A DNA stretch of 64,000 nucleotides from Levilactobacillus huananensis (GTDB taxonomy: Bacteria > Bacillota > Bacilli > Lactobacillales > Lactobacillaceae), in NCBI RefSeq assembly GCF_003946145.1, contig NZ_RHOC01000002.1, positions 1 to 64,000 of the forward strand, in the 5' to 3' direction. Made by a program: the position numbers and the translations under genes. The notes below the pieces were generated by a model that ran no database searches, was not told the DNA's origin, and saw only the letters and a list, made by a program, of their open reading frames with translations. Of the stretch, positions 1-64,000 are shown piece after piece; within the stretch, counting starts at the first letter, position 1, and every line of letters begins with the position of its first letter.

Positions 1-85
1 TCCCATGCCGAACACGGAAGTTAAGCTTCAGCACGCTGATAGTAGTTGGGGGATCGCCCCCTGCGAGGATAGGACGTTGCCACGC
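1..85 (+). rRNA. rrf: 5S ribosomal RNA, 3' part (cut by window edge)
   Basis: The window opens inside a 5S rRNA. The conserved central segment (CCGAACACGGAAGTTAAG) and the 3' helix ending in GGACGTTGCCACGC are both visible. About the first 30 nt lie outside the window. It is the last gene of an rRNA operon transcribed rightward, and no tRNA follows it. Confidence 0.95.
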
Positions 86-90
86 GACTT

Positions 91-122
91 GTGGAATCCA
101 GAGATGGGTTCCACTTTTTTTA
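91..122 (+). terminator. rRNA operon terminator
   Basis: A GTGGAATCC/GGGTTCCAC stem with loop AGAGAT is followed by a run of T. It sits directly behind the 5S gene and ends the rRNA transcript. Confidence 0.85.
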
Positions 123-184
123 TAAACTAAATTTGCGACCGTCTTAATTAGTAAAGGGCTAACTCTAGTTATCGTGTCAGGCCC

Positions 185-213
185 TTGGTCGGGCCAAAGC
201 ATTGTGCTATGCT
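185..213 (+). promoter_or_regulatory. Promoter of the dicarboxylate/amino-acid symporter
   Basis: TTGGTC and TATGCT are separated by 17 bp, and a TGn extension precedes the -10 (TGCTATGCT). It lies about 70 bp before the symporter gene and after the rRNA terminator. Confidence 0.5.
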
Positions 214-285
214 GGGACTTGTCGTTAGTTTAATGAACAAATAGAACCTAAAAACAAACTATCTTGGAAATGGGTGGAAAATATT

Positions 286-1572
286 ATGAAGACGTATCGT
301 AGCTACCGCCTGAGTCTGGGGTGGCAGATCTTGATTGGGCTGGTACTGGGTATTGTACTGGGATCAATCTTCTATCAAAACAAGATTGCCATCACAGCCA
401 TGCAGAACATCGGGAACATGTTTATCGGGTTAATCCAGATGATTGTTTTGCCAATCGTGGTGTCCTGTCTAACCGTTGGAATTGCCAACATGGGCGACAT
501 TAAGAAGCTTGGCCGGGTCGGTGGGAAGACTATTTTATACTTCGAAATTATGACGACCATTGCGATTGCCCTAGGGTTGCTGGTCGGCAATATCTTCCAT
601 CCAGGGGACTTTATCGACATTCATCAACTACATAGTACCGATATTAGTCAATACGTTTCCTCGGCCAAGTCTGCTAAGGATTCCGGTATCTGGGCCACAC
701 TGATGGGGATTATTCCCACCAACTTCTTCAAGTCACTCTCCGAGGGTGATATGATGCCTATTATTTTCTTCTCTGTCTTCTTTGGACTGGGGACTGCGGC
801 TATTGGCAAGCAGGGCCAGGTCATCATCGACTTTCTGGATGCGGTCTCTCAAGTCATGTTCCGAGTGACCAACTGGGTCATGCATACCGCACCAATTGGG
901 GTTTGTGCCTTAATTGGGGTAACTATTGCACAAATGGGCCTGTCGGCTTTAGCCCCCTTGGGTTACTTTATCCTGTTAGCCTACGCCACTATGGCGCTGT
1001 TCATTGTGGTCTTTATGGGACTTGCTGCCCGGATGTTTGGTTTTCACCTGAAGGATTTACTTTATGTCATTAAGGATGAAGCAGTTCTGGCTTTTTCAAC
1101 GGCGAGCTCTGAAGCTGCCTTACCTCGTTTGATCGACAAGATGGACAAGTTTGGTGTTAGCCAGGGGATCGTGTCGTTTGTGATTCCAACCGGGTATACG
1201 TTTAACCTGGACGGGTCTGCAATCTATCAATCACTGGCAGCGCTCTTCCTTGCTCAGGCTTACCATATTCACCTGAGCCTTGGCCAACAGATTACCCTCC
1301 TCGTAGTCCTTATGATTACTAGCAAGGGCATGGCGGGCGTTCCAGGGGCGTCCTTCGTGGTGCTGTTGGCTACGGTATCCACTATTGGCGTGCCAATGAG
1401 TGGGTTGACCTTTATTGCCGGGATTGATCGATTAGTCGACATGGGTCGAACGGCCGTTAACGTGGTCGGGAACTCATTAGCTACGGTTATTATCGGCAAG
1501 TCCGAGCATGAATTTAGCGAAGAAAAGAGTCAAGCCTATCTTGCTAAATTACGAGAAGCGAGTGCCAAATAA
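286..1572 (+). CDS. Dicarboxylate/amino acid:cation symporter (DAACS family)
   Basis: Sodium- or proton-coupled uptake of acidic amino acids or C4-dicarboxylates across the cytoplasmic membrane. The 428-residue length and hydrophobic profile fit the GltP/DctA family. Family landmarks are visible: the serine-rich hairpin STASSEAALP near residue 271, NLDGSAIY near 307, GMAGVPGASF near 350, and DMGRTAVNVVGN near 385. The Asp and Arg of DMGRT are the substrate-binding positions known from GltPh and favour an acidic amino acid, but the exact substrate cannot be read. Asn stands where archaeal GltPh has a sodium-binding Asp, as in DctA. A GTG at 274 is in frame; I prefer ATG 286 because a GGGTGG lies 8 nt before it. 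It is monocistronic. Confidence 0.88.
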   Translation: MKTYRSYRLSLGWQILIGLVLGIVLGSIFYQNKIAITAMQNIGNMFIGLIQMIVLPIVVSCLTVGIANMGDIKKLGRVGGKTILYFEIMTTIAIALGLLVGNIFHPGDFIDIHQLHSTDISQYVSSAKSAKDSGIWATLMGIIPTNFFKSLSEGDMMPIIFFSVFFGLGTAAIGKQGQVIIDFLDAVSQVMFRVTNWVMHTAPIGVCALIGVTIAQMGLSALAPLGYFILLAYATMALFIVVFMGLAARMFGFHLKDLLYVIKDEAVLAFSTASSEAALPRLIDKMDKFGVSQGIVSFVIPTGYTFNLDGSAIYQSLAALFLAQAYHIHLSLGQQITLLVVLMITSKGMAGVPGASFVVLLATVSTIGVPMSGLTFIAGIDRLVDMGRTAVNVVGNSLATVIIGKSEHEFSEEKSQAYLAKLREASAK

Positions 1573-1578
1573 ATAAGT

Positions 1579-1618
1579 AAAAACCCCCACAATTCTGGCT
1601 AGAATTGTGGGGGTTTTT
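1579..1618. terminator. Bidirectional terminator
   Basis: An ACCCCCACAATTCT/AGAATTGTGGGGGT stem is flanked by A-run and T-run on both sides. It ends the symporter transcript and could also end the leftward M-box transcript. Confidence 0.85.
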
Positions 1619-1619
1619 A

Positions 1620-2115
1620 CATTGATAATGGCAATAACCGATTAATAGTGGCTTGCTGTGCTTGCGGGGGTGATTCCCATCAGCCCATGGGTCACGGCGA
1701 CCGGCTAGTAATCAGATAAATTTAGAATTGTGGTTGTTAGTCGTATCGACCGTCAGAGATTAAAAACCAACCTAGTTGAAACGGCGTCAGTTACGAGAAG
1801 TTCTTCTCACCTCAGGGTTCCCCCAGGGGTAGAGCAGGTTACAGTTGTTGTAACGCTATTCGGACTAACACGTCAGTGCATCACAGTGGAATAGTGCCGA
1901 GAAAAACGATGTAACTCTAGCTTGCGTTATCCATTAAGTGGCCGAATCCGATTAGCTCCAAACGAGTTCAGAGAAGGTCAGTCGTCATACGGTTGGTTGC
2001 AACACCAACGACGGCTGAATAAAGGCAGCTAATCGATTCCGTTCAAAGTCTAGTGGTCGAACCTCCGCATCAAGCTACGGAGTCCGGGCACGGGAAAGCT
2101 AGAGAACAGATCTCC
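1620..2115 (-). ncRNA. Candidate structured RNA downstream of the M-box
   Basis: About 500 nt without a plausible gene on either strand, between the M-box/small-ORF region and the bidirectional terminator. It is rich in hairpins: 1838-1843/1849-1854 (GTTACA/TGTAAC), 1856-1861/1889-1894, 1978-1986/2010-2018 with inner stem 1992-1996/2005-2009, and 2063-2067/2078-2082. A long-range stem, 1942-1957 with 2027-2041, encloses one of them. I do not recognise an Rfam family; size and ornateness recall ROOL/GOLLD-type RNAs, but I cannot confirm this. The leftward orientation is inferred from the riboswitch and its promoter. A decayed gene is the alternative. Confidence 0.4.
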
Positions 2116-2208
2116 TCAAAGCGTCAACCAAGAGGTGTGAACTGGCAATAACTTTCCCACCGGCGAGTAATAACTCGCTCCAGGATCATCAATATGTGGC
2201 GTTGTCAT
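2116..2208 (-). CDS. 30-codon small ORF behind the M-box riboswitch
   Basis: ATG at 2208 is preceded by AGGAGGTGAT, a full match to the 16S anti-Shine-Dalgarno tail, at normal spacing. It encodes a 30-residue peptide beginning MTTPHIDDPGAS and ending at TGA 2116-2118. It has no signal peptide or membrane segment. The Asp-Pro-rich start resembles in character Mg2+-responsive leader peptides such as enterobacterial MgtL, but that is only an analogy. A perfect GCGAGT/ACTCGC hairpin (2163-2178) lies inside the coding part. It could be a real peptide, a regulatory leader, or the remnant of a lost magnesium transporter gene. Confidence 0.45.
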   Translation of the reverse strand: MTTPHIDDPGASYYSPVGKLLPVHTSWLTL

Positions 2209-2250
2209 GTTCAATCACCTCCTAAAGTAAACGACAGTGACAACTGTGAT

Positions 2251-2285
2251 AAATTAAAAGCGCTTAGCCACGACCGGCTAAGCGC
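2251..2285 (-). terminator. Riboswitch expression-platform terminator
   Basis: A 10-bp GCGCTTAGCC/GGCTAAGCGC stem is followed on the minus strand by TTTTAATTT. It lies between the M-box aptamer and the AGGAGGTGAT ribosome site, as expected for Mg2+-dependent transcription attenuation. Confidence 0.8.
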
Positions 2286-2310
2286 ACAATTAAAAAGCAA
2301 CTTGTGTACA

Positions 2311-2480
2311 GATTATGCCAGTCGTTGAGTTTTAGCACTATACGGCGTAGTTAAAAACTGCATAACAGCTACATTAGAACAGGCCTTAATTTGACCTGTA
2401 CAGCTGACTCATTGGCGTTTCTCGACGTTTCTGAGCAGTAGCATTTTCCGTATAGGAGCCTCACCTAACAGCTTCTACTT
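2311..2480 (-). promoter_or_regulatory. M-box (ykoK-type) Mg2+ riboswitch aptamer
   Basis: On the minus strand the conserved M-box blocks appear in order: GTTAGGTGAGGCTCCTATA (about 2470-2452), AAACGTCGAGAAACGCC followed by CAATGAGTCAGC (about 2431-2403), and GTGCTAAAACTCAACGA (about 2339-2323). These match the Bacillus subtilis mgtE leader RNA as I remember it. Known M-boxes fold when Mg2+ is plentiful and favour a terminator, which is present at 2251-2285. Known targets are Mg2+ transporters (mgtE, mgtA/corA types); none follows here. Confidence 0.9.
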
Positions 2481-2494
2481 TATCTTACAAGTTC

Positions 2495-2523
2495 AGTTTA
2501 ACTGATTTTCACAGCGATTGCAA
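2495..2523 (-). promoter_or_regulatory. Probable promoter of the M-box transcript
   Basis: On the minus strand TTGCAA and TAAACT are separated by 17 bp, which would start RNA about 10 nt before the aptamer. Each hexamer matches 4 of 6 consensus bases. Confidence 0.4.
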
Positions 2524-2680
2524 CCCTTTAGCTTAATGAAAAGCGAATGATTATTATAATAACGAACTAAAAATATATTTATAAAATTCTACTTAATTTA
2601 GAATGATTCTTGACTAGTTGATAAAGAGCGGTTATCCTGAGGGTGAACCATAACTATTTAGAATGAGGGGAGCAATTATC

Positions 2681-3244
2681 ATGAACTTTATTGGCACTGC
2701 ATTACCCGACTTTCAAGTTAACGCGTTTCAAGCAGGCGAGGTTATTCCGATTACCCCGGCAACCCTGCAGCATCACTGGTCGGTCTTATTCTTCTACCCA
2801 GCTGATTTTTCCTTTGTCTGTCCCACGGAACTCGGTGATTTGGCCGATCATTATGCGGATTTCCAGAAATTAAATGCTGAAATCTACAGTATTTCGGAAG
2901 ATACGGAGTTCGTTCACCAGGCATGGCATGCTCAAAGTCCCGAGGTTGGGAAGGTAGATTATCCCATGATTGCCGATCCAGCCGGTGTTCTTGCCCGGCA
3001 CTACGACGTGTTAGATGAACAGGCAGGCCAGGCCTACCGTGGGGTCTTCATCCTCGATGAGGCGGGACGGGTTCGCTCTTATACCGTGAATGATATGGGG
3101 GTTGGCCGCAATGCCAAAGAGATCCTCCGCACGTTGGCCGCCGCACAATTCGTGGCGGAACACGGCGATCGGGTCTGTCCAGCCAACTGGCATCCAGGCG
3201 AAAATACGCTGAAGCCAGGCACTGACCTCGTGGGTAAACTTTAA
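2681..3244 (+). CDS. ahpC: Peroxiredoxin AhpC
   Basis: Typical 2-Cys peroxiredoxin that reduces hydrogen peroxide and organic peroxides in the cytosol. At 187 residues it has the standard AhpC length. The peroxidatic Cys47 lies in FVCPTEL and the resolving Cys166 in VCPANW. ATG 2681, 6-8 nt after GAGGGGAG, is the better start; an upstream in-frame ATG (2663) overlaps the ribosome site. Its usual reductase AhpF is not adjacent, so another disulfide reductase may serve it. It is monocistronic, with a terminator behind. Confidence 0.93.
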   Translation: MNFIGTALPDFQVNAFQAGEVIPITPATLQHHWSVLFFYPADFSFVCPTELGDLADHYADFQKLNAEIYSISEDTEFVHQAWHAQSPEVGKVDYPMIADPAGVLARHYDVLDEQAGQAYRGVFILDEAGRVRSYTVNDMGVGRNAKEILRTLAAAQFVAEHGDRVCPANWHPGENTLKPGTDLVGKL

Positions 3245-3266
3245 AATTTGAAATGAGTATACAGCT

Positions 3267-3302
3267 AGGGAGGCTCACCGGTAATCGGTGGGCCTCCCTT
3301 AT
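3267..3302 (+). terminator. ahpC terminator
   Basis: An AGGGAGGCTCACCG/CGGTGGGCCTCCCT stem with one mismatch is followed by TTATTT. Confidence 0.7.
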
Positions 3303-3332
3303 TTAGACCGGTAAACAAACCGGACTTTTCAG

Positions 3333-3680
3333 TTAGATCCCTTGTTGTACCTTGGCGTATTGCTGAGTGTACCAGCCTTCCCAAGTGTTATCCTTCAGGG
3401 CACCATTATCGGTGAATGATAAACCGATAGTCTTTAAAATTTCAATGAATGACGAGTGCTTATACTGCAACACCCCAGCAGCGAGTTGTTCCGGGCTGAA
3501 CGACTGGTTAGCGTACAGGTACTGATTAACATCATTCATCACGTAGTCCACCTTATACTGAGACAAGATTTCCAAGTCGTTCTTGCGGTAGTGCGCAATG
3601 TAAAAGTGGACGAAGTCGGTCAATGCGGTTGACTGAGCGTGTTCATCCAGGTCAGTGATTGATAAATCTGGGTTTTGCAA
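3333..3680 (-). CDS. Hypothetical protein, 115 residues, TTG start
   Basis: I do not recognise this protein. It is a soluble, mildly acidic, mostly helical-looking chain with several aromatic residues (WEGWYTQQY near the C-terminus) and no signal or membrane segment. The start is TTG at 3680, placed by a strong GAGGAGG eight nt upstream. A minus-strand TTTACC/CATAAT promoter with a TGn extension lies near 3745-3775. It is convergent with ahpC and stands alone. Confidence 0.7.
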   Translation of the reverse strand: MQNPDLSITDLDEHAQSTALTDFVHFYIAHYRKNDLEILSQYKVDYVMNDVNQYLYANQSFSPEQLAAGVLQYKHSSFIEILKTIGLSFTDNGALKDNTWEGWYTQQYAKVQQGI

Positions 3681-3845
3681 AATGGTGACCTCCTCAAAGT
3701 CTAAGTTTCAATTGGTATCGGTCGTGTCGATCGGTGCGCTACCTTTATTATGGCACACTTTACACGCGGGTAAAGTAAACTGGTGAAATTTTTTCGGTGC
3801 AGCTGGAGTTACGCGCGTAGGTGGCAATTTTTTTTTGAAAAACCA

Positions 3846-3874
3846 TTGTCATAGGGTATTAACTTTGTTACACT
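3846..3874 (+). promoter_or_regulatory. Promoter before the frameshifted small gene
   Basis: TTGTCA and TACACT are 17 bp apart, about 60 bp before an AAGGAGG ribosome site at 3921-3927. Confidence 0.5.
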
Positions 3875-3935
3875 ATACCTATAAATAAAATTAACTGATG
3901 ACCATTAGTTTTATCTAAAAAAGGAGGAATTTCCA

Positions 3936-4198
3936 ATGACTGAAAAACTGCTCTTAGAGCCGAAGGACCTGCAAGTGCAGCCGACCACCTCAATGAGTGG
4001 TCTCATTGGCGGCAAATGAAAGACCGCGATACGGCCGATTCTAACTGGGATCACTTCATTGCCAAGAGTCGCGAGAAGTCGGAGTGGGAAGCGGGATTAG
4101 CTAGCGAAATTGACCACTGGGAAAGCCTTCACGCCTTGCAATTGGCGTTGACGGATAAACTCACTGGTCGAACTTACAGAGGCCATACACGGCAATAA
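3936..4198 (+). pseudogene. Small protein gene split by an apparent frameshift
   Basis: ATG 3936 follows AAGGAGGAA at good spacing and runs as a 27-codon frame (MTEKLLLEPKDLQVQ...) to TGA at 4017-4019. A second frame, one base back, contains a coherent hydrophilic chain (HLNEWSHWRQMKDRDTADSN at its start) running to 4198. The second frame has no ribosome site of its own apart from the ATGA overlap at 4016. The simplest reading is one gene of about 85 codons that lost one base between about 3975 and 4000. True two-gene coupling through ATGA, -1 frameshifting and a sequencing error are alternatives. Function unknown. Confidence 0.55.
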
Positions 4199-4228
4199 AT
4201 CGGGATTAACAGTGAATTGATTGGAACG

Positions 4229-4257
4229 AAAAAAGACGCCGCGAAGGCGTCTTTTTT
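4229..4257. terminator. Bidirectional terminator
   Basis: An AAAAAGACGCC/GGCGTCTTTTT stem with loop GCGAA lies between convergent genes. Confidence 0.85.
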
Positions 4258-4269
4258 AGGTTTAAAGAT

Positions 4270-5709
4270 TTATTGTTCTTCGTACCATGAGTAGTGGAAG
4301 TTACCTGGGCGGTCAGTACGTTCGTACGTGTGAGCACCGAAGTAGTCCCGTTGTGCTTGCAGCAAGTTAGCTGGCAAGACTTCAGCACGGAAGCTGTCGT
4401 AGTAGGTAATTGAAGCAGACAGACCTGGTACTGGAATTCCAGCTTGAACGGCTACAGAGACAACGTCGCGGATTGATTCTTGGTACTTAGTGGCGATGTC
4501 CTTGAAGTAGTCATCGAACAGCAAGTTGGTCAACTTAGGATCCTTGTCAAAGGCATCCGTAATGTTCTGGAGGAATTGGGCCCGGATAATGCAGCCGCCA
4601 CGCCAGATTTGTGCTAATTGACCGAATTGGAGATCCCAATCATAAGATTCTGAAGCGATCCGCAGTTGTTCGAAACCTTGTGCGTAACTCATCAACTTAC
4701 CGAAGAAGAGGGCTTGACGAACTTTTTCGATAAATTCAGTCTTGTCACCAAAGTCAACGTTACCTTGCTTTGCAGCAGCTGGTAAGGCCTTAGAAGCCTT
4801 GACACGTTCGTCCTTCATCATGGAGATGTAACGAGCGTAAACGGATTCAGTGATAACAGATTGAGGAACTTGAATGTTCAAAGCATCTTCTGAACTCCAC
4901 TTACCAGTTCCCTTGTTGTTCCCACGGTCTAAGATCATGTCAACAATTGGCTTGCTCTTGTCGTCGCCTAAGTCATCTTTACGAGTCAAGATGTCAGCGG
5001 TGATTTCGATTAAGTAACTGTCAAGTTCGCCCTTGTTCCAGTCTTTGAAGATATCAGCCATGTCATCAACTGAAATACCAGCAACGTTACGCATGATGTT
5101 GTAAGCTTCATCGATCAGCTCTTCATCACCGTATTCGATACCATTGTGGACCATCTTAACGTAGTGACCGGCACCGTTAGGCCCGATGTACGTTACACAT
5201 GGCTTGCCATCTTGTTCTGCCTTAGCAGAGATTTGTTCCAAGATTGGGGCAACTAAGTCGTAAGCTTCCTTTTGGCCACCAGGCATCAAGGAAGGTCCTT
5301 GTAAGGCACCCAGTTCACCACCGGAAACACCCATCCCGATGAAGTTGATACCGGACTTGTCCAGTTCAGCATTCCGTGCAATCGTGTCGTGGAAGTTCGT
5401 GTTCCCACCATCGATTAACACGTCACCCTTGTCAAGCAGAGGTAAGAGTTCTTGAATGACGGCATCGGTTGGCTTACCAGCCTTAACCATCAAAAGAATC
5501 CGACGAGGTGTTTCCAAAGACTTAACGAAGTCTTCTACATTGTAACTAGGGATTAATTTCTTTTCACTGTGGTCTTGCATGACTTGTTTCGTCTTGCTTT
5601 CGGAACGGTTGAAGATCCCGACTGTGTAGCCGCGACTTTCGATGTTAAGGGCAAGGTTCTTACCCATAACTGCCATACCAACAACACCAATGTTAGCTTT
5701 TTCTGCCAT
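4270..5709 (-). CDS. gnd: 6-phosphogluconate dehydrogenase, decarboxylating (long form)
   Basis: Oxidises 6-phosphogluconate to ribulose 5-phosphate and CO2, making NAD(P)H for the phosphoketolase pathway. At 479 residues it is the classical dimeric long form. Visible motifs are the Rossmann GVVGMAVMG at residues 8-16, the family signature [34 protein letters not shown] with the catalytic Lys, and a C-terminal arm ending [10 protein letters not shown] start at ATG 5709 (MAEKANIG) behind AAGGAAGG rather than the longer frame to 5754. A second, unrelated-length 6PGDH lies at 53813. Confidence 0.95.
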
Positions 5710-5861
5710 TAGAAACCTTCCTTTTCTGATTGAAATTAGATTCGAATTTTCCATCTCCTAGTGTAGCATTGAACAATAGGAAATTAAACTATTTTGACTA
5801 CTTTTTTTCAAAAAATATTTATTTTTGTAAAAAAATTTCTTTTACCAGCATTAGGAAACGC

Positions 5862-6287
5862 TTACTTGGTCTGATAGCTCCGAATGTTATGCGCAACCTT
5901 GGCCAAAAGCTCTTCTAAAATTAGCTTTTCCCCCTCTGAAAGTCCGGCGGTCCCAATGGTTAGGATCTGCTGTTCGTAAGCTTTTAGTTCAGGATAAATA
6001 GCCTGACCCTTGGCGGTGGCCACGAGGGGACGCGCCTTCTTATTGGCACTGTCAGTCTGGCGGTCGACGTAATCGTGGGTGACGAGGCGACGAATAACCC
6101 GCAGGCAGGTCGAGGGGTCCACGTGAAGCTGGCTGGCCAGTTCGGTTTGCGTGATTCCAGGGTGTTCATTGATACGCATCAAATAGATGAACTGACTATT
6201 TTGTAGGTCATTCTTCTGAAAAAGATGATTACCGACGTCCGAGGTCGCCCGGGCGATGAGACCGATACTCCGAAATGAATTTGGCAT
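5862..6287 (-). CDS. MarR-family transcriptional regulator
   Basis: 141-residue winged-helix repressor. The helix-turn-helix lies in GITQTELASQLHVDPSTCLRV, and the wing in DSANKKARPLVATAKG carries the MarR-type Lys/Arg pattern. ATG 6287 follows AGGAGG; a longer frame to 6311 has no ribosome site. It is divergent from the ElaA-like gene with about 80 bp between the starts, so it probably controls itself and that neighbour. Its effector is unknown. Confidence 0.85.
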   Translation of the reverse strand: MPNSFRSIGLIARATSDVGNHLFQKNDLQNSQFIYLMRINEHPGITQTELASQLHVDPSTCLRVIRRLVTHDYVDRQTDSANKKARPLVATAKGQAIYPELKAYEQQILTIGTAGLSEGEKLILEELLAKVAHNIRSYQTK

Positions 6288-6368
6288 TTTTTCCTCCTGA
6301 TATAGTTGCATATGAAATTAAAAAGTAGGATGATAGTCACTACATTATAACATATGGAGGATGACTAG

Positions 6369-6824
6369 ATGGTTATTTGGCGTAATAAAGAACTCGTTGA
6401 ATTGCCGGTGTCTGAGTTTTACAAAGTTGCATATGAACGTATTCGAACTTTTGTCATTGCTCAAGACCGGCCTTACCAGGAGATTGATGAGACTGACCCG
6501 GTGGCTCATCATATTTTGGGGATGAGAGGAAAACAACTGGTAGCCTACGCACGGGTATTTCCTGAGGGAGATCACGTCACTTTTGGTCGGGTCTTGACGA
6601 TTCCAGAAGTGCGCGGTCAGGGATTGGGTCGACAATTGATGACTCAGATTGAAGCAGAGATTCGGCGAGACTTTGCCAACTGTCCCATTCAAATCGAAGC
6701 GCAGATTGATAAGCAGGGTTTCTATGAAAAATTTGGGTATGTGGCTCAGGGTCCCGTGTTTGACTTCAATGGTAGTCCCCATATCCGAATGGATAAGGCC
6801 CCATTAGGCGTGTCAGGCAAGTAA
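6369..6824 (+). CDS. GNAT N-acetyltransferase, ElaA type
   Basis: 151 residues. The N-terminal segment with RTFVIAQDRPYQEIDETD matches the ElaA signature, and RGQGLGRQLM is the acetyl-CoA-binding motif A near residues 80-90. C-terminal QGFYEKFGYV is also GNAT-typical. The substrate is unknown. The start follows GGAGGATG closely. Its promoter region is shared with the divergent MarR gene. Confidence 0.85.
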   Translation: MVIWRNKELVELPVSEFYKVAYERIRTFVIAQDRPYQEIDETDPVAHHILGMRGKQLVAYARVFPEGDHVTFGRVLTIPEVRGQGLGRQLMTQIEAEIRRDFANCPIQIEAQIDKQGFYEKFGYVAQGPVFDFNGSPHIRMDKAPLGVSGK

Positions 6825-6862
6825 AAAACAGGATTGACCAGTTGGCCAATCCTGTTTTTTTT
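6823..6862. terminator. Bidirectional terminator
   Basis: An ACAGGATTG/CAATCCTGT stem is flanked by an A-run and a T-run between convergent genes. Confidence 0.85.
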
Positions 6863-6867
6863 AAAGC

Positions 6868-8355
6868 TTATTTGTTTAAACGGTAGATCCATTCGCGGTG
6901 GTCGCGTTGAATGAGTTCTTCAGCGGCAGCTGGTCCCATAGAATGTGGGGTGTAGTTAGGGAATTGTGGTTCTTGTAAGTCCCAAACACGGCGAATTTGG
7001 TCCACGAACTTCCAGGCGTAAGAAACTTCTGGCCAGCTGGAGAAGTTGGTTCCGTCACCCTTCAAGACGTCATGTAACAGACGTTCGTAAGGTTCTGGCG
7101 TGTCCTTAGATTTTTCGGCGTCAACTAGGTAATCCAACTTGATTGGTTCCGTAGAGAAGCCGGTGTCATTGGTCTTGGCGTTCAATTGTAAGGAGAACCC
7201 AGCGTGTGGTTCAACGAAGATCGTCAAAACGTTAGCAGCCAGTGGCGTGTTCTTGCTCTGTGGAAAGGCAAAGATGTCGACGAGTGGGCGCTTGAAGACA
7301 ACGTCAACTCGGGTAAATTTGTCGGCTAACATCTTCCCAGTTCGGATGTAGAATGGGGTTCCTGACCAACGGTAGTTGTCAAAGAGGAGCTTTCCAGCAA
7401 CGAAAGTTTCAGTCGTTGAGTCGTGAGGCACATTGTCTTCGTGACGGTAGTCAGCTTGGTTATTGATGGCACCATATTGGCCACGAACGAAGTTGGTTGC
7501 GGCGTCGGCAACGTTATAAACACGCAGACTCCGTAAAGCCTTCACCTTCTCAGCCCGGATATCAGTATCCGTGAAGGCAACGGGTTGTTCCATAGCCAAC
7601 AGGGAAACGATTTGCATGATGTGGTTTTGAACCATGTCACGTAAGGCACCGCTGTTGTCATAGTAGTTGGCCCGTTCTTCAACACCCAGCTTTTCGGACA
7701 ACGTCACTTGGATGTTGTCGATATAGCGATTGTTCCAGAGGGATTCAACTAAGGTGTTACCGAAGCGCAGGGCTTCGATGTTTTGAATCATTTCCTTACC
7801 CAAATAGTGGTCAATTCGGAAGATTTGGTTTTCATCAAAGGATTGGCTCAGGGCATCGTTTAACTGTTTTGCGGAGTCGTAGTCACGACCGAATGGCTTT
7901 TCGATGACCAGACGGTTGAAGACATCTGTGCCTTCGGACAACAAGCCTTGGGTCTTTAAGTCTTGGGCAATCGTGCCGAAGAATTGAGGCGCCATAGATA
8001 GGTAGAAAATTCGGTGGCCCTCTGCCTTGTACTTCTTATCAAGCTTTTCGATAAGTTCCTTCAAGACGGAGTAGTGGGCTGCGTTGGTCACATCATGGTC
8101 TTGATAGTAGAAGTGGGAAACGAAATCGGTAGCTTCTTTGGAGTCAGTCCGATTACCACTATCTGCTAAGGATTTTTTGATAGCGTCACGGAACTTTTCG
8201 TTGTCCATTTTTTGCCGTGAGGTACCAACCACAGCGAAATGAGACCGTAAGTTACCCTTACGGTATAAGTTAAAAAGACTTGGATAGAGTTTCCGGTAAG
8301 CTAAGTCACCGGTACCCCCGAAGAATAAGAATACAGCTTTGCGTTCAGTTGCCAA
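6868..8355 (-). CDS. zwf: Glucose-6-phosphate 1-dehydrogenase
   Basis: Oxidises glucose 6-phosphate to 6-phosphogluconolactone, the entry step of the phosphoketolase pathway. It is 495 residues from a TTG start at 8355, placed by AAGGAG ten nt upstream; the longer frame to 8502 reads through the promoter region. The nucleotide-binding GGTGDLAYRKLYP lies near the N-terminus, EKPFG near residue 145, and the catalytic RIDHYLGKE near residue 180. A near-consensus promoter (8375-8403) sits so close that the leader would be only about 15 nt. Upstream GTCTAGAC palindromes suggest GntR-type control. Confidence 0.95.
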   Translation of the reverse strand: MATERKAVFLFFGGTGDLAYRKLYPSLFNLYRKGNLRSHFAVVGTSRQKMDNEKFRDAIKKSLADSGNRTDSKEATDFVSHFYYQDHDVTNAAHYSVLKELIEKLDKKYKAEGHRIFYLSMAPQFFGTIAQDLKTQGLLSEGTDVFNRLVIEKPFGRDYDSAKQLNDALSQSFDENQIFRIDHYLGKEMIQNIEALRFGNTLVESLWNNRYIDNIQVTLSEKLGVEERANYYDNSGALRDMVQNHIMQIVSLLAMEQPVAFTDTDIRAEKVKALRSLRVYNVADAATNFVRGQYGAINNQADYRHEDNVPHDSTTETFVAGKLLFDNYRWSGTPFYIRTGKMLADKFTRVDVVFKRPLVDIFAFPQSKNTPLAANVLTIFVEPHAGFSLQLNAKTNDTGFSTEPIKLDYLVDAEKSKDTPEPYERLLHDVLKGDGTNFSSWPEVSYAWKFVDQIRRVWDLQEPQFPNYTPHSMGPAAAEELIQRDHREWIYRLNK

Positions 8356-8374
8356 GAGATCGTCACTCCTTAAG

Positions 8375-8403
8375 TTTATAAAATCCGTTAGTGTGTCTGT
8401 CAA
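8375..8403 (-). promoter_or_regulatory. Strong zwf promoter
   Basis: On the minus strand TTGACA and TATAAA are 17 bp apart, directly before the zwf ribosome site. A second -10 (TATAAT, 8501-8506) further upstream has no good -35. Confidence 0.75.
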
Positions 8404-8465
8404 AGAAAATCGGCGGTGCACGCGTTGCTCTCCCGGGTCAGTGCCGGTGCCGGGATCCGTGATTT

Positions 8466-8486
8466 GTCTAGACGGTATGTCTAGAC
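8466..8486. promoter_or_regulatory. Paired GTCTAGAC palindromes upstream of zwf
   Basis: Two perfect octamer palindromes (8466-8473 and 8479-8486) are spaced 13 bp start to start. GTnTAnAC is the core of HutC/FarR-type GntR operators. They lie just downstream of a TATAAT at 8501-8506, in a position suited to repression of that promoter. Confidence 0.45.
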
Positions 8487-8502
8487 CACTTCTGGCATTC
8501 AT

Positions 8503-8928
8503 TATACGCTAATTATTGGTGAAACGCGACTGTTTTTAAAGCAAGAAATCAAAATAAAGACAACCGGTTGCAACACAGTGTAATCAACGCTTACAACTAC
8601 TTTCATATTTTATGAAAACAAAATAAATTAGCCGAAGTAATCATGAAAACAGGTTTCGTTGACATTGGATAATGAAATCGCTGTCAGGCACAGCTTAGCA
8701 GATTCATTGGCGGAAGTAACGAAAAATGACTTGCTAAAAGTAGCCGCAAATTGGGGGTAACGTTGGATATTAAAAATTTTATATAAGGTTAATTTTAAGT
8801 GTTATTAAAAAACGATAAATTTGATGGTGGATCTGAACCGTTTCCAGGGATTTCTGGTATACTAGCAGTCGGTTAGAAAATACTGTTCTGGCGGGCTTCC
8901 GTCGGACAACTAAGGGGTTAGGAAAACA
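8503..8928. other. Intergenic region before the lysine-rich protein
   Basis: This 426-bp gap has no gene I can support. It holds the upstream zwf TATAAT at its left end. At its right end an extended -10 (TGGTATACT, ending 8863) without a clear -35 probably serves the gene at 8929. Confidence 0.5.
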
Positions 8929-9729
8929 ATGAAAAAATTTATGGTGGCTTTGACTGGGTTAGTAACATTAGCAACAGTAGGGGCTGTTGTTCCAGCTACG
9001 GCAGTTAACTCTGTTGTGACGGCACACGCCGCACATGTGGGACCTAGTCTGAGTGTCAACGCAATTTACAGTTCTTCCAAGAAGGTAACGGGGAAGGCCA
9101 CGAAGGGCTCTAAGATTACTATCAAGGCAACTAAGAATGCCAAGAAGAATCTAGGTAGCGCTACGGCTTCTAGCAAGACCGGTAAGTACACGGTTAAGTT
9201 AGCTAAGTCTTTGAAGAAGAACAGTAATGTCTACGTCTACGCAACGAAGTCTAAGACGTCCTTCTACCGAATCATCCGGGTTGAAGCCAAGAAGGCTGCT
9301 GCAACGACTAAGAAGACAACTGCTAAGAAGACAACGACTAAGAAGACGACTGCCAAGAAGACCACAACGGCTAAGAAGAGCGCCGCTAAGTTCACAGTTA
9401 AGACCCCAACGGGTACTTGGAAGTCCAATACAGCCAACAAGTATTCTCAAGTTTGGAAGTTTAGCCAAAAGACTGGTTTAAACCAATATCTTTACAAGAA
9501 TGGTAAGAAGGTTAAGACCTTGACGTCTTACGCAACTTACAGTGTTTCTGCTAAGACACCAACATTCTGGAAGGTTACTTATGCACCTAAGAACGCTAAG
9601 AGCAAGAAGACGGTTTACTTACGTTTCACATCTGCTAAGAAGTTCAAGATCGTTAACGCAAAGAACAAGGTTATCGCGACTAAGGCCGGCGTTGCGCCAG
9701 CTGCTAAGTGGACTTTTGCTAAGAAGTAA
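8929..9729 (+). CDS. Secreted lysine-rich cell-surface protein
   Basis: 266 residues with a clear Sec signal peptide (MKKFMVALTG start, cleavage probably after AHA near residue 35). A bacterial Ig-like segment (residues about 40-118, VTGKATKGSKITIKATKN) is followed by a threonine/lysine linker of KKTT-type repeats (about 120-150) and a second globular C-terminal region with many aromatic residues. About one residue in five is lysine, so the mature protein is very basic and probably clings to teichoic acids. There is no LPXTG, LysM or SLH motif. Function unknown; an attachment or envelope role is inference. The ribosome site (GGGGTTAGGA) is modest. Confidence 0.82.
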   Translation: MKKFMVALTGLVTLATVGAVVPATAVNSVVTAHAAHVGPSLSVNAIYSSSKKVTGKATKGSKITIKATKNAKKNLGSATASSKTGKYTVKLAKSLKKNSNVYVYATKSKTSFYRIIRVEAKKAAATTKKTTAKKTTTKKTTAKKTTTAKKSAAKFTVKTPTGTWKSNTANKYSQVWKFSQKTGLNQYLYKNGKKVKTLTSYATYSVSAKTPTFWKVTYAPKNAKSKKTVYLRFTSAKKFKIVNAKNKVIATKAGVAPAAKWTFAKK

Positions 9730-9762
9730 ACACCTCTTGTTCCTATAAAATAGATAATTAAA

Positions 9763-9799
9763 AGCCCCATTCGTCAGTGATGATGAATGGGGCTTTTTT
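9763..9799. terminator. Bidirectional terminator
   Basis: An AGCCCCATTC/GAATGGGGCT stem with A-run and T-run lies between convergent genes. Confidence 0.85.
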
Positions 9800-9808
9800 A
9801 TTAGATTG

Positions 9809-11710
9809 TTAATTTGTGACGAGTTGTTGAACAGCTTCAGGGGTCGGCTTGTTTAATCGAGGCCGGTAACCAATCAATCGCATGGCGTTGAAGATAACAA
9901 CGAGGATTGAGGCCTCGTGAACGAACATGCCACTGGCCATGTAGATGTAACCATAGACCAATCCGATTAATAGGAAGACCACTGTGGCAATAGCAATGAA
10001 GATGTTTTCCTTGGTGTTGGCTGAAGTCTTTTTGGCTAAGCCAATCGCATGGTTCAAGGTAGTGAAGCTGGATTGCATCAGCACAACGTCGGCTGTTTCG
10101 ATGGCAACGTCGGTCCCGCCACCCATGGCAATCCCGATGTTGGCAGTGGCTAGGGAGGGACTGTCATTAATACCATCACCAACGAAGGCGACGTTGCGAC
10201 CCATGTCTTGGAACTTCTTAACGAAGGTGACCTTGTCACTCGGCAAGAGGTCAGCATGGACTTCGTCAATTCCTAAGGATTCGGCGACGGCCTGAGCCGT
10301 GGCTTGGTTATCACCGGTTAACATGACCAGGTGCTTGATACCTTGATGCTTGAGGGCGGCTAATGCGGCCGGAACCTCTGGGCGAACCGTGTCAGCGACA
10401 CCGAGAATGGCAGCTAGTTGGCCCTGGTAGCCGACTAAGACCGTGGATTGGCCATCATCTTGTAGGGCATGGAGGTCAGTGAGTTGAGCGGCAGTCAGGT
10501 TGATTCCATTGTCCGTTAAGAGAGCTGCGTTCCCGACGTAGAGGGGGTTATCGTGCCACTGGCCAACCATTCCCCGCCCCTTGATGGTTTCAGTGGTCAT
10601 CTTGTCAGTGTTTGCCTCGACGTGAGCGGCTAAGTGCTGGCTAATAGCGGTGGCTAAGGGGTGATCAGAAGTCTGTTCGACCTGAGCGACGGCACCTAAG
10701 AGGTGATCGTCATCGGTGTAACGCTTGAGGCTAGTGACGTCCATCTTGCCAGTGGTCAGGGTTCCCGTCTTATCAAAGACAAGGGTATCGACCTTGGCTA
10801 GACTGTCAACGACATCGCCCCCCTTGATGAGGATCCCATTTTTCGCGCCATTACCAATACCGGCAACATTGGAGACGGGTGCACCGATAACCAAGGCACC
10901 AGGGCATCCGAGGACTAGAACTGTGATGGCGAGTCGCAGGTTTTGTGAGAAGATGAAGACCAGAATGGCAATCACCAGAACAGCTGGTGTGTAGTATTGG
11001 GCAAATTTATCAATAAATTTTTCGGCAGGAGACTTGGTATCTTGGGCTTCTTCGACCAGTTCAATAATCTTAGAGAAGGTCGTTTCGTCCCCAACCTGGG
11101 TGGCTTTAACCTGTAAAGTGCCACTTTCGACGATGGCTCCGGAGTAGACACTATCACCATGATGCTTGTTTAAGGGACGAGATTCACCGGTGATAGAGGA
11201 TTCGTTAACGTAGCCGGATCCATCGACGATGCTACCATCAACGGGAACTTGACCACCGGCCTTAACTAAAACGACGTTGCCTTCTTCAAGGTCATCGACA
11301 TCGACCTCATCCGTCGTTCCGTCGTCAGCGACTAAGAGTGCCGTGGTTGGGGCCATTTCGGTCAGCGACTGAATGGCCCCACGTGTCTTGGCCAACGTTT
11401 TTTGTTCAAGGTAGGATCCGAAGAGAAAGAGGAAGGTGACGATGGCGGATTCTTCAAATTCACCGATGGCGAAAGCCCCAATGACGGCGATGCCGACCAG
11501 AAGCTCAATGCTGAAGACTTTGGCACGTAAAGCACTGATGGCCCGGAGAACGATGGGAGCTGCGGCGATAAGGGAAGCAATGATCCACGCGGTATCCGTG
11601 ACATAAGGGACGTGAGTGAACCAGGTGTTTAGGAAACCGAGAATGATGAGCCCGGCCGACCAAAAGGTAATGGGGTTCGTGTGAGAGTAGATATAACGTT
11701 GAAATGCCAT
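9809..11710 (-). CDS. P1B-type heavy-metal ATPase with atypical CPG motif
   Basis: Metal-exporting P-type ATPase of 633 residues in the cytoplasmic membrane. It has TGES near residue 175, the phosphorylated Asp in DKTGT near 314, the P1B-specific HP motif (SDHPLA), and GDGINDSP. The membrane metal site reads GCPGALVIG near residue 273, so CPG replaces the usual CPC, CPH or SPC. The last helix carries HEASILVV, close to the HEGS pattern of P1B-4 (Co/Fe) pumps. It has no N-terminal HMA domain. The metal cannot be assigned; Fe(II), Co or Zn fit better than Cu(I). It shares a promoter architecture with the HMA-Dps operon at 17189-18006. Confidence 0.88.
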   Translation of the reverse strand: MAFQRYIYSHTNPITFWSAGLIILGFLNTWFTHVPYVTDTAWIIASLIAAAPIVLRAISALRAKVFSIELLVGIAVIGAFAIGEFEESAIVTFLFLFGSYLEQKTLAKTRGAIQSLTEMAPTTALLVADDGTTDEVDVDDLEEGNVVLVKAGGQVPVDGSIVDGSGYVNESSITGESRPLNKHHGDSVYSGAIVESGTLQVKATQVGDETTFSKIIELVEEAQDTKSPAEKFIDKFAQYYTPAVLVIAILVFIFSQNLRLAITVLVLGCPGALVIGAPVSNVAGIGNGAKNGILIKGGDVVDSLAKVDTLVFDKTGTLTTGKMDVTSLKRYTDDDHLLGAVAQVEQTSDHPLATAISQHLAAHVEANTDKMTTETIKGRGMVGQWHDNPLYVGNAALLTDNGINLTAAQLTDLHALQDDGQSTVLVGYQGQLAAILGVADTVRPEVPAALAALKHQGIKHLVMLTGDNQATAQAVAESLGIDEVHADLLPSDKVTFVKKFQDMGRNVAFVGDGINDSPSLATANIGIAMGGGTDVAIETADVVLMQSSFTTLNHAIGLAKKTSANTKENIFIAIATVVFLLIGLVYGYIYMASGMFVHEASILVVIFNAMRLIGYRPRLNKPTPEAVQQLVTN

Positions 11711-12106
11711 AAGTGAGCGATCCTTTCTTTGACTAAATTGGTTAAATTGTTTCGTCCTTGTTTATGTTTCTATTATGCCTGCGACTGGGGATGATTAACT
11801 TGATGTGAATCAAGTTGGCGAATTTAATTTAAAGATCCTTTTGTTTGGATCGCCTCCGACTATGGCGATAACGATCGATGAGATAAGTAGCGTGTTTTTC
11901 CTCTCAAAGAACGAAGGTCTCATTGGGGTTAAGGGCAGACTTTTTCCAGGTGAAATTGTCAAACGGCATAGTAGCCCCATCTAGAAAATACAGGTAAGGG
12001 GTCGTCTGGGGATATGAAGTATGGAATGAAGCGTTAAACATAGTCGATGTTAGGGTAAATTAGTCCGCAATCTTAGCCTTCGACGGTCAAACCAACTTAT
12101 GGACGC
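11711..12106. other. Intergenic region upstream of the metal ATPase
   Basis: About 400 bp without a supportable gene. It holds the ATPase promoter and FNR-like site at its left end and a GATCC/GGATC dyad at about 11835-11852. I recognise nothing else. Confidence 0.5.
11772..11815 (-). promoter_or_regulatory. FNR/CRP-type operator and promoter of the metal ATPase
   Basis: The palindrome ACTTGATGTGAATCAAGT (11798-11815) contains the exact FNR-box pattern TTGAT-N4-ATCAA. Exactly 20 nt separate it from a minus-strand -10 CATAAT (11772-11777). The dyad is then centred about 41.5 bp before the expected start, the class II activator position. No good -35 is present, which fits activator dependence. 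Confidence 0.7.
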
Positions 12107-12145
12107 AAAAACCCGCCACAAACCAAAGGTAGGTTTGTGGCGGGT
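12107..12145 (-). terminator. Alpha-glucosidase operon terminator
   Basis: A 14-bp ACCCGCCACAAACC/GGTTTGTGGCGGGT stem is followed by TTTT on the minus strand. Confidence 0.85.
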
Positions 12146-12157
12146 AATGAGGTTAGC

Positions 12158-14467
12158 TTATTTGAGGATGTAGCCATCGCTAGCTGTGTCGTAATGTAAG
12201 GTGACAGAGCTGTCAGGTAAGTCGATGGTAATCGTCTGATAGGCTGGTGCGAAGCCGTGGTGTAACAAGTTAACCGCAACTTCACCATCCTTGACGGTCA
12301 CTTCATAACGGTTAAATTCTCCGTTTTGGTAATTGAAGTCTAAGCCATCGTCTTGGTAGTGTTCATAAGTGCCTTCGTTACCGAAGAGCTTGAACGTCAT
12401 GGCTGTATCAGGTTCTTCACTGATATGGTCGACGCTAGGCCCCCATGGTAAGAGGGTGTTAGCCTTGATAAACAGAGGTAACTTGTCGAGTGGGGCATCC
12501 ACGACGATGTCTTGTTGACCGTCGTATTCGCGGTTGTTCCAGAAGTCAATCCACTTGCCGGCTGGCAGGTAGACTAACCGTTTGATCTTGGACTTTTCAA
12601 CAACAGGGGCCACGAGAATGTCGTCACCGACCATGAATTCATCGTTTAAATCGCGAGTCCGTGGGTCGTCATCGTAGTTCAAGACCAGTGGCCGCATGAT
12701 TGGCAGACCATTCTGACTCTCCTGAGCGAACAAGTCGTACAGGTATGGAATGAAGTGGTAACGTAACTTCAAGTACTTGCGGTAAATCGACAAGGTTGGT
12801 TCACCGAAGCTCCAAGGTTCTTGATGCCGAGTACCCATGGCCGCGTGGTTCCGCAACAGGGGACTGAAGATGGCAGCTTCGATCCACCGCGTCAACAGTT
12901 CGGCGTTGGTATCGGAAGCAAAGCCTCCGATATCGGTGCCGACGAAGCTGAAACCACTCATTCCTAAGTTACAGATTTGAGGAATCATCATTTGGATATG
13001 TGGCCAGATGCTGCGGTTATCACCTGTCCAAACGGTGGCATACTTTTGAGTCCCAGCATAGGCTGCCCGCGTGATAACGTATGGGCGACGGCCTTGTTGT
13101 TCCTTCAAGCCAGTGTAGGTTGCCTTGGCCATGTTGTGACCATAGACATTGTGCATCTTCTTATGAGTTGATGGCGTTTCTTGGTCACTGAAGACGGTAT
13201 CATCGGGGATGTCACCTTCAAAGGTCGCAGGCTCGTTCATATCGATCCAGACACCACCAACGCCGTTATCAGTCAGAAACTTATTGTTGTTAGCCCACCA
13301 TTTGCGAACTTCGGGACGACCAAAGTCAGGGAAGGCGGAGTCCCCAGGCCAAACTTTATTGATATAAACCTTGTTGTCTGGTGTCTTAACAAAGTAGTCT
13401 TGCTTAATTCCTTCGGCATAGGTCTTATAGTCAGGATCCTTCTTAACACCGGGATCGATGATTGGAATAACCTTGATACCGCGGTTCTTTAATTTAGCAA
13501 CGAAGGCCTTAGGGTCACCTTCGAATTTGTTCTTGTCCCAGGTGAAGACCCGATAGCCGTCCATGTAGTCAACGTCGAAGTGAATGGCATCGCATGGTAA
13601 GTCGTACTTCTTTAAACCATCAGCAATATCTTGAACTTGCTTCTGGCTGGCACTGTAGCCCCAACGTGATTGCTGGTAACCCAGCGTCCACTTTTGTGGT
13701 AAAGGCACGCGACCGGTCAAGTAGGTATAGTTGGTGACGACATCCTTCAAACTAGATCCACCTAAGATGTAATAGTCCAGGTTACCTTCGACGGCTGAAT
13801 AGAAGTAGTAGTGAGGACTTTCCTTACCCATATCGAAGTGAGCCTTATAGGTGTTGTCAAAGAACAGGCCAAATGGGTGACCATTCTTCAAACCCAACAT
13901 AACGGGAATGGACTTGTACAGGTTCTTAAAGTGTTCCAATTGTGGTTGTGGATTGTCGGTGTTCCAGTTGTCGTATTCGAAGCCACGTTTGTCCAGGTAC
14001 CCGGTCTTATCACCGAGTCCATAGAGATGTTCGTCAGGAGCCAAAGACTTAATCAATTCGAAGAAGCCAGTGTCAGAACTGACGGTGGACTTGGAAACGG
14101 AGTGGCCCTCGGCCTTAACCAGGCGTTCATGAACCTTGTCGATTCCCTTGTCGAGCAATTGACGCTTACCACGATAGTCTGTAACTAAGGCATTACCGTC
14201 CTGGTCATAGGCATCGACATGACGGTCAGCATCTAACTTGATGGTGAGGGCCGCTGTCTTTAATTCGTAATGGTCACCAGCATCTGTGACGGTATAAGCC
14301 GCCTTGGTTTCCTTATTGCCTTCAATGGCATAGGATTGTCCCTTATCTCCGCGGTCTTCGAAGATCCGGACGATAGCGTCGGTGAGCACCGTTACTTGTA
14401 AGGGGTGTTCTGGATAGTCAAAGGTCACGGTTTGATTAGCTTGTTTATATTGTGGTAATTCAGACAT
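12158..14467 (-). CDS. GH31 alpha-glucosidase
   Basis: 769-residue cytosolic glycoside hydrolase of family 31. The nucleophile Asp lies in WIDMNEP near residue 408 and the acid/base Asp in WTGDN near 482. WIDMNEP is the alpha-glucosidase form; alpha-xylosidases such as YicI have a different sequence here. The N-terminal beta-sandwich domain (about 1-230) and the C-terminal beta domains are present, so it looks full length with no signal peptide. It follows the sugar permease by 34 bp in one operon and probably hydrolyses the imported alpha-glucosides (maltose or isomaltose type). The operon is likely repressed by the divergent LacI protein. Confidence 0.9.
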   Translation of the reverse strand: MSELPQYKQANQTVTFDYPEHPLQVTVLTDAIVRIFEDRGDKGQSYAIEGNKETKAAYTVTDAGDHYELKTAALTIKLDADRHVDAYDQDGNALVTDYRGKRQLLDKGIDKVHERLVKAEGHSVSKSTVSSDTGFFELIKSLAPDEHLYGLGDKTGYLDKRGFEYDNWNTDNPQPQLEHFKNLYKSIPVMLGLKNGHPFGLFFDNTYKAHFDMGKESPHYYFYSAVEGNLDYYILGGSSLKDVVTNYTYLTGRVPLPQKWTLGYQQSRWGYSASQKQVQDIADGLKKYDLPCDAIHFDVDYMDGYRVFTWDKNKFEGDPKAFVAKLKNRGIKVIPIIDPGVKKDPDYKTYAEGIKQDYFVKTPDNKVYINKVWPGDSAFPDFGRPEVRKWWANNNKFLTDNGVGGVWIDMNEPATFEGDIPDDTVFSDQETPSTHKKMHNVYGHNMAKATYTGLKEQQGRRPYVITRAAYAGTQKYATVWTGDNRSIWPHIQMMIPQICNLGMSGFSFVGTDIGGFASDTNAELLTRWIEAAIFSPLLRNHAAMGTRHQEPWSFGEPTLSIYRKYLKLRYHFIPYLYDLFAQESQNGLPIMRPLVLNYDDDPRTRDLNDEFMVGDDILVAPVVEKSKIKRLVYLPAGKWIDFWNNREYDGQQDIVVDAPLDKLPLFIKANTLLPWGPSVDHISEEPDTAMTFKLFGNEGTYEHYQDDGLDFNYQNGEFNRYEVTVKDGEVAVNLLHHGFAPAYQTITIDLPDSSVTLHYDTASDGYILK

Positions 14468-14501
14468 AAAGATTCGCTCTTCTTCCTTTAAAAATCCGTG
14501 A

Positions 14502-15932
14502 TTAAGCAGCGTCGTCAGATAAGTCCTTTTGTGGCTTGTCTTGCTTGATAACGCTGATCGTCAATACGGCAATTAACATCGAGATCCCAGCGACTAACAT
14601 CATGCCAGGCATGGACTTGCCGACCAACTTGAAGACGAAGAAACTAGCAACTGATGCAATGATTTGTGGTAAACAAATGGTTCCGTTAAAGATCCCGATG
14701 TAAGACCCTTCATTAGATCCATCCAATGATGAGGTGAAAATGTTGAATGGTTCAACGTGAACCGTGAAGAAACCAATTCCGATTAAGATGAATGGTAGGA
14801 TTAATAAGTACTGGTTGTGAATGAAGAAGACCCAGATTAAGCCAACGGCAAAGCTTCCAATACCGAAACGGTACCAGAACTTACGCTTGAATGGGTTGGT
14901 GTGAGATAAGACCAAGAACCCATATAAAACGGCAGCCATAGATTGGACGAAGGTTAAAATCCCGTACCAGTTCCCAGCAGCTTGGTAGCCGGCAGAAGTG
15001 GCGTTGGTCGTGTTCCAAACGTTTTGAGCGATAGCACCAGTGGTGTAAGTCCACATGTATTGAATCCCAATCCAGGCGAACATCTGCACAATTGCAACTT
15101 CCCAAAGGGCCTTTGGAGCGTCCTTGATTAATTGCCAGAGTGGCTTCGTGTTCTTGTGTGATTCTGGATCGATGTGGTGATACATCGCAAATGTTTCAGG
15201 ATCGTATTCCTTAACGGTGTGGATTGTGTAGGCAGAAATGCCTAACAGAATAGCGGCACCAATATAGAAGGCTAAACGGACGGATAATGGGACGACCCCC
15301 TTCTTAGCAACGTTGGCAACCCCAAGGAAGGTTAAGACGAATGGGAGTAAGGTGGCAAGCACCCCACCAAGGTTACTGAAGGCTTGTTGCCAAGACCAGG
15401 CTTTATCTTTTTGGCTTTCGTTGACCATGTCCCCAATAATCATCCGGAATGGTTGCATACAGATGTTACTGGACAGATCCATGAAGGCAATGGCGATAGC
15501 CCCGAAGAGCAAGGCAGCCATGGACCCGTAACCGAAGCCAAATGACCCGGCGTTAGGCAGGAGAATCATAACCAGTGCGGCAATTGGCGCACTGAACAAT
15601 AGGTAAGGCATCCGCCGACCAAAACGGTTCCAGGTCCGGTCGGAATACTTCCCAACAAGTGGTTGAACGATTAATCCAGCCAATGGTGGCAAGATGAAGA
15701 AGAAGCCTAAGCTATTCGGGTCGGCACCAATGGTTTGGAAAATCCGACTCATTTGAGACGATTGTAGTGAGAAGGCCATGTTGACACCACAGAAACCAAA
15801 TGTGATGGCAAAGAGGGTCTTCCACGGTAAATTTGGTAGTGAGTTAGAAAGTGAAGCGGTCTGTTTGCCGGTATCGGCCGTGACTTTGTGATCTCCTACT
15901 GGGTTAGCTGCAGGTACTGTTTGCTGTTTCAT
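14502..15932 (-). CDS. MFS sugar (alpha-glucoside) permease
   Basis: 476-residue, 12-helix MFS transporter. The segments PPLAGLIVQPLVGKYSDRTW and RFGRRMPYLL are typical of the sucrose/maltose permease group (SLC45/SUT-like). The start at ATG 15932 is preferred: an upstream in-frame ATG (15944) abuts the AAGGGG ribosome site. It is the first gene of the operon with the GH31 enzyme, so maltose, isomaltose or a related alpha-glucoside is the likely cargo (inference). Two GTAAACGTTTAC operators lie upstream. Confidence 0.87.
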   Translation of the reverse strand: MKQQTVPAANPVGDHKVTADTGKQTASLSNSLPNLPWKTLFAITFGFCGVNMAFSLQSSQMSRIFQTIGADPNSLGFFFILPPLAGLIVQPLVGKYSDRTWNRFGRRMPYLLFSAPIAALVMILLPNAGSFGFGYGSMAALLFGAIAIAFMDLSSNICMQPFRMIIGDMVNESQKDKAWSWQQAFSNLGGVLATLLPFVLTFLGVANVAKKGVVPLSVRLAFYIGAAILLGISAYTIHTVKEYDPETFAMYHHIDPESHKNTKPLWQLIKDAPKALWEVAIVQMFAWIGIQYMWTYTTGAIAQNVWNTTNATSAGYQAAGNWYGILTFVQSMAAVLYGFLVLSHTNPFKRKFWYRFGIGSFAVGLIWVFFIHNQYLLILPFILIGIGFFTVHVEPFNIFTSSLDGSNEGSYIGIFNGTICLPQIIASVASFFVFKLVGKSMPGMMLVAGISMLIAVLTISVIKQDKPQKDLSDDAA

Positions 15933-16001
15933 AAATAATTGCATCCCCTTGGTATGTATAATTTCAGAAATCCTTTTGACAGGATCATCGTAGCACTTTA
16001 C

Positions 16002-16045
16002 GTAAACGTTTACAACACCCTATTGACGCCGAGGTAAACGTTTAC
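16002..16045. promoter_or_regulatory. Two LacI-type operators, GTAAACGTTTAC
   Basis: Two identical perfect 12-bp palindromes lie at 16002-16013 and 16034-16045, 32 bp apart centre to centre (about three helical turns, same face). They fill the divergent region between the permease and the LacI gene. They also resemble cre sites, so CcpA may bind them. Confidence 0.8.
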
Positions 16046-16114
16046 GCTATAAGCTGTTAAAATTAACAATTTTAGACTATAATGGACATATCTTAAACGA
16101 AAGAGGGGGTTGTG

Positions 16115-17092
16115 ATGAAGCCAACAATTAAAGATATTGCGGCCAGATCTGGGGTCTCAATTGCGACAGTTTCACGAGTGCTGAGCCAGAAAACCGGGAC
16201 TTATAGTGAGAAGACCCAGGCTAAAATTCTGCGAATTGCCAAAGAGCTCGGGTATCGAAAAAACACAGCGGCAGTCGAGTTAGTGAAGAAACGATCAGCG
16301 GTGATTGCCGTGATTTTGAATGCAACCCCCACAAACTTTTCGACGGAAGTTATCGATGGTATTCAAAAACGCGCTGGCGAGTTGGGCCAGGGGGTCATCA
16401 TTTTGTATGCGGGAAATCGTGATGACCAGATGCTTCACCAGGCGATTGTGACGGCGTTGGAACGGTCCGTTTCCGGGATTCTCCTGACTGCCATCGAACC
16501 GGATGATGCGGATCTCACCTTATTAAAGAATTCCGGGATCCCGTTTTGTTTCGTCTCCCTTTACTTAAATCAACCAAAGATTTTGTCGGTCAGTTCAAAT
16601 AATGAGAGTATCACGTCACAAGCCGTGGATTACCTGGTTGAACAGGGACACACGGCAATCGCTTTAGCTGGGATCGATGGCTACCATACCGGGACGCAAC
16701 GGATTGCCGGGTATGAAGCCGGGATGAAGGCCCATGGCCTCACAACCTCTTGTATCAAGTACGGGGATTATAGTTATGAGTCCGGCCGCAAACTTCTACA
16801 GGAATTTCTCCCACTCAAGGTCACGGCAATTATCACGGCTAGTGACATGATTGCGGCGGGTATTCTGAACGCCGCCCAAGAGGTGGGCATTCGCGTTCCT
16901 GAAGACTTGTCTTTGGTGAGCATCGACGGAACCATCATTTGTAATATCACAACGCCGGGGTTGACCAGTGTGACGCAGGACTTCTATCGTATTGGGAGTC
17001 GGAGCGTTGATCAGGTCATGGGACACGATGTGGAAACGTTTGTCCCAGTCAGGATCGATAAACGTGGTAGTGTTAAACATCTGAAAAAATAA
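16115..17092 (+). CDS. LacI-family transcriptional regulator
   Basis: 325 residues. The N-terminal helix-turn-helix (TIKDIAARSGVSIATVSRVL) and hinge are followed by a periplasmic-binding-protein-like sensor domain (about 60-325). ATG 16115 is preferred over the GTG three bases earlier because GAGGGGG is well placed for it. It is divergent from the permease/alpha-glucosidase operon and separated by two GTAAACGTTTAC operators, so it is most probably their sugar-responsive repressor and an autoregulator. Confidence 0.92.
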   Translation: MKPTIKDIAARSGVSIATVSRVLSQKTGTYSEKTQAKILRIAKELGYRKNTAAVELVKKRSAVIAVILNATPTNFSTEVIDGIQKRAGELGQGVIILYAGNRDDQMLHQAIVTALERSVSGILLTAIEPDDADLTLLKNSGIPFCFVSLYLNQPKILSVSSNNESITSQAVDYLVEQGHTAIALAGIDGYHTGTQRIAGYEAGMKAHGLTTSCIKYGDYSYESGRKLLQEFLPLKVTAIITASDMIAAGILNAAQEVGIRVPEDLSLVSIDGTIICNITTPGLTSVTQDFYRIGSRSVDQVMGHDVETFVPVRIDKRGSVKHLKK

Positions 17093-17097
17093 ATGAA

Positions 17098-17125
17098 AGG
17101 CTCGCAATCATGGCGAGCCTTTTTC
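17098..17125 (+). terminator. LacI gene terminator
   Basis: An AGGCTCGC/GCGAGCCT stem with loop AATCATG is followed by TTTTT. Confidence 0.8.
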
Positions 17126-17128
17126 GTA

Positions 17129-17176
17129 TAAAAAACAGGATCGCCCGCACCTCGCAGTGTGTGAGCGATCCTGTTT
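17129..17176 (-). terminator. dps operon terminator
   Basis: On the minus strand an ACAGGATCGC/GCGATCCTGT stem is followed by TTTTT, directly behind dps. Confidence 0.8.
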
Positions 17177-17188
17177 AAAATTTACAGA

Positions 17189-17749
17189 TTAGTCTTCATC
17201 ATCATCGTCTTCTTCATCCAGACCGTCACGGGCATCGTTGCCCAATACGGCTTGAAGTTCTCTGATGATGTGGTTGTTAATTCCGCGCAGATTGATTAAA
17301 AAGCTGGCCAAAGCCGGGCGCTCTTCCTTATCCGCGAGTTTGATAGCTCGGTCAATGAAGAGGTTGTGCGTATCGGCATCGTGGATCAGGTCACCGACTT
17401 GGTCCGCTGCGGCCAGATACTTCTTGTCACCACTTTCTTGTAGCATGTTGTAGTCGTGGAATTCTTTCGTGGTGGTCGACACAATCTCGCCTTCATCCAA
17501 GAGGCGTTCACCTAACGCGTCAAATTGTGTTCGGTAGGTGGCAATGTAGTCACTTAGTAACTGGCGAACACTGAGTGCTAACGGTCCCTTAACGGACCAG
17601 CGAACTTGGTGAAATTTCACAATAGAAATATGAAGGTTGGCTAGAATGTGGTTAGTCATGGCCCCAGCCGTTGGAACGTGGTGATCATGTTCGGTTTGAG
17701 CTTGTTCGGCAGCGTAACGGTCTGCAATAGTCATGGTTGTTGTGGTCAT
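17189..17749 (-). CDS. dps: Dps-family ferritin-like protein
   Basis: 186-residue Dps-like four-helix protein, expected to store iron and protect DNA from peroxide. The DALGERLL segment keeps the Asp and Glu of the dinuclear site. In the first helix the usual HW pair reads RW (HQVRWSVKG), and the second conserved His (LHE position) is also absent, so the canonical intersubunit ferroxidase ligands look altered. The C-terminal tail is strongly acidic (DEEDDDDED), which argues against tail-mediated DNA binding. It lies 29 bp behind the HMA gene in the same operon. Confidence 0.82.
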   Translation of the reverse strand: MTTTTMTIADRYAAEQAQTEHDHHVPTAGAMTNHILANLHISIVKFHQVRWSVKGPLALSVRQLLSDYIATYRTQFDALGERLLDEGEIVSTTTKEFHDYNMLQESGDKKYLAAADQVGDLIHDADTHNLFIDRAIKLADKEERPALASFLINLRGINNHIIRELQAVLGNDARDGLDEEDDDDED

Positions 17750-17778
17750 TAGATGAACTTCCTTTCAGAATTAGGGGA

Positions 17779-18006
17779 TTAGAGAGCCTTAACTTTAGAA
17801 CTCTTAACGGTGTAGCCGAGATCGGTGACCGTGTCAGCTAGGTTCTCGGCCGTAACGGTGTCCTCGTCGAATTCAGCTTTAATCTTACTGGCATTGAAAA
17901 GCACCTTGACGTCCTTAACGCCATCTTTCTTACTAAGGGCACCTTCGATCTTAGTCATGCATGACGGGCAAGTCAGGTCGTCTAATTTCATGGTTACTTT
18001 ACTCAT
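17779..18006 (-). CDS. HMA-domain metallochaperone (CopZ-like)
   Basis: 75 residues, a single heavy-metal-associated ferredoxin-like domain with metal ligands in TCPSC at the start of the first helix. Such proteins carry Cu(I), Zn or similar ions to P1B ATPases. The start follows AAGGAGG. It is the first gene of the operon with dps and is controlled by the same type of operator/promoter as the P1B ATPase at 9809, which lacks its own HMA domain; this protein may deliver metal to that pump (inference). Confidence 0.88.
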   Translation of the reverse strand: MSKVTMKLDDLTCPSCMTKIEGALSKKDGVKDVKVLFNASKIKAEFDEDTVTAENLADTVTDLGYTVKSSKVKAL

Positions 18007-18052
18007 AAATAAAACCTCCTTAGGTTTTTCGTTTGTCTTGATTACATAACCT

Positions 18053-18096
18053 AGTATAGGGGGTCTTGGTTTGGAATTACTTGACTCAGATCAAGT
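18053..18096 (-). promoter_or_regulatory. FNR/CRP-type operator and promoter of the HMA-dps operon
   Basis: ACTTGACTCAGATCAAGT (18079-18096) is followed after exactly 20 nt by a minus-strand -10 TATACT (18053-18058). Both arms are identical to the site before the P1B ATPase and so is the spacing, with the dyad centred near -41.5. The same regulator probably activates both. Confidence 0.72.
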
Positions 18097-18242
18097 TGCG
18101 CAAATATTTAATTTTTTTTGAAAAGTGATCAAAAATCGCGAAAAAGGGCGGTTTATAGGCGATTTTGGAGCGTTGTAGTTTCAGTTTATCTATGAATATG
18201 AGACAATAGCATCAATGAGACAAAATAAGTGAGGGAAAGTAA

Positions 18243-19421
18243 ATGTCGAAAAGCAACAAGGAAGTCAGTCTAGCAGGGATCCTCTCAGCAACCCTGTTAC
18301 TTAATGCGGCTGCGGCGTGTATGTGGCCATTAACGACTGTGTATATGCATGATGAGTTACATCAAACTCTGACGCTCGCAGGGATCGCGCTGTTGGGAAT
18401 GTCGCTGTGTATGATTTTGGGAAATTGGTTAGGGGGCTGGTTGTTTGATAACTGGTCGCCATTCAAGACAGGGCTTCTGGGGACGTTGACATCGTTTATT
18501 CCGATGCTCCTGTTGATCTTTTTCCATGGCTGGCCCATCTTCGGGATTATGCTGCTCTTCATTGGCCTGGGTGACGGAATCGTGATGACCGTGGTGAACT
18601 CTTACGCGGCCAACGTACAATCGATTGGTAGTCGCCGGGTCTTTAATTACCTCTATATTGGGATGAACTTAGGGGTGGTATTGGGGACGCTGATGGTGGG
18701 GTATCTGATGGATCATGGGGTCACCCTGGTCTTTATGGCCGCCAGCATCTGTTATACGGCGTTGCTGATTATCTTCGTGGTCGACTTTCGAATGGATATT
18801 ACTACCAAGACGCATAAGCACGCCAAGGGTCCAGCCAAGCCAGCCCAGTTGAAGCTGATCTGGCTGATCAGTGCTTTGGTCTTCTGTCTGTACGTGGGGT
18901 ACTCCCTCTGGGAAAGTGTGATTTCTGTGCACATGACCAGCCTAGGAATCTCCTTTGAAAAGTATAGTTTGCTCTGGACACTAAATGGAATTCTCATCGT
19001 CTTTGGGCAACCACTGGCCAACCGAATTGGGACTTATTTCAAGATGAGTTCACAGATCGGGGTTGGAACGTTCGTCTTTATCATGTCGTTCTTAATGTTG
19101 GTGTTTGCTAAGACGTACGCGATGTTCGTGATCACCATGATCGTCTTAACGTTGGGTGAAATGACCGGGTTCCCTGGCATTCCCGCGTGGATCGACAAGC
19201 TGGCCGGTGACAACGAAAAAGGGAAGTTCCAAGGGATTTATAACATGGCCATTTCTTTTGGTCGAGCAGTCGGCCCGTTGTATGGTGGGATGATTATCGA
19301 ATATGGGAGTTACCATTCGCTCTTCCTATCCGTAACGGCCGTGATGTTGGTGGCACTGGCTGCCGTCATGTTACGTAATCGGCATAACCAAAGGCGGTTG
19401 CGCAAGGAACAGAATAAATAA
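18243..19421 (+). CDS. MFS multidrug-type transporter
   Basis: 392-residue, 12-helix MFS protein with a short loop between helices 2 and 3 (GNWLGGWLFDNWSPFKTG) and a charged central loop (about residues 185-200). It belongs to the drug:H+ antiporter-1 style of lactobacillar exporters; the substrate is unknown. It is monocistronic and starts behind GAGGGAAAG. Two hairpins follow. Confidence 0.8.
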   Translation: MSKSNKEVSLAGILSATLLLNAAAACMWPLTTVYMHDELHQTLTLAGIALLGMSLCMILGNWLGGWLFDNWSPFKTGLLGTLTSFIPMLLLIFFHGWPIFGIMLLFIGLGDGIVMTVVNSYAANVQSIGSRRVFNYLYIGMNLGVVLGTLMVGYLMDHGVTLVFMAASICYTALLIIFVVDFRMDITTKTHKHAKGPAKPAQLKLIWLISALVFCLYVGYSLWESVISVHMTSLGISFEKYSLLWTLNGILIVFGQPLANRIGTYFKMSSQIGVGTFVFIMSFLMLVFAKTYAMFVITMIVLTLGEMTGFPGIPAWIDKLAGDNEKGKFQGIYNMAISFGRAVGPLYGGMIIEYGSYHSLFLSVTAVMLVALAAVMLRNRHNQRRLRKEQNK

Positions 19422-19432
19422 ATTGAGATCTC

Positions 19433-19466
19433 GCCCTCTAAGCTGGCTACCAGTTTAGGGGGCTTT
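19433..19466 (+). terminator. MFS gene terminator
   Basis: A GCCCTCTAAGCTGG/CCAGTTTAGGGGGC stem with mismatches is followed by TTTAATG. Confidence 0.6.
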
Positions 19467-19490
19467 AATGTTGATCTCAATTTTAAAATT

Positions 19491-19540
19491 AAAAAGTCGG
19501 TTGAAAAAATCCTCAGATTTTTCTCAACCGGCTTTTATTT
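19491..19540. terminator. Bidirectional terminator
   Basis: An AGTCGGTTGA/TCAACCGGC arm with inner AAATC/GATTT pairing, with A-rich and T-rich flanks, lies between convergent genes. Confidence 0.7.
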
Positions 19541-19625
19541 ATAAGTGTAGCATGGGTTTAAGCAATGATGTGTTGTATAACTTTGTTATTATCATAGCCA
19601 AGCTTGTTCGTGAGCTAGATTTATT

Positions 19626-20306
19626 TTATTCATCAAGAACTCGCAGGCCTTTTGTTTTTAAAGAATCAAATTCAATGTTTGTGTTTTCCCCAACGGCTGT
19701 GATCAGTGCGTGCATACGGTTTCCATGGAGACCATAGTCGTAGGTATTACGGAAATAACCGGAGTAGTACTGCTTATAAACTGGGAAAACCCCAAGTGTC
19801 TGACCGTACATCCAGTAGAAGTGACTGCCGTCCATCATGCCTTCACTTGAGGCTGCGTTGCCACTATCATCCGCGGTTACTTGAGCCTTTAAAGCCACTG
19901 TTTTATATGTTTTGGTTGGTTCAATCGAGGCTTCTTTTTGATCGTTAACCAATTTTTTGGCTTTTTTGATCACACCGTTATAAGTTAAACCTTTGAAATC
20001 TTTTAATGGGATTGCAAAATTACCGTCGTCATTTTTGTAGCCAACAGTGTAATGTGTCATTTTGCCAGTGTTAATCGCATAAACATCAGACACTAAGGTA
20101 TCCTTTGTTATCGTATGGCTTAACTCATCGCCATCCACCCGATACCAGATTCGCTTGGCCGTTTTACCATCACTGTATAAACGCAACTTATCTGGCTGAT
20201 TTTTGGCGCTGGTATTTCCAGTCGAAGCAGTACTCGTCTTACCACATCCGACCAATAACAAGCCACATGATATCGTTAAAATAGCTGTTATAACTCCTTT
20301 TTTCAT
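19626..20306 (-). CDS. Putative lipoprotein
   Basis: 226 residues with a lipoprotein signal: Lys-rich start, hydrophobic stretch and lipobox LVGC with Cys21. The mature part begins with a Ser/Thr-rich linker and then a globular domain with many Tyr, Lys and Asp residues. It should be anchored on the outer face of the membrane. I do not recognise the family and give no function. Base composition is more AT-rich than the neighbours, which may point to separate ancestry. Confidence 0.8.
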   Translation of the reverse strand: MKKGVITAILTISCGLLLVGCGKTSTASTGNTSAKNQPDKLRLYSDGKTAKRIWYRVDGDELSHTITKDTLVSDVYAINTGKMTHYTVGYKNDDGNFAIPLKDFKGLTYNGVIKKAKKLVNDQKEASIEPTKTYKTVALKAQVTADDSGNAASSEGMMDGSHFYWMYGQTLGVFPVYKQYYSGYFRNTYDYGLHGNRMHALITAVGENTNIEFDSLKTKGLRVLDE

Positions 20307-20414
20307 CGAACACCCACCAAATATTTAACCCCTAAACATAATATTACAGCAGGGCAGTTCTAACTGTCAAGAGGATCAAGCAGTGTCACAATGCTTTAGT
20401 GAAAGCAATTCAGA

Positions 20415-21164
20415 TTAGTCGCTTAGAAAACCTTGTTGCCTCAAAGCTGTCGTGATACCGGCCCTTTGTTTCGGATCACGGGAAAACTCCGTGAGAATGT
20501 GGTGCGTGTAGGTCTCCTCACGCCGATGGTTCCCCCGCTGTTGGTAGTAGCTGGTAATGGCGCGATCATAAGCCGCTAGCTGTGGATCGGCAGGGTCTAA
20601 AGGCTGGTAGGTATTGTTAAAATGCATGAGTTCTTGGGGCAACCGTGGCTTCTGCTCAGGTTGTTCCGCTGGGTGGCCGATGGCCAAGCCCAACACAGGG
20701 AAAGTAAGGCTGGGCAGGTCAAAGGTTTGGATGAGGCGGGGAACATCATTGAGGATGCTGCCCATGATGGTGCTTCCAAGTCCCAGACTTTCACCGGCCG
20801 TGACGATCGCCTCAATTGCAATCGTGGCATCAAAGATGCCTGCTAAGAGTTTGTCGGTACTGTGAAGATTGCTCTGCGCTAAGACTGAGGTTCCCGCTAG
20901 TCGGGCATTACGAGCCTGATCGGCGATAAAAAGAAAATAATGACCAGCCTGTTCGAGCCACTGGTGACCGGTGATTTCACCGAGAATTGTCAACTTGGCT
21001 GGATCGGTGACACTAATAATGCTGACCTGTTGGGAGAAAGTACTGGTGGCGGCGTGCTGGGCTGCCGTAATCAGGGTATCAATCTCTGCGGTCGTCAGTT
21101 TTTCTGAGGTAAAGTGGCGAATACTGCGGTGAGCCATCAGGGTCGCGATCGTGGGGTTAGTCAT
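20415..21164 (-). CDS. NADPH-dependent nitroreductase, NfsA/FRP type
   Basis: 249-residue FMN oxidoreductase of the NfsA/flavin reductase P group. HRSIRHFTSE near the N-terminus is the FMN-phosphate motif, and GLGSTIMG with LGLAIGHP are family landmarks. The start at ATG 21164 overlaps the nrdI stop (ATGACTAA), so it is translationally coupled to nrdI; a TTG two codons earlier is also in frame. Confidence 0.87.
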   Translation of the reverse strand: MTNPTIATLMAHRSIRHFTSEKLTTAEIDTLITAAQHAATSTFSQQVSIISVTDPAKLTILGEITGHQWLEQAGHYFLFIADQARNARLAGTSVLAQSNLHSTDKLLAGIFDATIAIEAIVTAGESLGLGSTIMGSILNDVPRLIQTFDLPSLTFPVLGLAIGHPAEQPEQKPRLPQELMHFNNTYQPLDPADPQLAAYDRAITSYYQQRGNHRREETYTHHILTEFSRDPKQRAGITTALRQQGFLSD

Positions 21165-21630
21165 CGACAAGCACGACTTTCATGCGGGCGACGAGGGCGT
21201 CGTAGACGCGTTGTTCATCACGAGGAACGCCACGGAGCTCATAGTTGGCGATGAAGGGGGCGTCGAACTTCTGAGCGTAACGTTTAGCTGTTAGACAGTA
21301 TTGTTCGTTGAAATTTCGGTTTCCACTGCCGACGACACCAACCAGGTACTTGGCGTTCTGACCGTAGGCGATATATTCCCCCAGGACATTGGTCATGAGT
21401 TCCTTAACGCCGTTGTCGATACCATTTCCCCCATCTAGATAGGTGGGGACGAAACAGAAGTAGGGTTGCGTTTCGTCGACAAAGTCACTGGCTTCGCTGA
21501 TTTCCGTGGCCGTAATCGTTGGTAGCTCTGGGTTACTTTCGTGTTGTTTGGCGGCGAAGGCCGTGAGATTCTCAACAAAGTTCCGGGTATTACCCTCGAT
21601 CGAAATGTATAAAACACGTAATGACTGCAT
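21157..21630 (-). CDS. nrdI: NrdI-like flavodoxin
   Basis: 157 residues. The N-terminal flavodoxin motif (ISIEGNTRNF) binds the FMN phosphate, and GSGNRNFNEQYC is the NrdI signature. NrdI activates the manganese form of class Ib ribonucleotide reductase. No nrdE, nrdF or nrdH is adjacent; it pairs with a nitroreductase, which could act as its electron source (inference). The start ATG 21630 follows GGAGGG; the longer frame to 21660 lacks a ribosome site. Confidence 0.88.
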   Translation of the reverse strand: MQSLRVLYISIEGNTRNFVENLTAFAAKQHESNPELPTITATEISEASDFVDETQPYFCFVPTYLDGGNGIDNGVKELMTNVLGEYIAYGQNAKYLVGVVGSGNRNFNEQYCLTAKRYAQKFDAPFIANYELRGVPRDEQRVYDALVARMKVVLVDD

Positions 21631-21737
21631 AAAATTTCCCTCCGCTTTCAAAATTTTCAATTAATACCAGTGTACTCGGATCAGGGGTGAAATGCTCTTA
21701 AGAATGCCTCGCTAATTTCTGACATCTGGGAGGAGAC

Positions 21738-21766
21738 TTGTCAAAGTTCAGTCAATATGCTATTCT
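21738..21766 (+). promoter_or_regulatory. Promoter of the ABC-F gene
   Basis: TTGTCA and TATTCT are 17 bp apart with a TGn extension (TGCTATTCT). Transcription from here gives a leader of about 225 nt before the ABC-F start. Confidence 0.7.
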
Positions 21767-21772
21767 GGGGCT

Positions 21773-21999
21773 ACTTTAAGAAAGAACGAGGTATTCAGCC
21801 GATGCGTAACTAATCAATTCTCAACTGTTTGTCAGCACCATCCCACGAGTCTAGGGGTGGAGTGGGCCTGCATTTGGGATTGATGGTTACGCCGACTGAG
21901 TTGCCAGAGCAACCGGTGGGCGCCGTTTCCAATTGGGAAACGCGACCACTTTTTTTGTGCGGTGCCATCAATCCCTGCTTTCAAAAGGGGGACGATCTT
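21773..21999 (+). promoter_or_regulatory. Attenuator-like leader of the ABC-F gene
   Basis: The leader holds, in order: a minimal reading frame MRN-stop at 21802-21813 with GAGG ten nt upstream; a hairpin CCCAC/GTGGG near 21843-21865; GTTGC/GCAAC at 21900-21913; and an intrinsic terminator (21915-21956) ending in seven T. GGGATTGATGG (21876-21886) can pair with CCATCAATCCC (21965-21975) across the terminator. This is the plan of ribosome-stall attenuation known for antibiotic-resistance ABC-F genes. No experiment is implied. Confidence 0.65.
21915..21956 (+). terminator. Intrinsic terminator inside the ABC-F leader
   Basis: A GGTGGGCGCCGTTTCC/GGGAAACGCGACCAC stem is followed by TTTTTTT, about 45 nt before the coding start, so full-length message needs read-through. 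Confidence 0.75.
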
Positions 22000-23514
22000 T
22001 TGACACAATTAACCTTAACAAATTTAACGAAAACAGTTGCCGGTGAAACACTTTTCACGGCGGAACGCCTAACGGCGCAGACCGGCGATCGTGTCGGCAT
22101 TATCGGCGCTAATGGTGGGGGAAAAACCACATTGGCCCGCATCATCACGGGTGTCGATACCGATTTTGAGGGAACTCGCGCCGTGAATGCGAGTGTTCAG
22201 CTGGTACCACAGATTGCACCAGTCGTTGGTCGATCTGGCGGGCAAAGTATGCTAGATCGGGTCCGTCGCGCGTTGAGTCAACATCCAGCAATTCTGATTT
22301 TGGATGAACCTTCAGCTAACTTGGATGACCGTCATCAGGATTGGCTTCGACAACAGCTTTTACATTATCCGGGTCTCCTGATTGTGATTTCCCATGACCG
22401 GGACCTGTTAACGACGGTAGCAACGCAAATCTGGTCGCTTGAAAACCACCAATATACGCAGTATAACGGAGACTACACTCATTTTATGAGTGAACGGCAG
22501 CAAACGCGGGACAACAATCTGTCGCAGTATCACCGGGAACAACGCGAGCGTCGCGAACTCCAGCAGGCGGTCCAGGCACGGCACGAGAAGGCCGCTCGAG
22601 TTCGTAAGGGGAGTCGGCGGTTAACGGCGGCTGAACGGAGTAATACGCGTTCGATTCGAGAACAGAACGCCGGCAAGATGGAACGAGGTGCTCGGGCCTT
22701 ACAGGATCGTGCCGATCGCCAAACGACGACGGTTAAGCCCCATGAAGCCGCACCGGTTAAGTTGTTAGCAACTGACCTGCCACCAGTGACGGGGAAGTAT
22801 CTGATCACCGTGGATGACTTGCATCTGACCCATGGCAAACACGACCTGGCCAGCCATGTTCGATTGCGGATCAAGCCCGGGGAACGGGTTGCTCTGAGTG
22901 GCCCTAACGGAAGCGGGAAAACGACGCTGATTACCGCCGTGCTCACTCACGCAGCTCAGACGCGCCTAGCTCCCAGTGCCCGAGTAGGTTATTTCCATCA
23001 GGATATGACCCAGTTACCTGCCGATCAAACGGTCTGGGGGTTCCTCAGTCGAGCCACCACGCTTGACCGCAACCGCACGCGACAGATCATGGGGGCATTC
23101 GGCCTGACGGCGACGTTCTACGACCGCCCTATCGGCGATCTCAGTGGGGGTGAACGGGTGAAGTTACAGCTCCTGGGAATTCTGGTGAGTGCTAGCAATC
23201 TCTTGGTCTTAGACGAACCCACGAATTATTTGGATTTACCAGCTCTGCAAGCCTTAGAGGACTTTCTCGTGGGCTATCCGGGAACGATGCTCTTCGTCGC
23301 TCACGACCAGGCCTTTCGCCAGAAGGTAGCCACACGCACGGTGGTGCTGCAGGATCAAGAACTACGAGACCCTGCGCACAGTGCTAAGGGAGTCCCAGCT
23401 TCGGATCTGCCCCGCCTGCAGTTTGAGTACGATCAGTTGATGATGGCACCGGAGTTAGATACGAAACGATTGCGGGAACTGCGTGATCAGATTGCGCAGG
23501 CTAAACGTGCCTAA
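22000..23514 (+). CDS. ABC-F ATPase, ribosome-protection type
   Basis: 504 residues from TTG 22000, placed by AGGGGG about 8 nt upstream; the frame reaching back to 21829 reads through the leader. Two ABC domains have no membrane part. Walker A motifs are GANGGGKTT and GPNGSGKTT; signature-like SGGQ and LSGGERVKL; Walker B LILDEPSANLD and LVLDEPTNYLD. An Arg/Lys-rich linker (about residues 170-260) lies between them and carries the drug-site-reaching element in this family. The first domain is short, as in Vga/Msr/VmlR proteins. It probably frees ribosomes from a peptidyl-transferase antibiotic; the drug is unknown. Confidence 0.88.
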   Translation: MTQLTLTNLTKTVAGETLFTAERLTAQTGDRVGIIGANGGGKTTLARIITGVDTDFEGTRAVNASVQLVPQIAPVVGRSGGQSMLDRVRRALSQHPAILILDEPSANLDDRHQDWLRQQLLHYPGLLIVISHDRDLLTTVATQIWSLENHQYTQYNGDYTHFMSERQQTRDNNLSQYHREQRERRELQQAVQARHEKAARVRKGSRRLTAAERSNTRSIREQNAGKMERGARALQDRADRQTTTVKPHEAAPVKLLATDLPPVTGKYLITVDDLHLTHGKHDLASHVRLRIKPGERVALSGPNGSGKTTLITAVLTHAAQTRLAPSARVGYFHQDMTQLPADQTVWGFLSRATTLDRNRTRQIMGAFGLTATFYDRPIGDLSGGERVKLQLLGILVSASNLLVLDEPTNYLDLPALQALEDFLVGYPGTMLFVAHDQAFRQKVATRTVVLQDQELRDPAHSAKGVPASDLPRLQFEYDQLMMAPELDTKRLRELRDQIAQAKRA

Positions 23515-23693
23515 TTCTGGCAATTATTAGTTAAAAAGGAAAATAGTTCTTCTTTAGAAACTTTTTGAGCGGGATCGCTTACGAAGTTTCTTTTTTTCTG
23601 GTAGAGTAATCCATTGTGTGTGAATATATGAAGGAGAGTGTGAAAACAAATGGATTCAGTACAAAGTAGCCAAACAAAAGTGGCCGGGTACCT

Positions 23694-25064
23694 GTGGCTC
23701 ATCCCATGCTTGCCATGATGGGGATGCTCATTGGGGGCTTTGTCGGGATGTTTTCTGAAACATCTTTGAATATTGCTTTGCCTCAGCTAATGGTTCAATT
23801 GAACGTGACCACTGCAACGGTACAATGGTTGGTGACGGGTTATATGTTAATGGTTGGCGTGGTTTTGCCATTATCCAGTATTATTACGAAGTGGTTTACG
23901 ACGCGACAGGTTATCCTGTTTGCATTGGTAGATTTTGCCGTTGGTGCCGTGATTTCGGCCTCTGCACCAGGATTCGGAGTGTTACTCTTCGGTCGAATGA
24001 TCCAAGGGATCGCCACCGGATTGATTCTGCCATTGATGTTCACGGTTGCCATGCAAATCTTTCCACCCTACAAGCTAGGGGCTGCCATGGGAATGGTGGG
24101 CCTGGTCATTATGTTTGCCCCCGCGGTGGGACCAACATTGGCGGGTCTGGTTCTCGGAATCGCTTCTTGGCGGTGGATCTTCTGGTTATTCGTGCCATTT
24201 TTGGTGATCGCCTTTATTTTTGCGGTGACATCACTAGAAAATATCGCACCGGTGACGCGGCCTAAAGTCGACTTTCTTTCAATCGTGTTATCTACGATTG
24301 GGTTTGGTAGCCTGGTCGTGGGTGTCAGCCTGGCCAGTGACCACGGTTGGGGGTCATTAGCCGTTATCGGGAGTCTGCTCGTCGGGATTGTTGTCCTCGC
24401 CTGGTACACGCATCGGCAATTAAATATGGAAAAGCCGATTCTAAACTTACGGGCTTTTGCTATTCCTGGTTTCCGAATTGGGGCCAGTCTGGTTATGATT
24501 AATTTCGGAATTATTCTCTCCGCAATGTACCTGTTACCTATGTACATTCAAAAAGGGGCATTGGTCCCCGTGGCTCTGACTGGGATTATCATGTTTCCTG
24601 GTGGGGTCATGAACGCCATTGTCTCCGTCGTCTCTGGTCGGTTGTATGACCGAATCGGAGCACGGATGCCGGCTCGGTTAGGCTTTATCATTTCAATGAT
24701 TGGGGCGCTCTTATTGGCCTTCACCACGACCAACAGTGCCATCTGGTACATCATTTTGGCCCATGTCATCTTGATGATTGGGGCACCCCTGGCGATGTCA
24801 CCGTCGCAAACCCATGGGCTCAACGCCTTAACGGGACCGATTGCGGCCGATGGTAGTGCGATTATGAATACCCTGCAACAGATCGTCGGTGCCATTGCCA
24901 CAGCGATCGCCACGAGTCTGTTAGGTATCGGGCAAGCTGCTTATAGTGGCGGGAGTCATGCGGCAGCTTTCGTAAACGGGGCTCACTATGGTTTTTACTT
25001 TACCTTCGTATTAGCGGTGGTCGGTTTCCTCTTAGCCCTCCGTTTACCTAAGCAGGCGCGATAA
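23694..25064 (+). CDS. DHA2-family MFS efflux transporter, 5' end apparently frameshifted
   Basis: 456 residues in the open frame from GTG 23694, EmrB/QacA/LmrB type, multi-helix exporter with VTGYMLMVGVVLPLSS (motif A region) and GPTLAGLVL (motif C, antiporter). The only good ribosome site (AAGGAG) precedes ATG 23650, whose frame (MDSVQSSQTKVAGY...) stops after 22 codons. Inserting one base after GGGTA near 23687 would join the two frames as ...KVAGY-PVAHPMLAMMG, so a one-base loss is likely. As only the cytoplasmic N-terminus is affected, some function from GTG 23694 is possible. Substrate unknown. Confidence 0.75.
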   Translation: MAHPMLAMMGMLIGGFVGMFSETSLNIALPQLMVQLNVTTATVQWLVTGYMLMVGVVLPLSSIITKWFTTRQVILFALVDFAVGAVISASAPGFGVLLFGRMIQGIATGLILPLMFTVAMQIFPPYKLGAAMGMVGLVIMFAPAVGPTLAGLVLGIASWRWIFWLFVPFLVIAFIFAVTSLENIAPVTRPKVDFLSIVLSTIGFGSLVVGVSLASDHGWGSLAVIGSLLVGIVVLAWYTHRQLNMEKPILNLRAFAIPGFRIGASLVMINFGIILSAMYLLPMYIQKGALVPVALTGIIMFPGGVMNAIVSVVSGRLYDRIGARMPARLGFIISMIGALLLAFTTTNSAIWYIILAHVILMIGAPLAMSPSQTHGLNALTGPIAADGSAIMNTLQQIVGAIATAIATSLLGIGQAAYSGGSHAAAFVNGAHYGFYFTFVLAVVGFLLALRLPKQAR

Positions 25065-25080
25065 ATTAAATTTAATTGTT

Positions 25081-25120
25081 GGGGACCTCGGCTGATTAGC
25101 TGGGGGCCTTTTGCTTTTTT
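25081..25120 (+). terminator. MFS gene terminator
   Basis: A GGACCTCGGCT/AGCTGGGGGCC stem with one mismatch is followed by TTTTGCTTTTTT. Confidence 0.65.
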
Positions 25121-25264
25121 CGGAAAGGGATTAGGCGAGTGATCCGATCACAGAACGGGTGATCTGACCTGAATCTTGCGATCGGTTGTGCTATAATCGA
25201 AAATACTTTGTTAATGAACGACTTGTATTCCATTGAATGACAGTTAGGAGGATCAAAGAACGTC

Positions 25265-26203
25265 ATGCATTTGAGTAAACATGAGCGTCGAGATTATCTA
25301 GTAGGGTTTGCTTTCGTGTTGGCAATGGTTGGCGTGGCGACCTGGTTAAATGACGCCGAAATCATTCTCCCCGAGATTGCTGCACTGACTACGGGAACGT
25401 GGATTTACCGTAAGAGCGATTGGGTTAGCCAACCCTTGAAAATATTCTTGGCGCCATCGGGGACGGCTGTGATTGGGTTTATTGTGAATCAGTTGCCGAT
25501 TAACTATCCCGAGAAGATCCTGTTAACCTTACTGTTTGTGCTGATTCTACTGAAAAGCTTACGGTCGGTTTTGGCCCCCTCATTTGCGACAGGGCTGTTG
25601 CCGATCATCGTTAATGCCACGCATCTGTCCTTTATCGTGGCGATCTTTGCCTTCACGCTGGTCTTAATGGCGGGGGTCTTACTCGCTGGCTTACAGAAAG
25701 GCCAGGCCACGCCGGAACCCATCCGACTGAAACACATGGTGCTATTTGCCATTGCTGCGGTGATTTGGGTCGCGGCTGTATGGCTGTCTGGGCATCCCCA
25801 GATGGCTGGTATTCCACCAGTCTTCGTGGTCTTCTTCGAAGTGATTCAGAAGCCCAAGTACGCGGGGAAAATGGCTGTCAAGCAGATTATTGCGCTCAGT
25901 GGGGCTGCGACGATTGGGGTCGTGGTGCATGTGCTGATTGCCTCAGGGTTACTGACGACATTGATTAGCCTCCCCCTGGTCTTCTTGCTTCTGCAACTCT
26001 TGCGGGTCAAGTTGCCAGCGGCCTATGCTTTTCCGTTACTAGCTTTGGTTTTACCGGCCGGCATGTTCCGTACGCTGCCACTTGCAGCGTTGTTGGCTTC
26101 TTGCCTGTTGCTGGGGATGGCCTATGGTTACAAGCGCCTAGCACCAGTCGTGAGTGGTTTCTTCGTGAATCGGCGTCAGGTGACACCTGATCAAGAAAAT
26201 TGA
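25265..26203 (+). CDS. Polytopic membrane protein, HPP-like
   Basis: 312 residues with about 10 predicted membrane helices and few charged loops. The segment LAPSGTAVIGFIV near residue 65 and the later LSGAATIGVVVHV near 220 look like a repeat of one membrane module, and the first resembles HPP-family membrane proteins. The charged N-terminus (HLSKHERRDY) is cytoplasmic. AGGAGG lies 13 nt before the ATG, a little far. Function unknown; a transport role is a guess only. Confidence 0.7.
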   Translation: MHLSKHERRDYLVGFAFVLAMVGVATWLNDAEIILPEIAALTTGTWIYRKSDWVSQPLKIFLAPSGTAVIGFIVNQLPINYPEKILLTLLFVLILLKSLRSVLAPSFATGLLPIIVNATHLSFIVAIFAFTLVLMAGVLLAGLQKGQATPEPIRLKHMVLFAIAAVIWVAAVWLSGHPQMAGIPPVFVVFFEVIQKPKYAGKMAVKQIIALSGAATIGVVVHVLIASGLLTTLISLPLVFLLLQLLRVKLPAAYAFPLLALVLPAGMFRTLPLAALLASCLLLGMAYGYKRLAPVVSGFFVNRRQVTPDQEN

Positions 26204-26212
26204 GATTAACCT

Positions 26213-26262
26213 AAAGGCGACCGTTCACCAGGAGAACTATCCTGGCGAACGGTCGCCTTTTT
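26213..26262. terminator. Bidirectional terminator
   Basis: An AAGGCGACCGTTC/GAACGGTCGCCTT stem with inner CCAGGA/TCCTGG and T-run lies between convergent genes. Confidence 0.85.
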
Positions 26263-26267
26263 AGAAT

Positions 26268-27185
26268 TTATAAACTTCCTAAAGCAAATACCAAGGGGAT
26301 CGTCACAAGACTGCAGATAGTCGAGACGCTCATTAACGTTACGGCTGGCGTCGTATCACCATGGGCTTGAAGGGTGAACAACACCACGTTACCAGCGACC
26401 GGACAAGCCGCCATAAGAATTGTGGTGTAGAACGGAATTCCCGTGACACCCAATAGTCGTAACAGCAGAATATCGATGATTGGAAATAGCAGGTTACGGC
26501 AGGCCAGGGCCCACAATAATCGGTAGTTCAAAGCCTGTCGATTCAGCCGAACCACCGCCAAACTGTTACCGATGACGATCATGGAGAGTGGGGTGTTAAT
26601 TGAGCTGATCGCCGTGACGGTTTGATTTAACAGGCTAGGCAAATGGAATGGGCTCACGAAGAGCAATAGGCCCAGGGCAATTGCAATGATGTTCGGATTC
26701 AACAGGATCATGCGCCAATTACGATCACCGGAGTGGGCTCGAAAGAGAGCAATACCGTGTGTCCAACAGAAGAGATTGAAGCCAGCTAATGAGGCCACTG
26801 CAAAGAAGACGCCATTATTTCCAAAAAGGGCACTGGCTAGGGGAATCCCCATGAAGCCAGCGTTAGAATAGACGGCACCGAACCGCATGATACGTTGGAG
26901 ATTGAGATCTTGGACTGACCGAAAGGCGATTTGAGTGATGAGCACCATCGCCAGGTAAGTGAGGATGATTCCGAGCATGACGAGGCCAAGGCTCCGCAGC
27001 CGGGGTGCCGAAAAGTGTTGCTCGAAGGCTTTGATAATCAGACAAGGTGATACCACATAGAGTAAGATATTGGTGAGGTCACTGGCTGTTTGACCACGCA
27101 TGAACCCCAACTTGTTGATCAGCAGACCCACGGCCATTAAGAGAAACATGAGGATAATTTGATTGGTTAATTGTGCGATAGCCAC
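26268..27185 (-). CDS. AEC-family transporter (auxin efflux carrier type)
   Basis: 305-residue, 10-helix membrane protein. SNAGFMGIPLA near residue 110 with its conserved Asn-Pro arrangement and the two five-helix halves are AEC landmarks. Bacterial members include malate or other organic-acid permeases (MleP/MdcF); the substrate here is unknown. GTG start at 27185 follows AAAGGAAG. It is monocistronic. Confidence 0.85.
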   Translation of the reverse strand: MAIAQLTNQIILMFLLMAVGLLINKLGFMRGQTASDLTNILLYVVSPCLIIKAFEQHFSAPRLRSLGLVMLGIILTYLAMVLITQIAFRSVQDLNLQRIMRFGAVYSNAGFMGIPLASALFGNNGVFFAVASLAGFNLFCWTHGIALFRAHSGDRNWRMILLNPNIIAIALGLLLFVSPFHLPSLLNQTVTAISSINTPLSMIVIGNSLAVVRLNRQALNYRLLWALACRNLLFPIIDILLLRLLGVTGIPFYTTILMAACPVAGNVVLFTLQAHGDTTPAVTLMSVSTICSLVTIPLVFALGSL

Positions 27186-27382
27186 GACGCGGCTTCCTTT
27201 CTAAATGAGCATACCGTTTATTATGGTCGTGACGTGGGGAGCCTGTCAACGGCAAAGATGGCCGCGATTAACTGTGTCCATGGTTTGCGGGTATGACGAC
27301 CTAAGTCTTTGTTTACTAGAGATGGCATTGGCCAAAACCTGTTTACGAAAAGTTTTCATCAAGTATAGACTCATGGCACACG

Positions 27383-27418
27383 AAAACAGCCGTTGGGGTT
27401 ATCCCCAACGGCTGTTTG
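27383..27418. terminator. Terminator of the CorC-type gene
   Basis: A 14-bp AACAGCCGTTGGGG/CCCCAACGGCTGTT stem lies just behind the leftward gene ending at 27430; on the minus strand it runs into TTTTCG. Confidence 0.75.
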
Positions 27419-27429
27419 GCATTAATTCT

Positions 27430-28800
27430 TTACTTGTCTGACTCATCATCGTCCGACTCATCCGGATTAACAACTGGTAGTTGCGGCTTAACCGTGACTT
27501 CGAACCAGTTAATGAAGGAGTTTTCGTAGTCCAAGACCTTCAGATCGAAGTTCTGGAGGTGAACGACGTCGTTCACTTTGACATCTGGGTAATTGTCGAT
27601 GATATAACCGGCCATCGTCACAATTTCCGTTGTCTCAAAGCCCTTGATATCGGTGTTGAAGTATCGTTCAAAGTCGTAAGTGGTCATCTTTCCGTTAACC
27701 TGGAAGGTGCCATTTGGTTGTTTGAAGATGTACTGGTCATTGGCATCGTCGATTTCATCACGAACGGTTCCAAACAACTCTTCGTAGATATCCTTGTCGG
27801 TAATAATGCCGGAGGTTCCCCCGTATTCATCGACAACGACCACGATTGGCGTCCGTTTCTTAATCATCTGCTGGAGAACTTCTGTAATTGGTGTTGTTTC
27901 CGGCGTCGTGGAAATGTCTCGGATCAGCTTATCGACTCTGACCTTAGGATCCACCTGTTGTTGGCGAATCAGATCATAGTTATAGACGTAACCCAGGATC
28001 TTATCCTTATCACCATCTGCAACGACGGGTAAGCGGCTAAAACGTTCTTGAAGATAAACGTTAAGGGCACTCTTAACCGTCGACGTAATGTCAATCACGA
28101 TTAATTGCGTCCGGTCGATCATGATATCCTTGGCAACCTTATCATTGAGTTCAAAGGCCCGTTGCATGTAAACCAGGTCATTCTTTTCGAGTTCCCCACC
28201 TTCCACGGCACTCCGTGAAAGGTTCAAAATTTCAGCTTGAGAGAAGACTTCGTCACTTTCATTGGCAACCTTCAAGCCCATCAGTTTGACTACGCCAGAC
28301 GCACTGGAATTTAGCAACCAAACGAAGGGGTAGAAGATCACGTGACAGTAGTGTAAGGGCGTGACGACGAGCATCAGAACCCGCATTGGCATATCAATGG
28401 AAATGTTCTTTGGCACAATTTCGGTAAAGACCACTTCTAGGTAGGTTAACAGGAGTACCCCGATGATCACACTGATCGTGTGCGCCGTGGCGCTGTTAAT
28501 GTGGGCCGGGGCAATCCCGGCGAGGAGAATGTCCACGAAGAACGTTTCCCCGATCCACCCTAAGATGATTCCGGCTAGGGAAACCCCAACCTGAGTTGTT
28601 GATAAATATTCATTTAAATTGGTGACCATTTTCAAAGCCCGATTAAGCTTCGTCGACGGTTTGTCTTGTGCCTCGATCTTTTCTTCGAGGGCACTAGGCC
28701 GCGTCTGAACTAAGGCAAACTCGCAGGCAACAAAGAAAGCTGCAAAGAGAAAAGTAATTAAAATAATAATTAAGTTCACAACTATCTGACCGCTATCCAC
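27430..28800 (-). CDS. CNNM/CorC-type hemolysin family protein
   Basis: 456 residues: a DUF21 (CNNM) domain with about four helices (residues 1-190), two CBS domains (about 200-335; DRTQLIVIDI and VVVDEYGGTSGIITDKDI), and a C-terminal CorC/HlyC domain (about 345-430). Members are Mg2+ or Co2+ efflux/transport proteins of the membrane (MpfA/CorC). It starts at GTG 28800 behind GAGGAA. With the M-box RNA, it is one of two magnesium-related hints in the window, but the two are not linked in position. Confidence 0.9.
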   Translation of the reverse strand: MDSGQIVVNLIIILITFLFAAFFVACEFALVQTRPSALEEKIEAQDKPSTKLNRALKMVTNLNEYLSTTQVGVSLAGIILGWIGETFFVDILLAGIAPAHINSATAHTISVIIGVLLLTYLEVVFTEIVPKNISIDMPMRVLMLVVTPLHYCHVIFYPFVWLLNSSASGVVKLMGLKVANESDEVFSQAEILNLSRSAVEGGELEKNDLVYMQRAFELNDKVAKDIMIDRTQLIVIDITSTVKSALNVYLQERFSRLPVVADGDKDKILGYVYNYDLIRQQQVDPKVRVDKLIRDISTTPETTPITEVLQQMIKKRTPIVVVVDEYGGTSGIITDKDIYEELFGTVRDEIDDANDQYIFKQPNGTFQVNGKMTTYDFERYFNTDIKGFETTEIVTMAGYIIDNYPDVKVNDVVHLQNFDLKVLDYENSFINWFEVTVKPQLPVVNPDESDDDESDK

Positions 28801-29015
28801 ACATCATTCCTCATTTCGTTATTTCTATCCCCTTATTATAGCGCGTCTCCGTGCCTTTTTATAGTAGGTGAATTGACCAAAATTGTACCTGTTTTTCACG
28901 CGCCTGGCAACCGAACAGCGTAAGAACACGTGATTACCATTTAGCAATGAGATACTTAACGTTTCCGGGAAAAAGGATTAGACTAAAAATAGTAACATCA
29001 AAGGAGATTTTGATT

Positions 29016-29384
29016 ATGGCAGATACACCAAAGGAAGACACGGAAAAAGAAGCTGTTCAAATTCCAACGGAAGACGTGGATAAGGCAGCTAAATTGTTGT
29101 TGGAACCGGGGTATGTGACGAAGCACGATCTACCAAAGATGAAAGATTTATCTTGGGCAACCGCACTTTCAGAAGCCGTTACAGCGCATTTCTTGAACGA
29201 TGACGACGAGCATGACCCATACGTCTACTTCGAACAATTCGATTTTGCTGGTGGGGACATCGATTCCATTATCTTTAATATGGACATTATTCCAACTCGT
29301 GAAGCTGCATTGAAGGATTTGGCGAATGTTTTAGGCGAAAAGATTGTTAAGCCTAAGCCAGTTGAAGATCAAGAAACTTACTAA
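29016..29384 (+). CDS. Small acidic hypothetical protein
   Basis: 122 residues from ATG 29016, which follows AAAGGAG; the longer frame to 28947 reads through the leader. The chain is strongly acidic (NDDDEHDPYVYFEQFDF in the middle), soluble and without signal peptide. I do not recognise the family. It is monocistronic, with a terminator behind. Confidence 0.72.
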   Translation: MADTPKEDTEKEAVQIPTEDVDKAAKLLLEPGYVTKHDLPKMKDLSWATALSEAVTAHFLNDDDEHDPYVYFEQFDFAGGDIDSIIFNMDIIPTREAALKDLANVLGEKIVKPKPVEDQETY

Positions 29385-29401
29385 AATTGTTAGTGAATTT
29401 A

Positions 29402-29436
29402 GAGGCACTCGGACTTGTTCCGGGTGCCTCTTTTTA
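29402..29436 (+). terminator. Terminator
   Basis: A GAGGCACTCGGA/TCCGGGTGCCTC stem is followed by TTTTTA. Confidence 0.85.
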
Positions 29437-29919
29437 TGTTGCTGGGTAATTTGTTAGAATTAATCGCTTGTGGTGGTAATGCTTCAGTTCTGTGGGCTTT
29501 TAAAGTCGCTTATCGTGTCTAGGATTACATACGCGCAGACAAAAATTTTCCACGAAGGTTCGGTGTGAAGCGTCAAGCACCACGTTGTTAGCCGCTTTTT
29601 CGTGAAATTGATGCCGATAGACCACCATTTTCCGTGTTCATTTCTTAAACCTGCGAAAAATTTTAGCGAAGTGTCGCTAGTGTGAGTGAAGAATTCGAGA
29701 TCGCGTTTGGGTTGTGAAGTTAGCGCGATCAAGTTGGCGTAAAGTGGTGTGATTCGGCCTTTTGACGGGGAAATCCTTGTGATATAATCATTTTGAGCAC
29801 GCTATTGGGTGCTATACATAGTTTTTGAGACCAATTAACTGCTGAGGTAGCATCATTTTCAGTGGTGAAATTTTGATAAGATGACCGATCATCTGGCCTA
29901 TATATTAGGAGGAATGAAC
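29437..29919. other. Intergenic region before the PKFG/AAA+ unit
   Basis: About 480 bp. A frame of 82 codons on the minus strand (29484-29732) has no ribosome site or family and I do not accept it. Small hairpins are present (AGCGA/TCGCT near 29666; GATCGCG/CGCGATC about 29699-29730). The right end holds the promoter of the next operon. Confidence 0.5.
29760..29788 (+). promoter_or_regulatory. Promoter of the PKFG/AAA+ operon
   Basis: A perfect -10 TATAAT (29783-29788) has a TGn extension (TGATATAAT). TTGACG lies 15 bp upstream, or TTTTGA at 17 bp. The leader is about 125 nt. Confidence 0.65.
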
Positions 29920-30513
29920 ATGGATAATGGAAACAAGCCTAAGTTTGGGGTCGATAGTACACCAGCCGAACAAGAGCAGCAACCGACTGAAGTTCAGCCA
30001 GAGGCTAGTGAAGCCCCTAAGTTCGGAACGCAGGCATCAGCTCCAGAAGAACAGCCGAAGGCCAAGTCGGCCCCTAAATTTGGGACTCAGGCCGCGGAGT
30101 CGCCGACCGAAACTCAATCGAATTTTATTCAACGGATTTACGCCTTACAACCCACGAAGTTTTGGGTTAAGCAGTATATTTTCTCGATTATTGCGTGTGT
30201 CTTCATCTGGGATTCGTCACTCAATGTGCCGTTAGAGCCACTGTGGCTATTGCTGAACCTGGTGCTGTACCCGGTTGCGACGACGATTATGCTTGAAGCC
30301 GATAATGCGATTGAAAACTTCCCAAGCAGCTTGCGGAACGTCACCTTCTTTCTCCTAGGGGACTTTAAGCGTCTCGGTTGGGGGGGCATTATGGCACCCG
30401 TTGTGTGGTTAAGCCAAGTGGTGCTCTTCTTCGTCCGTTGGGGCCTGGGATTTATTCTGGGAACTATTGGGTTAATTTACATGAACAGTCAAGCGAAGAA
30501 GATGCACATTTAA
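29920..30513 (+). CDS. PKFG-repeat membrane protein
   Basis: 197 residues from ATG 29920 (AGGAGG 7 nt upstream; an ATG at 29914 is too close). The N-terminal third is disordered, rich in Pro, Glu and Gln, and carries three PKFG motifs at residues 7-10, 33-36 and 52-55, the last two inside AAPKFGTQA-like repeats. The C-terminal part has two to four membrane helices (about 85-125 and 150-185). No family recognised. It is co-transcribed with the AAA+ gene 26 bp downstream; the repeats may be a docking site for that ATPase (inference). Confidence 0.78.
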   Translation: MDNGNKPKFGVDSTPAEQEQQPTEVQPEASEAPKFGTQASAPEEQPKAKSAPKFGTQAAESPTETQSNFIQRIYALQPTKFWVKQYIFSIIACVFIWDSSLNVPLEPLWLLLNLVLYPVATTIMLEADNAIENFPSSLRNVTFFLLGDFKRLGWGGIMAPVVWLSQVVLFFVRWGLGFILGTIGLIYMNSQAKKMHI

Positions 30514-30538
30514 GTTGGTCGCGTAAGGAGATGGCGAG

Positions 30539-33049
30539 TTGAAGAAAGCAATTTCAGTTGGAAAAGGCTTTGGGAAAAAGGCCTTTGATGAAGGCATTAA
30601 GGCGTCTCACGTCGGGGATGTTGTGGTTATCGACCCGGGAACTTACGTCTTTCCAAACGGGTTTAACGTGGGTAATTTACGCTTACGTGGGAACGGTCAA
30701 CAACCCGGAGATGTGGTGATTAACTCTCACTTCTCTCTGAAGGAAAATGGCTATTTTGAAGTTGAAAATCTGACAATCCAGGAATCAGAACATAATATTA
30801 TTTCTAATAAGAGGAATGGGACGGTCATTTTGAATCGCACCATCCTCGACAGTCGGACGGAAGAAACTTACCCTGCTCTGTGGACTGAGGGTGGCAATGT
30901 TACGCTGACCAACTCGGAGATTCGCCAAGCTAATGGGGAAGGCCTCTACTGTTTAAACGGGGCGAATATTCTCCTCAGTAAGTCTGTTATCAATGGCGTT
31001 TGGGCCAAGGATGGTTCAGTTGTTGATGTGCAGACCACACAGATTCTGCGGGACTTAGGTGGCGTCGACAATTCCCAGTATAAGGGGAGTGACGTTTACT
31101 TTAGTGGCCCCGCTGGCGAGGATAACATGATTACCTTGCGTTCGGGATCACAGTTCGTGGTGGATGCTTTGAATTTTGATTGTCCGCAAACGACGGCCTC
31201 ATTGACGCATGCACTTTTGAAAGCGGGTAGTAGTAACCTGAGTGATCAGATTCGGCTCACAGTCTCGATGGATGAACAGTCCTCAGCCGAAGTGGAAGGC
31301 GCGGAGGTTCGTCTGGTGGGAGTCAGCAGCACCCCTACAGAACCAGAACCGAAACCGGAAAAGAAGCCAGCACCAGTGGCTGAAACCCAGGAACCAGAGG
31401 AAAAGGTTGCGGAAATCGAAGCTGAACCAGAAGAATCAGCGCTAGATGAACTTAACGCGATGATCGGGTTAGACAAAGTTAAAGAAGCGGTGACCCAGTT
31501 CATTCGGCTCGCGGTCTTCAATCAGAAGCGTAAGGAACAGGGGCTTAAGGGCGTGGCACAGTCTTACCACTCTCTGTATTTAGGAAATCCTGGGACTGGG
31601 AAGACCACGGTGGCGCGGCTAGTCGGTAAGATTATGTTTGAAGAAGGCATTTTGCCTAAGGATAACTACGTTGAGGTTTCTCGCCAAGATCTGGTCTCCC
31701 AAAACGTTGGGGGCACGGCCATTCAGACTAAAAAAATTCTGGAAAAAGCGCTTGGTGGGGTGCTTTTTATCGATGAAGCCTACACGCTGTATCAGGATGG
31801 CGGCTCGGTGAACTGGGGCCAAGAAGCGGTCGATACTATTCTGAAGTTTATGGAAGATCACCGTGACGACCTGATGATCATTTTTGCCGGGTACACCAAG
31901 GAAATGAAGGACTTCATGCACATGAATCCGGGCTTAATTTCGCGGGCACCGAACATCTTTGATTTCCAGGATTACACTGGAACGGAAGTGGTTGAGATCG
32001 GGATGAAACTGCTGGATGACCAGCAGTTTACCTTTAATCGCGATCTTTACGCCACGACCATCGAAGATGCCTACAAGATGAATATTGAAAATAGTAACGG
32101 ACGCTGGGTCCGGAACTTTAACGAAAAATTGGTCCGGATCGTCGCCAATAACTGTATCGAGGATCCAGACCGTGATGTGACGGCTATCTTAGATAGCGAT
32201 CTGAACGAGATTGTCGGTGGCGACGAACAAGAAAAGGAAGCCAAGGTTCAGGCACTTTTGACGCAGATCGATCAGTTGGTTGGATTGGATGAGGTCAAAG
32301 ATTTCGTTCACAAGCTGGTGGACCGAGTCGCTGGTGACCGGAAGTTAAAGGGCGCCTTGCCGGAAGACCAGAAGCCCACTTACCACATGGTCTTTGCTGG
32401 GAATCCCGGGACGGGTAAGACGACCGTTGCGCGGATCCTTGCACAACTCTTCTATAATCTTGGCATTCTAGAAAAGAAGACGGTCATGGAAGTTGGACGG
32501 CCTGACCTGGTTGGCCAGTACATCGGTCAGACGGAGCAGAAGACCGCGAACGCCGTACGAGACGCCATGGGTGGTGTGCTCTTCGTCGATGAGGCCTATC
32601 AGTTAACAGCGAGTGGTAACGGGAGCAATGACTTTGGGAAACAAGCCGTCGAAGCGTTGATCACGCAACTGGAAAACAACCGTGATAAGTTCATCGCTAT
32701 CTTCGCTGGGTATACCGACCAGATGGATGAATTCTTGGGGGCTAACCCCGGATTGCGGTCACGGATTCCGCTGACTCTGAATTTCGCCGACTACACGCCG
32801 GATGAGATTGGGGAGATTGTTTGTCGGACGTTGCGCAAAAAGTGGCACGTCAATGAATCACTCTTACGGCACCTGGTGGCGAACAAGTATGCCAGTTTAC
32901 CAGCCGAAGAAAAGTCTAACGGTCGTTGGGCTCGGAACTTTACAGATAAACTCATTCAAAATGATAAAAATTGGTTAGTCGCTAACCTGGAAACTGTGGA
33001 AGATGTCACGGCCATTCCAGACGATGTCGTGATCGAAACGGCACGTTAA
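30539..33049 (+). CDS. Beta-helix/tandem AAA+ ATPase (CbxX/SpoVK-like)
   Basis: 836 residues. Residues about 1-255 look like a right-handed parallel beta-helix of short repeated strands (GTVILNRTILDS, GNVTLTNSEIRQ, GANILLSKSVING). A Pro/Glu-rich linker (about 265-300) follows, then two CbxX/CfqX-type AAA+ domains: Walker A GNPGTGKTT near 349 and 621, Walker B FIDEA and FVDEA near 411 and 684. Relatives of these AAA+ domains are CbbX, SpoVK and the type VII secretion protein EccA; they remodel partner proteins. There is no signal peptide, so the beta-helix is cytosolic. TTG start at 30539, with AAGGAG 8 nt before it. Confidence 0.85.
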   Translation: MKKAISVGKGFGKKAFDEGIKASHVGDVVVIDPGTYVFPNGFNVGNLRLRGNGQQPGDVVINSHFSLKENGYFEVENLTIQESEHNIISNKRNGTVILNRTILDSRTEETYPALWTEGGNVTLTNSEIRQANGEGLYCLNGANILLSKSVINGVWAKDGSVVDVQTTQILRDLGGVDNSQYKGSDVYFSGPAGEDNMITLRSGSQFVVDALNFDCPQTTASLTHALLKAGSSNLSDQIRLTVSMDEQSSAEVEGAEVRLVGVSSTPTEPEPKPEKKPAPVAETQEPEEKVAEIEAEPEESALDELNAMIGLDKVKEAVTQFIRLAVFNQKRKEQGLKGVAQSYHSLYLGNPGTGKTTVARLVGKIMFEEGILPKDNYVEVSRQDLVSQNVGGTAIQTKKILEKALGGVLFIDEAYTLYQDGGSVNWGQEAVDTILKFMEDHRDDLMIIFAGYTKEMKDFMHMNPGLISRAPNIFDFQDYTGTEVVEIGMKLLDDQQFTFNRDLYATTIEDAYKMNIENSNGRWVRNFNEKLVRIVANNCIEDPDRDVTAILDSDLNEIVGGDEQEKEAKVQALLTQIDQLVGLDEVKDFVHKLVDRVAGDRKLKGALPEDQKPTYHMVFAGNPGTGKTTVARILAQLFYNLGILEKKTVMEVGRPDLVGQYIGQTEQKTANAVRDAMGGVLFVDEAYQLTASGNGSNDFGKQAVEALITQLENNRDKFIAIFAGYTDQMDEFLGANPGLRSRIPLTLNFADYTPDEIGEIVCRTLRKKWHVNESLLRHLVANKYASLPAEEKSNGRWARNFTDKLIQNDKNWLVANLETVEDVTAIPDDVVIETAR

Positions 33050-33061
33050 TTTAGTGAGTCG

Positions 33062-33100
33062 AAAAGGTAAGCAATTCGTGATGAATTGCTTACCTTTTTT
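33062..33100 (+). terminator. Terminator of the PKFG/AAA+ operon
   Basis: A GGTAAGCAATTC/GAATTGCTTACC stem is followed by TTTTTT. Confidence 0.85.
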
Positions 33101-33192
33101 GACCTTTAGATAAAATAATTGAAAATGGCAGGGAAATGATCTAGGATATGAACCCTAATAGTTCAGTATTTTCAGTTGTTAAGCACTATAAA

Positions 33193-33219
33193 TTAGCACT
33201 CTAACGACATGAGTGCTAA
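33193..33219. promoter_or_regulatory. CIRCE element (HrcA operator)
   Basis: TTAGCACTC-N9-GAGTGCTAA is an exact CIRCE inverted repeat. It lies about 75 bp before hsp20 and directly behind a TATAAA. HrcA should repress the gene until heat shock. Confidence 0.95.
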
Positions 33220-33293
33220 TTATTTGCATTTTTGACCAATACTGACTATTATAGAAAATGTAATCAAGTAAAGCAGAAAGGGGTTAATTGATT

Positions 33294-33719
33294 ATGGCTA
33301 ATGATGTAATGAACCGGAATTATGATTTCTTTGATCCAATGAACTTCTTCAATGAAGTGGGCAACTTAGGTCACGATATGTTTAGTGGTGATGCGGCTAT
33401 GAAGACCGATGTGGTCGAACACGACAAGGACTATGTGGTTACCGCTGAATTGCCAGGCTTCAAGAAGGATGACATTCACATTGACTATCGTGATGAAACC
33501 TTGCGGATTTCCGGTAAGTCAGACGTCAATGAATCCACTAAGGATGACGACGGCCGGATCTTACGGCAAGAACGCCACAGTCAGAACGTGGCACGTTCCT
33601 TCTATCTGCCAAACATCGATTTGAAGCAGGTCAAGGCTGGCTTTAAGGACGGTGTCTTGACACTGACCTTGCCTAAGCAAGCGGAAGTTAATAATAATCA
33701 CGAGATTAGTATTGATTAA
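33294..33719 (+). CDS. Small heat-shock protein, Hsp20/alpha-crystallin family
   Basis: 141-residue ATP-independent holdase. The alpha-crystallin domain spans about residues 35-130 (KDYVVTAELPGFKKDDI at its start; GVLTLTLPK is the conserved end motif), and a short C-terminal tail with an ISID ending follows. ATG 33294 follows AAAGGGG by 10 nt; a TTG two codons earlier is too close. A perfect CIRCE element precedes it, so it belongs to the HrcA regulon. Confidence 0.93.
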   Translation: MANDVMNRNYDFFDPMNFFNEVGNLGHDMFSGDAAMKTDVVEHDKDYVVTAELPGFKKDDIHIDYRDETLRISGKSDVNESTKDDDGRILRQERHSQNVARSFYLPNIDLKQVKAGFKDGVLTLTLPKQAEVNNNHEISID

Positions 33720-33793
33720 CAGAGAGTAGTCTTTAGTTTCGTGATTTCAGAAATGTGCGTGTGTTTCTTTTAAAAACCTTCAGGAAACAAAGG

Positions 33794-33845
33794 AATAAGG
33801 CGTCGGATCTCTATCATCAAGATAAGAGATCCGACGCCTTATTTT
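33794..33845. terminator. Bidirectional terminator
   Basis: An AATAAGGCGTCGGATCTCT arm pairs with its full complement ending in CGCCTTATT, followed by TTT. Convergent genes flank it. Confidence 0.85.
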
Positions 33846-33876
33846 CATTTAGTAGTGTTGATGGCTTAGTGTCTGA

Positions 33877-34725
33877 CTAATATTGTTTCCCGGTTTCGTA
33901 AACGATTTCGGGTTCATTCCCGTTTCGCTGATTCTTGTTCAGCAGGTCGATCATCGTCATTTCATCCTCGCTGAGGGTGAAGTCAAAAACTTCGGCATTC
34001 TGGCGAATTCGTTCGGCGTGCTGAGACTTTGGAATTGGCAAGATATTATGCTGAAGTTCCCAGCGCAGAATGGTCTGGGCAACCGATTTGTTATGGTGAC
34101 CGGCAATCTTAGCGATCATCGGATCAGCCAAGTCTACGCGACGACCCAAGGGGCTCCAAGCCTCAGTAATGATATGATTGGCAGTATCAAAGTCATTTAA
34201 CGCTTGCTGGTTCAAGTAGGGATGATATTCAACCTGATTGATGACGGGCATTTCCTGAGCCTTGGTTGCCAGCAACTCCAGGTGAGCCACAGTATAATTG
34301 GATACGCCAATTGACTTCACCTGGCCGTTTGCTTTTAGTTGTTCGAGAGCACGCCAGGTGTCAAAGAAGTGGTCACGGACGGGCCAGTGAATCAGCAGGA
34401 GATCCAAGTAATCGGTTTGAAGCCGCTTTAAAGAACCAGTGACGGCCTGCAGCGTTTTGTCGTAGCCCTGGGCCACTTCGGCGACTTTACTGGTCAAAAA
34501 GAGTTCCTGACGGGGAATCTGTAGATGTTGTAGGGTGGTTCCGAGGATATCTTCGTTGCGGTAGAGCATCGCTGTATCAAAAAGTCGGTAGCCAGCATCC
34601 CAAGCGGCTTTAATCGTGGTGTCCATGGTATCCTGGTCGCTCAATAAGTAGGTCCCGAATCCCAGACCGGGAATGGTGTTGCCATCCGCGAGCAAACGGG
34701 TTGAAGCAAGATTTTTAATGGTCAT
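33877..34725 (-). CDS. Aldo/keto reductase
   Basis: 282-residue NAD(P)H-dependent carbonyl reductase with a TIM-barrel fold. The catalytic tetrad positions can be followed: Asp in FDTAMLYRNE, the Tyr of LYRNE, Lys in LTSKV and His in LIHWPV; IPKS near residue 225 binds the cofactor phosphate. It belongs to the 2,5-diketo-gluconate reductase-like group; substrate unknown. ATG 34725 follows AAGGAGAC. It is probably co-transcribed with the small membrane protein just upstream. Confidence 0.9.
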   Translation of the reverse strand: MTIKNLASTRLLADGNTIPGLGFGTYLLSDQDTMDTTIKAAWDAGYRLFDTAMLYRNEDILGTTLQHLQIPRQELFLTSKVAEVAQGYDKTLQAVTGSLKRLQTDYLDLLLIHWPVRDHFFDTWRALEQLKANGQVKSIGVSNYTVAHLELLATKAQEMPVINQVEYHPYLNQQALNDFDTANHIITEAWSPLGRRVDLADPMIAKIAGHHNKSVAQTILRWELQHNILPIPKSQHAERIRQNAEVFDFTLSEDEMTMIDLLNKNQRNGNEPEIVYETGKQY

Positions 34726-34747
34726 GATTATCGTCTCCTTGGTTAAT

Positions 34748-34909
34748 TTAGCGTGGTCGCTTGAATTGGTCGTACAGGTTGATTGAAGCCTCAATCAACA
34801 TCCCGAAGGTCATTAGCCACATGGCCAACATATCCTTGTGGGCTAACATACAACCAAGAAGAACAATATAGAGGATAAACAGAATAACTGATGAAGACTT
34901 GTGATTCAT
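34748..34909 (-). CDS. Small membrane protein, 53 residues
   Basis: ATG 34909 behind a strong AAAGGAGGAA starts a 53-residue protein with two hydrophobic helices (SVILFILYIVLLGCML and MLAMWLMTFGMLIEA) and a basic tail. The longer frame to 35095 has no ribosome site. It is 22 bp before the aldo/keto reductase in the same direction. Function unknown. A CAGTGA/TCACTG dyad (34951-34967) lies upstream and may be an operator. Confidence 0.68.
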   Translation of the reverse strand: MNHKSSSVILFILYIVLLGCMLAHKDMLAMWLMTFGMLIEASINLYDQFKRPR

Positions 34910-35222
34910 GATGATTCCTCCTTTATGTAGTGAAGCGTGATAATTCGGACCAGTGAAAACGTCACTGATCATAATGCTGTAGACCCACACTGACGAATTT
35001 GTCAGGTTAAGAGGCCAATCCTGTGGCGAAAAGAGTTCGTCCAAGCCATAAGCGCTAGTCCCCATTTTCCGCAGCCTATACTTCCATTTAACCACTCTGA
35101 CGAGGTCCTGTGAACTATTACTGAATTTTTAAAGTTCCTGAAAATGTCGAGTGATTACAGGATTGAAAGCGGATTATCGCGTACAATGGTGGTTAAAGAA
35201 CCTGTAAAGGGAGGAATTGACG
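34910..35222. other. Divergent intergenic region with two dyads
   Basis: The region between the small membrane protein and the P-type ATPase holds CAGTGA-N5-TCACTG (34951-34967) and CTGAC/GTCAG (about 34988-35004). No gene seen. Confidence 0.4.
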
Positions 35223-37565
35223 ATGCCAGAACGTGAGTTACCCTTACTGGATCGGGGTCTAGATGACACGGCGGTCCGTCAGCGGATTGCGACCGGCCAA
35301 CAGAACGATCCGTTACCCCCGCTGACCAGAAGCGTTAAACAGATATTTCGTGATAACCTACTAACGCTATTCAACCTGATCAACCTTCTTCTCGGAGGCC
35401 TGGTGCTACTGACGGGAAGCTATAAAAATCTTCTATTCATTGGTGTTGTGGTCTTCAATACGGGGATCGGAATCTTCCAAGAAATCAGATCGAAGCGCCA
35501 GGTAGATAAGTTGGCATTGCTCTCTGAAAGCAAGATTAAGGTGCGACGTAACGGCCGAGTGACGGCACGTTCACAGGATGACTTGGTTGTCGACGATCTG
35601 ATGATTTTAGGTCGTGGGGACCAGTTGCCCGTAGATGGTCGCGTCAGAGAAACGACTGGAATCGAAGTTGATGAGTCTCAGATTACCGGAGAGTCGACGC
35701 CCATTATGAAGGGGACCGGGGATGAACTGATTTCCGGGAGTGTCATTCTGGGGGGCAGTGCTATCGTCCAGGCTACCACGGTTGGTCATGGGAGCTTTGT
35801 TAAAAAACTAGCCAATTCCGCTAAAGAAAAAAAACGGGGAGCCAGTGAGCTTCTCACGGTTATCAATCGGATTATCAAAGTGTTGACGGTTACCATTATC
35901 CCATTGGGAGCCGTGCTTTTCGTCTCCTCTCTCTTACGGGGACAGGCTCAGAACCGAGCCATTCTAGGAACGGTGGCTGCTGTAGTGGGGATGATCCCTG
36001 AGGGCCTTGTCCTGTTGACGTCCGTGGCTTTGGCGGCCGGTGCCTTTACTTTGGGCCGACGTAATGTGTTGGTGCGGGAATTACCGGCAATCGAGGCCTT
36101 GGCGCGAGTTGATGTGTTGTGTCTGGACAAGACTGGGACGATTACCAACGGTCAATTGCAATTTGACCGCATCGAACCTGTGGGGAACCAGTCGGCCAAA
36201 AACTTGCAAACGACGCTGGCTCAGATGGTTGCAGCGACGGGTGATGACAACGAGACTGCCCAAGCGATAAAAAATGCCCTAGGGACGCCAAGTGTGACGC
36301 CAACCGAGGTCTTACCGTTCTCATCCGGGAGAAAGTGGAGTGGTGCGCGGTTATCTAGTGGCCAGGCTTATGTATTAGGTGCGCCAGAGTTCATCTTTGC
36401 CACGATCCCTACTGAAATCAAGCGTCGGATCACGGATCTAGCGGCTGTAGGTTACCGTGTGCTTGTGTTGGCCAAAGTTGATCAGCTGACGACGCCGCAA
36501 CCTACCGTACCACAGGCGCTGGGTTTGCTGTGTATTACGGATGAATTGCGGCCACGGGCTAAGGATACCTTTGATTATTTTGCAACCCAGGAAGTGGCCC
36601 TCAAGGTTATTTCTGGGGACAATCCTGTGACCGTGGCTAGCATTGCCAAGCGCGCTGGGATTGCTGGTGCTGATCAGTTGATCGACATGAGTCAGGTGGG
36701 GGCCACGCCCGATTACGCGAAATTAGTTGAAGACTACACGGTCTTTGGTCGTGTGACGCCGAGTCAAAAACAGCGCCTGATTCAGGCCTATCAGACAGCA
36801 GGGCACACCGTAGCCATGACCGGAGATGGGGTCAACGACTTGTTGGCTTTACGCCAGGCGGACTGTAGCATTGCCATGGCTTCTGGGAGTGAAGCCACTA
36901 AGAGTCTCGCGGATTTCGTGTTGGTGGACTCTAATTTTGATGCGATGATCAATGTCCTCAATGAAGGACGTCGAGTCATTAACAATATCGAGCGGGTGGC
37001 GTCACTTTACTTAATCAAAACCATGTACTCAGTAGTACTGACGTTGATTTTTATCTTCATGAGTCGAAGCTATCCATTTGAACCCATTCAGTTAACACCG
37101 ATTTCTTCACTGATGGTGGGAATTCCCACCTTCTTCTTGGCCCTGCAGCCCAACTATGCCCGCATTCAGGGGCGGTTTATGCAACAGGTTATGGAAATTG
37201 CGGCCCCGGCTGCAGTCTGCGTGGTGGGATACATTTTGGTCATTCTTGCCTTGGGCACACAATTTCACCTCGACTTCGCGACAACCTCAACGCTGAGTGT
37301 CTTGATGACTGGATTGATCAGCCTCAACGCCTTACTCCGAGTGGCCCGGCCCCTCAACCGGTTCAAGATTGCTTTGGTAGCGTTGATGGCGGGATTATTC
37401 GCCGTTGTTTTCCTCTTCTTTGGATCGCTTTTCTCCTTGGTTAACCTGCTGAACTGGCGATTAGCCTTGATTTATATCCCGCTGATGATCAGTGTCCAAC
37501 CGATCTTCCTAGTCGTTCAGGAGATCTTGGGGAAACGCATCTTGAGCCGCATACGTTGGCGCTAG
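35223..37565 (+). CDS. P-type cation ATPase, CtpE/Exp7-like
   Basis: 780-residue P-type ATPase. TGES near residue 155, the unusual PEGLVLLTS membrane motif, LDKTGT near 302 and GDGVNDLLALRQADCSIAMA near 535 match the CtpE/Exp7 branch, whose mycobacterial member is linked to Ca2+ uptake. Four helices precede and about six follow the cytoplasmic domains. It lacks P1B metal motifs, so Ca2+ or another hard cation is likely (inference). ATG 35223 follows AGGGAGGA; a TTG two codons earlier is in frame. Confidence 0.87.
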   Translation: MPERELPLLDRGLDDTAVRQRIATGQQNDPLPPLTRSVKQIFRDNLLTLFNLINLLLGGLVLLTGSYKNLLFIGVVVFNTGIGIFQEIRSKRQVDKLALLSESKIKVRRNGRVTARSQDDLVVDDLMILGRGDQLPVDGRVRETTGIEVDESQITGESTPIMKGTGDELISGSVILGGSAIVQATTVGHGSFVKKLANSAKEKKRGASELLTVINRIIKVLTVTIIPLGAVLFVSSLLRGQAQNRAILGTVAAVVGMIPEGLVLLTSVALAAGAFTLGRRNVLVRELPAIEALARVDVLCLDKTGTITNGQLQFDRIEPVGNQSAKNLQTTLAQMVAATGDDNETAQAIKNALGTPSVTPTEVLPFSSGRKWSGARLSSGQAYVLGAPEFIFATIPTEIKRRITDLAAVGYRVLVLAKVDQLTTPQPTVPQALGLLCITDELRPRAKDTFDYFATQEVALKVISGDNPVTVASIAKRAGIAGADQLIDMSQVGATPDYAKLVEDYTVFGRVTPSQKQRLIQAYQTAGHTVAMTGDGVNDLLALRQADCSIAMASGSEATKSLADFVLVDSNFDAMINVLNEGRRVINNIERVASLYLIKTMYSVVLTLIFIFMSRSYPFEPIQLTPISSLMVGIPTFFLALQPNYARIQGRFMQQVMEIAAPAAVCVVGYILVILALGTQFHLDFATTSTLSVLMTGLISLNALLRVARPLNRFKIALVALMAGLFAVVFLFFGSLFSLVNLLNWRLALIYIPLMISVQPIFLVVQEILGKRILSRIRWR

Positions 37566-37656
37566 CTGAAAACTGAACAATTAATGCTTATCTAGTCATT
37601 AAAACTAGGTAATATGTTATACTTGTCAGTAAGAACCGGAAGGGTAGGAAAGAGAC

Positions 37657-38181
37657 ATGGCTGACTTCAATCAATACACGCGGTGGGAACACCAGATGCA
37701 TGGTGTTAAATTGCCACGGTGGGACGATCTCCCTAAGTTTGATCTTTACATGGACCAGGTAACAGCGCTAATTAACGATATTCTCGGACCTTTGGGCATT
37801 GATACGATCACGCCAGCAATGATTAACAACTACGTGAAGCACCACGTGATCTTGGCGCCAGTCAAGAAGAAGTATCAGACCATGCAGCTCACGGATATTC
37901 TGATGATCAGTCTCTTAAAGCCGATGTTTCAGACGGATACGGTTCGTTCCGGGATCGATCAGATTACAGCGGGGGATTATCCGAAGCAGGCTTATGACAA
38001 CTTCATTAGTCAGCTGGAAGACCGTTTGCACCACTTGGGTGAAGAACAGGTTCAGCCGGCCGCGAAGGACTTAAATGAAAAGCTGATGCAGGTGGCTATC
38101 GATGCCGTCGTTTCCCGGCTTCAGTCCGAGAAACTCCTGCACCTTATCAAAAGACCAATTCGTAAAATTGAAAAGAAATAA
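37657..38181 (+). CDS. DUF1836-family putative regulator
   Basis: 174 residues. The central ITPAMINNYVKHHVILAP is the DUF1836 landmark, a MerR-like DNA-binding helix pair followed by a helical region. The function is uncharacterised; transcription control is inferred from the fold. An extended -10 (TGTTATACT) near 37615 probably drives it. Monocistronic. Confidence 0.82.
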   Translation: MADFNQYTRWEHQMHGVKLPRWDDLPKFDLYMDQVTALINDILGPLGIDTITPAMINNYVKHHVILAPVKKKYQTMQLTDILMISLLKPMFQTDTVRSGIDQITAGDYPKQAYDNFISQLEDRLHHLGEEQVQPAAKDLNEKLMQVAIDAVVSRLQSEKLLHLIKRPIRKIEKK

Positions 38182-38191
38182 GTGATCACAC

Positions 38192-38240
38192 AAAGCCACC
38201 GTAACTTTCCCCATTGGGAATTGTTACGGTGGCTTCCTTT
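38192..38240. terminator. Bidirectional terminator
   Basis: An AAGCCACCGTAAC/GTTACGGTGGCTT stem lies between convergent genes, with TTTTG after it. Confidence 0.75.
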
Positions 38241-38242
38241 TG

Positions 38243-40036
38243 TTATTGGGTTTGTGATTCTAAGGATAAGTCGTTCATGAAGGTTAACAGCAGGTTGGCG
38301 TAACTCGGGTGATCTGTATTGTCCTTAATTTCTTGTTGAATGGTACTGAGGTTATTGGTAATGACACCGTTGACGCCGAGGAACATCATCTGATCAGTCT
38401 GGGTAACGGTGTCGATATCCCAGGCGTAGACGCGTTTGTGGTTTTTCTCTGCCTGATCGATGAAGGTATCGTTCAGGGTTGTGGACTCCATCGTATAAGC
38501 ATTGGCTTTGGTGTGTGGGAAGGTGAGGTTGTACGGCATGATGTAGCTGACGAAGAGTTTGGGATAAGCCGTCTTCAAGGTGTTCATAATCCCGTAACTT
38601 AGCGTGTGAACCTCATCATGATTGGCCATGATACGTTGCCCGAACTGGCGGTAGAATAGTGCGGGCAGATCCTTGGAATCTCGGCGACTTGTCTTGATCT
38701 CAATCAGGAGTTTTTGTTTGTGCTTAATAGCTGAATTGAGGTAGGCGTCAAAGCTGGGAATCTTGGCCTGATAGCCATTTTCGGTCACGGTTACTGCGGT
38801 GAGTTGTTTCAATGTCATCTTAGAAACAGTGCGGTTTAAGCCCGCTAAGGCCTTGAGATTGCCGTCATGCATGACCACAAACTGATGGTCTTTGGTTTCG
38901 CGGACATCCATTTCAACGAAATCTGGATGTTTCCGGCTCGTCTTGACCATAGCAGGGATGGTGTTTTGAACCCCGTTATTGTGGTCCACGCCCCGGTGGG
39001 CAATCGTCAGGGGACGACTCATGGCAAAGCCGTTGAGGTAAACCAGGTTGAAGATGACGAGTAATCCAGAAATGAGGATGACGCCACCCGTAATGAAAAG
39101 ACGAGTCCGAAGTTTCGTCTTGGCGGGCTCGTGGAACCGCAAGAGGGTCGTGGGGGTCAGGCGCTGATCCGTATGACTGCTGAGAATAACCATCATGAAG
39201 ATGACGGTCGTGTAGCAGACGATAAATTCAGTGATAATCTCCATGATGAGCAGGTTAATCGTGGCTACGGCTAGCCCGAAGTGCGTGCGATCGGCTACTA
39301 ATTGTGCGAGATAGATGGCAGCATAAATGATCCATACGGTGGCGGTAACTAGCGCCAGGGTAATCAGAATGCGGCTAAGGTAGGTCCAGAAGTGGCCGCG
39401 GGTGCGCTGCCAGCTCAAGCGAATGGCCTGGTGGCTGTGTTGTTGATCGAGAATCATTAGGGGCAACACACTGATCAGGCGTATTCCCAGGTAGGCAGCT
39501 CCAACGTAGAAAAGGCCCAGGGCTATGGCCATGAGTGGTTTTTCCATCAGATAGCTGACAATGAATGCTGGAATCTTGGCCTTACTGAGGAGGGGCGTAG
39601 AGAAGAGTTCACTGCCAAAGGGAATAATGACGATGAAGTAACCAATAAAGAAAAGAAAGGTGCTGGGTGAGGCGCCGGCAATGCTTCGGACAGTATCGCC
39701 CAAGACTGCTAGGGAGCTCTGCGGTCGGCCGTGGCGAATATTGGTCACGCCGAGTAATAGATAGGCAAATTGCCAGTAAATTAGCGTGATAATCGTCAAT
39801 AAAATCAGAGCCAAGCCAATGAGGGCTAGTGGATGGGTAATGACGAGTGACCCAATATTGGTATAAGAAATATAGGGCACGTGTTGCCAACGCATGAGTT
39901 CGGCGGTTAACCAAGTAAAGGCTGGAACTGCGAGATAACTAACAACAATGTTTGTCATGAAGACCAGGGTAACGTAGCTTCCCCAATGGTTGAAAAAGTG
40001 GCGGGTGGCTTCCTGCCAAAAGGCCCAAGGTCGCAT
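38243..40036 (-). CDS. Membrane glycerophosphodiester phosphodiesterase
   Basis: 597 residues. The N-terminal half (about 1-330) has several membrane helices of the GPDPase membrane-domain type. The catalytic GDPD TIM barrel follows (about 340-580): IAHRG near 346, EMDVRETKD and VMHDG carry the metal-binding and catalytic His, Glu and Asp. It hydrolyses glycerophosphodiesters, possibly from lipid or lipoteichoic-acid turnover, at the outer membrane face. Monocistronic. Confidence 0.9.
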   Translation of the reverse strand: MRPWAFWQEATRHFFNHWGSYVTLVFMTNIVVSYLAVPAFTWLTAELMRWQHVPYISYTNIGSLVITHPLALIGLALILLTIITLIYWQFAYLLLGVTNIRHGRPQSSLAVLGDTVRSIAGASPSTFLFFIGYFIVIIPFGSELFSTPLLSKAKIPAFIVSYLMEKPLMAIALGLFYVGAAYLGIRLISVLPLMILDQQHSHQAIRLSWQRTRGHFWTYLSRILITLALVTATVWIIYAAIYLAQLVADRTHFGLAVATINLLIMEIITEFIVCYTTVIFMMVILSSHTDQRLTPTTLLRFHEPAKTKLRTRLFITGGVILISGLLVIFNLVYLNGFAMSRPLTIAHRGVDHNNGVQNTIPAMVKTSRKHPDFVEMDVRETKDHQFVVMHDGNLKALAGLNRTVSKMTLKQLTAVTVTENGYQAKIPSFDAYLNSAIKHKQKLLIEIKTSRRDSKDLPALFYRQFGQRIMANHDEVHTLSYGIMNTLKTAYPKLFVSYIMPYNLTFPHTKANAYTMESTTLNDTFIDQAEKNHKRVYAWDIDTVTQTDQMMFLGVNGVITNNLSTIQQEIKDNTDHPSYANLLLTFMNDLSLESQTQ

Positions 40037-40204
40037 GGGATCAATCCTTCTCCCCTAAAATTGTTTTGATACCTTTACTTTAGCATAGAGTCTCTTGAAA
40101 TATTTGAAGAATTATGGCGGTAGATAAAATATCTTGGGAAAATGAAGCCAGTTCGAGCCGATTGAAAAGAAGCAAAACAGCATGTGAAAATGTAACAGTC
40201 TGAA

Positions 40205-40220
40205 AGTGATAACATTCACA
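40205..40220. promoter_or_regulatory. Rex-like redox operator upstream of adhE
   Basis: AGTGATAACATTCACA fits TGTGA-N6-TCACA except for one base. A second, weaker copy TGTGATCTTTTTAACA (40323-40338) lies just before the -35. Rex represses adhE at low NADH in many Gram-positive bacteria. Confidence 0.55.
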
Positions 40221-40252
40221 CAAATAAAATTGTGCTGATGAGTGAATTTATG

Positions 40253-40266
40253 TGTATGCGCTTACA
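40253..40266. promoter_or_regulatory. cre-like site upstream of adhE
   Basis: TGTATGCGCTTACA differs by one base from an ideal CcpA site. It lies about 90 bp before the adhE promoter. Confidence 0.5.
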
Positions 40267-40345
40267 TGCGCTTATGCGGTTAATCTTGATAAATCAACGT
40301 TTGATAAGTTCAAAAACTTTTTTGTGATCTTTTTAACATATCGCC

Positions 40346-40373
40346 TTGCGAAATTCCTAAAACGTGCTAAGAT
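40346..40373 (+). promoter_or_regulatory. adhE promoter
   Basis: TTGCGA and TAAGAT are 16 bp apart with a TGn extension (TGCTAAGAT), 50 bp before the coding start. Confidence 0.6.
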
Positions 40374-40424
40374 GTAACTCGTGAATAACTTAACAAGACT
40401 GTTTTCAAAAACGGAGGCATAAGC

Positions 40425-43043
40425 ATGTTAAAGAACGTGAAAGAAAATCCAAAATTAAAGGTAACTGAAAAAACTGAAACCGTTGACCAGATGATTGACC
40501 GATTGACGGCTAAAGCCCACGACGCGCTGTGCGCCATGGACGATTTTACGCAAGACAAGGTCGACCATATCGTGCACCAGATGGCGATTGCCGGTCTTGA
40601 CCAAAATATGACGTTGGCCAAGGCGGCTTTCGAAGAAACTGGCCGTGGCGTAATGGAAGATAAAGCAATTAAGAACATGTTTGCCACCGAGGAAATTTGG
40701 CATTCTATCAAGCATGACAAAACTGTCGGCATCATCAAGGATGACCGCGAGCGTCAACTGATTACCGTCGCTGAACCCTTAGGGATTTTAGCAGGGGTGA
40801 CCCCTGTGACGAACCCGACCTCAACGACTCTCTTCAAGTCACTGATTGCCGTGAAGACTCGGAATCCAATCATCTTTGCCTTTCACCCACAGGCACAGAA
40901 GTCTTCTGTAATGGCGGCTAAGGTTGTCCGCGACGCTGCGATCGCTGCCGGTGCGCCAGAAGGCGTGATTCAGTGGATTGACAAGCCTAGCTTGGATGCC
41001 ACGACGGCATTGATGAATCACCCAATGGTTGCTAGTGTCTTGGCAACCGGTGGTCCTGGCATGGTTAAGGCCGCTTACTCAACTGGAAAGCCAGCCTTAG
41101 GAGTTGGCCCTGGTAATGGTCCAGCCTATATTGAAAAGACGGCGAAGATCAAGCGTGCCGTCTACGACATCGTCCTTTCGAAGACATTTGATAATGGGAT
41201 GGTCTGTGCTTCTGAAAACAGTGCCGTCATTGACCAAGAAATCTATGCGACAGTTAAGCAAGAAATGCAAGATCGCGGCGTCTTCTTCATTAAGAAGGCC
41301 GACGAAAAAGCCTTGGCTGATGCTATGTTCCGACCAGAGGGTGGCGTCAAGGGCCCAATCGCCGGGATGGCTGCCGTTAAGATCGCAGAATTAGCTGGGA
41401 TTGAAGTTCCCGCTAATACCAAAGTACTAGCTGCTGAATTGAAGGGTGTTGGGCCTAAGTTCCCACTCTCTCAAGAGAAGTTGTCGCCAGTGATCTCTGT
41501 TTATAAGGCGAAGGACAAGGCAGATGCCTTCCAAATCTGTGACGACCTCCTCCACTTCGGTGGGTTGGGCCATACGGCCGGCATTCACACGACTAACGAT
41601 GATCTTGCCACGGAATTCGGGATCAAGATGAAGGCCAGCCGGGTCCTCGTCAACACGCCTTCCGCAATTGGTGGGATTGGGAACCTCTACAATGAGATGA
41701 TTCCGTCATTAACATTGGGAACCGGTTCATGGGGAAAGAACTCCGTGTCCCATAACGTCTCCTCATTCGATCTGTTGAACATCAAAACTATTGCAAAGCG
41801 GCGAAATAATATGCAGTGGATTAAATTACCTCGCGTTTACTTTGAAAAGACGTCCGTTCGTTACCTCGACGACATGCCTGGCATCAAGCGGGTCTTCCTG
41901 GTTACCAGCCCATCAATGGTTGAACTGGGGTACATCGATACCGTCTTAAACGAATTGAAGCGTCAGCCAAATGGGATCGAATACTCTCTGTTTTCTGACG
42001 TGGAGCCCGACCCAACGACCTATACGGTTGAACGTGGGGTTGCACAGATGCGGACCTTCAAGCCAGATACGATCATCGCCTTAGGTGGGGGGTCACCAAT
42101 CGATGCAGCTAAGAACATGTGGTTATTCTACGAAGACCCTAACGCTAGTTTCTTCGGGGCTAAGCAGAAGTTCTTGGACATTCGGAAGCGAACCTACAAG
42201 TTCCACAAGCCACACAAGGCACAATTTGTGGCCATTCCAACGACATCTGGGACAGGTTCAGAAGTGACACCATTCTCTGTTATTACCGATTCCAAGACGC
42301 ACGTGAAATATCCATTAGCAGACTATGCTTTGACACCTGATGTGGCGATTGTGGACTCACAATTTATCCAAACGGTGCCCCAAAAGACGGTGGCTTACTC
42401 CGGATTAGACGTGTTAACCCACGCCATCGAATCCTACGTTTCTGCTATGGCTTCTGATTACACGCGACCATGGTCTCTGCAAGCTATCAAGTTAGTTATG
42501 GACAATCTGACGGCTTCCTACAATGGGGATGTCACGGCCAAGGAGGAGATGCACAACGCCTCAACGTTGGCCGGGATGGCCTTTGCCAACGCTTTCCTCG
42601 GGGTTGACCACTCGATTGCCCACAAATTAGGTGGGGAGTTCGGCTTACCTCATGGGTTGGCTATTGCCATCACCTTGCCACACGTTATTCGCTATAACTT
42701 CCAGGAGCCAACGAAGCTGGCCATGTGGCCTAAGTATGAAACCTTCAGAGCCGATGAAGATTACGCTCAGATTGCCCGCTACCTTGGGTTAACTGGAACG
42801 ACCAAGGAAGAGTTGAAGGAAGCACTTGTGGCCAAGGTTATTGACTTGGCGCACTCCGTTGACGTTACCTTGAGCTTGAAGGCTAACGGTGTGGATAAGG
42901 CACACTTTGACCGGACTGTGGACAAGCTAGCTGAATTGGCCTTCCAGGACCAGTGTACGACGGCCAATCCTCGGGAACCACTCGTGTCTGAGCTGAAGCA
43001 AATTATGATTGACGAATACGACGGGAAAAACGTCGAAGAATAA
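40425..43043 (+). CDS. adhE: Bifunctional acetaldehyde-CoA/alcohol dehydrogenase
   Basis: 872-residue cytosolic enzyme that reduces acetyl-CoA to acetaldehyde and then ethanol, reoxidising two NADH, the redox valve of heterofermentation. The N-terminal aldehyde dehydrogenase domain (about 1-430) has its catalytic Cys in NGMVCASEN near residue 260. The C-terminal iron alcohol dehydrogenase domain has GGGSPIDAAKNMW near 550 and iron ligands in DVLTHAIE and DHSIAHKLGGEFGLPHG. Length is standard. GGAGG precedes the ATG, with Rex-like and cre-like sites upstream. Confidence 0.96.
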   Translation: MLKNVKENPKLKVTEKTETVDQMIDRLTAKAHDALCAMDDFTQDKVDHIVHQMAIAGLDQNMTLAKAAFEETGRGVMEDKAIKNMFATEEIWHSIKHDKTVGIIKDDRERQLITVAEPLGILAGVTPVTNPTSTTLFKSLIAVKTRNPIIFAFHPQAQKSSVMAAKVVRDAAIAAGAPEGVIQWIDKPSLDATTALMNHPMVASVLATGGPGMVKAAYSTGKPALGVGPGNGPAYIEKTAKIKRAVYDIVLSKTFDNGMVCASENSAVIDQEIYATVKQEMQDRGVFFIKKADEKALADAMFRPEGGVKGPIAGMAAVKIAELAGIEVPANTKVLAAELKGVGPKFPLSQEKLSPVISVYKAKDKADAFQICDDLLHFGGLGHTAGIHTTNDDLATEFGIKMKASRVLVNTPSAIGGIGNLYNEMIPSLTLGTGSWGKNSVSHNVSSFDLLNIKTIAKRRNNMQWIKLPRVYFEKTSVRYLDDMPGIKRVFLVTSPSMVELGYIDTVLNELKRQPNGIEYSLFSDVEPDPTTYTVERGVAQMRTFKPDTIIALGGGSPIDAAKNMWLFYEDPNASFFGAKQKFLDIRKRTYKFHKPHKAQFVAIPTTSGTGSEVTPFSVITDSKTHVKYPLADYALTPDVAIVDSQFIQTVPQKTVAYSGLDVLTHAIESYVSAMASDYTRPWSLQAIKLVMDNLTASYNGDVTAKEEMHNASTLAGMAFANAFLGVDHSIAHKLGGEFGLPHGLAIAITLPHVIRYNFQEPTKLAMWPKYETFRADEDYAQIARYLGLTGTTKEELKEALVAKVIDLAHSVDVTLSLKANGVDKAHFDRTVDKLAELAFQDQCTTANPREPLVSELKQIMIDEYDGKNVEE

Positions 43044-43050
43044 GTGATAC

Positions 43051-43085
43051 CAGGCGGTACTCCAGCGAGGGTACCGCCTTTTTAC
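43051..43085 (+). terminator. adhE terminator
   Basis: An AGGCGGTAC/GTACCGCCT stem is followed by TTTTTA. Confidence 0.85.
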
Positions 43086-43212
43086 TGGTCGAGAATTGGA
43101 TTCCAAGGGTTCTCTCTGGTTGTGGTAATGATGGAGATAGTGGTCGATATGATGAGATGGTTAACGACAATCGTCACGAGATGTCGACTAGGCAGCCGGT
43201 TTTAAGTCATAC

Positions 43213-43497
43213 TTGTCAAAAAAATGATCCGTTTTCTACTATAGTTATAACAGCTAGAAGTTAACATCTTGATGAATGGATGGGTCTCTGTTCGGTATTT
43301 GTTAATGGGCGGGTATTTGGGGAGAAGGGGGCTTAAAAACAAGCAAATTTATATCACAACATAGGTCATCCCCCCTAATTTTGACAAACATGGGGGGGAT
43401 CGCGCATGAAATTCGGATGATTTTGGTTGAAAATGGCTGGAAATCGTCATAATTTCATCAAATTATCATGAAAAATGACGATTTTTTTCTTTTTTTA
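43213..43497 (+). ncRNA. Candidate small RNA between adhE and the first apf gene
   Basis: A promoter-like pair (TTGTCA, 18 bp, TACTAT; 43213-43242) precedes a strong intrinsic terminator at 43441-43497: the arm AAATCGTCAT with its exact complement ATGACGATTT plus an inner TTCAT/ATGAA, then a T-rich run. The terminator belongs to no recognised gene. Between them lies a second hairpin, ATCCCCCC/GGGGGGAT (43368-43400). No frame has a ribosome site. The transcript would be about 240 nt. It could instead be a leader of the apf gene. Confidence 0.4.
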
Positions 43498-43592
43498 GGT
43501 GCAAAAGACACGGGAAAAAGGCGGTCTTTTTGGCTAAAATGGGTAAAAACGGGGCGTTTAAAGCGGTTTATATGACAGATGTGTAACAAATA

Positions 43593-43637
43593 TTACGGAT
43601 TGTCATACTGTAATATTTTTCTTAATGCTGGTGTAAC
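43593..43637 (+). promoter_or_regulatory. Conserved control block of the first apf gene
   Basis: The order TTACGG-ATTGTCA-N10-TTTTTCTTAA-N5-GTGTAAC is repeated with identical spacing before the second apf gene (44763-44807). TTGTCA could be a -35, with TAATGC 17 bp further as a poor -10. Confidence 0.5.
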
Positions 43638-43714
43638 CTAACGCCAATCTCGCTGACATAACCATCAGTTATTCTAATAGCCGTTAAGCAAACAAAGGAG
43701 GACATTCATTTATT

Positions 43715-44311
43715 ATGAATATCAAAAAAGCTTTAGTTACGACTCTTGGAACGGTTGCTGTTGTCGGTGCCGGATTCTTCGCCACTAGTGACACGGCAAA
43801 TGCCGATGTTAAGGTTACGGTCAAGCAGGGGGATTCTGTTTGGTCATTAGCTAACAAGTATGACTCATCTGTACATGCTATCGAAAAGGCAAACAGCCTA
43901 GCTAACAGCAGCTTGATCTTTGTTGGTCAAAAGTTAAACGTGCCAAGTAGCACGCAAACGACTTCGACGAGCTCAGCTAACGTTGCTAGTCAAAGTTACA
44001 ACACGGCTAGCCAAACGCAAAACACGACTTCTACGCAACAACAAGCTACGACTAGCAGCAATACAACTGCTTCTACTGGTGTATCTGGTTCAGAATCTAG
44101 TGCCAAAGCATGGATTGCCGGTAAAGAATCTGGCGGTTCTTACTCAGCACGTAACGGCCAATATATTGGGAAGTACCAATTGAGTGCTTCTTACCTTAAC
44201 GGTGACTACTCAGCTGCCAACCAAGAAAAGGTTGCGAACAGCTACGTTGCTTCCCGTTATGGGTCATGGTCTGCTGCGCAATCATTCTGGCAAGCAAACG
44301 GCTGGTACTAA
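43715..44311 (+). CDS. LysM/Apf-type secreted cell-wall protein 1
   Basis: 198 residues: Sec signal peptide cleaved after ANA near residue 30, one LysM domain (about 31-77, binds peptidoglycan), a Ser/Thr/Gln linker, and the C-terminal domain of aggregation-promoting factors (KAWIAGKESGGSYSARNG to the terminal WQANGWY). This domain resembles lysozyme-like or Rpf-like folds with Glu in KESGGSY as a candidate catalytic residue. It acts at the cell wall. The ribosome site AAAGGAGGACATTCATT is shared with the paralogue downstream. Confidence 0.93.
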   Translation: MNIKKALVTTLGTVAVVGAGFFATSDTANADVKVTVKQGDSVWSLANKYDSSVHAIEKANSLANSSLIFVGQKLNVPSSTQTTSTSSANVASQSYNTASQTQNTTSTQQQATTSSNTTASTGVSGSESSAKAWIAGKESGGSYSARNGQYIGKYQLSASYLNGDYSAANQEKVANSYVASRYGSWSAAQSFWQANGWY

Positions 44312-44344
44312 AACTCAGCCAATTTAATGTTTAAATTCAAGTCA

Positions 44345-44376
44345 GCACAGTGGATGCAGGTCCACTGTGCTTTTTT
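44345..44376 (+). terminator. Terminator of the first apf gene
   Basis: A GCACAGTGGA/TCCACTGTGC stem is followed by TTTTTT. Confidence 0.88.
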
Positions 44377-44762
44377 GGTGCGCTGAAGAATTAGAGTCGC
44401 ATCAGCATGATTTTTTGAAAGCCATTGGGTAGCCACGGAACGTTGCGTGGCTTTTATGAATAACTTGCCTCTATCAGTGAACGTGTTTACTGACTTGGAG
44501 AAGAGCCGTTCGTAAAGAAGTCGGGTAAGTGTTAGTTCTTTTCGGCAGAATTGACTTAACTACGACGACTTTTACCTATAGTTAGGAAGGATTACGCTGC
44601 AGAATGGTTAAAAACTGCCACTTTATTTGCGAAAGATCGCGGTATACGGCGGAAATTAACACCGAGGAATTCGTTGAACCCCCGCCTTTACCCAAGAATT
44701 CGTTACACCGTGGCAACATAAGCCTTGAAAAGCTAGCCTATGTTGCGGCGTGATTAACCATG
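44377..44762. other. Intergenic region between the apf genes
   Basis: About 385 bp without a supportable gene. It contains a weaker hairpin AGCCACG/CGTGGCT with T-run (about 44431-44455) and a long dyad GCAACATA/TATGTTGC (about 44714-44745). The regulatory block of the second apf gene follows. Confidence 0.45.
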
Positions 44763-44807
44763 TTACGGTTTGTCACGCAAGGCGATTTTTCTTAACCAGC
44801 GTGTAAC
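44763..44807 (+). promoter_or_regulatory. Conserved control block of the second apf gene
   Basis: TTACGG-TTTGTCA-N10-TTTTTCTTAA-N5-GTGTAAC has the same spacing as the block at 43593. A further GTGTAACG follows 22 bp downstream. The TGTAAC units recall WalR half-sites, but the canonical N5 spacing is absent. Confidence 0.5.
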
Positions 44808-44906
44808 GCAGCAACAACCACCGTGTAACGTCCACAGGTTATGATAGGTCTCGTTAAGTAATTGAGACACAGAACGCTTCACTAATCAAAGGAGGACATT
44901 CATTTT

Positions 44907-45581
44907 ATGAATATCAAAAAAGTTTTAGTTTCTACATTAGGTACTGCCGCAGTATTAGGTGCCGGGTTCTTTGCCAGCACCACTTCCGCTAACGCCGACG
45001 TCCGGGTGTCGGTTAAGTCCGGAGACACGGTTTCTAAGATTGCAAACCAATACAATTCCAGTGTGTCATCAATCGAAAAGGCTAACGGTTTAAAGAATGT
45101 TAACTTAATCTACGTGGGTGAATCTCTGGTTGTGCCATCAGCTGCCGCAACCAGCACGACTACGACTAATAGCCAAGTTTCAACGCCTAGCCAAGCCACA
45201 ACGTCTAACAATACGACGACTAATACAAATAACGCTGCTAATTACAGTTCAACGAATACTTACAGTGGAACTAACAATTACAGCAAAACTAACAACTACA
45301 GCAGTCAATCTGCTACAACTGGGACGACCAGCTCTGCTTCAACGACGTCAACTTCAGGCAACGGATCATCTGCCAAGGCCTGGATTGCCAATAAGGAATC
45401 CGGTGGGTCATACTCAGCTCGTAACGGCCAATACATTGGGAAGTACCAATTGAGCGCTTCTTACTTGAATGGGGATTACTCTGCTGCCAACCAAGAAAAG
45501 GTTGCGAACAACTATGTGACCTCACGTTACGGTTCATGGTCTGCTGCTAAGTCATTCTGGCAAGCAAACGGCTGGTACTAA
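44907..45581 (+). CDS. LysM/Apf-type secreted cell-wall protein 2
   Basis: 224-residue paralogue of the preceding gene with the same plan: signal peptide (cleavage after ANA near 30), one LysM domain, a longer Ser/Thr/Asn linker with an NYS/TNNYS repeat (about 108-135), and the Apf C-terminal domain (KAWIANKESGGSYSARNG to WQANGWY). The C-terminal 68 residues are nearly identical between the two, while the linkers differ. A tandem duplication with shared control is the likely origin. Confidence 0.93.
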   Translation: MNIKKVLVSTLGTAAVLGAGFFASTTSANADVRVSVKSGDTVSKIANQYNSSVSSIEKANGLKNVNLIYVGESLVVPSAAATSTTTTNSQVSTPSQATTSNNTTTNTNNAANYSSTNTYSGTNNYSKTNNYSSQSATTGTTSSASTTSTSGNGSSAKAWIANKESGGSYSARNGQYIGKYQLSASYLNGDYSAANQEKVANNYVTSRYGSWSAAKSFWQANGWY

Positions 45582-45610
45582 GATTAACCGGCTAAACTAA
45601 AAATTATCAC

Positions 45611-45649
45611 GATGGTGGTTCTTCCTTTGGGGAGAATCACCATTTTTTT
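45611..45649 (+). terminator. Terminator of the second apf gene
   Basis: A GATGGTGGTTCT/AGAATCACCAT stem is followed by TTTTTTT. Confidence 0.8.
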
Positions 45650-45720
45650 GATGGTTGTCCTTGTTGTGGCAGACCCTAATACCTTTAAAAGATTTAGAAT
45701 TGGCGATTACCACTTGCAAT

Positions 45721-45767
45721 AAAATGACGTCATAGACAGCACTTACGCTGGTTATGACGTCATTTTT
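45721..45767. terminator. Terminator of the YhgE gene (bidirectional)
   Basis: An AAAATGACGTCATA/TATGACGTCATTTT stem with CAGC/GCTG in the loop lies just behind the leftward gene. Confidence 0.85.
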
Positions 45768-45769
45768 AA

Positions 45770-47167
45770 TCAGGCTTTAGCGAGGGGGTCTTGTTTCATG
45801 AGCAAGTGAAATTTTAGAATAACTAATAGATTGAATCCCACGATCATACTTAAGAGAATCCCCCAAGCTGTATTGGTGTCGGTATTCGTGGAGATAGCCG
45901 ATCGTAAGAGATCAATCAGATAGGTCATAGGTAACCATGGATTAAGCCGCTGAGCGAAGGTACTGACCAATGGTGTCGGATATAGGCCGCCAGAACTGGC
46001 GAGTTGGAGAACTAAGACGATCGAGATGAGCCAGGTACCGAAACCACCGAGTAGTAGTCGGAGACAGAAGATGAGGGAAAGAAATAGGACTGATCCCAGA
46101 AGAATGGCCCAGAAGAGGGCGGATTCTGAACGGACGGTTAGTCCATTAGCTTGTCGTAGGGTGAAGAAGAGTAGACCGCTTTGAATGAGGGCAACCGCCC
46201 CGACGACGCTGGCTTTACTGCCCCACCAAGTGAGGGCTAAGCGGGGTTTGCGATAAAATATTGCCCCGTCATACATGGTCCCTAGGGCAATCCCGCCGAC
46301 ATAAAGGCCAATTGCAATGGCGAACGGCGCCATACCGGTGCCATTATTAGGAACCTTGGCAATATCGTGACTTTGGACCGCCACCGGTTGTGCGAGAGCA
46401 GTCGCTGTTGTGGTGGTATCGGCAATCGTTGTGAGTTGTTGATGGCCCTTAGTGAGGCCTTGCCCCAGCGTAGTGGCTCCTTGCTGGAGACGCTGAATAC
46501 CTTGCTGTGAAGCAGTTAGACCCGTGGTTAGCGTATGGTTATGAACCGGTGCTGTGGCGGTCAGAAGTTTTTGCGTTCCCAGACCGAGTTGTTGGCTTCC
46601 AGAGGCAAGTTCCGTCGATCCTTTAGCTGCGGTAGCCATGCCAGTAGCCGCGCCGTGAACCGCAGCTAAGAGGGCCTGAACGTTCAATTTCGTGACTTCT
46701 CGGCTGACCCTGGTTGTAATGCTCGTGGCCATCCCACTAGTAATTTTGGAAACGATGAAGTTTTGGCCGGAGTTTTGGGTATAGTGAAGCTGCATTTGCT
46801 GTGGATGGGCCGTGAGTAAGGTGGTTGCGTCCTGAGAGAAGTCACGAGGAACCGTGACGATGAGGTAAACTTTTCCGGCCTTCAACCGTCGTTTCGCCGT
46901 GGCTTCTGAGAGGTGGTGAAAGTCGAGACCATCAGATCGACTGAGAGTGTGGGTGAGTTGTCGGCCAATTGCAATTGTTTTGCCATGGATGGTTGCGGGT
47001 TGGTCGTGATTCACGATGGCCACGGGAATATTATCGGTATGACCATATGTGTTCCACATGGACGATAGATAAAGATAACAGTAGATTGCCGGGATTAAGG
47101 CAATCATGAGTAGAACTAGAATCAGAGGTTTGTGTTGCCATAAGGCATGCCATTCACTTTTTAACAT
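45770..47167 (-). CDS. YhgE/Pip-family ABC-2-type membrane protein
   Basis: 465 residues with one N-terminal helix (residues 15-35), a large extracellular part rich in Gly/Thr/Gln helices (about 40-290), and five C-terminal helices (about 290-460), the plan of YhgE/Pip (phage infection protein) and ABC-2 permeases. VAIVNHD near residue 50 is a family landmark. The function is uncertain: phage receptor in Lactococcus, export or ESX-like scaffolds elsewhere. It is divergent from a TetR gene. A GAGATGTT/AACATCTC dyad (47187-47214) lies in its leader. Confidence 0.88.
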   Translation of the reverse strand: MLKSEWHALWQHKPLILVLLMIALIPAIYCYLYLSSMWNTYGHTDNIPVAIVNHDQPATIHGKTIAIGRQLTHTLSRSDGLDFHHLSEATAKRRLKAGKVYLIVTVPRDFSQDATTLLTAHPQQMQLHYTQNSGQNFIVSKITSGMATSITTRVSREVTKLNVQALLAAVHGAATGMATAAKGSTELASGSQQLGLGTQKLLTATAPVHNHTLTTGLTASQQGIQRLQQGATTLGQGLTKGHQQLTTIADTTTTATALAQPVAVQSHDIAKVPNNGTGMAPFAIAIGLYVGGIALGTMYDGAIFYRKPRLALTWWGSKASVVGAVALIQSGLLFFTLRQANGLTVRSESALFWAILLGSVLFLSLIFCLRLLLGGFGTWLISIVLVLQLASSGGLYPTPLVSTFAQRLNPWLPMTYLIDLLRSAISTNTDTNTAWGILLSMIVGFNLLVILKFHLLMKQDPLAKA

Positions 47168-47358
47168 GAAAATCCCACCTTTCGAGGAGATGTTGTGTTG
47201 CTCTAAAACATCTCGAGCGTAAGGCCATCAGGCAAGTGTTGCAATCGACAATCTGGGGGAAAGTGTCGGAAAGAAGGACAGTAATTATAGAGCGGTCGCG
47301 CATAAAAGACCGGCTGATTAACTGAAAAGGCCAACGACAGTTTTACCAAGAGTGTTCA

Positions 47359-47387
47359 TTGACGCTGTCTAAGAAAAGTTATCTAAT
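47359..47387 (+). promoter_or_regulatory. Promoter of the TetR gene at 47427
   Basis: TTGACG and TCTAAT are 17 bp apart, about 40 bp before the coding start. Confidence 0.6.
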
Positions 47388-47426
47388 AGTTTTAGAATCG
47401 CGTCATTCAGTGGAGGTGATGAAGTT

Positions 47427-48008
47427 ATGGAAACGGATATGCGAATTTTGACAACAGAGGTCAAGTTACAGCGCGCTTTCGTTAAACTGTTGGCGGACAA
47501 GGGATTTGATCGTCTCACAGTTCGAGATTTGGCTCGTGAGGCTGCGATTAATCGCGGCACTTTTTATCAACATTACCTGGATAAATTCGATTTACTAACT
47601 AGCTATGAAAATGAATTGGTGGAAGCGGTGCGGAAAATTTTTGCCCAATATCCCAAGCCAACGGGGGACATGGCACTGGACCAACGAGATGCTTTTTGGC
47701 AATTGTTCCAATATCTCTACCGCCAACACGTGCTTAGCAAAGCTTTGTTACAATGCCCAGCGTCAAAAATAGGACCGCATCTCAAGGAACTTATCGTGTC
47801 CATTGTGGCAGTTTCAGTTGACGCACAAGCTTTAATTCCACACGACTTTGCCCAAGAAATTGTTGCGCAGGGCATTCTTGACTTTATTCGTTATTGGCTG
47901 ACACGAGATGTGGTCTTGCCGCCACAGCACGCCTATACGATCTTTAAGGCAACGCGGATATTGTCGCCACAACAATTGGTGGGTGAAAATGACGAATTTT
48001 TCAAATAA
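47427..48008 (+). CDS. TetR-family transcriptional regulator (YhgE-linked)
   Basis: 193 residues. The N-terminal helix-turn-helix contains LTVRDLAREAAINRGTFYQHY (about residues 30-50), and the C-terminal ligand domain resembles TetR_C of the Lactobacillales type. It is divergent from the YhgE/Pip gene, a common pairing, so it most likely represses that gene and itself. GGAGGTGATGAAG precedes the ATG. Confidence 0.88.
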   Translation: METDMRILTTEVKLQRAFVKLLADKGFDRLTVRDLAREAAINRGTFYQHYLDKFDLLTSYENELVEAVRKIFAQYPKPTGDMALDQRDAFWQLFQYLYRQHVLSKALLQCPASKIGPHLKELIVSIVAVSVDAQALIPHDFAQEIVAQGILDFIRYWLTRDVVLPPQHAYTIFKATRILSPQQLVGENDEFFK

Positions 48009-48074
48009 TTCTTGAAAGCGGATACAAAGTTGATTACACTAGTAATTAACTGAGAAAAAGCGTAGGAGGAAATT

Positions 48075-49262
48075 ATGGGAAAAACATTGGCAATTAACGC
48101 GGGAAGTTCAACGCTGAAGTGGAAACTCTTTGAAATGCCAGAGGAGACGGTCATTGCATCTGGGTTGGTTGATCGCTTAAATCTACCTGGCTCGATCTTC
48201 AAGGTCAAGTTGGCTAATGGCGAAAAATTTACGGATACCCAGGACAATATCACCAATCAAGAGGCGGCGGCTATGGTGTTGACGCACTTGAAGACCTACG
48301 GAATTTTGGATCATTTGAGTGACATCACCGGTGTCGGTCATCGAATCGTGGCCGGGGGTGAAATCTTCAAGGACTCCGCCCTGATTACCCCGAAAGTTTT
48401 GGACCAGATCAAGTCCTTAAAGGACTATGCGCCGCTTCATAACCCGGTTCAGGCCTATTACATTGAAGTTTTCCAGCAGTTATTGCCAGATGCCCAACAG
48501 GTCGCGGTCTTCGACACCTCTCTGTATACTGAGATGCCAGCCGTGAACTACATGTATAGCTTGCCTTACGAATACTACGAAAAGTTTGGGGCCCGTAAAT
48601 ATGGCGCCCACGGAACCAGTCACCGTTACGTCGCTCACCGAACAGCAGAAATTCTAGGTAAACCGCTGGAAGACCTGAAAATGATCACGCTTCATTTGGG
48701 TTCAGGATCCTCGGTCACAGCATTTGACCACGGTCAGGCGCTCGATACCTCGATGGGCTTCACACCCCTCGCAGGGGTCATGATGGGGACGCGTTCGGGA
48801 GACATTGATGCTTCTCTGGTTGCCTTTCTGGCAGAGAAACTTCAGATTGATATGCCAGCCATGGTTGATATCTTAAACCATAAGTCGGGTCTATTAGGGG
48901 TATCCGAATTGTCTCCTGATCAACGTGACTTGGAAGATACCCAAGACGAACGACCAAAGTCTAAGCTGGCGTTGGATATGTTCGTCAACCGAGTGGTTCG
49001 CTACGTGGGAAGTTATGTGGCCGAACTCGGTGGCTTAGATGCCATTGTCTTCACGGCTGGTTCCGGTGAGAATGGTATTGCCATGCGCCAGGCCATTGCT
49101 GATCAACTTGGTGTCTTCGGGGTTGCAATCGATCCCGCTAAGAATGACTTCCGGGGAGAAGAACATGTCGTGAGTCCTGACGATGCGGCGGTTAAAGTTC
49201 TGGTCGTTCCAACCAACGAAGAACTCATGATTGTCCGCGACGTGGACCGTTTATCCCACTAG
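48075..49262 (+). CDS. ackA: Acetate kinase
   Basis: 395 residues. Converts acetyl phosphate and ADP to acetate and ATP, the energy-yielding end of the phosphoketolase route. Signatures are LAINAGSSTLKWKLF at the N-terminus, GAHGTSHRYV with the catalytic His near residue 180, and the phosphate-binding HLGSGSSVTAF. The start follows AGGAGGAAATT. It is 66 bp behind the TetR gene but probably a separate unit. No pta lies nearby. Confidence 0.95.
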   Translation: MGKTLAINAGSSTLKWKLFEMPEETVIASGLVDRLNLPGSIFKVKLANGEKFTDTQDNITNQEAAAMVLTHLKTYGILDHLSDITGVGHRIVAGGEIFKDSALITPKVLDQIKSLKDYAPLHNPVQAYYIEVFQQLLPDAQQVAVFDTSLYTEMPAVNYMYSLPYEYYEKFGARKYGAHGTSHRYVAHRTAEILGKPLEDLKMITLHLGSGSSVTAFDHGQALDTSMGFTPLAGVMMGTRSGDIDASLVAFLAEKLQIDMPAMVDILNHKSGLLGVSELSPDQRDLEDTQDERPKSKLALDMFVNRVVRYVGSYVAELGGLDAIVFTAGSGENGIAMRQAIADQLGVFGVAIDPAKNDFRGEEHVVSPDDAAVKVLVVPTNEELMIVRDVDRLSH

Positions 49263-49404
49263 ATCTTGTCATTAAAAGGTCGTCAGACGGCTTGGATTTA
49301 GTCTTATTGTCCCTTGGCCCCCGGTTCAGGTAGTGAGTTACGACGGGGATGATTCTGGTTGGAATTATCAGGATCAGCTACTGGTCTCGCAAAGTTAATA
49401 GTCA

Positions 49405-49444
49405 AAAAGCCCTCAACCGTGCTGGTCAGCACGGTTGAGGGCTT
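49405..49444. terminator. Bidirectional terminator
   Basis: An AAAGCCCTCAACCGTGCT arm with its perfect complement and a 4-nt loop lies about 150 bp behind ackA. Confidence 0.85.
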
Positions 49445-49609
49445 TACGCTTATGATGATTTTTAAATAATCTCAGTTGCGATGCAGATTTGGTGGACAAG
49501 CTTTATTATCAAATTGGTCGTCGCCAATTTGATATCGTGGTGAGCTGTCGGACGAAAGTTAGCGGGTTTTGACTGTGTAGATAGCGATCGGCTACAGCCA
49601 CTTCCAATC
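49445..49609. other. Intergenic region with a perfect dyad
   Basis: TATCAAATTGG-N6-CCAATTTGATA at 49507-49534 has no T-run on either side, so it is not a terminator. It lies behind the leftward ABC permease gene; role unknown. Confidence 0.4.
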
Positions 49610-51232
49610 TTATCGCATCTGAAGATCACGGCGGCGGTAACCCAGCCACCCCACGATAATCAAAACGATGGCTAAGACCACCATCCAGCTAAAGGTTGTC
49701 CAGTTGACGGTATGTTGCGGAATTCGCGGCATCCAGCCGGCAGGAGTGACGTTTTTAACCCAGTTAGGCAACTTGAGTAGGCTCCCCATGTAGACGGAAA
49801 CGAAGCCCAATGCCAGATAGAGCCAGGTCAAGGTCTTGATCCGTGGCCAGCAACCGACGAGTAACACGGCAATGCCCAGGAAGACCCAGATTTCGGGAAG
49901 TTGTCCGGCAATTCCTTGCCAAAATTCGTGTGCACTGATGCCGTCCTTCACATGATCCAGGCTAGCATCACCCATGACGACGATGCCACCCAGACCGCCA
50001 ATGTAGGCCAGGGTGCTGGTCAAAAAAGCGGGACCAATGTAGCTGAAGAAGAGTCGCGTGCGGCTTACTGGCCGTGCATAAACGGCTTCCAGCCACCCAC
50101 GGGTTTCGTCCGTGTGGGTCTTTAGGATCAACTGAATACCGGGAATCGTGGCCACGGCGGCCATGACAACGGCCAGAAGTGACGTGAAGCTTAACAACAC
50201 TTTGTGATTTGCCTCGTGGACCATTGCGGCTCCGAAGACTTGTTGCATTGTCGGATTGGTTTTTAAGATATTACCGATAGTATTGAAGACCGTGCCATAG
50301 GCAACGCCAAAGATGATGACTGCTAAGAGCCACGCAAGTATGATGTTGCGTTGGCGGCGCCACAGTAAGGAAAGCGGTCCTCGTAGAAAGGCTGAGGCCT
50401 GACGCTTACCGGGACGGGTGGTCAGTGCACCGGCTCCGAGGTCTCGGCGGTTATTGGCCATGACGGCTAGGCTAAAGAGCAGCAGCGCGGTGGCCAAACT
50501 CAACCAGACAGGTATCCAATTGGCATCGTTGTAGGGGGCTAGCTTTTCCACCCAGCCCAGTGGTGACCACCAGGTGAGTCTTGGATGTTGCACGTCGGTG
50601 ACCATCCGGGCTAAATAACTGATTCCGAAAAGTGTGTAGGCGAGACCAGTAGCACTGGCCGCGTGATCGGCGATTTGGGCCATGAGGAGGCCTAAGAAAC
50701 CGAATAGAAGTCCGGTGGAGGCCAAGCCAATCCCAATTAACCAGTTCCCTTCAATCGAAGCACCTGGCATGTTAGCGGCGGTTAGACCGACGCTGTAGAG
50801 GACACCCAGCAGACTGTTGATGATGACCAGTTCCCAGGCGGCAGCTGCCAATGGCGCAGCCGTGCCGACCGCATGAGACCGCACGAGTTCAGTGATTCCC
50901 AGATCTTCTTCACCGCGGGTGGCGTGAATGCTGAGCGCGAGGTTCATGACAACTTGAATCAATGCCATGAATAAGAGCATTTCATTGGCAAATATTTCGG
51001 CAGTGGTGACCTTCCCTTTAAAGGAGAAGGCCCCAAACATCGCGACGATCCCCGGGCTAGCAAGGGTTCCCTTGATGGCGTCAATCTCGGATTGGGTCCC
51101 GTAGATGTCCTCAAATTTCCAAGCCACACTGGCCATCAGAGCGGCCAGAATCACAATCCACATAAGAATTCGGAAGCGATCACGGCGAAAGGCTAACCGG
51201 ATCAATTGACCGGTACGTCCGTAACGTGACAT
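49610..51232 (-). CDS. ABC exporter permease (polyketide/ionophore exporter type)
   Basis: 540-residue membrane protein with about 12 helices, the double-length ABC-2 permease seen in TnrB/DrrB-like exporters. ATG 51232 follows AAAGGAGTG; a frame reaching 51373 overlaps the ATPase gene and lacks a site. It is coupled to the ATPase gene, whose stop lies 6 bp upstream. It probably exports a hydrophobic toxic compound (inference). Its control is likely through the divergent TetR protein. Confidence 0.85.
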   Translation of the reverse strand: MSRYGRTGQLIRLAFRRDRFRILMWIVILAALMASVAWKFEDIYGTQSEIDAIKGTLASPGIVAMFGAFSFKGKVTTAEIFANEMLLFMALIQVVMNLALSIHATRGEEDLGITELVRSHAVGTAAPLAAAAWELVIINSLLGVLYSVGLTAANMPGASIEGNWLIGIGLASTGLLFGFLGLLMAQIADHAASATGLAYTLFGISYLARMVTDVQHPRLTWWSPLGWVEKLAPYNDANWIPVWLSLATALLLFSLAVMANNRRDLGAGALTTRPGKRQASAFLRGPLSLLWRRQRNIILAWLLAVIIFGVAYGTVFNTIGNILKTNPTMQQVFGAAMVHEANHKVLLSFTSLLAVVMAAVATIPGIQLILKTHTDETRGWLEAVYARPVSRTRLFFSYIGPAFLTSTLAYIGGLGGIVVMGDASLDHVKDGISAHEFWQGIAGQLPEIWVFLGIAVLLVGCWPRIKTLTWLYLALGFVSVYMGSLLKLPNWVKNVTPAGWMPRIPQHTVNWTTFSWMVVLAIVLIIVGWLGYRRRDLQMR

Positions 51233-51237
51233 GACGA

Positions 51238-52134
51238 TCACTCCTTTCCCGTGTAGTAGTGCATGAAGAGATCTTCCAGGGTTGGTGGCGTACTTTGTAG
51301 GGCCATGACCTGGTGCTGGGCCAGGGTAGCCATGATTGTGGCCAGTTGGGAATCCTCGACAGCAAATTGCCATTCGTGTGCCTGATGGCCGGGGGTGACG
51401 CCGTGAACCCCAGTCAGGGTATTGACGTCAAAGTCATCACCCAGTGTGACTGTCACCATCGTACGTGTCAGGTGACGCATCTCGGCGAGACTTCCGGTCT
51501 CAATAATTTGCCCCTCACGAATAATGCCGATGCGGTCACACATGCGTTCGACCTCCGAAAGGATATGACTCGAGAGTAAGACGGCCTTGCCGCGTTGTTT
51601 CAGATCTAAAACGGCATCCTGGAAGACCCGCTCGTTGAGAGGGTCAAGTCCGGAGGTGGGTTCGTCGAAGATATAGAAGGCGGCATCTTGAGAGAGCGCA
51701 GCAATCAACGCGACCTTCTGGCGATTTCCTTTGGAGTAAGTCCGGGCTTTCTTGGTGGTGTCGAGACCGAACTGCTTGATCAGCGCCTCAGTCTTGTCGG
51801 AATGAGCCGCGCCATTCATTTTGAGTAAGAGGTCAATGATTTCACCACCGGTCAGATTCGGCCAGAGGTAGACGTCGCCGGGGACATAGGCCAGACGTTG
51901 ATGGATCGTAACGCTGTCGTGCCAGACGTCCTGACCGAAGATAGTGGCCGAACCGCCAGTCGCCCGGATTAGGCCCAGAAGTACCCGGATAGTTGTTGAT
52001 TTACCAGCACCGTTAGGTCCAATGAACCCGAACACCTCACCGGCATTCACACTGAAGGTGATATCTTTTAACGCTTGAAAGCGGCCAAACTTTTTTTGTA
52101 ATTGATGAATTTGTAAAATAGGCTGTGTCGCCAT
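51238..52134 (-). CDS. ABC exporter ATPase (DrrA-like)
   Basis: 298 residues with one nucleotide-binding domain: Walker A GPNGAGKST near residue 38, signature YSKGNRQKV near 133, Walker B YIFDEPTSGLD near 153, and a C-terminal extension typical of the DrrA group. It energises the permease encoded directly downstream. It is the first gene of a two-gene operon divergent from a TetR gene. Confidence 0.9.
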   Translation of the reverse strand: MATQPILQIHQLQKKFGRFQALKDITFSVNAGEVFGFIGPNGAGKSTTIRVLLGLIRATGGSATIFGQDVWHDSVTIHQRLAYVPGDVYLWPNLTGGEIIDLLLKMNGAAHSDKTEALIKQFGLDTTKKARTYSKGNRQKVALIAALSQDAAFYIFDEPTSGLDPLNERVFQDAVLDLKQRGKAVLLSSHILSEVERMCDRIGIIREGQIIETGSLAEMRHLTRTMVTVTLGDDFDVNTLTGVHGVTPGHQAHEWQFAVEDSQLATIMATLAQHQVMALQSTPPTLEDLFMHYYTGKE

Positions 52135-52206
52135 TTAAATCCCCTCCTCACGGTTATTAAATCGCTATCATCGTAAGCCTTGGTTTAGGGGAAGTCAATA
52201 GAAAAG

Positions 52207-52231
52207 TGAACTATTTTTCTTGAATAGTTCA
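52207..52231. promoter_or_regulatory. TetR-type operator between the ABC operon and tetR
   Basis: TGAACTATT-N7-AATAGTTCA is a perfect 25-bp dyad in the divergent region. Its position suits a repressor acting on both sides. An extended -10 for tetR (TGCTAAAAT) follows about 35 bp away. Confidence 0.65.
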
Positions 52232-52327
52232 TCAAATTTAAATACACCAAGGTCGAATGTGCTAAAATAATAACAGCTAAGAAGAAACCGCTGACATTTA
52301 AAAAGCAGGCAAAGGGACGTGAACCAA

Positions 52328-52969
52328 ATGGCAACGAACCAAGAGAGAAAGGACCAACAGCGGCGTAAAATTTTGGCCGCCGCAACCAAGCTATTTCTAC
52401 GTGATGGCTATAAACCCACGCACGTTAAGGGCGTGGCGGATGAGGCCAGCGTGTCGCAGGTCACCCTGTACAAATACTTTGATAGCAAGTATGACCTGGC
52501 TCACCAAGTCGTCTTGGATCTTATCGTAGGTGGTTATGCCCAGTACCGCACGGTGGTTGATGATCCCAAGAAGTCGTTCCGTGAGGTCGTTCAGTTCATG
52601 ATGAAGACTAAGGTTAAAGTTTCCGCAGGGATGAGTCAGGATTTTTATAATTTCACGGTTGCGGACATGCAGGGTAAATTTGGTAATGGTGAAGCCAAGG
52701 CGACGTATGTTGCCGGCAAGCAGTCCTTTTGGGATGCCGTCATTCAACGGGGCCGGGACGCAGGGATGATTAACCCTGAGATTTCCAATGCGGCCCTGAC
52801 GATGTATCTGGATATGTATGTCGACTACTTTAGTTCGCCGGACCATGATATTCCAGAGTATCGGCAACTGATTGACCAACTAATGCACTTATTCTTCTAT
52901 GGGTTCGTGGGGATTGCCTCGGATGCAGAAGAAAAAACTTCTAAGGAGCGCAAATATGACGAAAAATGA
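52328..52969 (+). CDS. TetR-family regulator (ABC exporter-linked)
   Basis: 213 residues. The N-terminal DNA-binding part contains VKGVADEASVSQVTLYKYF (about 35-53). ATG 52328 is preferred to an in-frame GTG at 52319. It is divergent from the ABC exporter operon, and a perfect dyad lies between them. Its end overlaps the HD hydrolase gene by 14 nt, so the two are translationally coupled. Confidence 0.87.
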   Translation: MATNQERKDQQRRKILAAATKLFLRDGYKPTHVKGVADEASVSQVTLYKYFDSKYDLAHQVVLDLIVGGYAQYRTVVDDPKKSFREVVQFMMKTKVKVSAGMSQDFYNFTVADMQGKFGNGEAKATYVAGKQSFWDAVIQRGRDAGMINPEISNAALTMYLDMYVDYFSSPDHDIPEYRQLIDQLMHLFFYGFVGIASDAEEKTSKERKYDEK

Positions 52970-53615
52970 TGTTTTAGCAGCAGTTCGAACCTTTTCACAG
53001 AGCAAAATGGGGGATGATGAAACCGGTCACGGCTTCGATCATATCCAACGGGTTGTTAGTCTCGCCGACAAGTTAGTGCGGGAATATCCCAAAGCTAACC
53101 GGGTTCTAACCGTCACCGCGGCTTATTTACATGACGTTATTGATGAGAAGCTGGTTGCGGATACTGCCGCGGCCAGCGCCGAAGTGCGTGACTTTCTGAC
53201 TCAGCAGGGCTTCAGTGCTGCCGATAGTGACACGGTTTTTCTGATTATGGATAACATGTCTTATCACAAGACGATTGATGGGACCGCTAAGCCATTACCA
53301 TTGGAAGGTCAAATCGTTCAGGATGCCGATCGGCTGGATGCGATTGGCGCAATTGGAATTTCTCGGGCTATTTATTTTGGCGGCCATTTCGGTGAAAAGA
53401 TCTACGATCCGGCTGTTAAACCCCGAACAAGCATGACGCATGAGGAGTACCGGAATCTGGACAACGAAACCATTATTAACCACTTCTACGAAAAATTATT
53501 GAAACTGAAAGATCTGATGAACACCGATGCCGCTAAGCGGGTGGCTGAACACCGGCAACAGGTGATGCGCGACTTCCTGGCAGAATACAAGGCAGAATGG
53601 AATGCTCAGGCTTAA
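52956..53615 (+). CDS. HD-domain phosphohydrolase
   Basis: 219 residues from ATG 52956 behind AAGGAG inside the tetR end. The metal ligands of an HD domain are visible: His in GFDHIQRV, HD in AAYLHDVID, and Asp in QDADRLDAIGA. It is similar to the YedJ/YpgQ group, some of which hydrolyse nucleoside triphosphates or pyrophosphate. The exact substrate is unknown. Confidence 0.88.
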   Translation: MTKNDVLAAVRTFSQSKMGDDETGHGFDHIQRVVSLADKLVREYPKANRVLTVTAAYLHDVIDEKLVADTAAASAEVRDFLTQQGFSAADSDTVFLIMDNMSYHKTIDGTAKPLPLEGQIVQDADRLDAIGAIGISRAIYFGGHFGEKIYDPAVKPRTSMTHEEYRNLDNETIINHFYEKLLKLKDLMNTDAAKRVAEHRQQVMRDFLAEYKAEWNAQA

Positions 53616-53812
53616 ATAAAATGACAGGATGTCGGTCATTTTTTTCAGTTATTTTCTTCACAATATGGCAAAAGTAAAATCCCATTATAACGGCTTTCTT
53701 AGTTTGTTTTGTATATTATTTACAAAAATATCTTGAAATTTGTAACTTTTTTTCATATACTAGGAATCGTTAGGTTGATGCGAATTTTCGATTAAAGGAA
53801 GGAACTTAAACC

Positions 53813-54718
53813 ATGAAGATTGGATTAGTTGGATTAGGAAAAATGGGTAGTAACTTAGCTCAAAACATGATGGACCACGGAAATGAAGTTGTTGCGTTCG
53901 ATTTGAACCAGGACTTTGTCAATGAAGCTGCGGGATTTGGTGCTCAGGCCGCAACCTCACTCGAAGACTTGTTAAGCAAGTTAACCACGCCCAAGATTGT
54001 TTGGTTGATGTTGCCAGCCGGCAAGCCAACTGACTCGACCATTACCACGCTGACAGAAAAGCTGCGTGAGGGCGATTTCATTATCGATGGTGGGAATTCC
54101 TTCTGGAAAGACTCAGCTGCCGCTGCTAAGTTGGCGGAAGCTAAAGGCATCAACTTCTTTGATTGTGGGACTTCCGGTGGTCAGGCCGGCGCCCGTAAGA
54201 ACGGGAACTTCATGATCGGTGGGACAAGCGCTGAAGCCTTTGAAACCCTGAAGCCACTCTTCGAAGGTATCTCTGACAAGAACGGTTACCTTTATACCGG
54301 TGCCGCTGGCTCCGGGCACTACCTAAAGATGGTCCACAATGGGATCGAATACGGGATGATGGAAGCCATCGGTGAAGGGTTCGATGTTCTGGCTCACAGC
54401 GACTTTGACTACGATAACGAAGCCGTTGCTAAGCTCTGGAACTCGGGTTCTGTCGTTCGTTCATGGCTGATGGAATTGATTCAAGAAGCCTTTGCGGATG
54501 ATGAGAAATTAGACGATATTCAGGGTATTATGCACAGTTCTGGTGAAGGTAAGTGGACCTTGCAAGAAGCCCTTGACCAACAAGTCGCAACGCCAGTCAT
54601 CGGGCTTTCGCTGATGATGCGTTACCGCTCAATGGAAACCGACACCATGACGGGGAAGGTTGTTGCCGCATTGCGGAATGGCTTCGGTGGTCACGCGGTC
54701 GACAAAGCTAAGAAGTAA
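53813..54718 (+). CDS. 6-phosphogluconate dehydrogenase, short NAD-type form
   Basis: 301 residues, the short 6PGDH form (YqeC/GntZ-like). It has the Rossmann GLVGLGKMGSNLA at the start, the signature CGTSGGQAGARKNGNFMIGG near 120, and the catalytic segment [14 protein letters not shown] near 168. Asp-Leu after the second beta strand (VVAFDLNQ) favours NAD+ over NADP+, unlike the longer enzyme at 4270. It is monocistronic; the substrate could be 6-phosphogluconate from gluconate. Confidence 0.9.
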   Translation: MKIGLVGLGKMGSNLAQNMMDHGNEVVAFDLNQDFVNEAAGFGAQAATSLEDLLSKLTTPKIVWLMLPAGKPTDSTITTLTEKLREGDFIIDGGNSFWKDSAAAAKLAEAKGINFFDCGTSGGQAGARKNGNFMIGGTSAEAFETLKPLFEGISDKNGYLYTGAAGSGHYLKMVHNGIEYGMMEAIGEGFDVLAHSDFDYDNEAVAKLWNSGSVVRSWLMELIQEAFADDEKLDDIQGIMHSSGEGKWTLQEALDQQVATPVIGLSLMMRYRSMETDTMTGKVVAALRNGFGGHAVDKAKK

Positions 54719-54742
54719 ACTTTTGAATTGAACCTATATCAG

Positions 54743-54770
54743 GGACTGGCCATATGCTGGTCCTTTTTTA
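54743..54770 (+). terminator. Terminator
   Basis: A GGACTGGC/GCTGGTCC stem with loop CATAT is followed by TTTTTT. Confidence 0.75.
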
Positions 54771-54944
54771 TTGTGTGATGCATTGGAGATAGTGGTAACA
54801 AGCTTTTAGAAATTTGAATTTAATCAGTAGTCGGAACTGGAAGTGGTGTGATTTAATGAGAAAATATCAAGTTACCCATGCATTTTTCGAAAAATGTGCG
54901 TATGATAGTAAGCAGTGACGCTAATTTGAAAGAGAGATGTTAAA

Positions 54945-56351
54945 ATGACGCAAGTAAATTCTGACCCAGACAAGGTCTCGCGGAGTAACTTAATTGCCAT
55001 CTTTGCGGTAGCGCTGATGGCCTTCCTGGGAATCCTAGTGGAAACGTCCATGAATGTGACATTTCCAACGTTAATGAAAACCATGCATGTGTCCCTTAGC
55101 ACCGTGCAGTGGATTACCACGGGGTATCTGTTGACGGTAGCTTTGCTGATGATTACCTCAGCCTTCCTCAAACAACGCTTTACGAATCGACAACTTTTCG
55201 TGGCGGCCGCGACCGCTTTTATTTTGGGCGCTTCGATTTGTGCGCTCGCACCCAGTTTTGGAATTCTGTTGTTCGGCCGGGTCATTCAAGCGGGGTGTGC
55301 CGGGATTGCCATCCCACTGATGTTTAACGTGGTCATGGAAAGTGTGCCCCGTTCGCGCCTCGGATTCTACATGGGGATGGCCGGGTTAATCCTTATGATT
55401 GCGCCGGCGAGCGGTCCGACCTTTGGTGGAATCATGGTTGCCTTAGCCGATTGGCGGATGATTTTTTGGTCCACAATTCCGATAGAGGCCTTGGTCTTAC
55501 TCCTGGGTTTCCGGGCGATTAAGCAGTTTGATCCGGTGTCAAAGGTTCGCTTCGACTGGGGACAATTTATTTTACTCGCCATCGCCTTTGTCAGCTTCAC
55601 GATGGGGGTAAACAGTCTCAGTACTGCGGGTCTCCTGAGCTGGGAATTCCTGGGTGGTGTTGGTCTGGCTCTGGTGATGATTTGGGGCTATATTCAGCTG
55701 TCCAAGCACAGCGAGCACCAACTTCTTAAACTAGAAATTTTTAAAAACCCGGTCTTCACGTTTAGCTTTTTAGCCTACGTGAGCCTACAGTTCTGTAATA
55801 TTGGGATTAACTTCGCGTTACCCAACTACGCTCAGATTGTCGTGGCAGCGGGTTCACTAGCTGGAGGAATGATGTTGCTTCCTGGAAGCCTGGTGACGGC
55901 TCTGCTCCAACCCTGGTTTGGTCACTTATTGGATGCACACGGGGCTCGGCTGCCGATCTTGTTGGGAAGTAGTCTGTTCACTTTAGCAGCCGTCTTCTTC
56001 ACCGTGTTGGGGCAACACTTGAGCGTGCTAATCATTGCAATCCTTTATGTCTTGTTCAGTATTGGCCGGTCGATGGCCTTCAGTAACACCCTGACTAATG
56101 GGTTGAAGGAGGTCGCGTTGTCGCAGCGGGCTGATGCCAATGCCATTTACAATACCGGGCAACAGTTCGCCGGGTCGTTGGGAACGACGATTTTAGCAGC
56201 GCTGATGTCTTCGGTGAAGACACCAGGCTTGTCAACGTCACAACAAACGGCACAGGGGAGTCAGCTCGCCTTCGGTTTGATTCTAGTTCTAAGCCTTTTA
56301 AACTTTGGCTTGTATGCAATTGTATTCAAACATCAAAAAACAGATAAGTAA
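54945..56351 (+). CDS. DHA2-family MFS efflux transporter
   Basis: 468-residue exporter with about 14 helices, related to EmrB/QacA/LmrB and to the gene at 23694. It has WITTGYLLTVALLM near residue 55 and the antiporter motif region APASGPTFGG near 150. Substrate unknown. A modest ribosome site (GAGAGATG) precedes it. It has no terminator of its own except the large hairpin inside the convergent gene downstream. Confidence 0.85.
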   Translation: MTQVNSDPDKVSRSNLIAIFAVALMAFLGILVETSMNVTFPTLMKTMHVSLSTVQWITTGYLLTVALLMITSAFLKQRFTNRQLFVAAATAFILGASICALAPSFGILLFGRVIQAGCAGIAIPLMFNVVMESVPRSRLGFYMGMAGLILMIAPASGPTFGGIMVALADWRMIFWSTIPIEALVLLLGFRAIKQFDPVSKVRFDWGQFILLAIAFVSFTMGVNSLSTAGLLSWEFLGGVGLALVMIWGYIQLSKHSEHQLLKLEIFKNPVFTFSFLAYVSLQFCNIGINFALPNYAQIVVAAGSLAGGMMLLPGSLVTALLQPWFGHLLDAHGARLPILLGSSLFTLAAVFFTVLGQHLSVLIIAILYVLFSIGRSMAFSNTLTNGLKEVALSQRADANAIYNTGQQFAGSLGTTILAALMSSVKTPGLSTSQQTAQGSQLAFGLILVLSLLNFGLYAIVFKHQKTDK

Positions 56352-56378
56352 CAAGAATGAGCATGGGACATCAGGCGG

Positions 56379-56978
56379 TTAGTTTGCGAGTATTAACGTG
56401 AGAACAGAGGGTATGCCTGGTCTTGGCGCAATTCCTGTTCTCGGGTTAAGCGCAACAAACTGCCTTGTGGCGGACGTTTCGACACTATAATGGCCAAAAA
56501 AATCAGCTTTTTCGGAAGGAAATCCTTCTGAAAAAGCTGATTTTTGAGTGATGCCCCAGACGCCCGTCTTCGAATCAATGGCGTCGATGACGGCAAAGTA
56601 AAGATAGGTCAGGCAGCCATACATTAAACCATAATTGATGCCAGTGGTGATGGCTTGAAGCCAATGTGGCTGAGCACGATCGAGTCTCTGTTGCTGTCGG
56701 TTGCCGATGCCCAACACATAGCTTGCCCCCAGCAGATAGATAACGATGCCGGTTAGGAAAAAGAGACTGATGAGGGCTAACCACGAGAGTGCAGTGGTCA
56801 GGTGACGCTGAGCGAAGAAACTGGTGACGATGGGGGCCAGTAACACAAAGATCAGGCTGCAGAAGAGGGCCCGATCTTCAAGCCGCTGGGCCGCCAGTCG
56901 CTTGGTATCATCGAATTCGCCATTGACCCCATAAAACCATTTGCTGAATTTATCGTGAAAAGAGTGATTGTTGGTCAT
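56379..56978 (-). CDS. DUF3278-like small membrane protein with a hairpin inside its 3' end
   Basis: 199 residues. Four hydrophobic helices occupy residues about 40-130. I think of the DUF3278 group found beside regulators in lactobacilli, with modest confidence. Codons 145-161 coincide with a nearly perfect inverted repeat (56496-56545) that looks like a terminator, and the rest (about 39 codons) has no membrane or family features. The original gene may have ended near 145 and gained this tail by loss of its stop. GGGGAGG precedes the start. Confidence 0.6.
   Translation of the reverse strand: MTNNHSFHDKFSKWFYGVNGEFDDTKRLAAQRLEDRALFCSLIFVLLAPIVTSFFAQRHLTTALSWLALISLFFLTGIVIYLLGASYVLGIGNRQQQRLDRAQPHWLQAITTGINYGLMYGCLTYLYFAVIDAIDSKTGVWGITQKSAFSEGFPSEKADFFGHYSVETSATRQFVALNPRTGIAPRPGIPSVLTLILAN
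56496..56545. terminator. Large bidirectional hairpin/terminator
   Basis: AAAAATCAGCTTTTTC and GAAAAAGCTGATTTTT are exact complements, with inner GAAGGA/TCCTTC and a 2-nt loop. It can end the rightward MFS transcript, but it lies inside the leftward reading frame. Confidence 0.75.
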
Positions 56979-57468
56979 GATGTTGCCTCCCCGGGTGATG
57001 ATTTAGAAACTGATCGCAGCCTACTTCGAAGGGTTTCTACCAGTTTTGGCCTAAATGTAGTCACGGTAATAGAAGTTGTCAAGCATATCGCAAGTGCAGC
57101 GATAAAGGGCGTTTTAAGGCCATGAACAGGCGACTTCATCATAAATAATCGCTCGGTAAAGAGCTGACGGTTGCGTCATTTTAGCGAGCCAAGTGGTCTG
57201 GTTTGAGAAGGCGTTGGTTAGACAAAAAGGGCCCCACAACAAAAATGTTGCCAGGCCAAATCAAATGTCTTATTGGATGACTTTAACGCATTTAGGATTC
57301 TCGATCATAAGCCCCAGAGTGACTCGGTAACGAAGGATCCAGCGATGAGCTTAACATGTCAGAGTGGTTTCTTTTAGGTGAACGTTTGTATTTATAGAGC
57401 CCATGCGCCTAATTTTCCAAAAGAAAGTCATCGCCGGGTGTTGTCATCGGCCATGGGGACCAGCGACC
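56979..57468. other. Intergenic region, no gene seen
   Basis: This 490-bp stretch has no supportable gene. A hairpin with CAACA/TGTTG and GGCC arms (about 57229-57259) is the only structure noted. It separates two leftward transcripts. Confidence 0.45.
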
Positions 57469-58254
57469 TTACCGACGTAGAATCAAGCGCACCGTCAGAT
57501 TAGTCAGCAGCGAGATCACCAGGGCATACCCTAGGATTAGGATCAGCCAGATGGCAAGTGCGGTGATGACCCGTAGGTAGCCTGTGGCAGCATTCGCCAT
57601 GGTCAATAAGACGGTGATGGCTGTCACGGCCATGATGAAGCTGATGACACCAATCTTAGAATTAGCAAAGTCAGCGTTACTGAGATCGAAACCACCGATA
57701 CTGATATTGAGGGACAAGGTGATCATCAGGATCCAGCGCCACCAGTTGGCACCGACAGGTTGACCGAAGCCCGACAAATCGAGATTAAAGGGGTTGGCCA
57801 TGAGTGTTAAAAGGCCATGGCATACGCCCGGTAGCAGTAAAGCTGTGAGGCCAAAGAGTGCTAAGGCGCAACCAAAGATAGGGGCGATCCCGATAAAGAG
57901 ATTGCCCATCGTTTGGTACCAGTTCCGCTGATTCCAGGTGTGGTTCACGTAGCCCAGTGTCATGTCGGAGGCGCCGGTAACGCCTGGTTGATCGGGATGA
58001 GGCCGCTTTAAGAGCCGAAAGGTCACAATACGATGCCCGAAGAAGATTGCCACCAACAGGTGACTCAATTCATGGAGAAAAATGCCAATGAATCCCAAAT
58101 AAAGTTGGCTGATCATGCCGAACCCGCCAGCCAAATGCTGCTTGGTATTACGGTTCAAGTAAGTGAGCACCGTGATCAAGAAGAAGGGGATAGCGATGAG
58201 ATCAAGCCCTGCAATTCCGAGATTCTTGAAAATGAGTGGAAGGTCAGTTACCAT
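57469..58254 (-). CDS. Membrane protein with HExxH metalloprotease motif
   Basis: 261 residues with about six to seven helices. Residues near 55-65 read FLHELSHLLVA, a zinc HExxH motif inside a membrane helix, as in M50 site-2-protease-like enzymes. A later GNLFIGIAPIFG may pack against it. I do not see a clear second Asp motif of S2P enzymes. The ATG directly follows the ybaK stop, so the two form an operon. Substrate unknown. Confidence 0.72.
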   Translation of the reverse strand: MVTDLPLIFKNLGIAGLDLIAIPFFLITVLTYLNRNTKQHLAGGFGMISQLYLGFIGIFLHELSHLLVAIFFGHRIVTFRLLKRPHPDQPGVTGASDMTLGYVNHTWNQRNWYQTMGNLFIGIAPIFGCALALFGLTALLLPGVCHGLLTLMANPFNLDLSGFGQPVGANWWRWILMITLSLNISIGGFDLSNADFANSKIGVISFIMAVTAITVLLTMANAATGYLRVITALAIWLILILGYALVISLLTNLTVRLILRR

Positions 58255-58257
58255 GCG

Positions 58258-58761
58258 CTATTCCAACAGGTCGGTGAAGGTGCCGTGCACCAACCCGGCT
58301 AGATCGGTGGCATCGAGTTCCACGGACCGTCCGATCTGTCCGGATGAGACCAGAATCTGTCCCTGTTCTTGAGCCGTACTGTCGAGGTAGATTGGGAATT
58401 GATTCTTTTCCCAAATACCGACAGGCGTATTGGCGCCGTGTTCGTAACCAGTGGTCTTCACCAAGTCCTTTAACGGCACCATATTAACTTTCTTATTACC
58501 GGAGGCCTTGGCAAGTTTCTTTTCGTCGAGGTGTTCGTCGATGGGGAGGACGCCGACGACGGGGCCAGTGACGTTACCACTGAGCACCAGTGTCTTGTAG
58601 ATGTGGTGTTCGTCGATATCGGCGTGGTCAACGTCCATCTGGGCGACATCGCCCTGGATGTGGGTCGCAAATTCCACCTGTTTATAGGCAATTTTGTTTT
58701 TATCGAGGATCTGTTCGACGAGCGTCTTGTGGAGACGTTTGCCCTTTTTCTTTTTTGACAT
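58258..58761 (-). CDS. ybaK: Cys-tRNA(Pro)/Cys-tRNA(Cys) deacylase YbaK
   Basis: 167 residues, YbaK/EbsC family, which hydrolyses Cys-tRNA(Pro) formed by misacylation. The family landmarks KTLVLSG, VGVLPIDEHLDEKKLAKASG and the catalytic Lys region are visible. The start at ATG 58761 (MSKKKKGK) follows AAAGGTG; a GTG three codons earlier is in frame. It is the first gene of an operon with the HExxH protein. Confidence 0.9.
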   Translation of the reverse strand: MSKKKKGKRLHKTLVEQILDKNKIAYKQVEFATHIQGDVAQMDVDHADIDEHHIYKTLVLSGNVTGPVVGVLPIDEHLDEKKLAKASGNKKVNMVPLKDLVKTTGYEHGANTPVGIWEKNQFPIYLDSTAQEQGQILVSSGQIGRSVELDATDLAGLVHGTFTDLLE

Positions 58762-58770
58762 GTGGGTCAC

Positions 58771-59084
58771 CTTTCATGGTTAAAATAGTTTAGGTTCCTT
58801 CTGGTTGCCGCCATTCGCATTTAGCCGTATGATGGCGGTGCCAAGTGAACCCGTTGTCATAAAATATACACTAGCGTAAATGGCGACAAGTTTCAATCAG
58901 AAACACTGGTGGGAACCGTTTTACGGTTAGCGATTGAAGCTTGAGGATAAGTGTTTTTATAAATTGGATCGCACTTTACCGTAAACTGGATCGGTTGTTT
59001 TTTACTAAAAAGCAGACATCACTTGAAAAACCTGTTATACTCGATACCTGTAGAAGTCTAGTTGAAGAGTTATGAGGAGATATC
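58771..59084. other. Intergenic region upstream of gntR
   Basis: This 314-bp region holds the divergent starts. An extended -10 (TGTTATACT near 59035) probably drives gntR, and AGTCTAGTT near 59068 in its leader shares the GTCTAG core seen at zwf and xpk. Confidence 0.45.
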
Positions 59085-59810
59085 ATGGCAGATTTAGTCT
59101 ATCGACGCGTGATGCGGGACTTAAAACAACGAATCCATCAAAATGAATTCCCCAATAAGCGATTACCAGACGAACGGAGCCTGAGCGAATCTTATGGGGT
59201 CAGCCGTAGTTCGGTTAAACGGGCCCTCAGTGTGCTTGCTACCCAGGGCATCATCTTTAAGAAGCGTGGTGCCGGGACCTTCATTAACCCATTATATATG
59301 AAAAACCAATCAATTTTTCAGTATGAGGGCTCAAATCTAGGGATTACTGACAGTATGAAGGCGGCGGGGTCGACGCCTGGGATCCGTCTTCTGAAGTTTG
59401 ACGTGATTCCCGCTAGTAAGGAAATCCAACAGGATCTGTTCTTAGCGGATGGTGACTTTGTTTATGAGATTAAGCGGCTACGGTTGTTTAACGACCAGCC
59501 GTTTATGATTGAAACTGGCTATATTCCCATTAAGATCGCGCCTAATTTGTCGCAAAAGACGGTGGCGGATTCCATTTTTAACTATTTGGAGGGTCAGGGA
59601 AAGGTCGTCACTAAGTCTTTCATGTCGATTCAAGCGCAGCCATCGACGGCAGAGGATCAAGAGTTATTGTGCCTGAAACCGGTGGAGCCTGTGGGCATCA
59701 TGGAAGGAATCTTCTTTCTAGATGATGGGACGCCGTTTGAAGTGTCCAACATGCGGTTACATTACAAATATTTGAATTATAATACGTTCGTTTCCTTGGA
59801 CGAAGAATAA
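59085..59810 (+). CDS. GntR-family regulator (HutC/UTRA type)
   Basis: 241 residues: winged helix (about 1-70, LSESYGVSRSSVKRALSVL) followed by a UTRA ligand domain (about 85-235) of the HutC/FarR group, which senses sugars or organic acids. It lies directly upstream of phosphoketolase with its own terminator between. GTCTAG-core sites before xpk and zwf and in its own leader make it a candidate regulator of the phosphoketolase pathway (inference). Confidence 0.9.
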   Translation: MADLVYRRVMRDLKQRIHQNEFPNKRLPDERSLSESYGVSRSSVKRALSVLATQGIIFKKRGAGTFINPLYMKNQSIFQYEGSNLGITDSMKAAGSTPGIRLLKFDVIPASKEIQQDLFLADGDFVYEIKRLRLFNDQPFMIETGYIPIKIAPNLSQKTVADSIFNYLEGQGKVVTKSFMSIQAQPSTAEDQELLCLKPVEPVGIMEGIFFLDDGTPFEVSNMRLHYKYLNYNTFVSLDEE

Positions 59811-59817
59811 GTTCTTT

Positions 59818-59851
59818 AAAGACGATTGCCAAACGGCGGTCGTCTTTTTTT
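59818..59851 (+). terminator. gntR terminator
   Basis: An AAAGACGATTGCC/GGCGGTCGTCTTT stem is followed by a T-run. Confidence 0.85.
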
Positions 59852-59857
59852 GTCATG

Positions 59858-59911
59858 ATTGGTCTAGCCAATATGACGAGTGCTGGCAGATGAATCTTGA
59901 AATTGGTCTAG
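59858..59911. promoter_or_regulatory. GTCTAG-core sites upstream of xpk
   Basis: The palindrome ATTGGTCTAGCCAAT (59858-59872) and a half-site AATTGGTCTAG (59901-59911) lie between gntR and xpk, about 145-195 bp before the xpk promoter. They are candidate sites of the neighbouring GntR protein. Confidence 0.5.
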
Positions 59912-60054
59912 TTTTTATTTGCTAAATAATAAGAAACTGTTTATAGAAAGGCCGACGATTGATTGTCGATATTTGGTGAAGTGGGGGCCTGCTAACCGCG
60001 TGGCTAGGGGGATGACGCCATTTCAAAATTGATACGATCCAATTTACATAAAAG

Positions 60055-60082
60055 TTGACTTTTCTATAAAAGAAGCTATGAT
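60055..60082 (+). promoter_or_regulatory. xpk promoter
   Basis: TTGACT and TATGAT are 16 bp apart. RNA from here begins just before the leader hairpin. Confidence 0.7.
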
Positions 60083-60085
60083 GGA

Positions 60086-60133
60086 GTTGTAAAAAAGCCT
60101 CCGGGTAAACATTAACGAGGGTGGTTTTACAAC
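60086..60133 (+). promoter_or_regulatory. Stem-loop in the xpk leader
   Basis: GTTGTAAAA (60086-60094) pairs with TTTTACAAC (60125-60133), with CCTC/GAGG pairing inside. It occupies the very 5' end of the message and may stabilise it, as is known for highly expressed genes. Confidence 0.5.
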
Positions 60134-60186
60134 GAGCTATCAACTAGATTATGCAGTTACGATTTCAAAGAAGGAGTGTTAATTAC

Positions 60187-62574
60187 ATGGCAGCAGATGC
60201 AAAATTCGACTCCAAGTCTTACTTGGAAGGCGTTGACAAGTACTTTCGGGCAGCAAACTACCTGTCCGTCGGTCAGTTATTCCTGCGTGACAATCCATTA
60301 TTGAAGCGTGACTTAACATCTGACGACGTTAAGATCAAGCCTATTGGTCACTGGGGGACGATTGTTTCTCAAAACTTTATCTACGCTCATTTAAACCGAG
60401 CTATCTTAAAGTATGATTTGAACATGTTCTATATCGAAGGTTCAGGTCACGGTGGTCAAGTTATGGTTTCGAACTCATATCTTGATGGTAGCTACAGCGA
60501 AATCTACCCTAACATCTCTCAAGATGAAGAGGGTATGAAGCGCTTGTTCAAGCAATTCTCCTTCCCAGGTGGGGTTGCTTCTCATGCTGCACCTGAAACG
60601 CCAGGTTCTATCCACGAAGGTGGGGAACTTGGTTACAGCTTGTCACACGGAACTGGTGCTATCTTAGATAACCCAGACGTGATCGCCGCTGTAGAAATCG
60701 GTGATGGGGAATCTGAAACTGGTCCATTGGCCGCTTCATGGTTCTCTGACAAATTTATCAACCCAATCAAAGATGGTGCTGTTTTACCAATCATCAATAT
60801 GAATGGGTTCAAGATTTCTAACCCAACTATCCTGTCACGGATGTCCGACGAAGACTTAACGAAGTACTTCGAAGGTATGGGTTGGGATCCTCACTTTGTT
60901 GAAATTGAAGCCGGTGACACTGACTTCATGCGGGTTCACAAGGACATGGCTAAGGTCATGGACGAATCCATCGAAAAGATCAAGGCCATTCAAAAGAATG
61001 CTCGTGAAAACAACGATGAATCCTTACCTAACTGGCCAATGATCATCTTCCGTTCCCCTAAGGGTTGGACTGGTCCAAAGGCTGACTTAGATGGGAACCC
61101 AATCGAAGGGTCATTCCGTGCTCACCAAGTGCCAATTCCTGTTGCCGCTGGCGACATGGAACACAAGGACATGTTGATTGACTGGATGAAGTCTTACAAG
61201 CCAGAAGAACTCTTCAACGAAGACGGTTCTGTTAAGCAAGAAGTCCGCGACATGGCCCCTAAGGGCGATCAACGGATGGCAATGAACCCTATCACTAATG
61301 GTGGGATCAAGCCAGAACCATTGAAGTTACCTGACTACAAGAAGTATGCTGTGGACACCACCGAACATGGGAAGACGATTGCGCAAGACATGTTGGTTTG
61401 GTCAGAATATCTGGCTGATACCATGAAGTTGAACCCAACGAACTTCCGGGCCTTTGGTCCTGACGAATCTAAGTCTAACCGGCTTTACGCGATGTTGGAC
61501 TATGGTAAGCGTCAATGGATGGAAGGTATCCACGAACCAAACGATGAAAACATGGCTCACGAAGGTCGTGTCATTGACTCACAACTCTCCGAACACCAAG
61601 CTGAAGGTTGGTTGGAAGGTTATGTTCTGACTGGTCGTCATGGTTTCTTTGCCACCTATGAATCCTTCGGTCGTGTCGTTGACTCCATGTTAACGCAACA
61701 CATGAAGTGGTTACGTAAGGCAACGGAACAAGACTGGCGTCATGATTACCCATCCTTGAACTTCGTTGACACGTCAACTGTCTTCCAGCAAGACCACAAT
61801 GGGTACACCCACCAAGATCCAGGTATGCTGACTCACTTAGCTGAAAAGAAGCCTGAATTTATCCGTGAATACCTGCCAGCCGATGCTAACACCTTGTTAG
61901 CCGTTGGTGATGTGGCATTCCGGAGTCGTCAAAAGATCAACTTGATCGTGACGTCCAAGCACCCACGTCCACAATGGTTCTCCATTGATGAAGCCACTAA
62001 CCTGGTTCACAATGGTTTGGGCTATATTGACTGGGCTTCGACTGACCAAGGTCAAGAACCTGACGTCGTCTTCGCCGCAGCTGGTACTGAACCAACTTGG
62101 GAAGCTTTAGCTGCAATTTCATTATTGCATGACGAATTCCCAGAAATGAAGATGCGCTTCATCAACGTCGTTGATCTGTTGAAGTTGCGTTCTCCTAAGA
62201 TTGACCCTCGTGGGATTTCCGACGAAGAATTCGATCGTCTGTTCACGACCGATAAGCCAGTTATCTTTGCCTTCCACGGCTTTGAAGGCTTGATTAAGGA
62301 TATCTTCTTCGACCGTCACAACCACAACTTACACGTTCATGGTTACCGTGAAAACGGGGATATCACCACGCCATTTGACATGCGCGTTTTGAACCATATG
62401 GACCGTTACCACTTAGCTAAGGAAGCCGTTGACGACATTCCTAGTTACGCGGTCAAGGGTGCTTACTTCGCACAGCGCATGGATGACATGGTTGCTAAGC
62501 ACACAGCTTACATCCGTGAAGTCGGGACTGACTTGCCAGAAGTTAATGCTTGGCAATGGAAGCCTCTCAAGTAA
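60187..62574 (+). CDS. xpkA: Xylulose-5-phosphate/fructose-6-phosphate phosphoketolase
   Basis: 795 residues from ATG 60187 behind AAGGAG; a frame to 60151 is too early. A thiamine-diphosphate enzyme that splits xylulose 5-phosphate into acetyl phosphate and glyceraldehyde 3-phosphate, the key step of heterofermentation. Visible: GSGHGG near residue 93, [35 protein letters not shown] as the cofactor motif, and the C-terminal domain with [12 protein letters not shown]. Codon choice looks highly biased, as in strongly expressed genes. Confidence 0.96.
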
Positions 62575-62618
62575 ATAATGATTAAAAAGGTCAACGCTAA
62601 TTTCGATTGACGTGACCG

Positions 62619-62653
62619 GAGCCTGCATTCTTGGTTGAATGCGGGCTCTTTTT
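62619..62653 (+). terminator. xpk terminator
   Basis: A GAGCCTGCATTC/GAATGCGGGCTC stem is followed by TTTTT. Confidence 0.85.
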
Positions 62654-62833
62654 GTTTGGAAATGGGTATTAGGATTGGCCGCCTGGTTCTACATGGTTGT
62701 TCAAAGTTGGCTACCAAACAGAAAGACAACGTTAACCGGGTCACCAGTCATTTGAAGCTGAAAAATTGAAATTCATTTTTCCAGCCAACCAGTAAAGCAC
62801 CTGCTATACTGAGAAAAAAGTGAGGCGAGTTTG

Positions 62834-63373
62834 ATGCGCGTGGAGATTAAGCCTTTAACAGTGGTGGATGTGGCGGAATTTTGGAACCTGGCCTACAGTG
62901 ATCCGCAGGCGGAATGGACGATGTGGAATGGCCCTTATTTTCAAGATGAGTTGCCGAGTCGTGCAGCGTTTATCGAGAAAATTGCCGCGGAAAAATTCAT
63001 CGGGCACCCGGAACGCCAGGTGATCTGGGTGGATGGCCAGATGGCGGGAATGGTTTCTTACAACTTTGAAGACGGGGTCTTACAACGCTGGCTGGATGTC
63101 GGGATTGTGGTCTACTGCTCGAATGACTGGCATCGGGGGATTGGCCGACAAGCTCTGACCCAGTGGTTAGACTGGCTGTGGACACAGACGGATTTGCCGC
63201 ACATTGGCCTGACAACCTGGTCAGGAAATGAGCGAATGTGTCAGCTAGCCACCCGACTGGGCCTCAAGGAAGAGGCCCGTGTTCGTCAGGTTCGTTATTG
63301 GCAGGGCCAATACTGGGATTCCGTGAAGTTTGGGTGTCTGCGTGAGGAATGGCTGACCCGGAATAAGGTATAA
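62834..63373 (+). CDS. GNAT N-acetyltransferase
   Basis: 179 residues, RimJ/RimL-like acetyltransferase. WHRGIGRQAL near residue 100 is the acetyl-CoA-binding motif, and the terminal part (LGLKEEARVRQVRYWQGQYW) is typical of this group. The acceptor is unknown. ATG 62834 follows GAGGCGAG. Confidence 0.87.
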   Translation: MRVEIKPLTVVDVAEFWNLAYSDPQAEWTMWNGPYFQDELPSRAAFIEKIAAEKFIGHPERQVIWVDGQMAGMVSYNFEDGVLQRWLDVGIVVYCSNDWHRGIGRQALTQWLDWLWTQTDLPHIGLTTWSGNERMCQLATRLGLKEEARVRQVRYWQGQYWDSVKFGCLREEWLTRNKV

Positions 63374-63504
63374 TTGGTCAACTTTACCCGATGAAATTGA
63401 CTTAATCGCAAGAATAGTTAGGATCACGACCCTTTTTAGTTGACCTAAAGCCGACTCTAGGTAGTAGACTAATCGTGTTAATAAAATTAGGAGCGTGATT
63501 TTGG

Positions 63505-64000
63505 ATGACAAAAACATGGTTAATTACGGGTACTTCTACTGGTTTCGGGAAGTCTTTGTCGATTTACTTAGCCCAGCAGGCTGATGTGAACTTGGTTGCA
63601 ACGGCGCGACACACGGACCAACTGAGCTACCTGGACCAATATGATCACGGCCAAATTTTGAAGCAGACCTTGGACGTTACCAAGGCCAATGAAATTACGG
63701 CCGCGGTCAAGGCAACCACGGAAAAGTTCGGCACTCTCGACGTCTTGATTAATAACGCCGGTCTCGGCTACTTTGGGACTTTTGAAGAAAGTGATCGCGA
63801 TGCCGTTCGTTACATGTTTGACGTGAATGTCTGGGGCTTGGTCGACATGACTCGCGCCGTCTTACCAACGATGCGGGCCCAAAAGTCTGGGATCATCATC
63901 AACTTTTCTTCCATCGCCGGCTTGGCTTCCTTCCCAACACTGTCCTTCTACAATGGAACGAAGCATGCGGTTGAAGGGATTACGGATGCCATGGCTCAGG
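63505..64000 (+). CDS. Short-chain dehydrogenase/reductase (cut by window edge)
   Basis: The first 165 codons are present. TGTSTGFG near residue 8 is the NAD(P)-binding motif of classical SDRs. NNAG near 88, the Ser of NFSSIAG near 136 and the YNGTK active-site pair near 150 follow. The product is an oxidoreductase of unknown substrate whose C-terminus lies outside. ATG 63505 follows TAGGAG. Confidence 0.9.
   Translation, partial: MTKTWLITGTSTGFGKSLSIYLAQQADVNLVATARHTDQLSYLDQYDHGQILKQTLDVTKANEITAAVKATTEKFGTLDVLINNAGLGYFGTFEESDRDAVRYMFDVNVWGLVDMTRAVLPTMRAQKSGIIINFSSIAGLASFPTLSFYNGTKHAVEGITDAMAQ

Follow-up and report, generated by a model that had tools for sequence, protein, structure and literature searches.

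The window analysed here is a 64,000-nt stretch of DNA from Levilactobacillus huananensis, and all coordinates refer to it. On its minus strand lies an RNA locus headed by an M-box (ykoK), a Mg2+ riboswitch customarily found ahead of Mg2+ transporter genes. The aptamer (2310–2479) is full length: the RF00380 covariance model aligns to it over positions 1–169 of 169 with 134.7 bits (E 3.8e-30; gathering score 44), and no M-box other than this copy, at 2479–2310, was found in the 2.29 Mb assembly. A first-pass annotation had described a complete M-box with its promoter and intrinsic terminator, followed by a 30-codon frame and a bidirectional terminator at 1579–1618, with no Mg2+ transporter behind it. 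The covariance scan, run as a test capable of refuting that reading, matched the M-box, and both terminators and the frame are borne out below; no Mg2+ transporter gene occurs up to the last terminator, the next gene being a convergent symporter. The range originally assigned to the feature, 2251–2523, takes in the promoter, the aptamer and the first terminator, and the conserved feature continues to about 1577.

The promoter is the one element of that description that stands less firmly. Its putative motif (2495–2523), read by eye, consists of TTGCAA (2523–2518), a 17-nt spacer and TAAACT (2500–2495), and both TTGC and the TA...T of the -10 element are invariant across the genus alignment. 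Because the consensus score in the M-box genera hardly exceeds that of shuffled sequences (mean 7.76 of 12 versus 7.15), and the pattern scan of the window does not list the promoter at 2523–2495, it is regarded as plausible but unproven. Between the riboswitch promoter and a TCAAGAATnATTCTAAA-type inverted repeat there is a conserved GTTATTATAATTATTATT block. The repeat, which is PerR-box-like, adjoins a divergent gene for an AhpC-like peroxiredoxin (window 2540–2663; same place in relatives).

The expression platform follows directly from the aptamer. The riboswitch terminator (2256–2285) was found by a pattern scan, which returned two terminator-like sites for the window against a mean of 1.1 in shuffles, and it consists of a stem at 2285–2260 followed by TTTT. 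The 3′ strand of aptamer helix P1, ACGACTGGC (2317–2325), shows 9 nt of complementarity with this terminator, in its 5′ arm and loop (2278–2270). It is the predicted antiterminator strand, with which the terminator would compete. Among 56 loci from two genera, Levilactobacillus (g1) and a second genus (g22), a hairpin and T run occupy the terminator position in all 56, and complementarity of at least 7 nt inside the arm and loop is found in 53, being missing in L004, L030 and L138; 6.1% of 1120 shuffled arms reach this length. Antiterminator and arm change together among loci, with both sides varying, as in ACGACTGGC:GCCGGTCGT and ACGACTAGC:GCTAGTCGT. Competition between the P1 strand and a terminator is the usual layout for termination at high Mg2+. 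This M-box is therefore predicted to be of the OFF-at-high-Mg2+ type, with the long RNA expected at low Mg2+.

Behind the terminator lie a Shine–Dalgarno sequence, AGGAGGTGAT (2214–2223; SD-like in relatives), and a small ORF, MTTPHIDDPGASYYSPVGKLLPVHTSWLTL, of exactly 30 codons, running from ATG at 2208 to a stop at 2116. Its stop is common to 32 of 33 Levilactobacillus loci, and within the genus its length runs from 28 to 33 codons, with in-frame changes. Two other frames overlap it, one open in 26 and the other in 15 of the 33 loci. After the ORF comes a conserved structured RNA (1657–2115), delimited by the genus alignment and by covariation. In the genus it extends about 450 nt past the stop, roughly five times the length of the ORF, and near-invariant blocks in the 33-locus alignment reach approximately window position 1660. 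Within it lie a core shared between genera (1794–1910), made up of a UUCUC/GAGAA closing helix and two hairpins, one with a UGAC-type and one with a GNRA loop; a long stem-loop domain of helices 6–8 (1944–2039), in which 21 of 26 pairs have changed on both sides; and a near-invariant 3′ hairpin region, CCCATGGGCTGATGGGAATCACCCC (1661–1691), to which the window adds one extra C. The unit closes with a two-way intrinsic terminator with a 20-pair stem (1577–1620), found by the pattern scan and shared with the convergent symporter gene; a hairpin and T run follow the RNA in 55 of the 56 loci of the two genera.

The related loci were also inspected for an intact transporter, and the 33 Levilactobacillus loci instead share the small ORF and the conserved RNA with no long shared frame: among frames of at least 20 codons that start after the small ORF, none has a stop common to more than 13 of these loci. 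The earlier suggestion that the output would be a tiny peptide or a non-coding RNA is thus supported on both counts, since the locus holds a small ORF that is conserved together with a large RNA that covaries.

Conservation within the genus is nearly complete. When a 1090-base stretch was searched against 58 genomes, 33 of 35 Levilactobacillus genomes (that of the window included) matched well past the aptamer. In 31 of these the main match exceeded 600 bases at 70–100% identity, and in G023 and G025 a 419-base match was accompanied by a second one of 32 bases close to the 3′ end. Such a match was missing from G006 (72% complete) and from G030 (99% complete), the latter carrying neither M-box nor RNA. 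Outside the genus, essentially the aptamer alone was matched by this search. A 20-base core of the 3′ hairpin was found in 31 stretches among genomes of 84,980 species, 27 of them titled Levilactobacillus and 2 Lactobacillus sp.; the other two (L039 and L045, from Synechococcales and Bacteroidetes MAGs) were taken as chance from their titles. A second M-box occurs in G016, the sole such case among 18 further Levilactobacillus genomes with an M-box. It lies at 1501–1664 of L211, and the gene behind it (1772–3163) encodes an ABC permease (PF00528), which is not a known Mg2+ transporter.

The structure of the RNA was predicted with RNAalifold from an alignment of 22 sequences (A2), giving 91 pairs, 31 of them with compensatory changes. 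For counting, seven pairs involving the Shine–Dalgarno sequence were left out, leaving 84; of 1843 cells, 96.7% were paired, against 35–45% in slid controls. Double changes affected 31 of the 84 pairs, a count that none of 500 shuffles reached (17.7 in shuffles), and 123 cells versus 36.3; further pair types did not rise above shuffles (142 of 500 as high). These counts were made on the same sequences from which the structure was derived, and the shuffles ignore relatedness. A set of 19 representatives is 52–94% alike. G-U cells outnumbered A-C cells by 247 to 20, which makes the minus strand the likely RNA, with the qualification that the structure was predicted on that strand, favouring this outcome. 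Folded as a single sequence, the window RNA was only 1.5 sd better than shuffles, and 7 of 100 shuffles folded as well.

Several pairings were considered and set aside. RNAalifold suggested that the Shine–Dalgarno sequence pairs directly with AATCACC of the 3′ hairpin, but none of the seven pairs has changed on both sides, and the hairpin is able to fold by itself. A long-range pair seen by eye, CTCTAGCTT:AAGCTAGAG, is broken in L013 and L032, and pairing of GGA[GT]CG in the ORF with CGCUUC in the core has a Ser variant that shows no covariation by eye.

The RNA does not belong to a known Rfam class. At gathering thresholds the M-box was the sole match over the window RNA, with no OLE, ROOL, GOLLD or other family, and no family other than the M-box rose above its cut-off. 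In permissive scans all matches were below the family cut-offs and none was to OLE, ROOL or GOLLD. Of those near the RNA, the best were matches to STnc240 on L101 (39.3 bits, cut-off 55, E 0.0097), to ncr1015 on L195 (39.4 bits, cut-off 60, E 0.036) and to Thr_leader on L197 (30.9 bits, cut-off 55, E 0.084); two microRNA families fell on or near the RNA or terminator of L190. Two more on L032, Termite-leu (E 0.001) and CsrC (E 0.012), lay off the RNA.

The same arrangement occurs in the second genus. Exactly one M-box is present in 23 of 24 g22 genomes, the exception being G338 (88% complete), and in all 23 loci it is followed by the Shine–Dalgarno sequence GAGGTGA and an ORF of 26–31 codons whose stop position varies, with terminator hairpins before the ORF and after the RNA. 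The distance from the Shine–Dalgarno sequence to the final terminator site, ORF included, is 466–514 nt. No sense ORF of at least 100 codons begins within the first 730 nt behind the M-box in these 23 loci, and any post-ORF frame of at least 20 codons has its stop in common among 13 of them at most. RNAalifold predicted 142 pairs in this genus, 57 with double changes.

Alignment of 34 sequences chosen from the 56 loci of both genera yielded a shared core of about 115 nt (A3). In this core 97.8% of cells are paired, compared with 41–61% in slid versions, and 11 of 19 pairs show double changes versus 5.3 in shuffles. A covariance model built from it, R1, scores the window core at 86.3 bits, the window sequence being one of the 34 used to build the model. 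Searched against 397 genomes of the family, with E-values that are rough owing to a short calibration, R1 matched 85 genomes at E<=0.01 and 81 at E<1e-4, the latter spanning seven genera (24 g1, 23 g22, 16 g30, 14 g83, 2 g91, 1 g95 and 1 g34), with one match per matched genome. Weak matches in g90, g21, g25 and g23 (E 7e-4 to 5e-3) are at chance level over about 400 genomes and were excluded. Among 395 genomes of the order 17 matched, and the only two outside the family were weak (E about 0.004), likewise at chance level and excluded.

Beyond the first two genera, 20 of 34 core loci were examined (8/16 g30, 8/14 g83, 2/2 g91, 1/1 g95 and 1/1 g34). An M-box precedes the RNA in all 8 g83 loci and in none of the 12 loci of g30, g91, g95 and g34 (E<=0.1), whose 12 genomes contain no M-box anywhere. 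Among the loci examined, therefore, the riboswitch stands ahead of the RNA in three genera (g1, g22 and g83) and not in the other four. All 12 loci without an M-box (L190–L197 and L205–L208) have a near-consensus sigma-70-like promoter directly 5′ of the ORF, with 9–11 of 12 matches, a level (9 matches) that 45% of shuffles also reach.

M-boxes elsewhere in the family provide the usual counterpart. A survey of 29 loci, drawn from 22 genomes in four genera, with downstream genes judged from ORFs, found P-type ATPases behind the M-boxes of g19 and g24, where one locus each was compared (L099 and L097, respectively), the other g19 downstream genes having been judged at most by eye. Both compared ORFs agree best with models of Mg2+-type P-type ATPases, below the whole-protein cut-off, and both are cut by the end of the locus. 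Behind the g23 M-boxes (L114–L117) there is an ORF of about 270 aa; those of L115 and L117 have no Pfam match, and L115 has weak, partial similarity to a P-type ATPase in NCBIfam. The gene may be a broken ATPase, or the frame may be the wrong one.

The neighbourhood of the RNA is conserved along with it. The convergent gene at 274–1572 (plus strand), which lies outside the RNA gene, encodes a GltP-like dicarboxylate/glutamate symporter (PF00375; best NCBIfam model NF008440, below cut-off), and a convergent symporter is found in 62 of 76 loci, among which each of the seven genera occurs; flanks were short in several loci. A symporter tree groups g1, g22, g30 and g91 with support and g83 weakly. 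It does not order the genera, and so does not tell gain of the M-box from loss. Since the peptide-plus-RNA locus recurs in seven genera beside the convergent symporter, with an M-box in only some, it appears to have been inherited vertically and is the conserved unit, the M-box being an optional way of controlling it. A mobile-element origin was rejected: the window RNA has no match in phages or plasmids, and the 13 plasmid records matching the g22 stretch do so solely within query positions 29–186, which is the M-box part. The end of a 5S rRNA occupies window positions 1–85, so that the RNA locus adjoins an rRNA operon; 5S matches also occur near the RNA locus in L192 and L207, from other genera.

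An SD-like sequence (by a lenient pattern) and an ORF of 26–33 codons are present in all 76 loci of the seven genera, and in each a [DE]PG[AS] motif begins at codon 7 or 8. ORFs were chosen by SD and ATGAC in 56 loci, and in the other 20 the motif itself served as a selection criterion, so its presence there is partly by construction. An S..KGK motif is often present as well across the seven genera. For pN/pS, 60 of the 76 loci were compared codon by codon from their ATG with no alignment step, and the 16 that have indels or come from genera with a single locus were excluded. In frame 0 the ratio was 0.55, 0.49, 0.50 and 0.63 in four groups and the lowest each time, the other frames giving 0.72–1.25; values of 0.49–0.63 correspond to weak apparent selection on the peptide. 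Synonymous sites are constrained too, the Gly codon being GGA and the Ala/Ser codon ending in G in 76 of 76 loci, which indicates an RNA-level constraint inside the ORF, so that part of the ORF's conservation is non-coding. The ORF also takes part in a long-range helix (2090–2160) in which ORF codons at 2160–2149, GTGGGAAAGTTA, face post-stop RNA at 2101–2090, TAGCTTTCCCGT. Its GGGARR:YYTCCC pattern is present in 75 of 76 loci, being absent in L208, the g34 locus. A compensatory GGGAAG:CTTCCC version occurs in 6 loci and may be one event in one genus. In 19 of the loci the two strands lie 49–77 nt apart and the helix measures 6–20 bp.

Taken together, the comparison shows a complete M-box with a predicted terminator and antiterminator, followed by a single small ORF that is conserved and by a conserved, covarying RNA of about 450 nt with an intrinsic terminator at its end; beyond the ORF most loci retain no other reading frame. 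The reading preferred here, to which a probability of roughly 0.6 is given, is that of a structured RNA gene induced by Mg2+ starvation, acting mainly through its RNA, the folding of which is probably tied to translation of its own ORF. Its parts are held with different degrees of confidence. That the M-box turns on an RNA-plus-ORF unit and not a transporter can be stated with high confidence, and function of the RNA itself is highly probable. The RNA is also reasonably likely to be the main effector in preference to the peptide; the odds lean somewhat against the further proposal that translation gates RNA folding.

The mechanism would operate as follows. By established M-box behaviour, the aptamer would fold in ample Mg2+ and the P1 3′ strand would be held, ending transcription near 2256. 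As Mg2+ falls, this strand would pair with the terminator arm, allowing a full RNA of about 0.9 kb to be made. The folded RNA would then be the main effector, and the 5′ ORF may, with less certainty, be translated to steer its folding. Codons 17–20 (GTG GGA AAG TTA) would provide one side of the long-range helix spanning the ORF end, so that a passing ribosome must open it, and early ribosome drop-off at the acidic-proline motif (DDPG, DPG or EEPG) would let it close. The occurrence of the helix in 75 of 76 loci is compatible with such drop-off-driven refolding without demanding it. Because MgtL drop-off at acidic-proline motifs under low Mg2+ is known, the RNA may, by analogy, sense Mg2+ twice, through the aptamer and through the ribosome. 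A broader version is offered only tentatively, as possible rather than probable: a new class of large RNA in at least seven genera of a single lactic-acid-bacterial family, its fold set by ribosomes on its own acidic-proline ORF, would sense translation or Mg2+, with the Mg2+ riboswitch as a second sensor in three of the genera.

The genome encodes one CorA, the importer found, and seven E1-E2 ATPases, of which the two largest, the only ones compared, match best as Ca2+ types, below cut-off; no MgtE was found in the genome. With its sole M-box driving a structured RNA, no MgtE found, its two largest E1-E2 ATPases Ca2+-like and CorA as importer, this organism is suggested to meet Mg2+ starvation by RNA rather than by induced import. 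A group of lactic acid bacteria may thus respond to a lack of magnesium through RNA, in a way not described before.

Other explanations were weighed against this reading. It is possible, though somewhat unlikely, that the transcript is a trans-acting base-pairing RNA resembling AspocR, or a protein-titrating RNA resembling Rli55, made at low Mg2+ with the ORF as a minor passenger. Both types of riboswitch-controlled non-coding RNA have been described in Listeria (excerpts of PMC8079631), and the layout is the same, with a riboswitch and premature termination ahead of the RNA; yet the length and intricate fold exceed the needs of a pairing sRNA, and a passenger ORF fits poorly with retention of the Shine–Dalgarno sequence and ORF in 76 of 76 loci. 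That same retention, together with in-frame length changes in the genus, the [DE]PG[AS] and frequent S..KGK motifs in seven genera and the lowest pN/pS in frame 0, speaks for the peptide as the product, a small protein under M-box control acting on a transporter or the ribosome, with the long RNA as a structured 3′ UTR serving to protect the mRNA or to localise it. This is nevertheless judged improbable: selection is weak (0.49–0.63), the C-termini are variable (26–33 residues), synonymous sites are invariant, Pfam, NCBIfam and PHROGs gave no family match for the three or four peptides tried, and the post-stop RNA, about five times as long as the ORF, covaries strongly and carries conserved sequence blocks. 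A leader-peptide-like ORF with alternative pairing might also suggest a very long attenuated leader of a gene further downstream, but the 20-pair terminator here, the terminator hairpin behind the RNA in 55 of the 56 g1 and g22 loci and the convergent orientation of the next gene in 62 of 76 loci, representing all seven genera, render this most improbable. Finally, a decaying remnant of a unit that lost mgtA or mgtE, which the M-boxes ahead of Mg2+ P-type ATPase genes in other genera of the family might evoke (L097 and L099, best as Mg2+-type, ORFs cut), is refuted as a full account and has a negligible probability, as the same RNA and ORF persist with compensatory changes in 33 of 35 Levilactobacillus genomes and in six more genera, four of which have no M-box in the loci examined.

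The preferred reading, an RNA gene switched on by Mg2+ shortage, departs from known systems in different respects. As a member of RF00380, the M-box resembles its class in that its aptamer is complete and its terminator and antiterminator are arranged for OFF at high Mg2+, and differs in its target: Mg2+ transporters are usual, also in sister genera, and here a small ORF and a structured RNA take their place. AspocR and Rli55, the riboswitch-controlled non-coding RNAs of Listeria whose ligand is vitamin B12 (excerpts of PMC8079631), are alike in that a riboswitch terminates or releases an RNA other than the mRNA of its usual gene, and the present locus similarly has a riboswitch ahead of an RNA without a conventional protein gene, a 30-codon ORF being present. 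The ligand is different, however, this RNA has a conserved ORF and a large covarying fold, and AspocR is antisense to its neighbour, whereas the RNA here overlaps no gene. Since AspocR and Rli55 exist, the kind is known, though in the literature searched not with Mg2+ as ligand or with such an RNA.

Large ornate bacterial RNAs form a second point of comparison, represented by ROOL and GOLLD (excerpts of PMC12286853) and by OLE, an RNA of about 600 nt tied to Mg2+ stress (excerpts of PMC10898510). Loss of OLE is felt at HIGH Mg2+, whereas the RNA described here should be made at LOW Mg2+. No description of it appeared among the literature matches listed, or by word search in PMC11109978, PMC8632094, PMC6429828, PMC3766115 and PMC12286853. 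If the broader, tentative version above is true, this would be the first large structured RNA known under a Mg2+ riboswitch. It represents an RNA class absent from Rfam, conserved and present as one match per matched genome in food bacteria, so that its function is open to direct genetic tests.

The closest parallel for the ORF is MgtL, the leader of mgtA in Salmonella and E. coli. At low Mg2+, ribosomes translating MgtL drop off at its EPDP motif, and the mRNA adopts another fold (excerpts of PMC11282234). The small ORF shares the sequence features of such a leader, being short and preceded by a Shine–Dalgarno sequence, with early acidic and proline residues, and both systems have a Mg2+-controlled transcript and overlapping alternative RNA pairing. 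In contrast to MgtL, no Mg2+ transporter gene lies behind this ORF, which is followed by a terminator and a convergent neighbour, an M-box stands ahead of it, and the motif is [DE]PG[AS] instead of EPDP. Acidic pairs alone are insufficient for drop-off according to the same excerpts, and a single DPG or DDPG is a weaker drop-off motif than the EPDP of MgtL. If translation gating nevertheless proves true, the locus would provide a natural RNA that reads the same ion through two independent sensors.
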